A stretch of DNA of 43,912 nt from an uncultured Acidobacteriota bacterium (GTDB taxonomy: Bacteria > Acidobacteriota > Vicinamibacteria > Vicinamibacterales > UBA2999). This document shows, piece after piece, positions 1-43,912 of the stretch. The translations under genes and the position numbers were made by a program. Each line of letters starts with the position of its first letter. Position 1 is the first letter of the stretch. The stretch spans positions 1-43,912 of the forward strand of contig CADEFD010000028.1 of NCBI GenBank assembly GCA_902826515.1. Direction: 5' to 3'. A model generated the notes under the pieces. That model did no database searches. It saw only the letters and a program-made list of their open reading frames with translations, and had not been told where the DNA came from.

Positions 1-1014
1 TTCGAGATCTTCTTCAAGACCTACACCGAGAAGGTGTGGGGCATCCCGTGCACCGAGATCCGCGCGGAATGGGCGGCGCAGCGCATCCAGGGCCTGTCCC
101 TCGCCAAGGCGATTCTGAACGCCACGGCGCTCAACAAGCGCTCGAAGGACATCAAGTCGCTCATCAACGAATTCCAGTACCCGCGCCTCGGCCCCGGCCA
201 GATGTGGGAGACCTGCGCGAAAAAAATCGAGCAGATGGGCGGCCAGGTGCTGATGAAGCACTACGTCAAGGCCATCGAGCACAAGGACGGCAGGATCGTG
301 GCGGTGCGGGCCGAGACGCCCGACGGTGAGAAGCGCTTCGAAGCCGCGCATTTCTTCTCCACCATGCCGGTGCGGTCGCTCGTACGCGCCCTCGACCCGC
401 CGCCGCCGCAGGCAGTGGTGGACGATGCCGAGGGCCTGAAGTACCGCGACTTCCTCGTCGTGGCGCTCATGCTGCAGAAGGAAGACCTCTTCCCCGACAA
501 CTGGATCTACATCCACACACCGGGCGTGAAGGTGGGCCGCATCCAGAACTTCAACAACTGGAGCAAGGCGATGGTGCCCGAACCGGGCACCACCTGCCTC
601 GGCATGGAGTACTTCTGCTTCAAGGGCGACGGCCTGTGGGAAAGCAGCGACGCCGACCTCGTGAAGCAGGCGGCGCGTGAGCTCGAGGAACTCGGGCTGG
701 CGAAGGCGGCCGACGTCAAGGACGGCGCCGTCATCCGCATGCCCAAGGCCTACCCCATCTACGACTCGAAGTATCGCGGCCATCTCGACGGCGTGCGTGC
801 CTACATCGACCCGCTGATGAACCTGCATACCGTCGGCCGCAACGGCATGCACAAGTACAACAACCAGGACCACTCGATGCTCACGGCGATGTTCGCCGTG
901 CAGAACATGCAGGGCGCCGCGTTCGACATCTGGGAAGTGAACACGGACTTCGAGTACCACGAAGAGCAGAAGCTCGAGGATCCGAAACCCGCCCCGGTCG
1001 TCGCGGGGAGCTGA
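1..1014 (+). CDS. FAD-dependent oxidoreductase (UDP-galactopyranose mutase / protoporphyrinogen oxidase-like), 5' end missing
   Basis: The reading frame is open from the first base of the window to a TGA at 1012-1014, so only the C-terminal 337 residues are seen. The visible part resembles the substrate and C-terminal half of flavin amine-oxidase-type proteins. It opens with FFKTYTEKVWGIP, then LGPGQMWETCAKKIEQMGG and a FAD-domain return strand around HFFSTMPVRSLVRAL, and near the end HKYNNQDHSMLTAM, which normally contacts the flavin. The N-terminal Rossmann GxGxxG lies outside the window. A GT4 glycosyltransferase follows after 3 bases, so a role in glycan or nucleotide-sugar metabolism is likely, but the substrate cannot be read from the sequence. 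Alternatives are carotenoid- or porphyrin-type oxidoreductases. Confidence 0.85.
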   Translation, partial: FEIFFKTYTEKVWGIPCTEIRAEWAAQRIQGLSLAKAILNATALNKRSKDIKSLINEFQYPRLGPGQMWETCAKKIEQMGGQVLMKHYVKAIEHKDGRIVAVRAETPDGEKRFEAAHFFSTMPVRSLVRALDPPPPQAVVDDAEGLKYRDFLVVALMLQKEDLFPDNWIYIHTPGVKVGRIQNFNNWSKAMVPEPGTTCLGMEYFCFKGDGLWESSDADLVKQAARELEELGLAKAADVKDGAVIRMPKAYPIYDSKYRGHLDGVRAYIDPLMNLHTVGRNGMHKYNNQDHSMLTAMFAVQNMQGAAFDIWEVNTDFEYHEEQKLEDPKPAPVVAGS

Positions 1015-1017
1015 GAC

Positions 1018-2196
1018 ATGGTGGTCGGCGTCGACGCCACCTGCTGGGCCAACGGGCGGGGGTACGGACGCTTCACGCGTGAACTGCTGCCGGTGATGGT
1101 GGCCGAGGCGCCGTCGTGGCGCTTCCGCTGTTTCGTCGATGCGGCGGCCCGCGCCACCTTCGATCTCGCGGCGCCGAACGTCGAGGTGGTGGAGGTCGCG
1201 CAGTCGGTCTCCCCCACCGCCGCCGCTGCCGCCGACGGCAACCGCTCGCCCTTCGACATGCTGCGGCTGACCCGCGCCGTCGCCGCGCACCCGGCCGACG
1301 TGTTCTTCTCGCCGTCGGTCTACACCTACTTCCCGCTGCCTCCGGGCATCCGCTCGGTCATCACGATCCACGACGCCATCGCGGAACGGTTCCCGCACCT
1401 GACCCTGCCGAGCCCGCGGGCGCGCCTCTTCTGGAAGGCGAAAGTCTCGCTCGCCGTGTGGCAGGCCACGCTCGTGCTCACCGTGTCGGAGTTCTCGGCC
1501 AACGAGATCGAGGAAGTGATCGGCGTGCCGCGGCGGCGTCTCCGCGTGGCCGTCGAGGCGCCGTCGCCGCACTACCGGCCCAGTGCGACCGCGGCCGACA
1601 CGGCGGCCGCGGCAGCGCGGCTGGGCCTGCCGCCCGACGCCCGCTGGATCACGTACGTGGGCGGCTTCAGCCCGCACAAGAACGTGCATCTGCTGGCCGA
1701 AGCGCACGGGCGGCTCTTCGCGCGCCTCGGCGACGCCACGCCGTGGCTCGTGCTGGTCGGCAAGCTGTCGGGCGATCCCTTCCACGGCGCGCAGGGGCAG
1801 ATTCGCGAGGCCATCGCGAAGTCCGGCAGCGCGCCGCGGGTGCTATGGCCGGGTTTCGTCTCGGATGAGGACCTGCGGCACCTGCACACGGGGGCCGTTG
1901 CCCTGGCGCTACCCTCGATGAATGAAGGCTTCGGGCTGCCGGCCGTGGAAGCCGCGGCCTGCGGCTGCCCGGTCGTCGCGACGACCGCCAGCCCCCTGCC
2001 GGGGCTGCTCGCCGGCGGCGGGTGTTTTGTGGCGCCCGGCGATATCGACGGCCTGAGCGCGGCGCTCCTGACGCTCACGACCGACGAGCCCGCCCGCGCC
2101 GCCATGGGCGCCACGGCGCTGGCCCGCGCATCGCAGTTGTCGTGGCGGGCCTGCGCCAGGGCCACGATGGCCGCGCTCGAGGAAGCGGCGCGATGA
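1018..2196 (+). CDS. Glycosyltransferase family 4 (GT-B fold)
   Basis: A 392-residue retaining GT-B glycosyltransferase. The N-terminal acceptor domain carries a glycine-rich loop (GRGYGRFTRELLP, residues about 13-25). The C-terminal nucleotide-sugar domain has VGGFSPHKNVHLL and then the family signature NEGFGLPAVEAAACGCPVV with the E-x7-E pair. No signal peptide is seen, so it is presumably cytoplasmic and acts at the inner membrane on a lipid-linked or activated acceptor. The ATG at 1018 follows GGGGAG by 8 bases, a good ribosome site. It sits 3 bases after the FAD oxidoreductase, and its TGA overlaps the ATG of the next glycosyltransferase (ATGA), so the genes are translationally coupled. 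The sugar and acceptor are unknown. Confidence 0.92.
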   Translation: MVVGVDATCWANGRGYGRFTRELLPVMVAEAPSWRFRCFVDAAARATFDLAAPNVEVVEVAQSVSPTAAAAADGNRSPFDMLRLTRAVAAHPADVFFSPSVYTYFPLPPGIRSVITIHDAIAERFPHLTLPSPRARLFWKAKVSLAVWQATLVLTVSEFSANEIEEVIGVPRRRLRVAVEAPSPHYRPSATAADTAAAAARLGLPPDARWITYVGGFSPHKNVHLLAEAHGRLFARLGDATPWLVLVGKLSGDPFHGAQGQIREAIAKSGSAPRVLWPGFVSDEDLRHLHTGAVALALPSMNEGFGLPAVEAAACGCPVVATTASPLPGLLAGGGCFVAPGDIDGLSAALLTLTTDEPARAAMGATALARASQLSWRACARATMAALEEAAR

Positions 2197-3422
2197 GCCT
2201 GCGCATTGCCTCGCTCACGACGTTCTACCCGCCCTACAACTTCGGCGGCGACGGCATCGACGTGCAGCGCACGGCGCGGGTGCTGGCCGGGCTGGGCCAC
2301 CAGGTCACGGTGATCCACGACACCGACGCCTACCGCAGCCTCACCGGCGGCGATCCGCCGGCGGTCGCCCCCGACCCGCTCGTCGAGGTGATCGCGCTGC
2401 GCAGCGAGTCGCCGCGGCTCTCGACGCTGCTCACCCATCAGCTCGGCCGGCCGGTGCTGCAGCGCGGCGCGCTCGCCGAACTCGACCGCACGCGGCAGTT
2501 CGACGTCGTGCTCTTCAACAACATGTCGCTCGTGGGCGGACCAGGGCTGCTGCACTTCGGCGGCGACGCGGCGCGGATCTACGTGGCGCACGAGCACTGG
2601 CTGGTCTGCGAGTCGCACGTGCTGTGGCGGCACAACCGTGAGGCGTGCCTCGGCCGCGAGTGCCTGCGCTGCGTCATGAACCACAAGCGGCCGCCGCAGC
2701 TCTGGCGCTACACCGGCGCCCTCGACCGCGCCCTCGGCCACGTGGACGCGTTCGTCGCCCGCAGCGAATTCAGCCGCGCGCAGCACGCCCGCTTCGGCTT
2801 CCCGCGCGCGATGGACGTCGTGCCCTACGGCGTGCCGATGCCCGAGGCGCCCTACGACGGTCCGTCGCCGCATCCGCGCCCGTACTGCTTCTTCGCCGGG
2901 CGTCTCGAACCCATCAAGGGCGTCGAGGACCTCATCGACGTCTTCACCGGCGACACCGGCCCGGATCTCGTCGTCGCCGGCGAGGGCACGCTCAGCGAGG
3001 CCCTGCGGGCGCGCGCGGCCGGTCATCCCCGCGTGCACTTCGTGGGCCGCCTGCCCTTCGAGCGGCTCGCCCCCTACTACCGTCACGCGCTCGCGTCGCT
3101 CGTGCCGTCGAAGGGGTTCGAGACATTCGGCATGGTCGTCATCGAAGCGCTGGCGCAGGGCACGCCGGTCATCGCGCGGCGGCTCGGTCCGCTGCCCGAG
3201 ATCATCGAGGCCACCGGCGGCGGCCGCACCTTCGACACGCTCGACGAGCTGCGCGCGCACATCGACGCCTGCGCGGCCGATCCGGAGGCGGCGCGGGCGC
3301 AAGGCGCGCGCGGCCGCATCGCCGCGCGGGCGCGCTTCAATCCCGACACGGTCACGGCGCAGTTTGTCGCCATCATGGAACGTGAGCGCGCGCGGAAACA
3401 TGACGCGGCCAGGGTGAGTTGA
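2193..3422 (+). CDS. Glycosyltransferase family 4 (second in cluster)
   Basis: A 409-residue GT-B glycosyltransferase. It starts MSLRIASLTTFYPPYNFGGDG, the usual N-terminal strand plus glycine loop of GT4 enzymes. The C-terminal half has FFAGRLEPIKGVEDLI (donor-domain start) and the E-x7-E block KGFETFGMVVIEALAQGTPV. The frame is open further upstream, but ATG 2193 overlaps the previous stop as ATGA and removes an implausible Arg-rich extension, so I take it as the start. A cysteine-rich stretch around residues 140-165 (CESHVLW, CLGRECLRC) is unusual for GT4 and could bind metal or be structural. Its stop overlaps the next start by one base (TGATG), so the cluster is a tight operon. Donor and acceptor are unknown. 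Confidence 0.92.
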   Translation: MSLRIASLTTFYPPYNFGGDGIDVQRTARVLAGLGHQVTVIHDTDAYRSLTGGDPPAVAPDPLVEVIALRSESPRLSTLLTHQLGRPVLQRGALAELDRTRQFDVVLFNNMSLVGGPGLLHFGGDAARIYVAHEHWLVCESHVLWRHNREACLGRECLRCVMNHKRPPQLWRYTGALDRALGHVDAFVARSEFSRAQHARFGFPRAMDVVPYGVPMPEAPYDGPSPHPRPYCFFAGRLEPIKGVEDLIDVFTGDTGPDLVVAGEGTLSEALRARAAGHPRVHFVGRLPFERLAPYYRHALASLVPSKGFETFGMVVIEALAQGTPVIARRLGPLPEIIEATGGGRTFDTLDELRAHIDACAADPEAARAQGARGRIAARARFNPDTVTAQFVAIMERERARKHDAARVS

Positions 3423-4204
3423 TGCGCGCCATCCTCACCTATCACTCGATCGATGCCTCCGGTTCGCCGATCTCGGTGGCGCCCGACGCCTTCGCGCGCC
3501 ATGTCGCGTGGCTCGGCGGCGGCCACGTGTCGGTCGAAAGCCTCGCCGCGATCACCCAGGGCGGCGACTGCGCGGCAGACGGCCGCGACCGCGTGGCCCT
3601 GACCTTCGACGACGCGTTCGAGAACTTCGGCACGGTGGCCTGGCCGCAGCTGCGCGCGGCGGGGCTGCCCGCGACCGTGTTCGTCGTGAGCGGGCACGTG
3701 GGCGGCACGAATCGCTGGGGCGGCGCGGCGGTGCCGGGCATTCCGGAGTTGCCGCTGCTCACCTGGGACGCGCTCGGCGCGTGCGCGGCGGCCGGCGCCG
3801 AGATCGGCGCCCACTCGCGCACGCACCCGCATCTGTCGCGCACCGCGGCGGCGGCGCGGCACGAGGAACTCGCCGGCTGCCGCGACACCATCGCGGCGCG
3901 GCTCGGCGTGGTGCCGCAGTCGTTCGCGTATCCCTACGGCGACTGCGACGCGGCGGTCGTGCGCGACACGGCGGGTGTCTTCGCGCGGGCGTGCACGACC
4001 GAGTACCGGCAGGTCGCCGTCAGCGATTCCGTGCACCAGCTGCCGCGCCTCGACATGTTCTACTTCCAGGCCGCTGCGGCTCTCGCCGACTGGGGCCGGC
4101 CGGCGTTTCTGCGCAGAATCGCGATGCGCCGCGCCGCGCGCGCGGTGCGCCAATGGTGGACGGCGCCGAAGAGCAGTAGCTCCACGCGAGCGGAGAGCTT
4201 ATGA
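3422..4204 (+). CDS. Polysaccharide deacetylase (NodB-type, CE4)
   Basis: A 260-residue NodB homology domain protein, expected to remove N- or O-acetyl groups from a glycan using a divalent metal. Motif 1 is LTFDDAFENFG (catalytic base plus metal Asp, residues about 60-70). Motif 2 is IGAHSRTHPHLS (the two metal His residues). Motif 3 is SFAYPYGDCD, in place of the usual RxPY. There is no clear signal peptide: the N terminus MRAILTYHSID begins directly with the first strand, as in deacetylases that work inside the cell or are exported by other means. ATG 3422 overlaps the preceding stop by one base; a TTG one codon earlier is possible. With the two glycosyltransferases upstream it probably trims or tailors the sugar they build. 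Confidence 0.9.
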   Translation: MRAILTYHSIDASGSPISVAPDAFARHVAWLGGGHVSVESLAAITQGGDCAADGRDRVALTFDDAFENFGTVAWPQLRAAGLPATVFVVSGHVGGTNRWGGAAVPGIPELPLLTWDALGACAAAGAEIGAHSRTHPHLSRTAAAARHEELAGCRDTIAARLGVVPQSFAYPYGDCDAAVVRDTAGVFARACTTEYRQVAVSDSVHQLPRLDMFYFQAAAALADWGRPAFLRRIAMRRAARAVRQWWTAPKSSSSTRAESL

Positions 4205-4596
4205 TGGACGCCAAGGAGATTCGTGTGCCTTCCACGCCGCGGCCGGGAGTCGAAACCGAGCTCGTCGAGACCATGCACATGGCGATTGCGCCCGTGCACA
4301 AGGCCGCGCTCGGCGTGGCCACGGGGCTCGTCGCCGGCCTGATCGTCGTCGCCGCCACACTCTTCATCGTGGTGCTGCGTCCGCAGCCGGAACCGCGCCT
4401 CGACCTGCTCGCCAACTATTTCTACGGCTACACGGTCAGCGTCGGCGGCGCCGCGGTGGGCTTCCTGTGGGCCTTCGCGGTGGGCTTCGTCGGCGGCTGG
4501 TTCGTGGGCTTCGTCCGCAACTTCGTCACCGCCGTGTGGCTCTTCTTCGTGCGCACGCGGGCCCAGTTCTCCCGCAACTTCCTCGATCACATCTAG
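4201..4596 (+). CDS. Small integral membrane protein, unknown function
   Basis: 131 residues, not recognised as a named family. The N-terminal 35 residues are polar. A hydrophobic segment follows at about 36-60 (KAALGVATGLVAGLIVVAAT) and another at about 78-118 (VGGAAVGFLWAFAVGFVGGWF) that could cross once or twice. The C terminus is basic and amphipathic. The ATG at 4201 overlaps the deacetylase stop (ATGA); a second ATG at 4204 is equally possible. The next gene encodes a protein with a very similar layout, including a YGYTVSVGGAAVGFLWAFAVG segment that resembles its PGYSVSWAGAFIGFVYAFVIG. The two look like paralogues or partner subunits of one membrane complex. Confidence 0.8.
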   Translation: MMDAKEIRVPSTPRPGVETELVETMHMAIAPVHKAALGVATGLVAGLIVVAATLFIVVLRPQPEPRLDLLANYFYGYTVSVGGAAVGFLWAFAVGFVGGWFVGFVRNFVTAVWLFFVRTRAQFSRNFLDHI

Positions 4597-4607
4597 CCGG
4601 ACCGATC

Positions 4608-4913
4608 ATGCAAGAGAACCTGCAACAGGACGAGATCCAGCAGATCAAGAAGTCGCTCGTGCGTTTCAGCGAGCAGGGATGGGGCCTCGCGTTCGGCTCG
4701 GTGTCGGCGCTCGGGCTGTTCGTCGCCACCATCTGGCTCGTGCTGCGCGGTGGCATCAACGTCGGCGAGCACCTGAACCTGCTCGGCGTCTACCTGCCCG
4801 GCTACAGCGTGAGCTGGGCCGGCGCGTTCATCGGCTTCGTCTACGCCTTCGTGATCGGGTACGGCGCCGGCCGCACGATCGCCGCGGTCTACAACCGCTT
4901 CCTGCCCCGCTAG
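4608..4913 (+). CDS. Small integral membrane protein, related to the preceding gene
   Basis: 101 residues starting at ATG 4608 (MQENLQQDEIQQIKKSLVRFS). The frame is open far upstream, but everything before this ATG is an Arg-rich shadow of the deacetylase and the first membrane gene. The N terminus is a charged helix, then there are hydrophobic segments at about 27-46 (GLAFGSVSALGLFVATIWLV) and about 68-90 (SWAGAFIGFVYAFVIGYGAG). The second segment resembles that of the preceding protein. It is 11 bases after that gene and 12 bases before the convergent DUF4126 gene. No enzymatic motif is seen. Function unknown, probably tied to the upstream glycan genes. Confidence 0.8.
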   Translation: MQENLQQDEIQQIKKSLVRFSEQGWGLAFGSVSALGLFVATIWLVLRGGINVGEHLNLLGVYLPGYSVSWAGAFIGFVYAFVIGYGAGRTIAAVYNRFLPR

Positions 4914-4925
4914 TCGGTCCGCCCG

Positions 4926-5531
4926 TTACGCCCCGGAGCCGCGCACGACGTCCGGAGCGGGCGGCGCCGCGGCGCGCCGTACCCAGCCAATCAGCCAGCG
5001 CAGCAGCAGCACGATACACGCCACGCAGACCAGCGTGACGACGAGCGCGGCCACCGGATACGCCAGCGCCAGGCTGCCGAGGCCGAGCACGAAGACATCA
5101 CCGGCCAGGCTGAGCGCCCAGTTCGTGAAGGGCTCCGGACTGACGTTGACCGCGGCGCGCGTGCCCGCCTTGGTCAGGTGGCCGCCGGCGGCGATCGTGC
5201 CGCCGACCACGGCCACGAGCCCCTGCACCCACGGCGCCGCCTCGCCGAGTGTCGACACCGCGATGAGCGCGCCGCCGAGCGGGCGGACCAGGGTGTGTGC
5301 GGTGTCCCACAGCGTGTCGACCCACGGCACCTTGTCGGCCACGAACTCGATGACGTAGAGCGCCAGCGCGATGCCGATGACCCAGGGGTTGTCGAAGATC
5401 GCGAATTGCGGCGGCAACTGCACGAGGCCGAAACGGGTGGCCAGGCCGAGCATCGCCACCGTGGCGTAGAGATTGACGCCCGCGGCCAGCGAGAAGCCCA
5501 GCGTGCGCCCGGCTGTGATGAGCAGGTCCAC
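4926..5531 (-). CDS. DUF4126 family membrane protein
   Basis: 201 residues with about five hydrophobic segments and a short basic tail. The opening LLITAGRTLGFSLAAGVNLYATVAMLGLA and the later GGTIAAGGHLTKAGTRAAVN are characteristic of DUF4126 proteins, a family of uncharacterised inner-membrane proteins. It lies 14 bases downstream of the plsC-like gene on the same strand and is probably co-transcribed with it, which hints at a membrane or lipid role without proving it. The 3' end is convergent with the glycan cluster with only 12 bases between them, and I see no terminator there. Confidence 0.85.
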   Translation of the reverse strand: MDLLITAGRTLGFSLAAGVNLYATVAMLGLATRFGLVQLPPQFAIFDNPWVIGIALALYVIEFVADKVPWVDTLWDTAHTLVRPLGGALIAVSTLGEAAPWVQGLVAVVGGTIAAGGHLTKAGTRAAVNVSPEPFTNWALSLAGDVFVLGLGSLALAYPVAALVVTLVCVACIVLLLRWLIGWVRRAAAPPAPDVVRGSGA

Positions 5532-5545
5532 GACCCCTCCTCCCG

Positions 5546-6289
5546 CTAGCGCTCGGCGGCCGTCACCGGCCCCTGCGCCATCAAGGCTTCGATGGCCGCG
5601 CGCACCTCGTCGATGACCGCGTCACGGTCGGCCAGCGTGCGGCCGGCCGTCTCGATCGGCAGCCCCACCCGCACCGACACCATCACCGGATGCACGATCG
5701 CGCTGCCCTTTCGCATCGCCGCGCGCCCGCCCGTGATCGCGACCGGCACGATCGGGGCCTGCGCCTTGATGGCCATGATGAAGCCGCCCTTCTTGAAGGG
5801 CAAGAGCTGATCGGTCTTGCTGCGGGTGCCCTCGGGGAAGATGAGGAACGAGTTCCCCTCGCGCAGCGACGCCGCCGCGACGTCGATCGAACCGAGGGCC
5901 GCCTCGCGGCTGCCGCGATCGACCGGCACGAAGCCGCCGGTCTCCATCACCAGGCCGAGGATTGGCAGCTTGCGCAGTTCCGCCTTGAAGAGGATGTGCA
6001 GCCGCGGATGGAGCGCGCGATAGAGCAGCGGCGGATCGACGTTGCTCTGATGGTTGGCGCAGAAGACCACGGCGCGGCCCTTCGGGATGTGGGCGCGTCC
6101 GCTCAGCCGGTACCGGATGCCGGCCAGGCCGAGCGCCAGCGCGGCGCCGCCGTGCCCCAGCACGTAGAGCAGGCCCTTCCACTTGAACGGAATGGCGAGG
6201 AGGAGCCCGGGCGGGCCCGCGATGAGGACGTACAGGGCCGTGGCGATATACGCCGTCACGGACCGCACGGCCGCGATGGCCGTTGACAT
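5546..6289 (-). CDS. 1-acyl-sn-glycerol-3-phosphate acyltransferase (PlsC-like)
   Basis: 247 residues of the PlsC/LPLAT acyltransferase family, which transfers a fatty acyl chain to lysophosphatidic acid at the inner membrane. A hydrophobic N-terminal anchor (residues about 10-40) is followed by the catalytic block CANHQSNVDPPLL (H-x4-D, residues about 78-83), the substrate block FVPVDRGSREAALGS, and FPEGTRSK with the conserved Glu-Gly-Thr-Arg. All four family motifs are intact, so activity is expected. The ATG at 6289 has no strong Shine-Dalgarno. It could instead be one of the other LPLAT activities (for example ornithine-lipid synthesis). Exact acceptor not determined. Confidence 0.9.
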   Translation of the reverse strand: MSTAIAAVRSVTAYIATALYVLIAGPPGLLLAIPFKWKGLLYVLGHGGAALALGLAGIRYRLSGRAHIPKGRAVVFCANHQSNVDPPLLYRALHPRLHILFKAELRKLPILGLVMETGGFVPVDRGSREAALGSIDVAAASLREGNSFLIFPEGTRSKTDQLLPFKKGGFIMAIKAQAPIVPVAITGGRAAMRKGSAIVHPVMVSVRVGLPIETAGRTLADRDAVIDEVRAAIEALMAQGPVTAAER

Positions 6290-6337
6290 CAGAGGGAACC
6301 CGCGTGGAGTGAAATGGTCACGGACGGCAGAAACACA

Positions 6338-6373
6338 AATGCCCGGCCCGGACCACAGGTCCGGCCGGGCATT
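6338..6373 (-). terminator. Rho-independent terminator of the carD-type gene
   Basis: An AATGCCCGGCC / GGCCGGGCATT-type hairpin of 16 base pairs with one bulged C and a 3-base loop. On the minus strand it is followed by TTTGTGTTTCT. It lies 23 bases after the CarD stop codon and before the plsC-like start, so it should end the carD transcript and insulate plsC. Confidence 0.85.
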
Positions 6374-6395
6374 CTAGCCTGAGATCGCGGAGCGC

Positions 6396-7019
6396 CTACG
6401 AAGCGCGGGCCTGGCGGGCCTTCGCCGCCGGCGCCGCGGCCGCGGCGACCGCGGCCTTGACCGGCGCCGTCTTCACGGGCGGGGCGGCCTTGGCACGCGC
6501 TTCCGCGCGCTGGGTGTTGCGGGCCTTGGTGCTGAAGCACTGCTCCAGCGCCTTCTCGACCCGGGTTTCGATTTCGAGCGGCGTCACCCGCATCACCTCG
6601 GAGACTTCCGAGACGATGAGCGACTTGGCGCGATCGAGCATACGCTTCTCGCGGAACGAGAGGCTCTTCGACTTGGCGAGGAACGTGAGGCTCTTCAGCA
6701 CGTCGGCCATGTCGGCGATCGAGCCGCTCCGCATCTTGTCGGAGTTGTCCTTGAACCGGCCCTTCCAGTTCGCGTGATTGTCGATCTTGCCGTCGCCGAG
6801 CTTGCCGAACAGGCGTTCGACCTCGTCGTCGTCGATGGCCCGCCGCAGGCCGACGTTATCGACGTTCGCCACCGGCACGAGCACGGTCGTGTCGTTCGAG
6901 AGAATGCGAAGGTGAAAGAAGCCGCAGGTGGTGCCGAGGATGGTCTTTTCTTCGACCTTTTCCACGACGCCGAGCCCGTGATTGGGGTAGATGACCTTGT
7001 CGCCGACCGAGAATGACAC
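6396..7019 (-). CDS. CarD/CdnL-family transcriptional regulator
   Basis: 207 residues. The N-terminal RNA-polymerase-interacting domain is clear: FSVGDKVIYPNHGLGVVEKVEE with the usual beta barrel, then VLVPVANVDNVGLRRAID. The helical C-terminal domain follows (ELLxx-like SLTFLAKSKSLSFREKRMLDRAKSLIVSEVSEV), and last comes an Ala/Lys/Pro-rich basic tail of about 45 residues that could bind DNA. CarD proteins bind the RNA polymerase beta subunit and stabilise open complexes at many promoters. The GTG at 7019 is chosen because SVGDKV must lie at the N terminus and GGGGG stands just upstream; the longer open frame is spurious. The basic tail resembles histone-like extensions and is longer than in most CarD proteins. 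Confidence 0.92.
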   Translation of the reverse strand: MSFSVGDKVIYPNHGLGVVEKVEEKTILGTTCGFFHLRILSNDTTVLVPVANVDNVGLRRAIDDDEVERLFGKLGDGKIDNHANWKGRFKDNSDKMRSGSIADMADVLKSLTFLAKSKSLSFREKRMLDRAKSLIVSEVSEVMRVTPLEIETRVEKALEQCFSTKARNTQRAEARAKAAPPVKTAPVKAAVAAAAAPAAKARQARAS

Positions 7020-7044
7020 GTGGCCCCCGTTCCAGGTTTTGGGT

Positions 7045-7091
7045 AGGTCTGTTAAGGGCGGGAACTTGCCCTCGAAGACCTGTTCATTATA
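7045..7091 (-). promoter_or_regulatory. carD promoter (-10) and 5'-end hairpin of its leader
   Basis: On the minus strand a perfect TATAAT lies at 7091-7086, so transcription should begin near 7079. I see no clear -35. The predicted leader of about 60 bases starts almost exactly with a hairpin: AGGTCT (7081-7076) pairs with AGACCT (7050-7045), and inside it AGGGC (7072-7068) pairs with GCCCT (7059-7055). A hairpin at the extreme 5' end usually protects a transcript from decay. It might also serve in feedback control. Confidence 0.65.
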
Positions 7092-7246
7092 GCCCACCCG
7101 AGGCCCGAAGATCACGGAAAATGGCCAAAAATCCCGAGGATTTCGCTTGCCCGCCGTTGCACCCGGCCGCCCCCCTAAACCGTGCGCCGGGCGGGAGTTA
7201 CCGGCCCCGCCCCCCCCCGTACGATGCCGCCGGGAGGGTTTGTCTG

Positions 7247-7252
7247 TATCCT
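7247..7252 (+). promoter_or_regulatory. -10 box TATCCT, predicted leaderless start at 7260
   Basis: TATCCT ends 7 bases before the ATG of the exported methyltransferase, so the predicted start of transcription falls at or next to the A of ATG. No clear -35 is seen. It is part of a pattern repeated at several genes in this window. Confidence 0.5.
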
Positions 7253-7259
7253 TGAGGCC

Positions 7260-7835
7260 ATGCGCCGGCTCCTCCTCGCCTCCCTTCTCGGCGTCGTGAC
7301 GGTCGGGCTGGCCGCCGCCCCGCCCCAGCCGGCTCCAAAGCGGCTGGATGCCCCGAACCTGGCCCCCTACGTGCCCACGCCGCAGGACGTCGTGGACCGC
7401 ATGCTGGCCCTGGCCCGGGTGACGAAGTCCGACGTGGTCATCGACCTCGGGTGCGGCGACGGCCGCATCCCGATCACCGCGGCGAAGAAGTACGGCGCCC
7501 GCGGCATCGGCGTGGACATCGACCCGCAGCGGATCGCCGAAGCCAACGCCAACGCCCGCAAGGAAGGCGTGTCGGCGCTCGTCACCTTCAAACTCGAGAA
7601 CGCGCTCACGACCGATGTCTCGAGCGCCACGGTCGTCACGACCTACCTGCTCACCGCCTCCAACCTGAAGCTCCGCCCGGTGCTGACGCGCGCCCTCAAG
7701 CCCGGCACCCGGATCGTCGCCCACAACTTCGGGTTCGGCGACTGGACGCCCGAGAAGGTCGATACCTTCACCGACAGCGGCAACCATCGCCGCACGTTGT
7801 ATCTGTGGACGGCCGACGGGATCGTGCGGCCGTAG
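7260..7835 (+). CDS. Exported class I SAM-dependent methyltransferase
   Basis: 191 residues from ATG 7260. An upstream in-frame ATG at 7182 would put a Pro-rich extension before an excellent Sec signal peptide (MRRLLLASLLGVVTVGLAAA), so I reject it. The mature part is a Rossmann methyltransferase with motif I VIDLGCGDGRIPITAA (residues about 62-77), motif II GIGVDIDPQRI, and a post-I region ending in a NFGFGDW segment. It resembles the small FkbM/KMT-like methyltransferases often found in acidobacteria. The oddity is a SAM enzyme with an export signal, since SAM is cytoplasmic; the signal could be an uncleaved membrane anchor. The last bases overlap the GTG proposed for the next gene. Confidence 0.85.
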   Translation: MRRLLLASLLGVVTVGLAAAPPQPAPKRLDAPNLAPYVPTPQDVVDRMLALARVTKSDVVIDLGCGDGRIPITAAKKYGARGIGVDIDPQRIAEANANARKEGVSALVTFKLENALTTDVSSATVVTTYLLTASNLKLRPVLTRALKPGTRIVAHNFGFGDWTPEKVDTFTDSGNHRRTLYLWTADGIVRP

Positions 7836-9616
7836 CCGCCGCCTGCCGCGACCGGCGGGCCCGCCTGCTCGCCGACCTGGCCGCGCACGATCGTGGCGAC
7901 GCCCGGTTCGCGGCGGCGCGACTCGCCGTTGGCGCCCTGGCGCTCGGCCTCGGGATCGGCGCCTTCGGCTGGCAGCGCTGGAGCGGCTGGTGGCTGCTCC
8001 TCCCGGCCGTGGCGTTTGCCGCCATTGCCGTGGCCCACGCCCGGCTGCTCGAACGGCAGACCCACGCGCGGCGCCGCCTCGCACACGTGGACCGTGCCCT
8101 CGCCCGCCTCGAAGACCGCTGGCAGGGCCAGGGCGTCACGAGCACCGCGCATCTTCCCGCCGGACATCCCTACGCCGAGGATCTCGACCTCTTCGGCGCC
8201 GGCAGCCTCTTCGATCTCCTCTCGACGGCCCGCACCGACGCCGGGGAGCGCCGCCTGGCCGCCTGGCTGCTCGCGCCGGCGCCGCCACCCGAGGTGCAGG
8301 CGCGGCAGGACGCCGTGCGCGACCTCGCCGGGCGCGACGGCCTCCGCGAAGACCTCGCCGTGCTCGGCCCCGAGGTGCCCGGCGCCGCCACGACCACGGC
8401 CGTGACGGCCTGGGCGGAGGCGGCCGGCCACGCGCCGCCCGCGTGGGCCCCCGTAGTGCTCGTGGCGCTCTCGGCCGTGACCCTCGCGGCCCTCGTGCTC
8501 TGGGCCCGCAGCGGCACGCCACCCGACTGGCTGGGCGGCGCCCTTGCGGCGCAGGGCGTCGTCGGCCTCTGGTTGCGCCCTCGCGTGCTGCGCGCGATCC
8601 GCGCAGTGGAGTCGCGGGCCTCGGACCTCCGCGTGGCCGCCGCCCTCATCGCCCGCGTCGAGGCCGAGCCGTGCACGAGCCCGCGCCTGCGCGAGTTACA
8701 GGCGCGGCTCCATGCGAGCGGCGCCCCGGCGTCGGTCGAAATCGCGCGGCTGTCGCGCCTCGTCGACCTGCTGACGTCGCGCCAGAACCAGATCTTCGGG
8801 CCGCTCTCGGTGCTGCTCTTCTGGGCCACGCACCTGGCGTGGGCGATCGACCGCTGGCGCGCCCGGGCGGGACGCCACGTGGGCGACTGGTTCGACGCGC
8901 TCGGCGAGGTCGAGGCGCTGGCGGCACTGGCGACGTTCGCCGCGGAACGTCCAGACGCGGTGTATCCGTCGCTCACGGCCGGCGCCCCGACGCTGTACGG
9001 CACCGCGGTAGCGCATCCGCTGCTGCCGCCGGCCACCGCCGTGGGCAACGACGTGGCCCTCGGCGGCCTTGCCCCGCACCTTGTCATCATCAGCGGCTCG
9101 AACATGTCGGGCAAGAGCACCTACATGCGGGCCCTCGGCGTGAACGTGGTGCTTGCGCAGGCCGGAGCTCCGGTGTGCGCGGCCGCGCTGCGCCTCACGC
9201 CGCTCATGCCGGCCGGCACGCTGCGCGTGCAGGACTCGCTGCAATCCGGCCAGTCGCGGTTCTTCGCCGAGATCACGAAGCTCCGGCAGATCGTCGATCT
9301 GGCGCGCGAGACGGCCGGCACCGGCACCCTCTTCCTCATCGACGAAATCCTTTCGGGCACCAATTCACACGACCGCCAGGAGGGCGCGGCGGGCGTGCTG
9401 CGCGGGCTCGTGGAGCTCGGTGCCATCGGCTTCGCCACCACGCACGACCTCGCGCTCACGGCGCTGGCCGGCAGCCTCGGCGGGCGGGCCCGCAACATGC
9501 ACTTCGTCGATCACTTCGAGGACGGCGTGCTGCGCTTCGACTACACGTTGCGCGACGGCGTCGTCAGCACCAGCAACGCGCTCGCCCTCATGCGATCGGT
9601 GGGGCTCGACGTCTGA
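7805..9616 (+). CDS. Membrane-associated MutS-family ATPase
   Basis: 603 residues if the GTG at 7805 is used. There is no ATG in frame before the ATPase domain, so the start is uncertain. The layout is: a hydrophobic pair at about 35-75 (LGIGAFGWQRW, WWLLLPAVAFAAIAVAHA), a MutS core/lever-like region, a second hydrophobic pair at about 220-260, and a C-terminal MutS domain V with Walker A GSNMSGKST at about 430-438, Walker B TLFLIDEILSGTNSHDR, and ATTHD. The N-terminal mismatch-recognition domain of true MutS (Phe-x-Glu) is absent, so this is not the mismatch sensor. The family is known mainly from Bacteroidetes and acidobacteria as membrane MutS-related proteins without a defined role. A HerA-like ATPase follows directly. 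Confidence 0.85.
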   Translation: MDGRRDRAAVAAACRDRRARLLADLAAHDRGDARFAAARLAVGALALGLGIGAFGWQRWSGWWLLLPAVAFAAIAVAHARLLERQTHARRRLAHVDRALARLEDRWQGQGVTSTAHLPAGHPYAEDLDLFGAGSLFDLLSTARTDAGERRLAAWLLAPAPPPEVQARQDAVRDLAGRDGLREDLAVLGPEVPGAATTTAVTAWAEAAGHAPPAWAPVVLVALSAVTLAALVLWARSGTPPDWLGGALAAQGVVGLWLRPRVLRAIRAVESRASDLRVAAALIARVEAEPCTSPRLRELQARLHASGAPASVEIARLSRLVDLLTSRQNQIFGPLSVLLFWATHLAWAIDRWRARAGRHVGDWFDALGEVEALAALATFAAERPDAVYPSLTAGAPTLYGTAVAHPLLPPATAVGNDVALGGLAPHLVIISGSNMSGKSTYMRALGVNVVLAQAGAPVCAAALRLTPLMPAGTLRVQDSLQSGQSRFFAEITKLRQIVDLARETAGTGTLFLIDEILSGTNSHDRQEGAAGVLRGLVELGAIGFATTHDLALTALAGSLGGRARNMHFVDHFEDGVLRFDYTLRDGVVSTSNALALMRSVGLDV

Positions 9617-9641
9617 CGGCGCGGCTACAATGGCCAGCGTC

Positions 9642-12065
9642 ATGAACTACGAGCAGCTGGGCCTCTTCTACCTGGGACGCCGCTACGACGCCGCCACGCG
9701 GCAGCGCACGACCGAGCCGGTGCTCTACGACTCGTCGGACCTGCTGACCCACGCGGTCTGCATCGGCATGACCGGCAGCGGCAAGACGGGCCTCGGCATC
9801 GCTCTCATCGAGGAAGCGGCGATCGACGGCCTGCCGGTGCTCGCCATCGACCCCAAGGGCGATCTCGCCAACCTGATGCTCACCTTCCCGGGTCTTTCGC
9901 CGCAGGAGTTCCAGCCCTGGGTGAACACCGACGAAGCCCGCGCCCGGCAGCTCACGCCGGAGGCGTTCGCGGCGCAGGAAGCCGAGCGGTGGAAGGCGGG
10001 CCTGGCCGAGTGGGACGAAGACGGCGCGCGTATCAGCCGCCTGAAGGCCGCCGCCGAGGTGGCCGTCTACACCCCGGGCAGCCGCGCCGGCCTGCCGCTC
10101 TCGATCCTCGAGACCTTCAACGTGCCGCCGAAGACGGTGCTCGACGAGCCCGAACTGCTCGCCGCGCGCGTCCAGGCGGTGGCCACCGGCATCCTCGCGC
10201 TCGCCGGCGTGACCGGCGACGCGCAGACGAGCCGCGAACACGTGCTCGTCTCGACGCTGCTGCAGGAGGCATGGCGCACCGGGCGCAATCTCGACCTCGC
10301 GTCGCTCATCGGCCAGGTGCAGACGCCGCCGATGACCACGATCGGCGTGCTCGAACTCGAAGCCTTCTACCCCGCCTCCGAGCGCTTCGCGCTGGCGATG
10401 AAGCTGAACAACGTACTCGCCGCGCCGGGGTTCGCGACCTGGCTCGAAGGCGAGCCGCTCGATGTGGCGAAGCTGCTCTACACGCCGGCCGGCAAGCCGC
10501 GTATCGCCGTGGTCTCGATCGCGCACCTCGGCGACACCGAGCGGATGTTCTTCGTGGCGCTGCTGCTCGAGCAGGTGCTGGCATGGATGCGCGGGCAGCG
10601 CGGCACGACGTCGCTGCGCGCCGTGCTCTACATGGACGAACTCTTCGGCTTCCTGCCGCCCACGGCCAACCCGCCGAGCAAGGTGCCGCTGCTCACGCTG
10701 CTGAAACAGGCGCGCGCCTTCGGCCTCGGCTGCGTGCTCTCCACGCAGAATCCGGTGGACCTCGACTACAAGGCGCTGGCCAATGCCGGCACCTGGTTCC
10801 TCGGCCGGCTGCAGACCGAACGCGACAAAGCGCGCGTGCTCGACGGTCTCGAAGGTGTGGCCGCGGGCTCGGGCCAGGGCTTCGACCGCGCGCAGATGGA
10901 CGACCTGCTCTCGAGTCTCGAGAAGCGCGTGTTCCTGCTGCACAACGTGCACGACGCGCAGCCGCTGCTGCTGCAGTCGCGCTGGGCGCTTTCGTACCTG
11001 CGCGGGCCGATGGGGCGCGACGAGATCCGCGCGCTGATGGATCCGCAGCGCGCCGCCCTGGCGGCCGCGCCGCCACCGGCCGCGGCCGCGAGCCCTGCGG
11101 CGGCGGCCCCGGCCGTCACGTCCGCGGCCGCACCAGCCGCTGCCGCGCCGGCTCCGGCGCTCCCGCCGCTGGCCGCGCGGCCGATCGTGCCGCCCGACGT
11201 CCCGCAGTTCTTCGCGCCGGGCAGCGGCGACGCCTGGGTGCCGATGCTCGTCGGCGCCGCCCGCCTCACCTACGCCGATGCCAAGCTCGGCCTCGACGAG
11301 ACGAGCGACATCGTCATGTGGACGCCGCTCACCGACGGCCCGGTCGTCGTGGACTGGGAACACGCCGAGCCGGCCGACTTCGCCGTGGATGCGCTCACGA
11401 CCGAACCGCGCGCCGGCGGCCGCTTCGCCTCGCTGCCGCAAGTGGCCGCGAAGCCGAAAAGTTACGCCACCTGGACGAAGGAGTTCTCGTCGTGGGCGTC
11501 GCGCTCGCAGAGTGTGGAGCTGCTGCGATCGGGCACGACCGGCGTCATCTCACATCCGGGTGAAAGCGAGGCCGCCTTCCGCGTACGCGTCAACCACGCG
11601 GCCCGCGAGGCCCGCGACGAGGCCATCGCGAAGCTGCGCGCGAAACACGCGCCGAAGCTCGCGGCGATGGACGAACGCATCCGCAAGGCCGCCGCCGCCA
11701 TCCAGAAGGAAGAACAGCAGGCCACGGAGTCGAAGTTCACGACCGCCGTTTCGGTGGGCGCCTCGGTGCTCGGCGCGCTCTTCGGCCGCAAGGTCGTGAG
11801 CGCCACCAACGCCGGCCGCGTGGCCACGGCGGCGCGCGGCGTGAGCCGCATCGGCCGCGAGTCGCAGGACGTCGAACGGGCGAAGGCCAACGAAACAGCC
11901 CTCGTGGAGCAGCGGCAGGTGCTGGCCGACACACTCGAGCAGGAGCTGCAGGCGCTGCAGACCGCCTGGAGTGCCGAGGCCGAGGTGCTCGACCGCGTGG
12001 TGGTCAAGCCGAAGCGCGGCGGCGTGCAGGTGCAGCTCGTGGCGCTCGTCTGGCGGCCCGAATAA
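9642..12065 (+). CDS. HerA/FtsK-like ATP-binding protein (DUF87/DUF853-type)
   Basis: 807 residues from ATG 9642; an ATG at 9630 adds four residues. Walker A is GMTGSGKTG (42-50), followed by LAIDPKGDLANLM. Walker B is LYMDELFGF and the sensor region reads VLSTQNPVDLDYKAL, as in HerA and VirB4/TraG-like pumping ATPases. An Ala/Pro linker (about 475-510) joins a second domain that ends in a predicted coiled coil (EEQQATES, VEQRQVLADTLEQELQALQ) with a hydrophobic GASVLGALFG between. HerA-type ATPases translocate DNA or proteins as hexamers; which of these applies here is open. It begins 25 bases after the MutS-like gene, and TACAAT at 9626-9631 gives it its own near-leaderless promoter. Confidence 0.85.
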   Translation: MNYEQLGLFYLGRRYDAATRQRTTEPVLYDSSDLLTHAVCIGMTGSGKTGLGIALIEEAAIDGLPVLAIDPKGDLANLMLTFPGLSPQEFQPWVNTDEARARQLTPEAFAAQEAERWKAGLAEWDEDGARISRLKAAAEVAVYTPGSRAGLPLSILETFNVPPKTVLDEPELLAARVQAVATGILALAGVTGDAQTSREHVLVSTLLQEAWRTGRNLDLASLIGQVQTPPMTTIGVLELEAFYPASERFALAMKLNNVLAAPGFATWLEGEPLDVAKLLYTPAGKPRIAVVSIAHLGDTERMFFVALLLEQVLAWMRGQRGTTSLRAVLYMDELFGFLPPTANPPSKVPLLTLLKQARAFGLGCVLSTQNPVDLDYKALANAGTWFLGRLQTERDKARVLDGLEGVAAGSGQGFDRAQMDDLLSSLEKRVFLLHNVHDAQPLLLQSRWALSYLRGPMGRDEIRALMDPQRAALAAAPPPAAAASPAAAAPAVTSAAAPAAAAPAPALPPLAARPIVPPDVPQFFAPGSGDAWVPMLVGAARLTYADAKLGLDETSDIVMWTPLTDGPVVVDWEHAEPADFAVDALTTEPRAGGRFASLPQVAAKPKSYATWTKEFSSWASRSQSVELLRSGTTGVISHPGESEAAFRVRVNHAAREARDEAIAKLRAKHAPKLAAMDERIRKAAAAIQKEEQQATESKFTTAVSVGASVLGALFGRKVVSATNAGRVATAARGVSRIGRESQDVERAKANETALVEQRQVLADTLEQELQALQTAWSAEAEVLDRVVVKPKRGGVQVQLVALVWRPE

Positions 12066-12082
12066 CCGCGCGGCGCTCGTAG

Positions 12083-12088
12083 TAAGCT
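12083..12088 (+). promoter_or_regulatory. Probable -10 box of tRNA-Leu
   Basis: TAAGCT (12083-12088) lies 13 bases before the tRNA 5' end at 12102. That is a suitable distance for a transcript with a short leader removed by RNase P. A -35 match is not obvious. Confidence 0.4.
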
Positions 12089-12101
12089 GAAGGCTCCACG
12101 T

Positions 12102-12190
12102 GCCGGCGTGGCGGAACTGGCAGACGCGCGGGACTCAAAATCCTGTGCTCCTAACGGGGCGTGTGGGTTCGATTCCCTCCGCCGGCACCA
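12102..12190 (+). tRNA. tRNA-Leu (anticodon CAA)
   Basis: An 89-base type II tRNA with encoded CCA. The 7-bp acceptor stem GCCGGCG / CGCCGGC (12102-12108 with 12180-12186) is perfect. The anticodon loop CTCAAAA gives anticodon CAA, which reads UUG. A long variable arm follows (GTGCTCCTAACGGGGCGT region) and then the T arm with TTCGATT. The T stem contains one U-U mismatch. It ends 9 bases before the convergent stop of the next gene. Confidence 0.93.
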
Positions 12191-12199
12191 CTTTCCCGT

Positions 12200-13411
12200 C
12201 TATCGCGCCGCCGGCGACGGCTCGCCCGGTCCGATCTCGTAGACGTGCACGACGGGCTCGCGGCTCGCGGTCACGTAGACGCGCCGCTTCGCCGGGTCGT
12301 AGACCGCGCCGCGCATCTGGGCGTCGCCCGTGCCGCCGCTCATCTCGGTGAGCGTCCACGTGGCGTAGGGCTTCACGCTCCACGGCGCCTTGCGGCCGTT
12401 CTTCACGGCCACGAGATCGTTGGCGTCGTAGGCCCACACCATGTGGCGATACGGGAAGCCGTGCGGGCCCTTGTCTTCGACGGTCGGGTCGTAACACCAG
12501 TCGGTGCCGAGCGGATGCGGCGTCAGGTGTTTCTTCGGGTCGGTCGTGCCCTCGCCGTAGCAGTAGCCCGTGCCGTGGCGGCCGATGAAGAGCACCGAGC
12601 GCGTGCCCTGCGGAAACGCCACGCCGCCCACCATCGTCACGCTGCTGAAGAGATCGTTGCCGAAGTCGTAGGGGCCGAGCGTCTGATGTTCGTCGGGATA
12701 CCCCACGAGCATCTTCGAGGCCGCCTTCTTCTTCGTGCCCACCTCGTCCGGATCGAACACGCTCACCGACGGCCCGTAGCTCGAGCGCGAGATGATCGAG
12801 ATGCAGCACTGGCCGGTGAGCGCCGGACCGCCGAGCAGCGCGCGCCATTCTTCGGGGATGACGCCCATGTAGCCGGCCACCATGCCGGGCCGGTCGTTGC
12901 CGACCTGGAAGGGCCCCTTGATGCCGGCCACCGTGGTGCCGACGAAATGGCTCTTCGACACGTTGTGCCCGGCATCGTAGGTGGCGTAGGCACTGGTGAT
13001 GAGGCGGTTGTTCCACCACAACGCGCCGCCGAGCATCTTGGCATTGGGATCGCTCGGGTCGAGGGCGGCCAGATTCGGCACCTCGATGCACGGCTCGAGG
13101 ATGCGGCCGCGCTGCCCCGGTTCCGCGATCGAGACGACGGCCAGGTGCACGTTGTAGAGGCACGAGTAATACAGCGTCGTGCCATCGGGCCCGAGGCCGA
13201 GCGCGTTGCCGCCGTAGCGGATGGTCGCGCCGGCGCCGTCGTCGGGCGGCAGCGTGAACGCGCCGAGATACCGCATCCCGCCGCCCTGGATGAGCGGAAG
13301 TGACGCGGGCGAGGCCCCCGGCACGCCGGGCGCCTGCGCGCGGGGTGAGGCCCCGGCCAGTGACCAGGTCACGGCCGCGACGGCCAGACACACCTTCAAC
13401 AGCTGCGACAT
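12200..13411 (-). CDS. Secreted protein of unknown function, beta-propeller-like
   Basis: 403 residues from ATG 13411, chosen because a GGAG lies about 7 bases upstream and because it leaves a clean Sec signal peptide (MSQLLKVCLAVAAVTWSLAGA). Further in-frame ATGs at 13423 and 13435 would lengthen the n-region. The mature protein has repeated short beta motifs with aromatic residues (YGGNALGLGPDGTTLYYS, SVLFIGRHGTGYCYGEG, PFRHMVWAYDANDL-like). These suggest a propeller fold, and the C-terminal AVYDPAKRRVYVTAS is typical of a propeller blade. Several Cys (CLYN, QCCIS, YCYGEG, DWCYD) would fit disulphides in the periplasm. I do not recognise a named family. It is convergent with tRNA-Leu and divergent from the signalling operon. 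Confidence 0.75.
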   Translation of the reverse strand: MSQLLKVCLAVAAVTWSLAGASPRAQAPGVPGASPASLPLIQGGGMRYLGAFTLPPDDGAGATIRYGGNALGLGPDGTTLYYSCLYNVHLAVVSIAEPGQRGRILEPCIEVPNLAALDPSDPNAKMLGGALWWNNRLITSAYATYDAGHNVSKSHFVGTTVAGIKGPFQVGNDRPGMVAGYMGVIPEEWRALLGGPALTGQCCISIISRSSYGPSVSVFDPDEVGTKKKAASKMLVGYPDEHQTLGPYDFGNDLFSSVTMVGGVAFPQGTRSVLFIGRHGTGYCYGEGTTDPKKHLTPHPLGTDWCYDPTVEDKGPHGFPYRHMVWAYDANDLVAVKNGRKAPWSVKPYATWTLTEMSGGTGDAQMRGAVYDPAKRRVYVTASREPVVHVYEIGPGEPSPAAR

Positions 13412-13542
13412 GGGACGCTCCATGGGTCTGTTCATGATGCGCCCGCCTGCGCGGCGCCCGCCACGACTTTCGTGCAACATCTGCGGGTGCGACAACCCGC
13501 CGCACCTACCCGCCGGCCGGGCTGGAGCCGAAACAGCACAGG

Positions 13543-15789
13543 ATGGGACTCGTCGTGAAGGTTCGCCTGCCGTTTCGCCTTGGCTTCGCCAGGCCGCGGC
13601 CCGCGAGCCCGCCGCCTGCGGACGCCGCCGTCGCGACAGGTCCGGACGTGCCGGTAGCCGACGCCGCCCACGGAGTCGCTGCGCCCCCGACGGGCGGCAC
13701 GATGGTGGCCGCCTCGACCGACGTCCCGCGTGCGGCTCCCGCCGCCGTCGCTCCTCCGACGGAGTTCGCGCCGCCTCCAGACGAACGTGCGGTGGACGAA
13801 GCCTCGTCCACCCGGGTGTGGCTCGCCTACACGTCGGCGCTCGCCTCCCGCGCCACCACGCTCGAGGACGCCGCTCTGGCCGCGCTCGAGGGCCGCCTCG
13901 ACACCGGGCCCCGGCGCCGCGCCGCGCGCGAAACCCACAAACTCGCCACCTCGCTGTGGCTCGTCGAGGCGCGTGAGGCCGCCCGCCTGGCCTGGGAGGC
14001 GGCCGGGCTGCTCGACACCGGCACCCTCCTCGGGACCGCGAACGCGCTGCGTCTCTCGCAGATCGTCGAGACGCTGCACAAGTCGCTGCGCACGCTGCCG
14101 CCGCCCGAGGCGCTCTCGCCGGCCGGCCGGCCGACCGCGCCGTACCTGCTCGTCGTGGACGACGACGAGGCCCTCGCGCGCGAACTGCCGATCGAAGCGG
14201 CGGTGCGCGGCTGGCGCGCCAAGGTGGTGCGTCATCTCGGCGAACCCATCGAGGACCAGGCCGCGGTCATCGTGCTCGGCCCCGACGTGCTCGGTGATGC
14301 CGACGCCGTGGCGCGCACACGCCTGCTCGCCGCGCATCCGGAGGCGGTGCTCGCGGCGCTGGCGTCCGGGCCGTCGCTGCTCGAACGCACCGGCGCGCAC
14401 GGATTGCCGGCAACGCGCACGCTGGCCAGGCCGATCGCGCCGGCCACGCTCGTAGACGAAGCCATCGATCTGCTGCGCCGCCGCCAGGCCGCGGTGCCGA
14501 CAATCGTCGTCGGCATCACGGATCCGGTGCTGCGCGAAGCGGCCCGCCGCCAGCTCGCCGGCCTCGGCACGATCGTCGAGGCGCACGGCCACGGCGAAGC
14601 GGTCTGGAACGCCGTGACGCAGATGCGGCCAGAACTCTGCGTGCTCGACGAAGCCAGCGCCGGCGGCGCCGCCCTCGACCTGCCGCGCGCCATGCGCCGC
14701 GAGTGGGATGTGGCGCCGACGAGCGTGGTGCTGCTCACGCGGTCCGGCGACGACGCCACGATGGCCCGCGTCGCCGCGGCTGGTGTGGACGACTGGCTGC
14801 CCGCGGTGGCGGCGCCGTCGCTGCTCGCCGCGACCGTGCGCAACCGCCTCGACCGCGCCAGTACGCAGCGCCTCGCCGCCGACCTCGACCCGGCCACGCG
14901 CCTGCCGCACCTGCGATCGGTCGTGCCCGTCATCGAGCGCATGGTGGCAATTGCGCGCCGCTACAACCACGCGTTGTCGCTCGTCGTGGTGGAAGTGGAC
15001 GGCATCCGCGAACGGCGCGCGGCCCGCGACGACGAGACGGTGGACCGGCTGTCGCAGCTCCTCGGCCGGCGGCTCGCCCGCGCGTTCCGCGCCGAAGACC
15101 TGGTCGCCCATGCCGCCCCCGGACGCTTCGTGGTGGCGGCCTTCGGCATGAAGTCGGAGGACGGCGTGCAGCGCATGGCGGAGATGCTCGAGAGCTTCCG
15201 CGAGCAGGCCGTCGAAGGTGCAGACCACGTGCCCGTCGGCGCCTCCTTCAGTGTGGGCCTCGCGCAGATCCGGCTCGACGGGCCAGACGGCGCCACGCTG
15301 CTGCGCGCCGCCGAAGGCGCGCTCGCCACCGCGCAGCAGCACGGCGGCAACCGCATCGAGGCGGCGAGCCGCGGCGAGACGTCGCGCATCGAGTGGACCG
15401 CCGATGCGCTCGTCATCGACGCCGACGCGCCGTTTGCGGCGCTCGTCGAACACGCGCTCGAAACGCGCGGCCATCGCGTGCGCACGATCGGCGACGGCCG
15501 CGAGGCGCTCGACCTGCTCACCCACCCGGAAGCGCCGGTGCGGGCGCGGCTGCTCGTGCTGGAGCTGGGCCTGCCAGGCCTCGACGGCCTGACGCTGCTC
15601 GGCCAGCTCGCCGAAGCCGGCGTGCTCAAGACCTCGAAGGCCGTCGTCGTGACGACGCGGTCGGTCGAAGCCGAGATGATCAAAGCCATGGAGCTCGGCG
15701 CGGTGGACTACATCACCAAGCCGGTCAGCCTGCCGGTGCTCATGCGGCGCCTGCGCTCGGCCCTCGTCGGAGGCCCGGGTGTCGCCTGA
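13543..15789 (+). CDS. Multidomain signalling protein: HPt-like, three receiver-like domains and a degenerate GGDEF
   Basis: 748 residues. Order: a disordered Ala/Pro-rich N terminus (1-90); an HPt-like four-helix segment (90-185) with RETHKLATSL, His132; receiver-like 1 (200-315) with LVVDDDEA but Gly246 where the phosphoacceptor Asp should be and Arg in place of the Lys; receiver-like 2 (320-435) with Asp369 but no Lys (DDWLPA); a GGDEF fold (448-607) whose signature is APGRF instead of GGDEF; receiver 3 (615-745) with Asp626/Asp628, Thr705 and Lys726 intact but Glu674 in place of the phosphoacceptor Asp. By known rules the GGDEF domain should not make c-di-GMP and receiver 3 may be locked in an active-like state. 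Its GTG-started neighbour overlaps the stop, and the operon ends in a glycosyltransferase, so it probably controls polysaccharide synthesis. Confidence 0.88.
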   Translation: MGLVVKVRLPFRLGFARPRPASPPPADAAVATGPDVPVADAAHGVAAPPTGGTMVAASTDVPRAAPAAVAPPTEFAPPPDERAVDEASSTRVWLAYTSALASRATTLEDAALAALEGRLDTGPRRRAARETHKLATSLWLVEAREAARLAWEAAGLLDTGTLLGTANALRLSQIVETLHKSLRTLPPPEALSPAGRPTAPYLLVVDDDEALARELPIEAAVRGWRAKVVRHLGEPIEDQAAVIVLGPDVLGDADAVARTRLLAAHPEAVLAALASGPSLLERTGAHGLPATRTLARPIAPATLVDEAIDLLRRRQAAVPTIVVGITDPVLREAARRQLAGLGTIVEAHGHGEAVWNAVTQMRPELCVLDEASAGGAALDLPRAMRREWDVAPTSVVLLTRSGDDATMARVAAAGVDDWLPAVAAPSLLAATVRNRLDRASTQRLAADLDPATRLPHLRSVVPVIERMVAIARRYNHALSLVVVEVDGIRERRAARDDETVDRLSQLLGRRLARAFRAEDLVAHAAPGRFVVAAFGMKSEDGVQRMAEMLESFREQAVEGADHVPVGASFSVGLAQIRLDGPDGATLLRAAEGALATAQQHGGNRIEAASRGETSRIEWTADALVIDADAPFAALVEHALETRGHRVRTIGDGREALDLLTHPEAPVRARLLVLELGLPGLDGLTLLGQLAEAGVLKTSKAVVVTTRSVEAEMIKAMELGAVDYITKPVSLPVLMRRLRSALVGGPGVA

Positions 15790-16825
15790 TGCGCTCGTCC
15801 GGATGGTGCTCTTCAGCGAGTCGCTGATGCTCGTCATCGGCGTGCTGCTGCTCGTCGCGCACGCCGCCTGGTGGTGGTGGTACGACCGCTGGAGCGCCGG
15901 GCGCGTCGATGCCGTGCGGGCGTCACTGCGCGAGGCGCTCGCCGGCGGCGACCGGAACCCCGGCTTCACGCGCGACTTCGTGCGGCTGCCGATGCGCCTC
16001 CAGATCTACCTGCTCGGCGAACTCGCGCCCCACCTCACCGGCGTCGAACGCCAGTCGCTGCGCCGTCTGGCCCAGCGTGCCGGCCTGCTCGCCAAGGCCG
16101 AGCGGCTGTGCCGCAGCTGGTTCTGGTCGCGGCGGCTCTTCGGCGCGAAGATCTGCACGCTCGTCGGCCATCCGGCGGGCGTCGTGCTCACGCTGCTCAC
16201 CGACCGCAATCCCTCGGTGCGCGCCCAGGCCATCGAGTGGGCGCTCCACCGGCCGGATCCCGCCGTGGTCGAGGCGCTGCTCGGCATGCTCGGCGACCGC
16301 GACGGCCGGTGCCGGTTCGCCGCGCAGGACACGCTCGTGAAGCTCGGCCACGCCGCCGTCGCGCCGCTCATCGGTTATCTCGCGACCGCCGACCACGACG
16401 GCACGCTCGGCGCGCTCGAAGTGGCCCTCACGATGGCCGACGCGCGGCTGCTGGCGCCGGCGACGGCGCTGGCCGGCGCGGCCAGTCCGGCCGTGCGCGC
16501 CCGCGCCATCGCCCTGCTCGGCGCGCTCGGCAGCGCGGCGGGCGTGGCCATCGTCGAACGCGCCCTCGACGACGGGGCCGCCGTCGTGCGGCAATCGGCA
16601 CTGCGCGCCCTCGGCGGCCTCGGCCACTGGCCCGCCGCCTCGCGTGTGGCGAAGCTCGTGCACGATCCGGTGTGGGACGTGCGCCGCCAGGCGGCGCTCT
16701 GCCTGCGCGCGTTCGGGGCGCCGGGCGCGATCTTCCTGCGCCAGCTGCGGAACTCGGACGATCCCGTGGCCTCGTCGGTGGCGCGCTATGCGCTCGACCT
16801 CTCGGCGATCGGCGCCACGGCATGA
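15779..16825 (+). CDS. Membrane-anchored HEAT-repeat protein
   Basis: 348 residues from GTG 15779, which has a very good ribosome site (GGAGG at 15769-15773, spacing 5) inside the end of the upstream gene. A single N-terminal membrane segment (residues about 12-32, LMLVIGVLLLVAHAAWWWWY) is followed by a soluble domain of helical HEAT-like repeats, with repeating units such as NPSVRAQAIEWAL, DGRCRFAAQDTLVKLG, SPAVRARAIALLGALG, AAVVRQSALRALGGLG and VWDVRRQAALCLRAFG. HEAT repeats are protein-binding scaffolds and no enzymatic motif is visible. Its stop overlaps the ATG of the GT2 gene (ATGA). It probably sits at the membrane and couples the upstream signalling protein to the downstream synthase. 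Confidence 0.9.
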   Translation: MSPDALVRMVLFSESLMLVIGVLLLVAHAAWWWWYDRWSAGRVDAVRASLREALAGGDRNPGFTRDFVRLPMRLQIYLLGELAPHLTGVERQSLRRLAQRAGLLAKAERLCRSWFWSRRLFGAKICTLVGHPAGVVLTLLTDRNPSVRAQAIEWALHRPDPAVVEALLGMLGDRDGRCRFAAQDTLVKLGHAAVAPLIGYLATADHDGTLGALEVALTMADARLLAPATALAGAASPAVRARAIALLGALGSAAGVAIVERALDDGAAVVRQSALRALGGLGHWPAASRVAKLVHDPVWDVRRQAALCLRAFGAPGAIFLRQLRNSDDPVASSVARYALDLSAIGATA

Positions 16826-18270
16826 CCTACGCGCTCGCGGTCGCCATCGAGGCCCTCATGGGGCCGGTCGAGGCCGCCGTCCTCGCCTACTTCGTGCTCA
16901 TCAACGTCTGCTACACGGGCCTCCTCGTGGCGGCGGTGTTCGAGATGCGGCGCACGCGCAACGAAGCCATCGGCATCAACGACCACATCGTCGTGGGCTC
17001 GCGCCTCGCGCCGACGATCAGCATCCTGGCGCCGGCCTACAACGAAGAAGCCACCATCACTTCCAGCGTGCAGTCGCTGCTCACGCTCGACTACCCGAAC
17101 CTCGAGGTGGTCGTCATCGCCGACGGCTGCAAGGACCAGACGATCGACGTCCTCAAGGCGGAGTTCTCGCTCGTCGAGGTGCACCGCGCCTACGCGCCGC
17201 GCGTGCACACGAAAGGTGTCGTGGCGCTCTACCGGTCCGTCAGGCACGCCAACCTCGTCGTCGTCGACAAACTGAACGGCGGCAAAGCCGACGCGCTCAA
17301 CGTCGGCCTGAATCTCGCGAGCGGCGAACTGGTCTGCGCCATCGACGCCGACACGCTCATCGAACGCGGCGCGCTCGTGCGTCTGGCGCGGCCGATGATC
17401 ATCGACCCGGAGGTCGTGGCAACCGGCGGCACCATCCGCCCGGTCAACGCCGTGCCCACGAAGAACGGCCAGGTGCTCGACGTCACCGTGCCGCGCAACA
17501 TGCTGGCCGGCGTGCAGGTGGTCGAGTACCTGCGCGCCTTCCTGCTCGGACGGCTCGGCCTCAACCGCCTCGGCGGCAACCTCATCATCTCGGGCGCCTT
17601 CGGCCTCTTCCGCCGCGAGCCGATGCTCGAGGCCGGCGGCTGGCTGCACGACACCGTGGGCGAAGACATGGAGCTCGTGGTGCGGCTGCGGCGCCTCGGC
17701 TACGAGCAGGGCGGACCGAGCAAGGTGATCTTCGTGCCCGACCCCACGGCGTGGACCGAGGTGCCCGAGTCGTGGGGCGTGCTCGGCCGGCAGCGCGACC
17801 GCTGGCACCGCGGCCTGACCGACACGCTCTGGCGACACCGGCGCCTCATCGGCAATCCGCGCTACGGGGCTATGGGCCTCATCGTCTTCCCCTACTTCGT
17901 GCTCGTCGAGCTGCTGGCCCCGGTGGTCGAAGCCCTCGGTCTGGTCGTGCTCGCCGGCTCGCTTGCCGTCGGCCTCATCGACCGCACGTTCGCGCTGCTC
18001 TTCTTCGCGCTGGCGATCGGCATCGGCCTCATCCTGAGCGTGGCGACGCTGCTGCTCGACCAGGCGGCGTTCATGCGCTTCAAGCGGCCGCGCGACCTCG
18101 CGTGGCTCGTGTGGTGGAGCGTGGCCGAGAACCTCGGCTACCGGCAGATGACGGTCTACTGGCGGCTGCGCGGCCTGTGGAAGTACATGCGCGGACGATC
18201 GGATTGGGGCGCGATGACGCGCAAGGGCTTCGCCACGAAGCCGCCCGTCTCGACGGCGCGTCCGAGTTAG
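16822..18270 (+). CDS. Processive glycosyltransferase family 2 (PgaC/cellulose synthase-like)
   Basis: 482 residues. Membrane segments are at about 20-40 and, after the catalytic domain, about 350-415. The catalytic domain has the GT2 start ILAPAYNEEATI, Asp101 (IADGCKD), the DAD triad at 175-177, the acceptor Glu-Asp at 281-282 (VGEDMEL) and QRDRW at 324-328, which is the Q-x-x-R-W signature of processive synthases such as hyaluronan, cellulose and poly-N-acetylglucosamine synthases. A polymer is therefore likely; which sugar is not clear from the sequence. No PilZ domain is seen, so any nucleotide control must come from partners. It is translationally coupled to the HEAT-repeat gene. Confidence 0.92.
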   Translation: MTYALAVAIEALMGPVEAAVLAYFVLINVCYTGLLVAAVFEMRRTRNEAIGINDHIVVGSRLAPTISILAPAYNEEATITSSVQSLLTLDYPNLEVVVIADGCKDQTIDVLKAEFSLVEVHRAYAPRVHTKGVVALYRSVRHANLVVVDKLNGGKADALNVGLNLASGELVCAIDADTLIERGALVRLARPMIIDPEVVATGGTIRPVNAVPTKNGQVLDVTVPRNMLAGVQVVEYLRAFLLGRLGLNRLGGNLIISGAFGLFRREPMLEAGGWLHDTVGEDMELVVRLRRLGYEQGGPSKVIFVPDPTAWTEVPESWGVLGRQRDRWHRGLTDTLWRHRRLIGNPRYGAMGLIVFPYFVLVELLAPVVEALGLVVLAGSLAVGLIDRTFALLFFALAIGIGLILSVATLLLDQAAFMRFKRPRDLAWLVWWSVAENLGYRQMTVYWRLRGLWKYMRGRSDWGAMTRKGFATKPPVSTARPS

Positions 18271-18283
18271 CCGCGCCGGCCGA

Positions 18284-18976
18284 TCAGTCGAAGAGCGCCG
18301 CGCCGTCCACGCGCAGCCAGCGGCGCGCCTCGACGTAGCGCGGACACACCGCGGCCACGTGCCGCCAGAAGCGGGCCGAGTGATTGAGCTCGCGGCGATG
18401 CATCAGCTCGTGCAGCAGCACGTAGTCACGCACGAAGGGCGGCGTCTGCACGAGGCGCCAGTTGAGCGAGATGGTGCCGCGGCGCGAGCACGAGCCCCAG
18501 CGCGACGCCTGATTGCGGATCGAGACGCGTGTCACCGCGATGTCGTGACGCGCGGCGAGCGCCAGCAGTTCTCCCGGCAGCGTCGCCGCGGCCCGCGCCC
18601 GCAGCCAGGCCTGCACGGCGGCCTTCAGCACGCGCTCCTCGGCGGCGGCCGGCGCCACGACGGCGCCGTCGAGCGTCACGCACCCGCGATCGTCGGTCGC
18701 GAGACGGTGCGCCACGCCGTCCACGAGCACGTCCGCGCCTACGCCCCAGCGTGCGGACGCGCGCGCCGCGCGCTTGCCGCGCTGGCCGGCGATCCACGCC
18801 TGCTGCGCGTCCACGAACGCGCGGGCCTCCCGTTTGCTGCCCCACCACGGCACGGTGACGCGCAGCGAGCCGTCGTCGAGCACGCGCAGGATGTAGCGGC
18901 GGGCGCCGCGGCGGCGCACGAAGTGCACCTCCTCGGCCGGCGCCGGCTCAGGCGAGAGCGGGAGTCCGAGCTGCAC
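18284..18976 (-). CDS. YgjP-like metallopeptidase (M48/DUF45-type)
   Basis: 230 residues from GTG 18976. That start lies 2 bases after the PagL-like stop and is the first sensible one; the longer open frame is a shadow of the upstream gene. The signature of YgjP/DUF45 proteins is complete: SIRNQASRWGSCSRRGTISL, then VLLHELMHRRELNHSARFW with the zinc HExxH plus the third His in NHSARFW. The N-terminal half is a beta-rich region (VHFVRRRGARRYILRVLDDG). These proteins are zinc peptidases of unknown substrate; in several genomes they are tied to restriction or stress operons. Coupled to the upstream pagL-like gene. No signal peptide, so cytoplasmic. Confidence 0.88.
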   Translation of the reverse strand: MQLGLPLSPEPAPAEEVHFVRRRGARRYILRVLDDGSLRVTVPWWGSKREARAFVDAQQAWIAGQRGKRAARASARWGVGADVLVDGVAHRLATDDRGCVTLDGAVVAPAAAEERVLKAAVQAWLRARAAATLPGELLALAARHDIAVTRVSIRNQASRWGSCSRRGTISLNWRLVQTPPFVRDYVLLHELMHRRELNHSARFWRHVAAVCPRYVEARRWLRVDGAALFD

Positions 18977-18978
18977 GA

Positions 18979-19560
18979 TCAGCGCGTCCCCATGCGCGTC
19001 CAGCCCACGGTGAGCATGTGCGCGTTCACGCCGGGATTGCGGCGCAACCGGTTGCCGTTCGAGATGTGGTGCAGGCGATACCCGACGACGAGGCCGTGGC
19101 CGCCCGCCGTGAAGACGCGCAGCCCGAGGCCGGCGTGCGCGGTGAAATTGCTGCCCGTTGTGGCCGCGGGAATGGGCGCCGACGTCCAGAGCGCGCCGCC
19201 GCCCACTTCCGCGTACGGCGCGAGACGGCCGCGCGGCTCGAAGTTCCAGCGCCAGCCGAGCGGCGTCACGCCGATGCCGCGGGCCTTGCCGGCCGACCAC
19301 TCGGCGAACACCGGCACCACTTCCACGGCCCACTCGAAGCGTCCGCGCGCCCACGCCGGTCCGCGCGGGTCGGTCAGCACGCGCCCCCACGAGAGCTGCG
19401 ACGTGAGGTACCGCTCGCCGCCGACCGACTGCAGGAACGTGATGCCGCGCGCCGCGCCGGCCGACGCCGACCACTCGGTCGCGCCGCGCACGACGGGCGT
19501 CTGCGCCGCGGCGCTGGTGCCGACGGCGAGCAAGGCTGCGACCACGACCGCCGACACCAT
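18979..19560 (-). CDS. Acyloxyacyl hydrolase / lipid A 3-O-deacylase (PagL-like)
   Basis: 193 residues from ATG 19560, giving a Sec signal peptide (MVSAVVVAALLAVGTSAAAQ). The rest alternates hydrophobic and polar residues as in an outer-membrane beta barrel and ends with an aromatic C-terminal strand (LTVGWTRMGTR). The catalytic block GYRLHHISNGNRL with His-x-Ser and the following NPGVN matches the PagL active site, where a His-Ser-Glu triad removes the 3-O-acyl chain of lipid A; a Glu lies in the upstream strands (YAEVGGGALW). Such an enzyme implies an LPS-bearing outer membrane. An alternative start at GTG 19569 is possible. It diverges from the ytxJ-like gene, and their promoters must overlap. 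Confidence 0.85.
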   Translation of the reverse strand: MVSAVVVAALLAVGTSAAAQTPVVRGATEWSASAGAARGITFLQSVGGERYLTSQLSWGRVLTDPRGPAWARGRFEWAVEVVPVFAEWSAGKARGIGVTPLGWRWNFEPRGRLAPYAEVGGGALWTSAPIPAATTGSNFTAHAGLGLRVFTAGGHGLVVGYRLHHISNGNRLRRNPGVNAHMLTVGWTRMGTR

Positions 19561-19573
19561 CGTGCGCACACGG

Positions 19574-19579
19574 TAGAAT
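19574..19579 (+). promoter_or_regulatory. -10 box TAGAAT, predicted leaderless start at GTG 19586
   Basis: TAGAAT is followed by only 6 bases and then GTG. A CCGACA (19551-19556, four of six bases to TTGACA) lies 17 bases upstream, so this is a full promoter with the transcription start at the start codon. It overlaps the first codons of the divergent pagL-like gene. Confidence 0.65.
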
Positions 19580-19585
19580 CGAGAC

Positions 19586-19948
19586 GTGAGCCAGTTCCGC
19601 CCTGTCACCTCTGCCGCCGATCTCGAGGCCGTCTGGAGCGCCTCGCAGTCCGAACCCGTCATCCTCTTCAAGCATAGCCAGAGCTGCGGCGTGAGTCTCA
19701 TGGCGCGTGAACTGCTGGCCGAGGGCGGCGTGCCCGCGCCGGTGCACGAGATCGTCGTGCAGCGCTCGCGCGACCTCTCGCAGGCGGCGGCCGACCGGCT
19801 GAACGTGCGGCACGAATCGCCGCAGGTGTTCGTCGTGGCGCACGGGCGGGCCGTGTGGCACAGCTCGCACTCCGGCGTCACGGCCGACCGGGTCACGCGC
19901 GCGTTCCGCGACGCCGCCGCCAGCTTCACGCCGGCTCCCGCGCGCTGA
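19586..19948 (+). CDS. YtxJ-like monothiol bacilliredoxin family protein (DUF2847)
   Basis: 120 residues from GTG 19586. The thioredoxin-fold block VILFKHSQSCGVSLMARELL carries a single Cys in the SQSCGVS loop, as in YtxJ/DUF2847 proteins (usual form KHSxxCxIS). The cis-Pro strand is HESPQVFVVAHGRAVWHSSH. YtxJ-type proteins are thought to remove bacillithiol from oxidised proteins, which suggests that the organism makes bacillithiol or a similar thiol; no biosynthetic gene for it is in this window. Its last 23 bases overlap the convergent methyltransferase gene. Confidence 0.87.
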   Translation: MSQFRPVTSAADLEAVWSASQSEPVILFKHSQSCGVSLMARELLAEGGVPAPVHEIVVQRSRDLSQAAADRLNVRHESPQVFVVAHGRAVWHSSHSGVTADRVTRAFRDAAASFTPAPAR

Positions 19949-20546
19949 GTTTCCGCGCCACCACCGACGCCACCATCCGCCCGTCCACATCGCCCTCGCG
20001 CTGCCGCTCGACGACGAGCGGCGCGACGAGACGCGGCAGTTCTCCGGGCGTCAGCAGGAACGCCGGGTTCGTCGGCTTGCCGCGCGCGGCCTGCGCCGTC
20101 GTGAACGTCTCGTAGAGCAACACCCCTCCGGGCGCGAGCGCGCGGACGATCGCCGGCATCAGCGGCCGGTGCAGGTAGTGGGTCACGACGATGAGATCCC
20201 ACGCGGCGTCGCCGAGATCGGCCGCGCCGGTTTCGAGATCGCGCACGGTGGTCGCAAGCGGCCAGTGCCTGAGTGCGGCTTCCGTCGCGAGTGCCGCCAG
20301 GCGGCCGGCGTCGCGATCGATGGCCGTCACCGGCCACCCCGCCGCCGCAAAGAGCCGCGCGTGACGTCCGCTGCCGGCGGCCACGTCGAGCACCCGCATC
20401 CCCGGCCAGAGCAGATCTGCGTTGTCGAAGATCCAGCCGGCGGGCGCTCCGGGCGGCGCGAGTCCCGCCTCGCGCGGGCCCGCCGCCAGCAGGCGGCGGG
20501 CCTCGTCGAGCGCGGCGCGTACGGACGGCGCCGGAGGCGGCCTCAC
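19926..20546 (-). CDS. Class I SAM-dependent methyltransferase (TehB/UbiE-like)
   Basis: 206 residues from GTG 20546, whose GTGA overlaps the stop of the VOC gene. Motif I is VLDVAAGSGRHARLFAAAG (residues about 50-68), the acidic end of strand 2 is AIDRDAGRL, and motif post-I reads WDLIVVTHYLHRPLM, then LAPGGVLLYETFT. This order resembles small-molecule methyltransferases such as TehB. The substrate cannot be inferred. The overlap with the VOC-family gene suggests a joint role, perhaps in detoxification. The 3' end overlaps the ytxJ-like gene by 23 bases. Confidence 0.85.
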   Translation of the reverse strand: MRPPPAPSVRAALDEARRLLAAGPREAGLAPPGAPAGWIFDNADLLWPGMRVLDVAAGSGRHARLFAAAGWPVTAIDRDAGRLAALATEAALRHWPLATTVRDLETGAADLGDAAWDLIVVTHYLHRPLMPAIVRALAPGGVLLYETFTTAQAARGKPTNPAFLLTPGELPRLVAPLVVERQREGDVDGRMVASVVARKLSAREPA

Positions 20547-20950
20547 GCGGCGGCGACCCGTTCGGCGAACGTGAGGAGGTGGCCGTCGGGATCGTGCACG
20601 GCGAACTCGCGCATCCCGTACGGCTGGGTGTGGAGCGGCATCACGACCGGTACGAGCGGCGCCACCTGCGCGTGCAGCGCGTCCACGCCTTCGACGATGA
20701 CGAAGAGGGTGCCGGTGCCGCCGAAGGCAGGCGAGGCATAGGCCGGAATGTCCTTCGCGACGGCGGCGGGGTCGTTCAGGAACACGGTGACGCCGCCGCG
20801 TTCGAGCCAGACGAAGACGAACGGCGCCGCGGGCGGCACGGTGTCCTTGATCGTGAAGCCCAGCACGTCGCAGTAGAAGGTGGTGCTGCGCGCGATGTCG
20901 CGGACGATGAGGTTGGGGGTGACGGCGGTGAAGCGGACGGTGTCGGACAT
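20543..20950 (-). CDS. VOC (glyoxalase/bleomycin resistance) family protein
   Basis: 135 residues from ATG 20950, chosen over an upstream ATG because a GGGGAG lies 6 bases before it. Two beta-alpha-beta-beta-beta units are visible: FTAVTPNLIVRDIARSTTFYCDVLGF with the following FVFVWLERGG, and GTLFVIVEGVDALHAQVAPL with REFAVHDPDGHLLTFAE. The DPDGHLLTF ending is the classic VOC C-terminal signature with a metal-ligand Glu. The family includes glyoxalases, dioxygenases and antibiotic-binding proteins, and the sequence does not decide between them. Co-transcribed with the methyltransferase. Confidence 0.88.
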   Translation of the reverse strand: MSDTVRFTAVTPNLIVRDIARSTTFYCDVLGFTIKDTVPPAAPFVFVWLERGGVTVFLNDPAAVAKDIPAYASPAFGGTGTLFVIVEGVDALHAQVAPLVPVVMPLHTQPYGMREFAVHDPDGHLLTFAERVAAA

Positions 20951-21156
20951 GTCGATCTCCCCGGCGGGCGCGACACGACGGCGGGAGGCCGCGCGGCGCA
21001 CACGCCCGGCGTGTGCTCGCACAACCTCCATCCGCGCCATGGCGAGCACTCGGCGCAGGTAGGGGGCCTGGTTACGTCCGAGGGCGGCCCCCGCGAGGGA
21101 CGTCCGCAGTGTAGCGAGGCGGCGCCGGCGGGCGCAACCACCGAGGCTGCGGCTGG

Positions 21157-21162
21157 TATGCT
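21157..21162 (+). promoter_or_regulatory. -10 box TATGCT, predicted leaderless start at GTG 21170
   Basis: TATGCT is followed by 7 bases and then GTG. The ATG that lies inside this box (21158) would need transcription from further upstream, so the GTG is preferred. No good -35 is seen. Confidence 0.5.
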
Positions 21163-21169
21163 GAACGAC

Positions 21170-21424
21170 GTGGCACGCGGCTGGGAGAGCAAAGCGATCG
21201 AATCGCAGCAGGAAGACCGGCACGCGAGGCGGCCCGCCGGACCGGCCCTGTCGCCCGAGGCGCGCGAGCGGCAGCAGCGGGCCGAATCGGTCGCCCTGGC
21301 CCTCGCGGACACGACCGCCCAGCTGCAGGCCGCCTGCCGGCCGGCCCAGCGCGACGTGCTCCGCCAGCGTGTCGTGGCCCTCGAGACCCTGCTGGCCGAG
21401 CTCAAGGCGCCCCAGGCGCCTTGA
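21170..21424 (+). CDS. Small conserved-looking protein, unknown function
   Basis: 84 residues from GTG 21170 (reads VARGWESKAIESQQED at the N terminus). It is charged and helical, with a likely coiled coil in the second half (RQRVVALETLLAELK). The phrase ARGWESKAIE resembles a small hypothetical family I have seen in acidobacterial genomes, but I cannot check this. Codon third positions are strongly G/C as in real genes here. It is a single-gene unit with its own promoter, followed by the RRM gene and its separate promoter. Confidence 0.65.
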   Translation: MARGWESKAIESQQEDRHARRPAGPALSPEARERQQRAESVALALADTTAQLQAACRPAQRDVLRQRVVALETLLAELKAPQAP

Positions 21425-21444
21425 GGCGCCGCCGTCCGGATGCG

Positions 21445-21596
21445 TTGCAGACCTGCGGCCTTCCTGCTATGCTCGCCCGCGTCCCCAAAGGTTTGACGCT
21501 TTCACTTTCCACCACTTGTCGCCCCGATCCCAGCGCGGAGACATCGCGTCGCTCCAACCTTTGAGTCGCCCAGCGGAACCTCAAGAGTAACCAGCC
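21445..21596 (+). promoter_or_regulatory. Promoter and structured 5' leader of the RRM protein gene
   Basis: TTGCAG (21445-21450), 17 bases, then TATGCT (21468-21473) form the promoter, giving a leader of about 115 bases. In it CAAAGGTT (21486-21493) pairs perfectly with AACCTTTG (21556-21563), and the pairing continues inward with GA/TC and GC/GC around one mismatch and one bulge. A smaller CGCG hairpin sits inside. A long paired leader ahead of an RNA-binding protein gene is typical of cold-sensing or autoregulated mRNAs. Confidence 0.5.
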
Positions 21597-22268
21597 GTGC
21601 CAGCCGTTCGCCTGTTCATCGGAAACCTCCCTTACAACGCCACCGAAGACGACATCCGCGCGCACTTCGCTCAGGTCGGACCGCCCACGCAGATCGTGCG
21701 GCCGCTCGACCGTGAGACGGGTCGCGCGCGCGGCTTCGCCTTTGTCGAGTACGGCGAGCGCGCCCTGGCCGAAGAGGCCGTGAAGCGCTTCGACGGTCAG
21801 CTCTTCATGGGCCGTCCGCTCGCGGTCAGCGAGGCGCGGGCACGCGACGATCGCGGCCCCGGCGGCCCGCCGCGTCCGGGAGGCGGTTTCGCGCCGCGGC
21901 CGCCTGGCAGCGGCTTTGCGCCCCGGCCGGGCGGCTTCACGCCGCGTCCGCCGGGTGAAGGCGGCTACTCGCCGCGTCCCGCGTTCCGCCAGAACCCCGG
22001 TGACCCGCCGCTCACCGAAGCGGCCATCGCCCGCGCCCGCAACTTCGGGCCGCCGGCGCCGCCCAAGGGCAAGAAGGGGCCGAAGCCCGGCTTCGCCGCC
22101 AAGGAACGCGGGCCGAAGGGTCCCATCCCGACGAAGTTCACGGGACGCGCCTACAGCCTCGACGACTCGGATGAAGCGGCCGCCGCCGGTGACGACGCGC
22201 TGCCGGATTTCATGAAGGCCGAGACGGGCGCGGTGGACGACACGCCCGACGACAAGGACAAGGACTAG
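21597..22268 (+). CDS. RRM-domain RNA-binding protein with a Gly/Pro/Arg-rich tail
   Basis: 223 residues from GTG 21597. The RRM occupies residues about 4-80: RNP2 is LFIGNLPY and RNP1 is RGFAFVEY, both with the aromatic residues that stack on RNA. The rest is a low-complexity tail with repeats such as GGGFAPRPPGSGFAPRPGGF and a Lys/Pro patch (PPKGKKGPKPGF). It ends in an acidic stretch (DDTPDDKDKD). Bacterial RRM proteins of this type are often cold-induced. The long leader upstream suggests control at the mRNA level. The tail could promote condensate formation, as in eukaryotic RRM proteins; that is inference. The next gene begins 11 bases after the stop. Confidence 0.92.
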   Translation: MPAVRLFIGNLPYNATEDDIRAHFAQVGPPTQIVRPLDRETGRARGFAFVEYGERALAEEAVKRFDGQLFMGRPLAVSEARARDDRGPGGPPRPGGGFAPRPPGSGFAPRPGGFTPRPPGEGGYSPRPAFRQNPGDPPLTEAAIARARNFGPPAPPKGKKGPKPGFAAKERGPKGPIPTKFTGRAYSLDDSDEAAAAGDDALPDFMKAETGAVDDTPDDKDKD

Positions 22269-22279
22269 GAGCCGGCGCC

Positions 22280-22801
22280 GTGGTGGTCGAGTCCGTCATC
22301 CAGGAATTCAGGAAGACGAAGCAGCTCGCCGACCGCGCGATCGCGCAACTGTCCGACGACCAGCTGCACGCGCGCCTCGATGCCGAGGCCAACAGCGTCG
22401 CCATGTTGATGGCCCACATGGCCGGCAACATGCGCTCGCGCTGGACCGACTTCCTCACGACCGACGGCGAGAAGCCGTGGCGGACGCGCGACGCGGAGTT
22501 CGAACCGCCGCCGCTCCCACGCGCCGATCTCGTCGCGGCGTGGGAGGCGGGCTGGCAGGTGCTCTTCGACACCCTCGCCTCGCTGACCGACGACGATCTG
22601 GCCCGTCCGGTCACGATCCGCGGCGAAGCGCAGTCGGCCCTCGCCGCCATCCTCCGGCAGGTCAGCCACTACGGCGGCCACGCGCACCAGATCGTGCTGC
22701 TCGCCAAGCACCTCACGGGGCCGGCCTGGACGGTGTTGTCGATCCCGCGCGGCCAGTCCGCCGCCTACACCGCCGCGACCAAGGCCGCCTCCGGCGCCTG
22801 A
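22280..22801 (+). CDS. DinB-like / DUF1572 family protein
   Basis: 173 residues from GTG 22280, with GGAG about 8 bases upstream and only 11 bases after the RRM stop, so probably the same transcript. It is an all-helical four-helix bundle: VIQEFRKTKQLADRAIAQLSDDQL, then SVAMLMAHMAGNMRSRWTDFL, with His of the first block and a late SHYGGHAHQIVLLAKHL providing further His, as in metal-binding DinB-type bundles of the DUF1572 group. These are thought to be thiol-dependent metalloenzymes; the actual reaction is unknown. Confidence 0.85.
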   Translation: MVVESVIQEFRKTKQLADRAIAQLSDDQLHARLDAEANSVAMLMAHMAGNMRSRWTDFLTTDGEKPWRTRDAEFEPPPLPRADLVAAWEAGWQVLFDTLASLTDDDLARPVTIRGEAQSALAAILRQVSHYGGHAHQIVLLAKHLTGPAWTVLSIPRGQSAAYTAATKAASGA

Positions 22802-22811
22802 CGCCCCGCGA

Positions 22812-22817
22812 TATGAT
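22812..22817 (+). promoter_or_regulatory. -10 box TATGAT, predicted leaderless start at ATG 22825
   Basis: TATGAT is followed by 7 bases (CGGGGGG) and then ATG. The box lies between CCCCG (22804-22808) and CGGGG (22818-22822), an inverted repeat that would put the -10 in the loop of a cruciform or block it if a protein binds. The G run could alternatively act as a ribosome site for a longer transcript. Confidence 0.55.
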
Positions 22818-22824
22818 CGGGGGG

Positions 22825-23046
22825 ATGGAGTTGTCGAGTCCCACCGTCCTGTGGCGCCTGTGGAGCAAGGCCGGCGAACAGGCCCGCGCCGTGGTCATCC
22901 CCGGCGAGCCCCACTCCACACTCACCGTGTTCGTCGACGACGTCATGGATCGGGCCGAGAACTTCGACGCGCTCGACGTGGCCCTCTTCCGCGCCGACGA
23001 CATCAAGGTCACGCTGCTCGAAAGCGGCTGGCGCGAAGAGAACTGA
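22825..23046 (+). CDS. Small protein, unknown function, upstream of ispG
   Basis: 73 residues from ATG 22825. It begins [19 protein letters not shown] and ends [13 protein letters not shown]. Composition is mixed alpha/beta with no membrane segment or Cys. Codon usage matches the neighbours, so I take it as a real gene. It stops 13 bases before ispG and shares its transcript. No family recognised. Confidence 0.65.
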
Positions 23047-23059
23047 TCCCGGTTCAACG

Positions 23060-24298
23060 ATGATTCAACTGACATCGCGGCACCGAACCGTGCCGGTGAA
23101 GGTGGGCGCGATCACCGTGGGCGGCGGCGCGCCGGTGGTCGTGCAGTCGATGACGATGACCGACACCGCCGATGCGGCAGGCACCGCGCGGCAGTGCATC
23201 GAGCTGGCCGAGGCGGGCTCGGAGATGGTGCGCGTCACCGTCAATCTGCCGGAAGCGGCGGCCGCTGTCCCGGAGATCAAGCAGCGGATGCTCGATGCCG
23301 GCTGCACGGCGCCGCTCATCGGCGACTTCCACTACAACGGGCACCTGCTGCTCACCCGTTTCCCCGATTGCGCCGCCGCGCTCGACAAGTACCGCATCAA
23401 CCCGGGCAACGTCGGCACCGGCAAGCGGCGCGACGAGCAGTTCGCGACCATCTGCAGCGTGGCCCGCGACTACGGCAAGCCGGTGCGCATCGGCGTCAAC
23501 GGCGGCTCCTTGAACCAGGAGCTGGTGATGACGCGGATGCAGGAGAACACCGACCGGCACCTCGGGCTCACCTCCGACGAGATCGTGAACGAGTGCATGG
23601 TGCTCTCGGCGCTGCAATCGACCGAACTCGCGATCGAGAGCGGCCTCACCGTCCACCAGATCATCATCTCGTGCAAGGTGTCGCGACCCACGCACCTGAT
23701 TCAGGTGTATCGCGCGCTCGCGAAGCAGACGACGCAGCCACTGCACCTCGGGCTCACCGAAGCCGGCATGGGCGTGAAGGGCCTCACGTGGTCGGCGGCC
23801 GCCCTCGGCGCCCTGCTCAACGAAGGCATCGGCGACACGATCCGCGTGTCGCTCACGCCGCGCCCCGGCGGTGATCGCCGCGAAGAGGTCTACGCGGCGT
23901 GCGAGATCCTGCAGGCGATGGGCCTGCGCACCTTCGCCCCGAGCGTCACGGCCTGCCCGGGCTGCGGCCGCACGACCAGCTCCACGTTCCAGGAACTCGC
24001 CGAACGCGTGCAGGACTACATCCGCGAGCAGATGCCGGTGTGGAAGGTGAAATACGAGGGCGTCGAAACGCTCACACTCGCGGTGATGGGCTGCGTCGTG
24101 AACGGGCCCGGGGAATCGAAAGCCGCGAACATCGGCATCTCACTGCCCGGCACCGGCGAAGCCCCCACCTGTCCCGTCTTCATCGACGGCGAACACCACT
24201 CGACGCTGCGCGGCAGCTATGAAGAACTCGCGGCGGCGTTCCAGCAGCTGGTGGACGACTACGTGGACGGGAAATACGCGAGGAAGAACAGGGACTAG
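23060..24298 (+). CDS. ispG: 4-hydroxy-3-methylbut-2-en-1-yl diphosphate synthase (IspG/GcpE)
   Basis: 412 residues. IspG converts MEcPP to HMBPP in the MEP isoprenoid pathway with a [4Fe-4S] cluster. The TIM-barrel start is visible ([17 protein letters not shown]), as are the substrate-binding [10 protein letters not shown] and LHLGLTEAG. The C-terminal cluster ligands are Cys299 and Cys302 in CPGCGRTT and Cys345 in [19 protein letters not shown], where the fourth ligand is the conserved Glu. Length is that of the two-domain bacterial form. It starts 13 bases after a small gene and has a weak ribosome site. It tells us the organism uses the MEP pathway. Confidence 0.97.
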
Positions 24299-24336
24299 GG
24301 ACTGAGGGAACAGGGACTCGGGACTCGGGACTCGGG
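24292..24336 (+). repeat. Tandem GGGACTC heptamer repeat after ispG
   Basis: GGGACTC occurs three times head to tail at 24313-24333 and is followed by another GGG. Two degenerate copies (GGGACTA, GGGACTG) precede it, one of which contains the ispG stop codon. The same heptamer, on the opposite strand, is in the spacer at 35826-35846 between the radical SAM and ATP-grasp genes. Confidence 0.7.
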
Positions 24337-24340
24337 CGAG

Positions 24341-24532
24341 CTAGACGCCGAAGCCGTAGCCGCGATCGTCGCTGACGTCCGGGCCGGGCAGCTCTGGTTC
24401 CTTCGCCGGCGCGAAGCCGTCGGCCTGGTCGAACGACAGCTCACCCCACGCGGTGCCCGAGGTGGCCCAGCCCATCAGGGCGGCGAGTTCGGCGGTCGTC
24501 AGATCGGGGTCGAAGCGGTTCGTGTGCGTCAT
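24341..24532 (-). CDS. Small acidic protein, 63 residues, unknown
   Basis: MTHTNRFDPDLTTAELAALMGW opens it and DDRGYGFGV closes it. It is acidic and has no Cys. Third-codon bases are almost all G or C, as in the real genes around it. A TACAAT on the minus strand (24577-24572) gives a leader of about 32 bases. No clear Shine-Dalgarno. A leader-like front half followed by a Gly/Tyr-rich tail reminds one of precursor peptides, but no maturation enzyme is adjacent. Confidence 0.55.
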   Translation of the reverse strand: MTHTNRFDPDLTTAELAALMGWATSGTAWGELSFDQADGFAPAKEPELPGPDVSDDRGYGFGV

Positions 24533-24635
24533 GGCCTGCTGTCTGGCGGGTGGACCGCCGGGGAGTCATTGATTGTATCGGTTCCCCGCATGGATGCCTA
24601 CAGGCCCCGGCCGCTCTCCAAGCCCGGGTGGCCGC

Positions 24636-24641
24636 TACAAT
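24636..24641 (+). promoter_or_regulatory. -10 box of the amidohydrolase gene
   Basis: TACAAT at 24636-24641, 36 bases before ATG 24678, gives a leader of about 30 bases. It diverges from the TACAAT of the small acidic protein about 60 bases away. Confidence 0.45.
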
Positions 24642-24677
24642 GCGGGGCGCGCGGGGCGAGCCGCCGCGCCTGACACC

Positions 24678-26264
24678 ATGCCCATACCGAACCGGCGTCC
24701 CGCCTCTGCCCTGCTGCTGCTCCTGCTGGCCACGACGGCCGTCGGCCTGCGGGCGCAGACCCGCTACGACCTCATCATCCGCAACGGGCAGGTCGTGGAC
24801 GGCACCGGCAGCGCGCCGCGGGGCGCCGATGTCGGCGTCACTGGCGACCGCATCCGCGCCGTCGGCGACCTCGGCGGCGCCACCGCCACCACCGTCATCG
24901 ACGCCACCGGCCGCTACGTCACCGCCGGGTTCATCGACGTCCACTCCCACGCCGGGCCGGGCCTGGGCACGCCGGGGCTGAAAGAGGGCCGTCCGGTGCT
25001 CGCCCAGGGCATCACCACCGTGCTCGTGAACCCGGACGGCGGCGGCCCGGTGGACCTCGTGGCGCAGCGCGCCGGCTACGAGAAGGGCGGCATCGGCGTG
25101 AACGTCGGCCTGATGGTGCCGCACGGCTCGGTGCGCGCCGCGGTGCTGGGGATGAGCGACCGCGATCCCTCCCCCGCCGATCAGGCGCGCATGAACACGC
25201 TCGTGCGCGAGGGCATGCGGGCCGGCGCCTTCGGCCTCTCGAGCGGCCTCTACTACGCGCCGGGGTCGTATTCGAAGACGGCGGAAGTCATCGCGATGGC
25301 GAAGGAAGTGGCGCCGTTCCGCGGCAGCTACAGCAGTCACATCCGCGACGAGGCCGACTACGGCGTGGGCGTCGTGGCGGCGGTGGACGAAGTGATCGCG
25401 ATCGCCGAGCAGGGCGGCGTGACCGGCGTGGTCACGCACATGAAGGCGCTCGGCCCGGCCAGCTGGGGCCTCTCGAAGACGCTCGTCGCGCACATCGAGG
25501 CGGCGCGGGCCCGCGGCGTGCCGGTGTTCGCGGACCAGTATCCCTACGAAGCGAGCGGCACCGGCATCGTCGGCGCCCTCGTGCCCCGCTGGGCACAGGT
25601 GGGCGGACGTGAGGTGCTCACCCGCCGCATCACCGGCGAACTGCGCGGCAAGGTGCGCGACGAGGTGCGCGCGAATCTCGCCCGCCGCGGCGGCGCCGAC
25701 ACGTTCCTCATCTCGGAGTACGCGCCCGACACGTCGATCGAGGGCAAGCGCCTCTCCGACCTCGCGAAGGCCGCCGGACTGCCGCCGGAGGAATACGCGC
25801 TCACGCTGCTCGAAAAGGGCGACGCCGGGCTCGTGTCGTTCAACATGTCGGAAGACGACATCGCGCTCATCATGCGCCAGGCGTGGACGATGACCTGTAC
25901 CGACGGCGACCTGCAGCCGATGACCGAAGGCAAGCCGCATCCGCGCGCCTACGGGGCCTTCCCGCGCAAGCTGCAGCGCTACGTGCGCGAACGCGGCGTC
26001 GTGGCGCTGCCCTTCGCCATCCGCTCGATGACGGCGCTCGCCGCCGAGGTGTTCGGATTGAAGGACCGCGGCGTCGTCCGGCCCGGTGCGTTCGCCGACC
26101 TGCTCGTGTTCGATCTGGCGAAGGTCCGCGAGGTCTCCACCTACGAGAACCCGCACCAGCTCGCCGAGGGCCTCGACACGATCGTCGTGAACGGCACGGT
26201 GGCCCGCGACGGCGGCCGGTTCACCGGCCGTCTGGCCGGCCGGGTGCTGCGGCTCGAACGCTGA
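24678..26264 (+). CDS. Exported N-acyl-D-amino-acid deacylase-like amidohydrolase
   Basis: 528 residues from ATG 24678, which gives a Sec signal peptide (RRPASALLLLLLATTAVGLRAQ). The front has the amidohydrolase opening YDLIIRNGQVVDGTGSAPRGADVGVTGDRI, then the metal block GFIDVHSHAG (HxH). The middle has SSGLYYAPGSYSKTAEV and SHIRDEADYGVGVV, and a late MTCTDGDLQP carries the metal Asp. This order matches D-aminoacylases and related N-acyl-D-amino-acid deacylases. The signal places it in the periplasm or outside, where it could act on D-amino-acid derivatives from peptidoglycan or food peptides. Dihydroorotase-like relatives are an alternative. Convergent with NDH-2, with 3 bases between. Confidence 0.9.
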   Translation: MPIPNRRPASALLLLLLATTAVGLRAQTRYDLIIRNGQVVDGTGSAPRGADVGVTGDRIRAVGDLGGATATTVIDATGRYVTAGFIDVHSHAGPGLGTPGLKEGRPVLAQGITTVLVNPDGGGPVDLVAQRAGYEKGGIGVNVGLMVPHGSVRAAVLGMSDRDPSPADQARMNTLVREGMRAGAFGLSSGLYYAPGSYSKTAEVIAMAKEVAPFRGSYSSHIRDEADYGVGVVAAVDEVIAIAEQGGVTGVVTHMKALGPASWGLSKTLVAHIEAARARGVPVFADQYPYEASGTGIVGALVPRWAQVGGREVLTRRITGELRGKVRDEVRANLARRGGADTFLISEYAPDTSIEGKRLSDLAKAAGLPPEEYALTLLEKGDAGLVSFNMSEDDIALIMRQAWTMTCTDGDLQPMTEGKPHPRAYGAFPRKLQRYVRERGVVALPFAIRSMTALAAEVFGLKDRGVVRPGAFADLLVFDLAKVREVSTYENPHQLAEGLDTIVVNGTVARDGGRFTGRLAGRVLRLER

Positions 26265-26267
26265 CGC

Positions 26268-27518
26268 TCAGTGGTCGGCGCCGGTGATGAGCCGCACGCC
26301 ACGCTGGCGTGTCACATACGCCACCAGCCACTGCACGAGCACGACGATCCGGTTCTTGAAGCCCACCAGGAACACGAGGTGGAGGAAGAGCCACGCGAGC
26401 CACGCCGGGTAGCCGGTGAGCCGCACCCAGCCGAGATCCGCCACCGCCCGCGCGCGGCCGATCGTGGCCATGCTGCCGGGATCGCGATAGGTGAAGGGGA
26501 ATGTGGGACGCCCGTCGAGCCGCGCACGGATGTTCTTCGCGGCGCGGCGTCCCGACTGCATCGCCGCCTGCGCCACGCCCGGCACCGGCGCGCCGTCCGG
26601 ACCGGCGATCGCCATCAGATCGCCCACGACGAAGATCTCGGGGTGCGCCGGCACCGAGAGGTCCGCCGCCACCTGCACGCGGCCGCTGCGATCGACCTCG
26701 CCGCCGAGCTGCCGCCCGATCGGTGACGCCTGCACACCCGCCGCCCACACGATCGTGCCGGCGACGATCATCTCCTCGCCCACGCGCACCCACCCGTCGC
26801 CGACATCCGTCACCCGCGCGGACTCGCGGACCTCGACGCCGATCGCCATGAGGGCCTCGCGCGCCGACGCGCGCAGCCGGTCGACATAACTCGGCAGGAT
26901 CGCCGGTCCGCCTTCGAGGAGCAGCACGCGCGCGGTCCGCGGCGCCACGGCGTCGAATTCGTCGGCGAGCGCCTGGCGGGCGATCTCGGCAATCGCCCCG
27001 GCCATCTCGACGCCGGTGGGACCGCCGCCGATGACGACGAAGGTCAGCAGCTCGCGCTGACGCGCCGGATCGGCTTCCCGCTCCGCCTTCTCGAAGGCCA
27101 CGAGCACCCGGCGGCGGATTGCCACGGCGTCGTCGAGGGTCTTGAGCCCGGGGGCGTGCGCGGCCCAGTCGTCATGGCCGAAGTAGGCGTGGGTCACGCC
27201 GGTGGCGACGACGAGCGCGTCGTAGGTGAGCACGCCGCTGGCCGCGAGATCCAGCCGACGTTCGGCCGGGTGGACCTGCACGACGTCGTCGAGCAGCACG
27301 CGCACATTGGCCTGCCGCCGCAGGATCCAGCGGATCGGCGCCGCGATGTCGGCCGGCGACAGCCCGGCCGTGGCCACCTGATAGAGCAGGGGCTGGAAGA
27401 CGTGATGATTGTGGCGGTCGACCACCACGACGTCTACAGCCGCGCCGGCCAGCGCCCGCACCGCCGCCAGCCCCGCAAAGCCGCCGCCGACGACGACCAC
27501 GCGTGGCACTCGGGTCAT
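26268..27518 (-). CDS. Type II NADH dehydrogenase (NDH-2) / FAD-dependent pyridine nucleotide oxidoreductase
   Basis: 416 residues. The FAD-binding fold is VVVVGGGFAGLAAVRALAG, with the active-site-type HNHHVFQPLLYQVATAGL typical of NDH-2. The NADH-binding fold is VVIGGGPTGVEMAGAIAE, followed by VWAAGVQASP and IFVVGDLMAIAG (flavin-ribityl Asp). A hydrophobic amphipathic tail (PAWLAWLFLHLVFLVGFKNRIVVLVQWLV) anchors it to the membrane, as in NDH-2. It would oxidise NADH and reduce quinone without pumping protons. Its ATG overlaps the stop of the upstream permease gene by one base (TAATG), so the three minus-strand genes form one operon, an unexpected partnership. Confidence 0.9.
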   Translation of the reverse strand: MTRVPRVVVVGGGFAGLAAVRALAGAAVDVVVVDRHNHHVFQPLLYQVATAGLSPADIAAPIRWILRRQANVRVLLDDVVQVHPAERRLDLAASGVLTYDALVVATGVTHAYFGHDDWAAHAPGLKTLDDAVAIRRRVLVAFEKAEREADPARQRELLTFVVIGGGPTGVEMAGAIAEIARQALADEFDAVAPRTARVLLLEGGPAILPSYVDRLRASAREALMAIGVEVRESARVTDVGDGWVRVGEEMIVAGTIVWAAGVQASPIGRQLGGEVDRSGRVQVAADLSVPAHPEIFVVGDLMAIAGPDGAPVPGVAQAAMQSGRRAAKNIRARLDGRPTFPFTYRDPGSMATIGRARAVADLGWVRLTGYPAWLAWLFLHLVFLVGFKNRIVVLVQWLVAYVTRQRGVRLITGADH

Positions 27519-28804
27519 TACTCGTATCGTAGCGCCTCGACGGGATCGAGCGCCGAGGCACGGCGGGCCGGCCAGTAGCCGGCGATGACCCCCACGCCTA
27601 TCGACGTGGCGAGGCCGGCGCTCACGGCCCAGAGGGGCGGTACCGCGGGGAAGCCGGGCGCGAGCGCCGTCGCGATGAGGCCGAGCACGGTGGCCGTGAC
27701 CACGCCAGCCACACCGCCGGCGCCCGAGAGCATGGCGGCCTCGAACAGGAACTGCCGCAATACCTCGCGCCGCTTCGCGCCGATCGCCAGGCGCACGCCG
27801 ATCTCGCGCGTGCGTTCGGTGACGCTCATCACCATCACGTTGGCGATACCGATGCCGCCGATGATGAGGCTCACGGCCGCGAGGCCGACCGTGGCGAGGA
27901 AGATCTGCGCGCCGAGTTTGTCGAACTGCGCGATGATCTGGTCGGACGTCGAGAGATTGAAGTCGCTCTCCTCGTCGCGCCGCACGCCGCGCAGCAGCCG
28001 CAGGATGGTTTCGGCTTCATCGCGCGCGCGTTCGCGCACGCCGGCTCTGGCGCGGATGTAGAGCACGGTGTTCTCGGCTTCCGGGAAGCGGCGTTTCGCC
28101 GTCGCCACCGGCAATGACACCACGTTGTCGTTGCGGTTCTCGCCGAAGAACGTGCCCTTGCGTTTGGCCAGCACGCCCACGACGAAGTAGCGTTCGCCGC
28201 CGAGCAGAAACGGCTTGCCCACCGCCTCGCCGGGTCCGAAGAGCGCCGTGGCGACATTGGCGCCGATGACCGCGACCGGCGCCACGACCCGGTTCTCGGC
28301 GTCGCTGAAGGGACGGCCGGCGGCGAATTCGGCGCCGGTCACGTCGAAGAAATTCGACGACACGCCCTCGAGCAGCACCGAGTCGGACTCGTTGCCGCCG
28401 GCGCGGGCGGTAATCGTGCGCGTGGCCGTCACGGCCGGCACGAGCAGCTGCACGCCGACATCGCGCACCGACGGCCCCAGCCGCTCGATGGTCTCGGCGA
28501 AGGCGGGCAGCAGCGGCCGGCGCAGCGCATCGCGATCGGAAGCGGGCGTGTAGGGATCGCCGTTGCGGTGGAAGGCGAAGATGTTGTCGGTGCCGAGTTC
28601 GCGGAAGAGCTGCGCGACGCTGTTGCGCAGGCCGACGAGCACCGACGCGACGAGCACCACCGTGACGATGCCGATGACGACGCCGGCAATCGCCAGCCCC
28701 GACCGCGCCGGCTGCGATCGCAGCGAGTCCCACGCCAGGCGGGCCGCCTCGCGGATCGACGACAGCAGCGCGGCCAGGGGGCTCTGAGCGGCGTGCAGGG
28801 CCAT
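27518..28804 (-). CDS. MacB/FtsX-type ABC transporter permease
   Basis: 428 residues. The N-terminal membrane segment (SGLAIAGVVIGIVTVVLVASVLV) is followed by a large periplasmic domain and three C-terminal segments (about 290-415) with the FtsX-type linker TERTREIGVRLAIGAKRREVL. It ends with the typical DPVEALRYE. This is the MacB_PCD plus FtsX architecture of permeases that work with a MacA adaptor and an ATPase. Its start overlaps the preceding permease stop by one base (TAATG). No ATP-binding subunit is encoded here. Substrate unknown. Confidence 0.9.
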   Translation of the reverse strand: MALHAAQSPLAALLSSIREAARLAWDSLRSQPARSGLAIAGVVIGIVTVVLVASVLVGLRNSVAQLFRELGTDNIFAFHRNGDPYTPASDRDALRRPLLPAFAETIERLGPSVRDVGVQLLVPAVTATRTITARAGGNESDSVLLEGVSSNFFDVTGAEFAAGRPFSDAENRVVAPVAVIGANVATALFGPGEAVGKPFLLGGERYFVVGVLAKRKGTFFGENRNDNVVSLPVATAKRRFPEAENTVLYIRARAGVRERARDEAETILRLLRGVRRDEESDFNLSTSDQIIAQFDKLGAQIFLATVGLAAVSLIIGGIGIANVMVMSVTERTREIGVRLAIGAKRREVLRQFLFEAAMLSGAGGVAGVVTATVLGLIATALAPGFPAVPPLWAVSAGLATSIGVGVIAGYWPARRASALDPVEALRYE

Positions 28805-30054
28805 TATTCGGTCCTCAGCGCGGTGATGACATCGAGCCTCGTGGCCCGCCGCGCCGGATACCAGCCGGCGAGGATGCCGCTCAGCCCGGCGGCGCTGATG
28901 GCCACGGTGAGCGTCGTGAGGCTCACGCCGATCGGCACGCCGAGGGCCGAGGCCAGCAGTTGCACGAGCCCGGCCGCCACCGCCACCCCCACCGCCCCGC
29001 CGACCACGGCCACCACCACCGCCTCCGACAGCACCTCCTGCATGATCTGCGCGCGCGAGGCGCCAAGCGCCCGCCGCACGCCGATCTCGCGGGTGCGCGT
29101 CGTGACCGAGACGAGCACGGTGTTCGTGACGACGACAATCGCGGCCAGCAGCGCCATGGCCGAGATCGGCCCAGCCGCCGCACCGATCCGCTGCGAGAGG
29201 TTCAGCACGAACCCGCGCGCCGCGTCGGGTGTGAGCAGGTCGAACGTGTCGGCGACCCCGGGCTCGAGGCGGCGCGAGGCGCGCAGCGAGATGCGCGCCC
29301 GGTCTTCGCCGTCCACCGACGGCCGACCGGCCGTGGTCTTCGCGAAGATCTGGAGGCTGCGCGGCGACCCGAAGGCGCGCTCGTAGGCCGAGAGCGGAAT
29401 CCAGACGTAGCGGTCGAGCGAGGCGCCGCCGGAGTTGCCCAGGCGGTCCTGCAGGCCGATGATCTCGAACCGCCGGCCCGCCAGGCGGATGGACTTGCCG
29501 AGGGCGTCCTGAGCGGGATACAGCGTCTCGGCGACGTCGGCGCCGATGACGGCGACCTGCGCGCCGGAGCGGTCTTCATCGGGCCGGAAGAACCGGCCGC
29601 GCACGATCGCCAGATCGCGCAGATCGGCCAGCGTCGACCAGGTGCCGGTGACGGCGCCGTTCTCGTAGGTGCGGCCGCCGGCCACGACTTCCGCGGTGGT
29701 CTGCGCGTTGGGCGCGTACTCCACCAGCCCGCCGGCCAGGCGCTCCATGGCCGTCAGTTCGATGCGGCGGATCGCCGGATTGCGCTGCAGTTGCTCCTGC
29801 AGTTCACGCCGCGACACCCGCCCGGGCGAAGCCACCTGCGCGATGAGGAACGTCTCGGAGCCGAAGGCGCGCGCCGTGGTGGTGCGCGCGTACGCGGCGA
29901 CGCCGTCGAGCGCGGCGACGACGATGACGATGGTGGCGACGGCGGCGGCGATGGCGAGCGCGCCGAGTGAGGAACGCAGACGGTGGGCAGCGGCGGCAGC
30001 CACGCCCTGCCACATGGCATCGGTAACTCGGCGGACGCGCGACGGTCGGGACAT
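28804..30054 (-). CDS. MacB/FtsX-type ABC transporter permease (first of pair)
   Basis: 416 residues from ATG 30054 (MSRPSRVRRVTDAMWQG). The longer open frame upstream is Arg-rich and has no support. It shares the architecture of the next gene: one N-terminal membrane segment (SSLGALAIAAAVATIVIVVAALDGV), a periplasmic domain, and three C-terminal segments with TTRTREIGVRRALGASRAQIM, ending in LDVITALRTE. The two permeases probably form a heterodimer. The promoter must lie in 30055-30151, shared with the divergent adaptor gene. Confidence 0.88.
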   Translation of the reverse strand: MSRPSRVRRVTDAMWQGVAAAAAHRLRSSLGALAIAAAVATIVIVVAALDGVAAYARTTTARAFGSETFLIAQVASPGRVSRRELQEQLQRNPAIRRIELTAMERLAGGLVEYAPNAQTTAEVVAGGRTYENGAVTGTWSTLADLRDLAIVRGRFFRPDEDRSGAQVAVIGADVAETLYPAQDALGKSIRLAGRRFEIIGLQDRLGNSGGASLDRYVWIPLSAYERAFGSPRSLQIFAKTTAGRPSVDGEDRARISLRASRRLEPGVADTFDLLTPDAARGFVLNLSQRIGAAAGPISAMALLAAIVVVTNTVLVSVTTRTREIGVRRALGASRAQIMQEVLSEAVVVAVVGGAVGVAVAAGLVQLLASALGVPIGVSLTTLTVAISAAGLSGILAGWYPARRATRLDVITALRTE

Positions 30055-30151
30055 GGGGTCAGGCCATTGGACGCAGAAAACCTGTCGCAGGCCCCGGCGG
30101 CCGTGGACCCTCCGCATCGGACGCTGCGTCGAAAGCATACACTTACCCGTG

Positions 30152-31393
30152 ATGACCCCGCGCCGTCTGCTCATCGCCCTCGTCGTGCTCGCCCTTATCG
30201 GATTCGCCGTGATGTCCCGCCGCAGCGGGCCGGATGCCACCGACGTCGACCTCGCCACCGTGACCCGCGTCCCCGCACTGCAGTCGTTCGTAACGGCCTC
30301 AGGCGAAATCGTCGCGACGCGCTACGCCGACATCGGCTCGAGCGCGATGGGTCGCCTGGTCGGGCTCGCCGTGAAGGAAGGCGATCGCGTCACGGCGGGC
30401 CAGGTGCTGGCGCGAATCGACCGCGTCCAGGCGGCCAGTTCGGCCGCCGCCGCGTCGGCCGGCCTCGGGGCGCTCGAAGCCGATGCCCGCGGTGCCGCCG
30501 ACCAGGCACGCTCCGCGCAGGCCGACCTCGAGGCCGCCCGCGCCCGCGCCGGCGAAACCCGGAAGGCGCTGGCCCGGGCGAAGGATCTGCGCTCCGCCGG
30601 CCTCATCCCGCAGTCGGATCTCGACACCGCGACGGCAAACGCCGAGAGTGCCGCCGCGCAGGCCGATGCCGCGGCCGCCGCGGTGGCCCGCGCCGCCCAG
30701 ACGCGTGATGCCGCCGAACGCCGGGTCACCCAGGGCCGCGCCGAACAGACCCGCGCCCGCGACCTGCTCGACAAGACCGAGATCACGGCACCCATCGACG
30801 GCGTGGTCACGCGCCTCGACGTCGAAGAAGGCGAGATGGTCGTCATCGGCGTGCAGAACCAGCCCGGCACCATTCTGATGACCGTGTCGGATCTGAGTGC
30901 CGTCAATGCCGAGGTCAAGGTGGCCGAAGCCGACGTGCTGCGCCTCGCCCTCGACAACACCGCCACCGTGTCGCTCGAAGCCGCCGGCGGCCGGAAGTTC
31001 CCGGGCAAGGTCGTCGAAATCGGCGCCAGCGCGCTGCCGCAGGTGGGCACGCAGGCCGCGGCGCGCGAGTTCAAGGTGAAGGTGCGCCTCGGCGGCGACA
31101 TCTCGGCCCTGCGCCCAGGACTGACCTGCGACGCCGAGATCCTCGTGGCCGAACGGGCCAACGTGCTGGCCGTGCCGCTTCAGGCCGTGGTGCAGCGCGG
31201 CAATGACACCGGGGTGTTCGTCGTCGAGAACGGCGTCGCCACCTTCCGGAAGCTCACGACGGGGATCATCGGCGGCCTGCAGATCGAGGTGGACGGCGTG
31301 GCCGAGGGCACGTCAATCGTCTCGGGGCCTTTTCAGGCCCTGCGGGAACTCGCCGATGGCGCCCGCGTGAAGCCGCGTCCCGCCACACCCTAG
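30152..31393 (+). CDS. MacA-type efflux periplasmic adaptor (membrane fusion protein)
   Basis: 413 residues from ATG 30152, with an N-terminal membrane anchor (RRLLIALVVLALIGFAVM). Then come a lipoyl half-motif (GRLVGLAVKEGDRVTAGQVLARID), a long Ala-rich helical hairpin (about 90-205), the second lipoyl half (TEITAPIDGVVTRLDVEEGEMVV) and beta-barrel and membrane-proximal domains ending in GVAEGTSIVSG. This is the standard order for adaptors that link an inner-membrane pump to an outer-membrane channel. It diverges from the two permeases. TACACT (30138-30143) lies 5 bases before a GTG at 30149 and 8 before the ATG, another nearly leaderless start. No TolC gene is nearby. Confidence 0.9.
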   Translation: MTPRRLLIALVVLALIGFAVMSRRSGPDATDVDLATVTRVPALQSFVTASGEIVATRYADIGSSAMGRLVGLAVKEGDRVTAGQVLARIDRVQAASSAAAASAGLGALEADARGAADQARSAQADLEAARARAGETRKALARAKDLRSAGLIPQSDLDTATANAESAAAQADAAAAAVARAAQTRDAAERRVTQGRAEQTRARDLLDKTEITAPIDGVVTRLDVEEGEMVVIGVQNQPGTILMTVSDLSAVNAEVKVAEADVLRLALDNTATVSLEAAGGRKFPGKVVEIGASALPQVGTQAAAREFKVKVRLGGDISALRPGLTCDAEILVAERANVLAVPLQAVVQRGNDTGVFVVENGVATFRKLTTGIIGGLQIEVDGVAEGTSIVSGPFQALRELADGARVKPRPATP

Positions 31394-31404
31394 CCGTCAT
31401 GGCG

Positions 31405-31419
31405 CCCGCGCTGCGCGGG
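31405..31419 (+). terminator. Possible short hairpin after the adaptor gene
   Basis: CCCGCG-CTG-CGCGGG is a perfect 6-bp stem with a 3-base loop, 11 bases after the adaptor stop. There is no T run after it, so it could be a weak terminator or just a transcript-end stabiliser. Confidence 0.3.
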
Positions 31420-31430
31420 GAGCCGCTTGA

Positions 31431-31436
31431 TAAGAT
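31431..31436 (+). promoter_or_regulatory. -10 box TAAGAT before the molybdopterin enzyme gene
   Basis: TAAGAT lies 5 bases before ATG 31442, again predicting a leaderless or nearly leaderless mRNA. No good -35. Confidence 0.4.
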
Positions 31437-31441
31437 GGCGC

Positions 31442-33478
31442 ATGGCAATCCGCCCCGCCGTCGCCCCGCCCGAAGCCACCGTTGACACGGCGTGCCCGCT
31501 CGACTGCCCCGACGCCTGCACGCTGAGCGTGACCGTGCGCGGCGGCCGCATCAGCGTCATCGACGGCAGCACGCTCAATCCGGTCACTGGCGGCTACATC
31601 TGCAACAAGGTGCGGCACTTCGATCGCCGCGTCTACGGCGAGGACCGGCTGCACTTCCCCGCCGTGCGCGTGGGCGCGAAGGGGGAGGGACGCTTCCGGC
31701 GCGTGAGCTGGAACGACGCGCTCGACACGATCGCCACGAAGTTCGCCGCCATCCGCGACGCCCATGGCGCCGAGGCCATCCTGCCGCTGTCATACGGCGG
31801 CTCGAACGGCCTGCTCACCCAGGACACGACGGACGCGGCCTTCTTCCGCCGCCTCGGCGCGGCGCGCCTCGACCGCACGGTGTGCGCGGCGCCGACCGGC
31901 GCCGCCAACATGGGGCTCTACGGGAAGATGCCGTCGGTCGTCTACGCCGACTACGAACACGCGAAGGTCATCCTCGTGTGGGGCGCGAATCCGTCGGCGT
32001 CCGGCATCCACCTGATGCCGTATCTGAAGCAGGCGCGCAGCAACGGCGCCACGCTCGTCGTCATCGACCCGCGCGCGACGACGGTGGCCCGCCAGGCCGA
32101 TATCCACCTCGCCATCCGGCCCGGCACCGACGTGGTGGTGGCGCTGGCACTGCACCGGCACCTGTTCGAGAGCGGCGCCGCCGATCGCGCGTTCCTCGAG
32201 GCGCACACGACCGGCTGGGAACAGCTGCGCGACCGGGCGAACACCTGGACGTTCGAACGCGCCGCCGAGGTCGGCGGCCTGCGCGTGGAGGATCTCGAAC
32301 AGGTGGCGCGGCTCTACGCCGCGGCGTCGCCGGCGCTCATCAAGTGCGGCTGGGGCCTCGAGCGCAACCGCAACGGCGGCAACGCGGCGGCGGCGGTGAT
32401 GGCGCTGCCGGCCGTGGGCGGGAAGTTCGGCGTGCGCGGCGGCGGCTACTCGATGAGCAACTCGGCCTCGTGGGGCATCACGCCGACATGGCGCGAGGAC
32501 GCGGAGCCGCCAACGCGCCTCGTCAACATGAACCGCGTCGGCCGCGAGCTGCTCGAGCCGTCGGCGGCGCCGATCCACGGACTGTTCGTCTACAACTGCA
32601 ATCCCGCCGTGACGCTGCCGGATCAGCAGCGGGTGCTCGCCGGCCTCGCCCGCGAGGATCTGTTTACGGTGGTCTTCGATCAGGTGCTCACTGACACGGC
32701 GGTCTTCGCCGACGTCGTGCTGCCGGCCACGACCTTCCTCGAGCACTACGACTTCGCCAAGGCCTACGGCGCGCTTTCGATGCACCTGGCGCGGCCGGTC
32801 ATCGAGCCGGTGGCTGAATCACGGCCGAATACCGACGTCTTCGCGGACCTGCTGGCGCGCATGGATCTCGCGCACGACCACGACGCCACCGGCGAACTCG
32901 ACCAGTTGCTGCAGGTGATGGCGGCGCTGCCGGGCGACATGCAGGCCGAGATCGGCGATCGCGGCAGTGCCACGCCGCCCTGGGGCGGGCGGCCGATTCA
33001 GTTCGTGGACGTCTTTCCGCGCACGGCGGACGGCAAGGTGGCGCTCTTCCCCGCGCATCTCGATCGCGAAGCGCCGCAGGGCCTGTATGCGTACATCGAC
33101 GACCCGGCGACGCCCGACTATCCCCTGACCCTCATCTCGCCGGCCTCGGAGCGCACGATCAGCTCGACGCTCGGCGAACTGGAGCGGCCGGCCGTGCGCC
33201 TGGAGATGCATCCGGATGATGCCGCGGCCCGCGGCTTGGAGGAGGGCGACGAGGTCACCGTCATGAACGCCCTGGGCACGCTCGAGTGCCCGCTGAACGT
33301 GACCGCCCTCGTGCGGCCGGGTACGGTGGCGTTCCCGAAAGGCGTGTGGCGCCGGCATACCGGCAACGGCCTCACGTCGAACGCCCTCGTACCCGACACG
33401 CTGACGGACCTGGGGGGTGGAGCCTGTTTCAACGACGCGCGCGTCCAGGTCGCGCGCGCGCCGTCACGGCGACGCTAG
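31442..33478 (+). CDS. Molybdopterin-dependent oxidoreductase (DMSO reductase superfamily)
   Basis: 678 residues from ATG 31442. An N-terminal [4Fe-4S] site is formed by Cys18, Cys22, Cys26 and Cys54 (CPLDCPDAC then GGYICNKVRHF). Cys148 in RTVCAAPTGAANMG lines up with the Mo/W ligand position (Sec or Cys in formate dehydrogenases). Further family blocks are VWGANPSASGIH, VVIDPRATT, KCGWGLERNRNGGNAAAA, and the C-terminal cofactor domain with LEEGDEVTVMNALG and PKGVWRRHTGNG. No Tat signal is present, so it is cytoplasmic. The gene stands alone, without an electron-transfer subunit, so the partner is unknown. Similar stand-alone proteins are annotated only as molybdopterin oxidoreductase. Confidence 0.92.
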   Translation: MAIRPAVAPPEATVDTACPLDCPDACTLSVTVRGGRISVIDGSTLNPVTGGYICNKVRHFDRRVYGEDRLHFPAVRVGAKGEGRFRRVSWNDALDTIATKFAAIRDAHGAEAILPLSYGGSNGLLTQDTTDAAFFRRLGAARLDRTVCAAPTGAANMGLYGKMPSVVYADYEHAKVILVWGANPSASGIHLMPYLKQARSNGATLVVIDPRATTVARQADIHLAIRPGTDVVVALALHRHLFESGAADRAFLEAHTTGWEQLRDRANTWTFERAAEVGGLRVEDLEQVARLYAAASPALIKCGWGLERNRNGGNAAAAVMALPAVGGKFGVRGGGYSMSNSASWGITPTWREDAEPPTRLVNMNRVGRELLEPSAAPIHGLFVYNCNPAVTLPDQQRVLAGLAREDLFTVVFDQVLTDTAVFADVVLPATTFLEHYDFAKAYGALSMHLARPVIEPVAESRPNTDVFADLLARMDLAHDHDATGELDQLLQVMAALPGDMQAEIGDRGSATPPWGGRPIQFVDVFPRTADGKVALFPAHLDREAPQGLYAYIDDPATPDYPLTLISPASERTISSTLGELERPAVRLEMHPDDAAARGLEEGDEVTVMNALGTLECPLNVTALVRPGTVAFPKGVWRRHTGNGLTSNALVPDTLTDLGGGACFNDARVQVARAPSRRR

Positions 33479-33481
33479 CGT

Positions 33482-33694
33482 CTACGCCGCCGACTCCTGT
33501 TCGGCCGGGAGCTTGCCGCGTCCACCGCGGCTCACCATTCCGCCCTTGCGACCGGCGTCACGCGCCTCGTTGGACGACCACTCGTGGGCCGTACCTTTGG
33601 CATGTGCCGCCCGACCGCCCTTGCTGGCGATCTCACGCTGCTTTTCCTGAGACATCGACGCGAAGCCGCGCCTGGCTTTGGGTTTCTCGTTCAC
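33482..33694 (-). CDS. KGG-motif stress protein (YciG-like)
   Basis: 70 residues from GTG 33694, with a strong ribosome site (GAGGTGA, about 5 bases upstream). It has two copies of the KGG-type repeat: EIASKGGRAAHAKG and DAGRKGGMVSRGGRGK, plus the usual opening KARRGFASMSQEKQREIAS. The family includes general stress-induced hydrophilic proteins such as YciG; the molecular role is not settled. It lies behind an AT-rich region with several palindromes, unlike anything else in the window, so stress control there is likely. Convergent with the molybdopterin enzyme, with 3 bases between. Confidence 0.88.
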   Translation of the reverse strand: MNEKPKARRGFASMSQEKQREIASKGGRAAHAKGTAHEWSSNEARDAGRKGGMVSRGGRGKLPAEQESAA

Positions 33695-33904
33695 GAATCA
33701 CCTCTGGCTGTGCTGACCTGTGCATGAGCAGGGCAAGCGACGTACCAGGTTGACCCGTTGAGCTGCATCGCTCCAAGTTGCTGAAAACGCAGCGCTTCCG
33801 CAATCGCTGGGACTAGCGACGGGCCGGTTTATGAATCATTCTAATACTCGCGGTCATGGACGAGTATTGAATTGATTCAAATGATGAGAGTTCGATGAGA
33901 GCTG
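33695..33904. other. Noncoding interval, AT-rich, between KGG gene and small Cys protein gene
   Basis: This 210-base stretch holds no convincing gene. It contains the palindrome cluster described separately and, nearer the KGG gene, a GC-normal leader. On the minus strand the leader from the palindromes to the KGG start is about 140 bases. Confidence 0.7.
33834..33880. promoter_or_regulatory. AT-rich operator-like cluster of palindromes upstream of the KGG gene
   Basis: Three palindromes lie within 50 bases: GAATCATTC (33833-33841), AATACTCG-N10-CGAGTATT (33843-33850 with 33861-33868, perfect) and TTGAATTGATTCAA (33867-33880, perfect with a 2-base centre). Their half-sites GAAT/ATTC recur. 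The base composition is far below the GC level of the window. This looks like a set of binding sites for one or more dimeric regulators. Confidence 0.55.
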
Positions 33905-34117
33905 TTATCTGGGGGGCGACGCGCCGCGGGCCGGTCGGAAGTAGTCGCATTCGGCGCAGTTGCTGACGTCGAATTCGTAGCCCACGATCGGCCAGAGCAT
34001 CGGGTGGGCGCAGTACAAGAGCTGGCCGTCCATGATGGTGTGGAGTCCGAGCTCGGCCGGCAGGTGGGCGGTACGTCGGCTGTACCAGCAGACGCGATGG
34101 CGATCCTCAGGGGTCAT
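33905..34117 (-). CDS. Small four-Cys protein, unknown function
   Basis: 70 residues from ATG 34117 (MTPEDRHRVCWYSRR). An in-frame ATG at 34132 adds five residues. It has Cys and His spaced as in a small metal site: RVCWYS, LLYCAHPML and SNCAECDYF. A TATCAT on the minus strand overlaps the upstream ATG, so the shorter start with a short leader is preferred. Its divergent neighbour is yggX, an iron-related gene, which may hint at an iron or redox role. Not recognised as a named family. Confidence 0.65.
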   Translation of the reverse strand: MTPEDRHRVCWYSRRTAHLPAELGLHTIMDGQLLYCAHPMLWPIVGYEFDVSNCAECDYFRPARGASPPR

Positions 34118-34163
34118 GAGAGCCGCGCTCATGATACGACGAGCACCGGTGCGCGAAGCTCGG

Positions 34164-34169
34164 TACAAT
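34164..34169 (+). promoter_or_regulatory. -10 box TACAAT, predicted leaderless start at ATG 34177
   Basis: TACAAT is followed by 7 bases (CGAGCGT) and then ATG of yggX. It is one of the cleanest examples in the window. Confidence 0.65.
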
Positions 34170-34176
34170 CGAGCGT

Positions 34177-34500
34177 ATGAGCGGCGATCACTCGCATCCC
34201 CCTTCGCAGTCCTCCTCCCCCGCCGGCGTGCGGCTCGTGCGCTGCGTGAAACTGCAGGAGGACCTGCCCGGACTCGACGCCCCGCCCTGGCCCGGCGAGA
34301 TCGGTCAGCGGATCTTCAACGAGGTCTCGGCCCAGGCGTGGAAGCAGTGGGAAGAGCGCCAGAAGATGATCCTCAACGAGTACCGCCTCCTGCCGTGGCA
34401 GAAGGAAGGCCAGGAACTCATCCGCACGCACATGGAGGAGTTCTTCTTCGGCGAGAACGCGGCCCTGCCGCCCGGCTACGTGCCGCCGCGCTCGAAGTAA
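34177..34500 (+). CDS. yggX: Oxidative damage protection protein / probable Fe(2+)-trafficking protein (YggX)
   Basis: 107 residues. After a short Ser/Pro-rich front the YggX core is complete: VRCVKLQEDLPGLDAPPWPG with the single conserved Cys, then IFNEVSAQAWKQWEERQKMILNEYRLL and the C-terminal EEFFFGE. YggX helps protect and repair labile Fe-S clusters and binds iron. The extra 15-residue N-terminal extension is not in the E. coli protein. Own leaderless promoter. Convergent with the ATP-grasp gene, 16 bases apart. In context it would serve IspG, the radical SAM enzyme and the molybdopterin enzyme in this window. Confidence 0.95.
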   Translation: MSGDHSHPPSQSSSPAGVRLVRCVKLQEDLPGLDAPPWPGEIGQRIFNEVSAQAWKQWEERQKMILNEYRLLPWQKEGQELIRTHMEEFFFGENAALPPGYVPPRSK

Positions 34501-34516
34501 CCCGCGCCGGCGGGCC

Positions 34517-35800
34517 TCACCCCTCGCGGCGCCGCATCGGCACCACGGCCCCGATGGTGAAGTGCAGACAGGCGTGCGCGTCGCGCAGCGCGGTCAGCAC
34601 CGCGCCGGCGTCCTCGCCACGCGCGAAGATGAACCCGAGATAACTCGCGCTCTCGGGCAGGGTCTGCAGGATCTGGCCGACCTTGGCGGTGACGGTGACG
34701 TCCGTGACGCCCGCCACCGCGCGCGCGGCGTCGATGCCCTCGGCCCCGCGCAGCACGCCGGCTCGCGGGATCGGCACCATCATCACGCCCGTCGCGCCGG
34801 GCGCCAGCATGCCCTGGCGACCGCGGCCGATGGCGTGGGCCAGCAGTTCCTGTTCGAGCGGCCACTCGTCGCCGTCCAGGCCGCGCAGGCGCAGCGCGCG
34901 CGCGCACAGCCCGCCGATGGGACGAGCCGCGGCTTCGAGCACCACTACTCCCGAGGCCGTGACGCGGCATTCGGCATGTACGGGCCCGTGCCGCAGGCCA
35001 GACGCCCGCGCCGCCGCCGTAACGGCCGCCACCACGGTGTCGCCGTCCGCGCCGGTGCGCGTGGTGGGTGTGACGTAGATCGTCTCTTCGAAGAACGGAC
35101 CCTCGAGCGGATCCGGCTTGTCGAAAATCGCCAGCACGCGCAGCGCGCCGCCGGTCATCAGGCCCTCGACGGCGAACTCGTGACCGTCGACGTAGCCCTC
35201 GATGAGGACCTGCCGCGCCGCCTCGTCGCGCAGCTCGCGGACATCCCCGGCGTCGAGAATCGCCGTCAGGCGCACGAGCGCCGCGCGAAGCGCGTCGGGC
35301 GTGTCGGCGCGGATGACGCCGCGGCTGCCCGACAGCACGAGGGGTTTCACCACGCAGGGATACCGCACCACGTCGGGAATGGTCGTGGCGCCGGCCGCCA
35401 CCACGACATGCCACGGTGCCGGCAGCGCCGCCGCGGCCTGCGCGGCGCGGAAGCGCCGTTTGTCGCGGCCGGCGAGTGCGCCTTCGATGGAGTGCCACGG
35501 CAGGCCCCGCGCCGCCGCCACGCGCGCGGCCAGCACGGCCGGCCGATCGCCCACGGCCAGCACGCCGTGCAGCGGCCGTGGTCCCAGACCGGCGTCCACG
35601 GCGGCCACCGCACCGGCGTCGTCGTGAAAGCGCACGGGAATGGCGCGATCGCGCCACGGATCCTCGAGCCGGTCGCAGATATCGCTCGCCAGCACGAGGT
35701 CCACGCCGAGCCGGGCCGCCGCCTCGTCGAACATGCGCGTCTGATAGCCGGTCGTCGTGGCGCACAGCAGCACGCGCGGCCGGCCTGGATCGTTGCTCAT
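34517..35800 (-). CDS. ATP-grasp family ligase
   Basis: 427 residues from ATG 35800; the longer frame upstream is a shadow of the radical SAM gene. The layout is an N-terminal pre-ATP domain (VLLCATTTGYQTRMFDEAAARLG), an ATP-binding lobe (YPCVVKPLVLSGSRGVIRAD with the ATP Lys and Gly loop, then VLIEGYVDGHEFAVEGLMTGG), and the metal-binding region HAECRVTASGVVVLEAAARPIGG. A C-terminal domain follows (SYLGFIFARGEDAGAVLTAL), as in carboxylate-amine ligases of the phosphoribosylglycinamide synthetase or L-amino acid ligase type. It would make an amide or peptide bond via an acyl phosphate. It follows the radical SAM selenoprotein by 47 bases, and the two probably act on one substrate. Confidence 0.88.
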   Translation of the reverse strand: MSNDPGRPRVLLCATTTGYQTRMFDEAAARLGVDLVLASDICDRLEDPWRDRAIPVRFHDDAGAVAAVDAGLGPRPLHGVLAVGDRPAVLAARVAAARGLPWHSIEGALAGRDKRRFRAAQAAAALPAPWHVVVAAGATTIPDVVRYPCVVKPLVLSGSRGVIRADTPDALRAALVRLTAILDAGDVRELRDEAARQVLIEGYVDGHEFAVEGLMTGGALRVLAIFDKPDPLEGPFFEETIYVTPTTRTGADGDTVVAAVTAAARASGLRHGPVHAECRVTASGVVVLEAAARPIGGLCARALRLRGLDGDEWPLEQELLAHAIGRGRQGMLAPGATGVMMVPIPRAGVLRGAEGIDAARAVAGVTDVTVTAKVGQILQTLPESASYLGFIFARGEDAGAVLTALRDAHACLHFTIGAVVPMRRREG

Positions 35801-35825
35801 CGTGGGTCGGTTCGTGTCGTGTCCG

Positions 35826-35846
35826 GGCCCCGAGTCCCGAGCCCCG
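35826..35846 (-). repeat. GGGACTC repeat copy between the radical SAM and ATP-grasp genes
   Basis: On the minus strand this reads GGGGCTCGGGACTCGGGGCC: one exact GGGACTC heptamer and one variant. The same heptamer occurs three times after ispG. It lies directly after the TAG of the read-through frame and could form part of a lower stem with the SECIS-like region. Confidence 0.5.
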
Positions 35847-35847
35847 C

Positions 35848-37233
35848 CTAGAGAAGAGCCACCTGCTCTTCGGACGGCTCCGCTCAACAGTACCAAGGCT
35901 CGGTGAGATAGGGAATCGCCGCGCGCGCGACGAGCGGCGCCACCGGCGTCCGCAGCGCTCCGGCCGCGGCATCGGCGAGCGCGCGGATGGCCGCGAAGAT
36001 GACGTCCCGCGGCTCGTCCGGCGCCACACCCACACGCGCCATCACCGCGTGCTGCAGGACGTCCACGCGCGCGTCGGGATGAGTCCAGGGATGGGTGAGC
36101 GTGCCCGGATCGAACGGCCGCGCAACGGCGCGGATGTCGTCGAGTTCGAGCAGCCGCGAGCGCTCGGTGACGAGCAGCCGCAGCGTCCACTGCACCGGCG
36201 CCACGTGCGGCACGAGGCCGAGCGCCTCGATGTCGTCGAGGAAACGGCGGTAGCCGTCGACGGTCGTCCACGGCGTGAAGGCGAGGAAGGTCGGCGCGAG
36301 CGGCAACCCCAGATCGCGGCAGCGCGCCGTCACGGCCTCGACATCGGCGCGCGTATGGCCCTTGTCGAGCCGCGCCAGCACGGCGTCGTCGAGCGACTCG
36401 ACAGCCGTCGTCACGAACGCGCAACCCGTGTCCGCGAGCCGCGGCAGCAGCACGTCGTGGCCGCGCAGGTGCTCGACCTTGATGGTGGCGTCGTAGGTGA
36501 GCGCCGGCCACTCGTGATGCAGCGCCTCCACCAGACGCAGCGCATGGGTCGGGCCGTTGAAGAAGTCGGGATCGGCAAACGTGATGTGCGTTGCGCCCGC
36601 GGCCACCTGCGCGCGGATGTCCGCGAGCACGACGTCGGCCGGCACGGCCACGAAGCGCCCCTCGTAGACGGGCACGATCGGACAATGCCGGCACGTGTGC
36701 TTGCAGCCGCGTGACGCCTCGGCCACGCCGGCGACACCTTCGCGGCCGTCGGGCCAGCGCACATGCGCGTAGCGCTCGAGCTCCGGCAGCCCGGCGCGAT
36801 CGGGCACCACGGCGAGCGCCCGCGCCCGGGCGGATGGACTCGTCGGCGCGGCCGGTGCGGCGGCCGGACGTCCGTGCGCGGCCAGGGCCGCGGCCACGAG
36901 CGAGTCTTCGCACTCCGGGCCGAGCACCACGTCCACGCCGTCGGCGCGCAGGCGCGCTTCGTTCAGCGGCGCATAGAGGCCGAAGGCGCAGAGCGGCACG
37001 TCGGGCCGGCGGGCTTTGAGCGTGCGCAGCACCGGCAGCGCGAGACGCGTGGCGGTGTGCATCGGCAGCGACACCGCCGCGAAGGTCACGTCGTCGAGGG
37101 CGCCGGCCGGCAGCCGGTCCACGGCCAGATCGCAGACGCGGACTTCGAGCCCGGCACGGCGCAGCCACGCCGCCGCCGACGCCAGCGCGAGCGGCTGTCG
37201 GCCGAGGTCGTAGGTCGAGAGCAGCAGGATCAG
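35848..37233 (-). CDS. CUAEP-tail radical SAM/B12-binding selenoprotein (TGA at 35884-35886 read as Sec)
   Basis: 461 residues when TGA codon 450 is read as selenocysteine. The front is a B12-binding-like Rossmann domain (LLLSTYDLGRQPLAL, VVLGPECEDSL). The radical SAM site is Cys177, Cys181, Cys184 in SRGCKHTCRHC, followed by ITFADPDFFNG and TTAVESLDD. The C terminus reads PWYC, then TGA, then Ala-Glu-Pro-Ser-Glu-Glu-Gln-Val-Ala-Leu-Leu and a TAG at 35848-35850. Cys-Sec-Ala-Glu-Pro is exactly the tail that names the CUAEP/CCAEP-tail radical SAM family (recalled, not searched). A SECIS-like hairpin starts 12 bases after the TGA. No ATG, GTG or TTG lies at the natural N terminus: CTG 37233, overlapping the POT stop as CTGA with GAGGGG upstream, fits homologues best. 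GTG 37122 would cut 37 residues. Its function is unknown. Confidence 0.85.
35853..35871 (-). promoter_or_regulatory. SECIS-like hairpin for selenocysteine insertion
   Basis: On the minus strand GAAGAGC-AGGTG-GCTCTTC is a perfect 7-bp stem with a 5-base loop, beginning 12 bases after the TGA. A lower stem of 5 pairs (CCGTC with GGCGG, one G-T pair) flanks it beyond an internal loop. The bacterial SelB-binding hairpin of fdhF has the same plan: about 11 bases after UGA, a short upper stem and a loop with AGGU. The hairpin lies within the read-through codons, as it must in bacteria. Confidence 0.8.
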
Positions 37234-38732
37234 CGGGCCGGCCCCTCGACGGACGCTTCCGTCATCCGCCGGAGCGGGCCGACGAAGACGAGCAGCACGA
37301 GCGCCGCCACAATCGCAAAGCCGCCGACGGCGCCGAAGAGCGTCGGCAGCGCCATCGACTCGTAGAACCCGGCGGCGCGGCCGCCGATGAAGTTGCCGAC
37401 CGACGTGCCGAGGAACCACACGCCCATCACCATGCCGGCGATGCGCGCCGGCGCAAGGCGCGTCATCGCGCTGAGGCCCACGGGACTGATCGTCAGCTCG
37501 CCGATCGTGTGCAGCAGATAGGTCGCGATGAGCCAGAGCGGGCTCGCCTTGCCGCCGGCCGCCGCGGCGCTGGCCGGCACGACCAGGATGAGAAAGCCGA
37601 GACCGACGGCGACCAGGCCGTAGACGAACTTGCCGGGACTCGTCGGCTCCTGGCCGCGCCGCGCCAGCGCCACCCAGATCCACGCGAACACCGGCGCGAG
37701 CGTGAAGATGAAGAACGAGTTGACGCTCTGGAACCAGCTACTCGGGAACGGCATGCCGAAGATGGTGGTGTCGGTGTTGCGATCGGCAAACAGGTTGAGC
37801 GTCGAGCCCGCCTGTTCGAACACCGACCAGAAGAGCGCCGAGGCGAGGAACAGCACCGCCACGACGACGAGCCGCTTGCGTTCGGCGCGTGTGTAGGCGC
37901 CGCTCGTGAGCAGCCAGCCGAAGAACACCACCGTCGAGAGCAGCAGCAGCACGCCGGCCGCGTCGGCCACGCCCACCGCGGTCACCGGCAGCGTGCCGGT
38001 GTAGCCGCCGATGCCGATGATGGCCATCGCCGCGAAGAAGAGTCCGCCCCCCACCATGGCGCGTGTGCGCAGGTCGGCTGCGGCTTGTGCGGAGGCCGCC
38101 GGCACGGGCCGCAGCCCCTTGTCGCCGAGATGGCGGCCACCGAGCAGGTACTGCACCACGCCGATCGTCATGCCCACGCCGGCGGCGCCGAACCCGGCAT
38201 GCCAGCTCACCCGCTGCCCGAGATACCCGCAGATGAGCGGGGCGAGGAAGGCGCCGAGGTTGATCCCCATGTAGAAGATCGAGAAGCCGGCATCGCGGCG
38301 ATTGTCCTCGGCCGAATAGAGCTGGCCGACGATGACGCTGACGTTGCCCTTGAGGAGCCCCGTGCCGATGACGATGAGCACGAGGCCCAGGTAGAAGGTG
38401 ACCATCGACGGGATGGCCATGCTGAAGTGCCCGCTGGCGATGATGATGCCGCCGTAGAGCACGGCCTTGCGCTGGCCGATCAGGCGGTCGGCGATCCAGC
38501 CGCCCGGCAGCGCCGCCATGTAGGCCATCGACGTGTAGAGGCCGTAGATCGCGCCGCCCTGCGCGGCATCGAAACCGAGCCCGCCAGCGGCCAGCGGCGC
38601 CGTCATGTACAGCAGCAGCAGCGCCCGCATGCCGTAGTAACTGAAGCGCTCCCACATCTCCGTGAAGAAGAGCGTGGAGAGACCATAGGGGTGCCCGAAG
38701 AACCCCGTGTCGGACGATGCCGGGTTGGCCAT
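37230..38732 (-). CDS. POT/PTR family proton-dependent oligopeptide transporter
   Basis: 500 residues from ATG 38732. It has 12-14 hydrophobic segments and the family signature FFTEMWERFSYYGMRALLLLYM (E-x-x-E-R-F-x-Y-Y) in the first helix, then GGWIADRLIGQRKAVLYGG and KGNVSVIVGQLY. POT proteins import di- and tripeptides with protons. TACAAT (minus, 38749-38744) lies 11 bases before the ATG, giving a leader of only about 4 bases. Its stop overlaps the proposed CTG start of the radical SAM gene, so it is the first gene of the selenoprotein operon. It may bring in or take out the substrate or product of that pathway, if the partnership is functional. Confidence 0.92.
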   Translation of the reverse strand: MANPASSDTGFFGHPYGLSTLFFTEMWERFSYYGMRALLLLYMTAPLAAGGLGFDAAQGGAIYGLYTSMAYMAALPGGWIADRLIGQRKAVLYGGIIIASGHFSMAIPSMVTFYLGLVLIVIGTGLLKGNVSVIVGQLYSAEDNRRDAGFSIFYMGINLGAFLAPLICGYLGQRVSWHAGFGAAGVGMTIGVVQYLLGGRHLGDKGLRPVPAASAQAAADLRTRAMVGGGLFFAAMAIIGIGGYTGTLPVTAVGVADAAGVLLLLSTVVFFGWLLTSGAYTRAERKRLVVVAVLFLASALFWSVFEQAGSTLNLFADRNTDTTIFGMPFPSSWFQSVNSFFIFTLAPVFAWIWVALARRGQEPTSPGKFVYGLVAVGLGFLILVVPASAAAAGGKASPLWLIATYLLHTIGELTISPVGLSAMTRLAPARIAGMVMGVWFLGTSVGNFIGGRAAGFYESMALPTLFGAVGGFAIVAALVLLVFVGPLRRMTEASVEGPAR

Positions 38733-38742
38733 AGGCAGGGCG

Positions 38743-38750
38743 TATTGTAT
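38743..38750. promoter_or_regulatory. Overlapping divergent -10 boxes (TATTGTAT) between POT and LigD-type genes
   Basis: TATTGTAT contains TACAAT on the minus strand (for the POT gene) and TATTGT or TTGTAT on the plus strand (for the LigD-type gene, 22-25 bases before its ATG). RNA polymerase can use only one direction at a time here, so the two units may compete. Confidence 0.45.
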
Positions 38751-38772
38751 CCTCCGCACCAGCCCGCCTTTC

Positions 38773-39504
38773 ATGCCGCTCGACGAGTACCGACGCAAGC
38801 GCGACTTCACGAAGAGCCCCGAGCCGGCCGGCGATCCCGCCGCCGCGCCCGGCGGCGAGGCGCGGTATTTCTGCGTCCAGAAACATCTGGCCAGTCACCT
38901 GCACTACGACCTGCGCCTCGAACACGACGGCGTGCTGCTCTCGTGGGCCGTCCCGAAGGGCCCGTCGCTCGACTGGAACGACAAGCGCCTGGCGATGCAG
39001 GTCGAGGACCATCCGATCGAATACGGGTCGTTCGAAGGGGTGATCCCGGAAGGCTACGGCGCCGGCGTGGTGATGTTGTGGGACTACGGCACGTGGACGC
39101 CCGAGTCGCCCGACATCGACGCCGCGCTGCGCAAGGGCGACTTCAAGTTCACGCTCGACGGCTTCAAGCTCAAGGGCTCGTGGGCGCTCATCCGCACGAA
39201 GGGTTACGGCGACAGCGGCAAGCCGAGCTGGCTGCTCATCAAGCACAAGGACCACTGGTCGGGACCGATCGACATCACCGAGTTCGCGCCGCTCAGCGTG
39301 AAGACGCCGGGCGCGGACTTCGCCGACATCCTTGCCACCGACACGCCCGATCTGTGGACCCGCAACCCGCCGGCGAAAACCGGCGACACCGGCAAGCTCT
39401 TCCAGCGCATCATCGCGACGGCGCTCGAACTGAAGGCCGCGCGCCCCGCCCCCACGACACCCGCGCCGGCGAAACGCCGCCGTTCCCGAGGAGCCACCCG
39501 ATGA
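38773..39504 (+). CDS. Stand-alone DNA ligase D 3'-phosphoesterase domain protein
   Basis: 243 residues from ATG 38773. After a short basic front (MPLDEYRRKRDFTKSPEP) the phosphoesterase fold of LigD follows: YFCVQKHLASHLHYDLRLEHDG with the metal His residues, LSWAVPKGPSLDWNDKRLAM, DHPIEYGSFEGVIPEGYGAG, and SWLLIKHKDHW. In LigD this domain trims 3'-phosphates and ribonucleotides during end joining. Here it stands alone, without polymerase, ligase or Ku genes nearby. The C-terminal 25 residues are a Pro/Lys/Arg tail. Its stop overlaps the start of the next gene (ATGA). Confidence 0.93.
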   Translation: MPLDEYRRKRDFTKSPEPAGDPAAAPGGEARYFCVQKHLASHLHYDLRLEHDGVLLSWAVPKGPSLDWNDKRLAMQVEDHPIEYGSFEGVIPEGYGAGVVMLWDYGTWTPESPDIDAALRKGDFKFTLDGFKLKGSWALIRTKGYGDSGKPSWLLIKHKDHWSGPIDITEFAPLSVKTPGADFADILATDTPDLWTRNPPAKTGDTGKLFQRIIATALELKAARPAPTTPAPAKRRRSRGATR

Positions 39505-40727
39505 GCGATTCCGCCTCCCGCCGCACCTTCATCGCCGCCACCGGCATGGCCGCCGCGCATGTCTGGGTGCCGGGCACGGCCCGCGGGTATTCACCCGCCG
39601 AGATGCGCGCGATGGAGGAGACGATCGGCGTCTCGAAGTGGGAGCTCGACACCCCGGCCCTCTGCGTGGACCTCGACGCGCTCGAGTCGAACATCACGAC
39701 GATGCAGGCGCGGCTCACGGCGAAGGGGCTTGGCGCGCGTCCGCACGCGAAGACGCACAAGAGCGCCGACATCGCGAGGAAACAGCTCGCTGCCGGCGCC
39801 CTCGGCATCTGCACGTCGAAGGTGAGCGAGGCCGAGGCGCTCATGGCGGCCGGCATCGACCGCATCTGCATGACGACCACCAATCCGTCGGCGTCGAAGA
39901 TCCGCCGCGCCATGGCGCTGCGCGCGAAGTCGGCGCAGTTCATCCAGGCGGTGGACGAGGAAAAGAACGCGCGCGACCTGTCGGATGCCGCGAAGGCGGC
40001 CGGACTCACGGCGGATGTCGTCATCGACGTGGCCGTCGGCACGCGCAGCGGGATCCCGGCGGGCGACGGCGCCATCGCGCTCGCCGAGCTCGTGAGCCGG
40101 CTGCCGAACCTGCGCCTGCGCGGCATGCTGTCGTACGACGGCGGCGCCCAGCATCTGACCGGCTTCGCGGCGCGGCGGGCGACGGCGCTGGCGAATCTCG
40201 AGGGCAACGTGCGCGTCTTCGAGGCGTTGAAGAAGAAGGGGCTCCCGACGGAGATCTTCAGCGGCGGCGGTACCGGCACCTACAACATCCAGCACGACGT
40301 GCCCGGCTTCACCGACGTGCAGGTGGGCAGCTACCTGTTCATGGACATGCAGTACCTGGCCATCGGCAATGCCGCCGGCGGCCCGGTGTACGACGACTTC
40401 GCGCGCTCGCTGACGGTGCTCGCGACCGTGCTCAACAACCGCTTCCCCGGCCGCCTCACGACGGATGCCGGCGCCAAGGCGCTCACGCTCAACGTGCCGC
40501 GGCCCGGCGTCGTCGGCGAACCCGGCATGGACTACAACGCCGGCTCCGACGAGTTCGGCGTCATCACGTTCTCGGAGGCGCGCAAGTCGTACGCGATCGG
40601 CGACAAGCTGGAGCTGGTCGTGCCGCACTGCGATCCGGTCGTGAACCTCTACGACCAGATGTACGGCATCCGCAAGGACCGCGTGGAAGTGGTCTGGCCG
40701 ATCACCGCCCGCGGCAAGTCGCAGTAG
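39501..40727 (+). CDS. Tat-exported DSD1/D-threonine-aldolase-like PLP enzyme
   Basis: 408 residues from ATG 39501, with GAGGAG 10 bases upstream. A Tat signal is clear: SRRTFIAATGMAAAH, twin Arg followed by a hydrophobic stretch. The mature part is an alanine-racemase-fold enzyme: LDTPALCVDLDALESN, then ARPHAKTHKSADI with the PLP-binding Lys84. In the C-terminal domain VVPHCDPVVNLYD has His376 and Asp378 as the metal pair of D-threonine aldolases and D-serine dehydratases. It would cleave or dehydrate beta-hydroxy-D-amino acids, apparently in the periplasm with the cofactor already bound (Tat exports folded proteins). Partner for the exported D-aminoacylase-like enzyme of this window is possible. 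Confidence 0.9.
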   Translation: MSDSASRRTFIAATGMAAAHVWVPGTARGYSPAEMRAMEETIGVSKWELDTPALCVDLDALESNITTMQARLTAKGLGARPHAKTHKSADIARKQLAAGALGICTSKVSEAEALMAAGIDRICMTTTNPSASKIRRAMALRAKSAQFIQAVDEEKNARDLSDAAKAAGLTADVVIDVAVGTRSGIPAGDGAIALAELVSRLPNLRLRGMLSYDGGAQHLTGFAARRATALANLEGNVRVFEALKKKGLPTEIFSGGGTGTYNIQHDVPGFTDVQVGSYLFMDMQYLAIGNAAGGPVYDDFARSLTVLATVLNNRFPGRLTTDAGAKALTLNVPRPGVVGEPGMDYNAGSDEFGVITFSEARKSYAIGDKLELVVPHCDPVVNLYDQMYGIRKDRVEVVWPITARGKSQ

Positions 40728-40731
40728 CGCC

Positions 40732-41706
40732 TCAGCGCGGGTCGAGCGCGCGCGCCGTGAGCACGCTCCACACGGCGTGCGACAGGCGGCGCCGATCGTG
40801 GCGCGCGATCTCCTTCGTCCACAGCGGCGCCTCGACGAGCGTGGTATGCGCGGGCAGCGTGCCGAGGGCGAGCGGCTGTTTGTGTTCGCGCGCGTAGCTC
40901 GCCAGCAGCGCCGGCGGCATCTTCGCGGTGTTGAAGACGAGCAGATCGACGGGACGGCCGATCGTCTTCTCCACCCAGCGCACGCCGTCGCCGGCCGTGA
41001 AGTCCTGCATCCCGAGGCCTTCGGTCAGCAGGTTGCTGACGAACACGACCGGGCCGGGCATGTCGGCGAGCGACTCGCGCACGCCTTCGACGAGCAGGGT
41101 CGGCATGAGACTGGTGAAGAAGCTGCCGGGGCCGATGATGACGGCGTCGAAGCGGCGCACGGCTTCCCCCACCGCGGGATGGATCGGCGCGGGCGGCTCG
41201 AGCCAGATTTCCTCGATCTTGTGGCCGGCAGCCTGCCACGCATCCACTTCGACTTCTCCGCTGCTGACATGCCCGTCGGCATGGCGCGCCGTGAGCGCCG
41301 ACCGCGACACGCTGACCGGCCAGACGCGCCCCTGGCAGCCGAGCAGCGCGCGCAGGCCATCGACCGCGGCGAGGAAGTCGCCGCTGTAGGTTTCCATCAT
41401 CGACAGCAGGAGGTTGCCGCCGGTATGGCCGCCGAGCTTCTTGTGCTCGAAAAGCATCGGCAGGCGTGACAGCAGCACGCGGCGCGCCTCACCTTCATTG
41501 CGGGCCAGGGCCAGCGCGCAGCGCAGGACGTCGCCGGGAGGCAGCACGCCGAGTTCGTCGCGCAACTGGCCGGAACTGCCGCCGCTGTCGAACGTGGTGA
41601 CGACGGCGTTCAGCCGCAGCCACGGATTGCGCTTCAGGCCGCCGAGCAGGCTGGGCAGGCCCGTGCCGCCCCCGAAGCACCCGATGTTCAACTGACGCAG
41701 TCGCAT
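40732..41706 (-). CDS. yvcK: YvcK/CofD-like (gluconeogenesis factor) protein
   Basis: 324 residues. The opening CFGGGTGLPSLLGGLKRNP and TTFDSGGSSGQLRDELGVLPPGD are the YvcK/CofD signatures for UDP-sugar or guanylate-type ligand binding. Later blocks VVIGPGSFFTSLMPTLLVEG and FVSNLLTEGLGMQDFTAGDG are also typical. YvcK proteins bind UDP-GlcNAc and affect cell-wall precursor routing and growth on gluconeogenic carbon; they are distinct from true CofD, which makes F420, and no F420 gene is nearby. Usually yvcK is followed by whiA and rapZ in Gram-positives; here it is alone. Convergent with the PLP enzyme, with 4 bases between. Confidence 0.93.
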   Translation of the reverse strand: MRLRQLNIGCFGGGTGLPSLLGGLKRNPWLRLNAVVTTFDSGGSSGQLRDELGVLPPGDVLRCALALARNEGEARRVLLSRLPMLFEHKKLGGHTGGNLLLSMMETYSGDFLAAVDGLRALLGCQGRVWPVSVSRSALTARHADGHVSSGEVEVDAWQAAGHKIEEIWLEPPAPIHPAVGEAVRRFDAVIIGPGSFFTSLMPTLLVEGVRESLADMPGPVVFVSNLLTEGLGMQDFTAGDGVRWVEKTIGRPVDLLVFNTAKMPPALLASYAREHKQPLALGTLPAHTTLVEAPLWTKEIARHDRRRLSHAVWSVLTARALDPR

Positions 41707-41756
41707 GCGGGCTCCATTCTATCCGCGGGCCGGCGCGACCTCGCCGGGTGACCGTG

Positions 41757-41762
41757 TAGACT
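41757..41762 (+). promoter_or_regulatory. -10 box TAGACT, predicted leaderless start at ATG 41769
   Basis: TAGACT is followed by 6 bases and ATG. A partial -35 (GCGACC, 41735-41740) lies 16 bases upstream. It overlaps the divergent yvcK start region. Confidence 0.5.
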
Positions 41763-41768
41763 GGCCGT

Positions 41769-42461
41769 ATGGCGACTTCGTCCGGCGCGTCCGCGGTGCT
41801 GGTGCTCGACGACCTGAAGGCAATTTTCGGCGCCCGGCTCGAAGCCTTCGTCACCTACGCTCCCACGGTGTCACCGGCGCCGAGCCTGGCCCTCGTGACC
41901 TCGCTCGATCTGGCGGACCTCGGCGCCTGCGCGGCCCGCGTGCGGCGCTGGCAGCAGAGCGGCGCCGCCACCCCCGTCGTGCTCACCCGCCGTGAGTTCG
42001 CGCGGTCGCTCGACGCCTTCCCCGTCGAGTTCGGCGAGATCATCACGCACCACGAGACGCTGCACGGCGACGACCCGTTCGCCGGCCTCACGGTGGCCCC
42101 CCGCGATCTGCGGCGGGCGTGCGAATCGCAGATCCGAAGCCTCCTGCTGCACATCCGCGAAGACTACATGGAGGCCGCCGGGAGTCATCGCGCGGTGGCC
42201 GCGGTGGTGCTCGACTCGGCGGCGGAGTTCCGCGCCCTGCTGAATCTGGTGGCACGGCTCGACGGCCAGACCGGCGATCAGCGCCATCTCGCGCAGTGGG
42301 CGCAGGATCGGCTGGGCCTCGACGCGAAGGTCGTGTCGGACGTGCTCCACATCGCCAACGAACTCGATCGCAGCGGCATCGACGCCGCGCGGCTTTTTCC
42401 GCAATACCTGGCGGTCACCGAACAGCTCGCGCGCCACATCGACGAATGGCCCGACCAGTAG
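41769..42461 (+). CDS. Hypothetical protein, nucleotidyltransferase-like fold possible
   Basis: 230 residues. The N-terminal half has alternating strands and helices like a nucleotidyltransferase or AMP-binding fold (AIFGARLEAFVTYAP, LALVTSLDLADLGACAARVRRW, TPVVLTRREFARSLD), but the expected GS-x-x-x-D-x-D is missing. The C-terminal half is helical (RACESQIRSLLLHIREDYMEAAG). It is the first gene of a unit with TPM and LemA proteins: it overlaps the TPM gene by 16 bases. In acidobacteria a similar protein is commonly found beside TPM and LemA, in my recollection. The function is not known. Confidence 0.8.
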   Translation: MATSSGASAVLVLDDLKAIFGARLEAFVTYAPTVSPAPSLALVTSLDLADLGACAARVRRWQQSGAATPVVLTRREFARSLDAFPVEFGEIITHHETLHGDDPFAGLTVAPRDLRRACESQIRSLLLHIREDYMEAAGSHRAVAAVVLDSAAEFRALLNLVARLDGQTGDQRHLAQWAQDRLGLDAKVVSDVLHIANELDRSGIDAARLFPQYLAVTEQLARHIDEWPDQ

Positions 42462-43288
42462 CCCGCCCGCCGGCCGTGGCGCGCCGGATCGCGCGCCTCG
42501 CTGCCGCCGTGCTGGCGGCGGTGGCGCTCGCCGTGTCGGCGGCGGCCGCGCAGCCGGCGCCGCCGGCGCTCACCGCCCCGGTCAACGACTTTGCCGGGGT
42601 GATCGACCCGGCCTCGGCCGCCTCGCTCGATCGCCTCATCCGCGCCCTGCAGGCGGCCAGTGGCGACGTGGTGGTCGTGGCCACGGTGAAGACCTTCCAG
42701 CCGTGGGGCGACATCCAGAGCTACGCCACGAAGATGTTCGAGAACGAAGGGCGCGGCATCGGCCAGAAGGGCAAGGACAACGGCCTGCTCGTGCTGCTCG
42801 CGGTAGACGACCGCCAGGTGCGCCTCGAAGTGGGCTACGACCTCGAAGGGGTCGTGACGGACGGCTTCGCCGGCGAGACCAGCCGCCAGGTGATGGCGCC
42901 GTACTTCCGGCAGGGACAATACGGCCCGGGTCTGCTCGCCGGCACGTCCCGGGTGATCGAGCGAATCGCCGCGGACCGGCGCGTGACCGTCACGGGCCTC
43001 GAAGTGCGCGAGGCGCCGCAGCGCACGCGCGATCCGATTTCCCCTCGCCTCATCCTGCTCGCCCTCGTCGTGTTCTTCGTCGTCCTGCCGGCGCTCAACC
43101 GCGCCGGCGGCCGCCGGAAGCGCTCGTGGCGCGGCGGCGTGGGCCGCTGGGGCGGCGGCTACTATGGAGGCACCTGGGGCGGCGGTTCGTCCTGGGGCGG
43201 GGGATCGTGGGGTGGCGGCTCGTCGGGCGGCTTCGGCGGCTTCGGCGGCGGACGCAGCGGTGGCGGTGGCGGCGGCGCGTCGTGGTGA
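42446..43288 (+). CDS. TPM-domain (YgcG-like) membrane protein
   Basis: 280 residues from ATG 42446, inside the end of the previous gene. A Sec signal peptide (IARLAAAVLAAVALAVSAAAAQ) precedes the TPM domain (residues about 45-180): VNDFAGVIDPASAASLDRLIRAL, DVVVVATVKTF, GKDNGLLVLLAVDDRQVRLEVGYDLEGVVTDGFAG. A membrane segment follows at about 195-215 (LILLALVVFFVVLPAL), then a basic stretch and a Gly/Ser/Trp-rich tail (WGGGSSWGGGSWGGGSSG). TPM proteins are called phosphatases or photosystem assembly factors in plants. In bacteria they often accompany LemA, as here. The Gly-rich tail is long and may mediate self-association. Confidence 0.92.
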   Translation: MARPVARPPAVARRIARLAAAVLAAVALAVSAAAAQPAPPALTAPVNDFAGVIDPASAASLDRLIRALQAASGDVVVVATVKTFQPWGDIQSYATKMFENEGRGIGQKGKDNGLLVLLAVDDRQVRLEVGYDLEGVVTDGFAGETSRQVMAPYFRQGQYGPGLLAGTSRVIERIAADRRVTVTGLEVREAPQRTRDPISPRLILLALVVFFVVLPALNRAGGRRKRSWRGGVGRWGGGYYGGTWGGGSSWGGGSWGGGSSGGFGGFGGGRSGGGGGGASW

Positions 43289-43320
43289 CGACGGACGGGC
43301 GCGCGGCAGCAGGAGGAATC

Positions 43321-43893
43321 ATGCGACAGGCAGTGATGGCGATAGTGGTGCTCGTGAGCGCGACGGCGGCAAGCGGCTGCTCGTACAACACGTTCGTGAG
43401 CCAGGAAGAAGCGGTGAAGGCGCAGTGGGCGCAGGTCGAGAACCAGCTCAAGCGCCGCAGCGACCTCATCCCCAACCTGGTCGAGACCACCAAGGGCTTC
43501 GCCCAGCAGGAACAGGACGTCTTCAAGGCCATCGCCGACTCGCGCGCGAAGCTCGCCGGCGCCCGCACTCCGGCCGAGACCATGACGGCCGCCAATGAGC
43601 AGTCGAGTGCGCTGTCGCGCCTGCTCGTCGTGGTCGAAAACTACCCGGAACTGCGATCGAGCGAGCTCTTCGCGCGCCTCAGTGACGAGCTGGCCGGCAC
43701 CGAGAACCGGATCGCCACCGAACGCATGCGCTACAACGAGCGGGTGCAGGCGTACAACACGTCCCGGCGCAGCTTCCCTGCCAACATCACCAATGCCATC
43801 TTCCGGTTCCAGGACTACCCCCTGTTCGAGGCGCCGCCCGAGGCGAAGGAAGTCCCCAAGGTGGATTTCTCGAAGCCGAAGACCGGCCAGTAG
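43321..43893 (+). CDS. lemA: LemA family lipoprotein
   Basis: 190 residues with an excellent ribosome site (AGGAGGAA, 6 bases before ATG 43321). A lipoprotein signal (MAIVVLVSATAASGCSYN) has a lipobox ending in Cys, so it is anchored at the membrane. The LemA core is long helices: VSQEEAVKAQWAQVENQLKRRSDLIPNLVETTKGF, then LSRLLVVVENYPELRSSELFARL, ENRIATERMRYNERVQAYNT, ending with FPANITNAIFRFQDYPLFEAPPEA. LemA is of unknown role, often paired with TPM proteins or with HtpX-like proteases. It follows the TPM gene by 32 bases and is the last gene in the window. Confidence 0.95.
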   Translation: MRQAVMAIVVLVSATAASGCSYNTFVSQEEAVKAQWAQVENQLKRRSDLIPNLVETTKGFAQQEQDVFKAIADSRAKLAGARTPAETMTAANEQSSALSRLLVVVENYPELRSSELFARLSDELAGTENRIATERMRYNERVQAYNTSRRSFPANITNAIFRFQDYPLFEAPPEAKEVPKVDFSKPKTGQ

Positions 43894-43912
43894 GGGCGTT
43901 CCAACCCTTCGC

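Follow-up and report, generated by a model that had tools for sequence, protein, structure and literature searches.

The three-gene operon at positions 13543 to 18270 of the window (the whole 43,912-nucleotide stretch analysed here, contig CADEFD010000028.1 of an uncultured Acidobacteriota bacterium) is, judged from its sequence, a local variant of a REC-HEAT-GT2 cassette that is widespread in bacteria and haloarchaea. Its genes share the plus strand, overlap one another and encode, in order, a regulator, a HEAT-repeat protein and a GT2 synthase, with the following features:

13543-15789, plus strand: regulator; 748 aa, ATG start; probable HPt-REC-REC-GGDEF-REC, catalytically degenerate throughout
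13813-14112, plus strand: probable HPt domain; aa 91-190, His132
14143-14478, plus strand: receiver 1; aa 201-312, Gly246 at the phosphoacceptor position
14497-14853, plus strand: receiver 2; aa 319-437, retains Asp369 but lacks the acidic pair and the conserved Lys
14878-15360, plus strand: degenerate GGDEF domain; aa 446-606, Pfam PF00990 1.9e-8, 34.7 bits against a cut-off of 23.8
15088-15099, plus strand: RxxD (R516-A-E-D519) at the inhibitory (I-site) position; kept in 4/4 genus members
15115-15129, plus strand: APGRF in place of GG(D/E)EF; lacks the diguanylate cyclase active site
15403-15768, plus strand: receiver 3; aa 621-742, the receiver conserved across the cassette and the most constrained regulator domain
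15562-15564, plus strand: Glu674 codon, replacing the phosphoacceptor Asp of receiver 3
15779-16825, plus strand: HEAT-repeat protein; 348 aa, GTG start within the 3' end of the regulator gene, 11-bp overlap
16822-18270, plus strand: processive GT2 polysaccharide synthase; 482 aa, ATGA overlap with the HEAT gene
17344-17352, plus strand: GT2 DxD motif (D175-A-D177); unchanged across 21 aligned sequences
17659-17667, plus strand: GT2 GED motif (aa 280-282); E281 and D282 invariant in the same 21 sequences
17791-17805, plus strand: GT2 QxxRW motif (QRDRW, aa 324-328), the processive-synthase signature; likewise invariant in the 21

The operon is found in four of the five genomes of the window's genus (that of the window, L031, L032 and L033), and the other three bearers share its gene order and the degenerate residues of its regulator; the overlap between the regulator and HEAT genes is kept in 4/4. 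An earlier note on this DNA had described a signalling protein lacking key residues, a membrane HEAT protein and a polymer synthase, linked by overlapping genes, and the sequence bears out each part of this description. The HEAT protein matches HEAT_2 in Pfam (9e-22) and has an N-terminal transmembrane helix (aa 4-35). The third product matches Glyco_tranf_2_3 (8e-25) and combines the DxD, ED and QxxRW motifs of a processive GT2 synthase with hydrophobic segments at both ends (aa 3-42 and 348-418); the identity of its polymer is a prediction. In the regulator, residue 246 is Gly rather than Asp, residue 674 is Glu, and the GGDEF motif is absent, as had been claimed. To the features listed in that note we add the middle receiver, the probable HPt, the RxxD motif and the HEAT transmembrane helix. 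No exporter gene was found in the operon itself. One YaiO-type gene is encoded on a different contig of the same genome, where no neighbouring cassette gene was found.

The regulator is clearly recognisable by family (Response_reg, E=6e-25, with two stretches over the Pfam cut-off), and none of its three receivers retains the Asp, acidic pair and Lys of a phosphorylatable receiver together, Asp369 of receiver 2 being kept in 4/4 genus members. Its GGDEF domain exceeds the curated Pfam cut-off for the fold family, and the closest solved structures are diguanylate cyclases. Alignment with 20 GGDEF domains from the same genome revealed that the metal-binding Asp is replaced by Glu and the DxLT..NR region is altered in 4/4 genus members. 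An active cyclase is ruled out on these active-site residues. The regulator cannot be phosphorylated in the usual mode and should not synthesize c-di-GMP. These losses are accompanied by constraint: across all regulator domains, dN/dS within the genus is 0.03-0.32, lowest in receiver 3 (0.035-0.09) and highest in receiver 2, the least constrained domain (up to 0.32, with identity down to 60%), and loose constraint is limited to a linker (aa 1-84). Pseudogene decay is ruled out, as dN/dS is far below 1 in every domain. An AlphaFold2 model of the full regulator, built from four close sequences, reached a mean pLDDT of 49, too poor for fine structural claims.

The N-terminal region of the regulator is a probable HPt domain, an assignment made through the sister protein at L151. 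In a blastp comparison, the region aligned with the Pfam-recognised HPt of that locus at E=5e-5 (shuffle z=9.5), His against His, and the low-confidence structure models render it helical. Searches of the window's regulator with Pfam, by profile-profile comparison with the HPt domains of the order, and against PDB folds returned no HPt. The His is present in three of the four genus members and is Tyr in L032.

We defined the cassette as genes for a receiver-bearing regulator, a HEAT protein and a GT2 protein, in that order and on one strand. So defined, it is found in the window, in 4/5 genomes of the genus, and among relatives in the phylum and on plasmids. Conservation of the gene order across acidobacteria, which the earlier note had proposed to check, was assessed in 40 Acidobacteriota loci: HEAT immediately precedes GT2 in 38 of them, and a receiver gene immediately precedes HEAT in 23, spanning 12 taxonomic families, while another 5 loci have one farther upstream within the cluster. 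Ten of the 40 loci have HEAT and GT2 with no upstream receiver gene on that strand, and thus the receiver is not indispensable. Within the order, a receiver gene is in the same cluster in 22/22 testable loci of three main types, and at most HEAT-GT2 boundaries the genes either overlap (ATGA/GTGA) or are separated by a few bases.

Evidence for the cassette outside Acidobacteriota comes from plasmid records, with relatives in Alpha- and Gammaproteobacteria, Bacteroidota, Deinococcota, Bacillota and haloarchaea. Most of those inspected carry an annotated HEAT gene next to GT2, and a receiver gene is in the same cluster in 7 of 12, including loci of Haloarcula, Salinirubellus, Halosolutus, Mesorhizobium, Erythrobacter and Devosia. 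In Mesorhizobium and Devosia an Hpt gene adjoins GT2, and the Halosolutus locus has glmS and a sugar-nucleotidyltransferase gene downstream; YaiO outer-membrane barrels are encoded within the cluster at several cassette loci. A chance neighbourhood of the three genes is ruled out by their recurrence across loci. The first gene is not commonly separate from the other two, an outcome that would have spoken against the earlier note: a receiver gene accompanies them in 23 phylum loci of 40 directly and in 5 at a greater distance, and in 22/22 order and 7/12 plasmid loci.

The regulator is the variable component. In most Acidobacteriota cassettes it is an ordinary phosphorylatable receiver. The form typical of the order, HPt-REC-degenerate GGDEF-REC, preserves the HPt His and the receiver Asp residues in 13/13 loci, the exception being a Glu in the last receiver of L189, where the Asp-to-Glu change also arose. 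The window's genus has the probable HPt-REC-REC-GGDEF-REC form, in which all receivers are degenerate and every domain is under purifying selection. As the nearest GT2 relative of the window, L151, has a canonical HPt-REC regulator, Glu674 is derived, and since receivers elsewhere are nearly always intact, degeneracy is a derived state of one genus. The widespread receiver-HEAT-GT2 form is probably ancestral.

With moderate confidence, we propose that the operon encodes an exopolysaccharide synthase under post-translational control and that its regulator has moved from phosphorylation toward a receiver locked in the on state, with c-di-GMP as a probable sensed signal. GT2 would be a membrane-embedded processive synthase making exopolysaccharide, and the HEAT protein, anchored by its one N-terminal helix, would sit beside it as scaffold and regulatory subunit; the regulator would dock onto HEAT via its C-terminal receiver and so set synthase activity. 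The widespread form would then represent two-component control, in which a histidine kinase signals to GT2 by way of HPt, receiver and HEAT. Within the genus of the window this phosphorylation input would have been replaced: the docking receiver, with Glu for Asp, is probably held in an active-like state, the other two receivers would have a scaffolding role, and the input open to control would probably be c-di-GMP binding to the RxxD site of the dead GGDEF domain. The sequence itself shows the composition of the operon, the coupling of its genes, their conservation, the lost residues and the purifying selection; we infer the HEAT-GT2 and receiver-HEAT contacts, the locked-on state, the c-di-GMP binding and the identity of the polymer. 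An Asp-to-Glu change does not activate every receiver. In NmpR, such a change has phosphomimetic activity (PMC6211767). More tentatively, REC-HEAT-GT2 may constitute an undescribed family of two-component-gated polysaccharide synthases of bacteria and haloarchaea, in which HEAT would serve as adaptor, linking a CheY-like receiver to the synthase; the genus of the window may be a natural switch from phosphorylation to c-di-GMP via a Glu-locked receiver.

Every degenerate GGDEF domain of the cassette has lost the catalytic motif and kept RxxD, as have I-site receptors of the PelD, YdaK and BcsE kind, and by analogy the dead domain of the regulator probably senses c-di-GMP there. Among the order's degenerate GGDEF domains, which have a mean identity of 35%, the R and D are two of five invariant columns, and Arg occupies the position of the metal-binding Asp in 11/12. 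RxxD is also found in 19 of the 20 other GGDEF domains of the window's genome, and may therefore have been kept in the regulator by inheritance or for structural reasons. Along the lines of the earlier note's pseudo-signalling scaffold, the regulator could be purely structural and ligand-free, its signalling sites dead, and only assemble HEAT and GT2 at the membrane. Three receivers with no working phosphoacceptor site, a GGDEF domain stripped of its active site and the Tyr of L032 agree with such a scaffold, yet RxxD, kept in 4/4 genus members and 12/12 order relatives despite drift in the rest of the domain, counts against it, as does the fact that GGDEF domain and HPt evolve under strong purifying selection; we consider it unlikely. 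What stands of the note's interpretation is that a translationally coupled operon joins an enzymatically dead regulator to a polysaccharide synthase and that c-di-GMP is not made in place; the condition is derived in one genus rather than system-wide, and that c-di-GMP plays no part at all is unsupported given RxxD.

A persisting phosphorelay, in which the synthase is driven by continued phosphorylation of His132 or Asp369 and Glu674 is incidental, would fit the intact relays that are the rule among relatives and the retention of these residues in 3/4 and 4/4 genus members; with receiver 2 lacking its acidic pair and Lys and evolving under the least constraint, and Tyr replacing His in L032, we regard it as improbable. 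That the regulator is an unrelated DGC-like gene, upstream by chance of a HEAT-GT2 pair acting alone, is very improbable despite the ten phylum loci without an upstream receiver gene, given the gene overlap kept in 4/4 genus members, the adjacent receiver in 12 families and the same order in haloarchaea.

The best-known direct control of polysaccharide synthases is by c-di-GMP, which archaea such as these haloarchaea are generally thought not to use. A receiver acting on a synthase via HEAT, from Acidobacteriota to haloarchaea, would be a second route to such control, and the operon may exemplify direct switching of polymer secretion by a signalling protein. The window's genus would offer a natural experiment, its regulator having been rewired with HEAT and synthase left in place. 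The proposed gated-synthase arrangement also suggests a function for many genes annotated merely as 'HEAT repeat protein' and 'glycosyltransferase family 2'.

We found no description of the REC-HEAT-GT2 cassette in the literature searched, and it is apparently undescribed so far; the earlier note's remark that no system of this composition is known holds to that extent, but synthase control by a degenerate GGDEF domain is known from PelD, YdaK and BcsE. PelD of the Pseudomonas aeruginosa Pel system has a degenerate GGDEF domain with RxxD kept, is encoded in an exopolysaccharide operon and gates exopolysaccharide synthesis post-translationally (PMC8461298). It differs in being a GAF-GGDEF protein with transmembrane helices, without receivers, HPt or a HEAT partner, and in needing R402, of which the window's regulator shows no obvious equivalent (the aligned residue is Met, with Arg residues nearby). 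YdaK of Bacillus subtilis is likewise a degenerate GGDEF receptor that has retained its I-site and is encoded in the ydaJKLMN operon with the putative EPS synthase YdaM/YdaN (PMC7064775), but it is not known to have receivers, and a HEAT protein is not described in that system. BcsE of the E. coli cellulose system binds c-di-GMP via the I-site of a degenerate GGDEF-like domain, and a GT2 synthase complex is the target of its action (PMC8461298); its protein architecture is different and its partners are BcsQ and BcsR. PleD, a good NCBIfam match of the regulator (5e-19) with structures among the fold matches, shares the REC-REC-GGDEF core; unlike PleD, an active phosphorylation-controlled diguanylate cyclase, the window's regulator has lost the cyclase and phosphoacceptor residues and has an added C-terminal receiver. 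Finally, the nearest curated family of GT2, and its best NCBIfam match, is that of the PgaC/IcaA poly-N-acetylglucosamine synthases, which have the same catalytic motifs; GT2 scores far below the family cut-off (129.9 against 422.3 bits), which places it outside PgaC/IcaA, and its partner is a HEAT protein where theirs is PgaD/IcaD.

The contig (C28), part of a 5.85 Mb Acidobacteriota genome, carries three genes on the plus strand that are coupled by overlaps:

13543-15789, plus strand, open reading frame (ORF) for the regulator, 748 aa
15779-16825, plus strand, ORF for a HEAT-repeat protein, 348 aa, with a GTG start within the end of the regulator gene
16822-18270, plus strand, ORF for a GT2 glycosyltransferase, 482 aa, starting in an ATGA overlap

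Pfam recognised receivers, a GGDEF domain (above its cut-off), HEAT repeats and GT2 in the operon products, and a transmembrane helix lies at the N-terminus of the HEAT protein. A divergent gene (12200-13495, minus strand) encodes a 431-aa protein that looks secreted and matches no Pfam family. About 9 kb upstream of the operon, genes for two GT4 glycosyltransferases and a polysaccharide deacetylase (1018-4204, plus strand) form a possible polysaccharide cluster.

The regulator contains three receivers. Residue checks bore out the earlier note, which had Gly at 246 and Glu at 674 in place of Asp and the GGDEF motif missing (APGRF stands there); the middle receiver retains Asp369 and has lost its acidic pair and Lys. 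The inhibitory-site RxxD of the GGDEF domain is intact (R516, D519). Sequence comparison indicates a probable HPt domain in the N-terminal part: blastp matched this region to the HPt that Pfam recognises in the regulator at the sister locus L151 (E=5e-5), with His132 opposite His. The alignment scored 88, a value reached by 0 of 1000 shuffles (mean 32.7). Pfam, profile comparison and a fold search gave no HPt match in the window regulator. Among the four genus members carrying the operon, dN/dS is 0.03-0.32 in each regulator domain, and loose constraint is limited to the N-terminal linker (aa 1-84). As these values are low across domains and constraint is strongest on the Glu674-bearing last receiver (0.035-0.09), we regard the degeneration as a maintained state.

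Twelve degenerate GGDEF sequences from the order (mean identity 35%) share just five invariant columns, including both the R and the D of the RxxD motif; by our own calculation, the chance of both falling among five random invariant columns of about 133 is about 1 in 900. RxxD also occurs in 19 of 20 further GGDEF domains encoded by the window's genome; part of this retention may thus be due to inheritance or structure. The metal-binding Asp position is Arg in 11 of the twelve, and a His lies near where the GGDEF motif was lost in 10, often as DxxH (e.g. loci L102, L095, L104 and L105).

The full-length regulator is restricted to the window's genus (4/5 genomes), while the HEAT-GT2 pair is more widespread; a GT2 of the window type is present in 21 of the order's 162 genomes and in 73 of 347 across the phylum. 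When 40 phylum loci were read for the three-gene order that the earlier note had singled out for comparison, HEAT lay directly upstream of GT2 at 38, and a receiver gene lay directly 5' of HEAT at 23, spanning 12 families. At five further loci it was farther upstream (~0.9-1.2 kb in four), with a YaiO barrel gene intervening in both loci scanned. Thirteen order loci encode an HPt-REC-degenerate GGDEF-REC regulator, although L106 among them lacks the GGDEF part. Opposite-strand genes separate regulator and HEAT genes at L103 (4535-5908, TPR-YaiO) and L106 (5346-6818). The sole YaiO-type outer-membrane barrel match of the window's genome (G000:C118:9901-10413; L187, L188) lies within a 471-aa open frame and is a possible exporter; no cassette genes were found in the surrounding 12 kb.

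The window's genus and one further genome of its family carry a second cassette, whose regulator is a small receiver-only protein that keeps its Asp. In the window's genome this receiver-HEAT-GT2 cassette, again with a small receiver-only regulator and intact Asp, falls over two contig ends (G000:C212:6524-8379 and G000:C18:5-1411; L099, L100). The GT2 maximum-likelihood tree places the window clade as sister to L151 (100/96), followed by the second cassette of the genus (100/98). The L151 regulator is an HPt-REC protein whose active site is complete, which makes Asp-to-Glu at 674 a derived change. Nearly all cassette receivers keep Asp, the exceptions being Glu (window clade, L189) and Asn (L163 and L183, the latter on an Emticicia plasmid). 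L189 (G472:C92, minus strand) encodes HPt-REC-degenerate GGDEF-REC with Glu for Asp in its last receiver, a change apparently independent of that in the window's genus; the Asn receivers are further cases of phosphoacceptor loss.

Outside the phylum, tblastn with the GT2 and a reading of twelve neighbourhoods revealed plasmid-borne relatives. HEAT adjoins GT2 by annotation in haloarchaea, Alphaproteobacteria, Legionella, Deinococcus, Bacteroides and Planococcus, and by profile in Paenibacillus. Receiver genes lie inside the cluster in haloarchaea and Alphaproteobacteria; the Emticicia plasmid also has one, with an unnamed gene in the HEAT position. On a Halosolutus gelatinilyticus plasmid (L213, 2510-8559), a receiver, a small unknown gene, HEAT, GT2, a nucleotidyltransferase and glmS form one run, which suggests an amino-sugar polymer in this haloarchaeon.

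The GT2 catalytic motifs are invariant. Its best curated family is PgaC/IcaA, with a score far under that family's cut-off; a PNAG-like polymer is our guess, helped by the glmS adjoining the Halosolutus cassette. Nucleotide-sugar dehydrogenase and epimerase genes alongside the Legionella pair suggest that polymers vary among cassettes.

The sequences establish which genes the operon comprises, their order and coupling, and the conservation, residue losses and selection described above. Beyond this, we infer a scheme that, taken whole, we would give even chances. HEAT would connect the receiver to GT2, and in the relatives a phosphorelay would switch the synthase. In the window's genus, Glu674 may imitate phosphorylation, as Asp-to-Glu does in NmpR (PMC6211767), and the remaining input would, by analogy, be c-di-GMP bound at RxxD, as in PelD and BcsE (PMC8461298) and YdaK (PMC7064775). 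The PelD site, however, includes a further Arg whose counterpart in the window regulator is not evident. Our literature search, which covered only a minority of subscription papers, found no description of the REC-HEAT-GT2 cassette (a receiver-bearing regulator, HEAT and GT2 genes in that order on one strand). Control of an exopolysaccharide synthase by a degenerate GGDEF domain is of an already known kind; the window operon is a new variant within this cassette.
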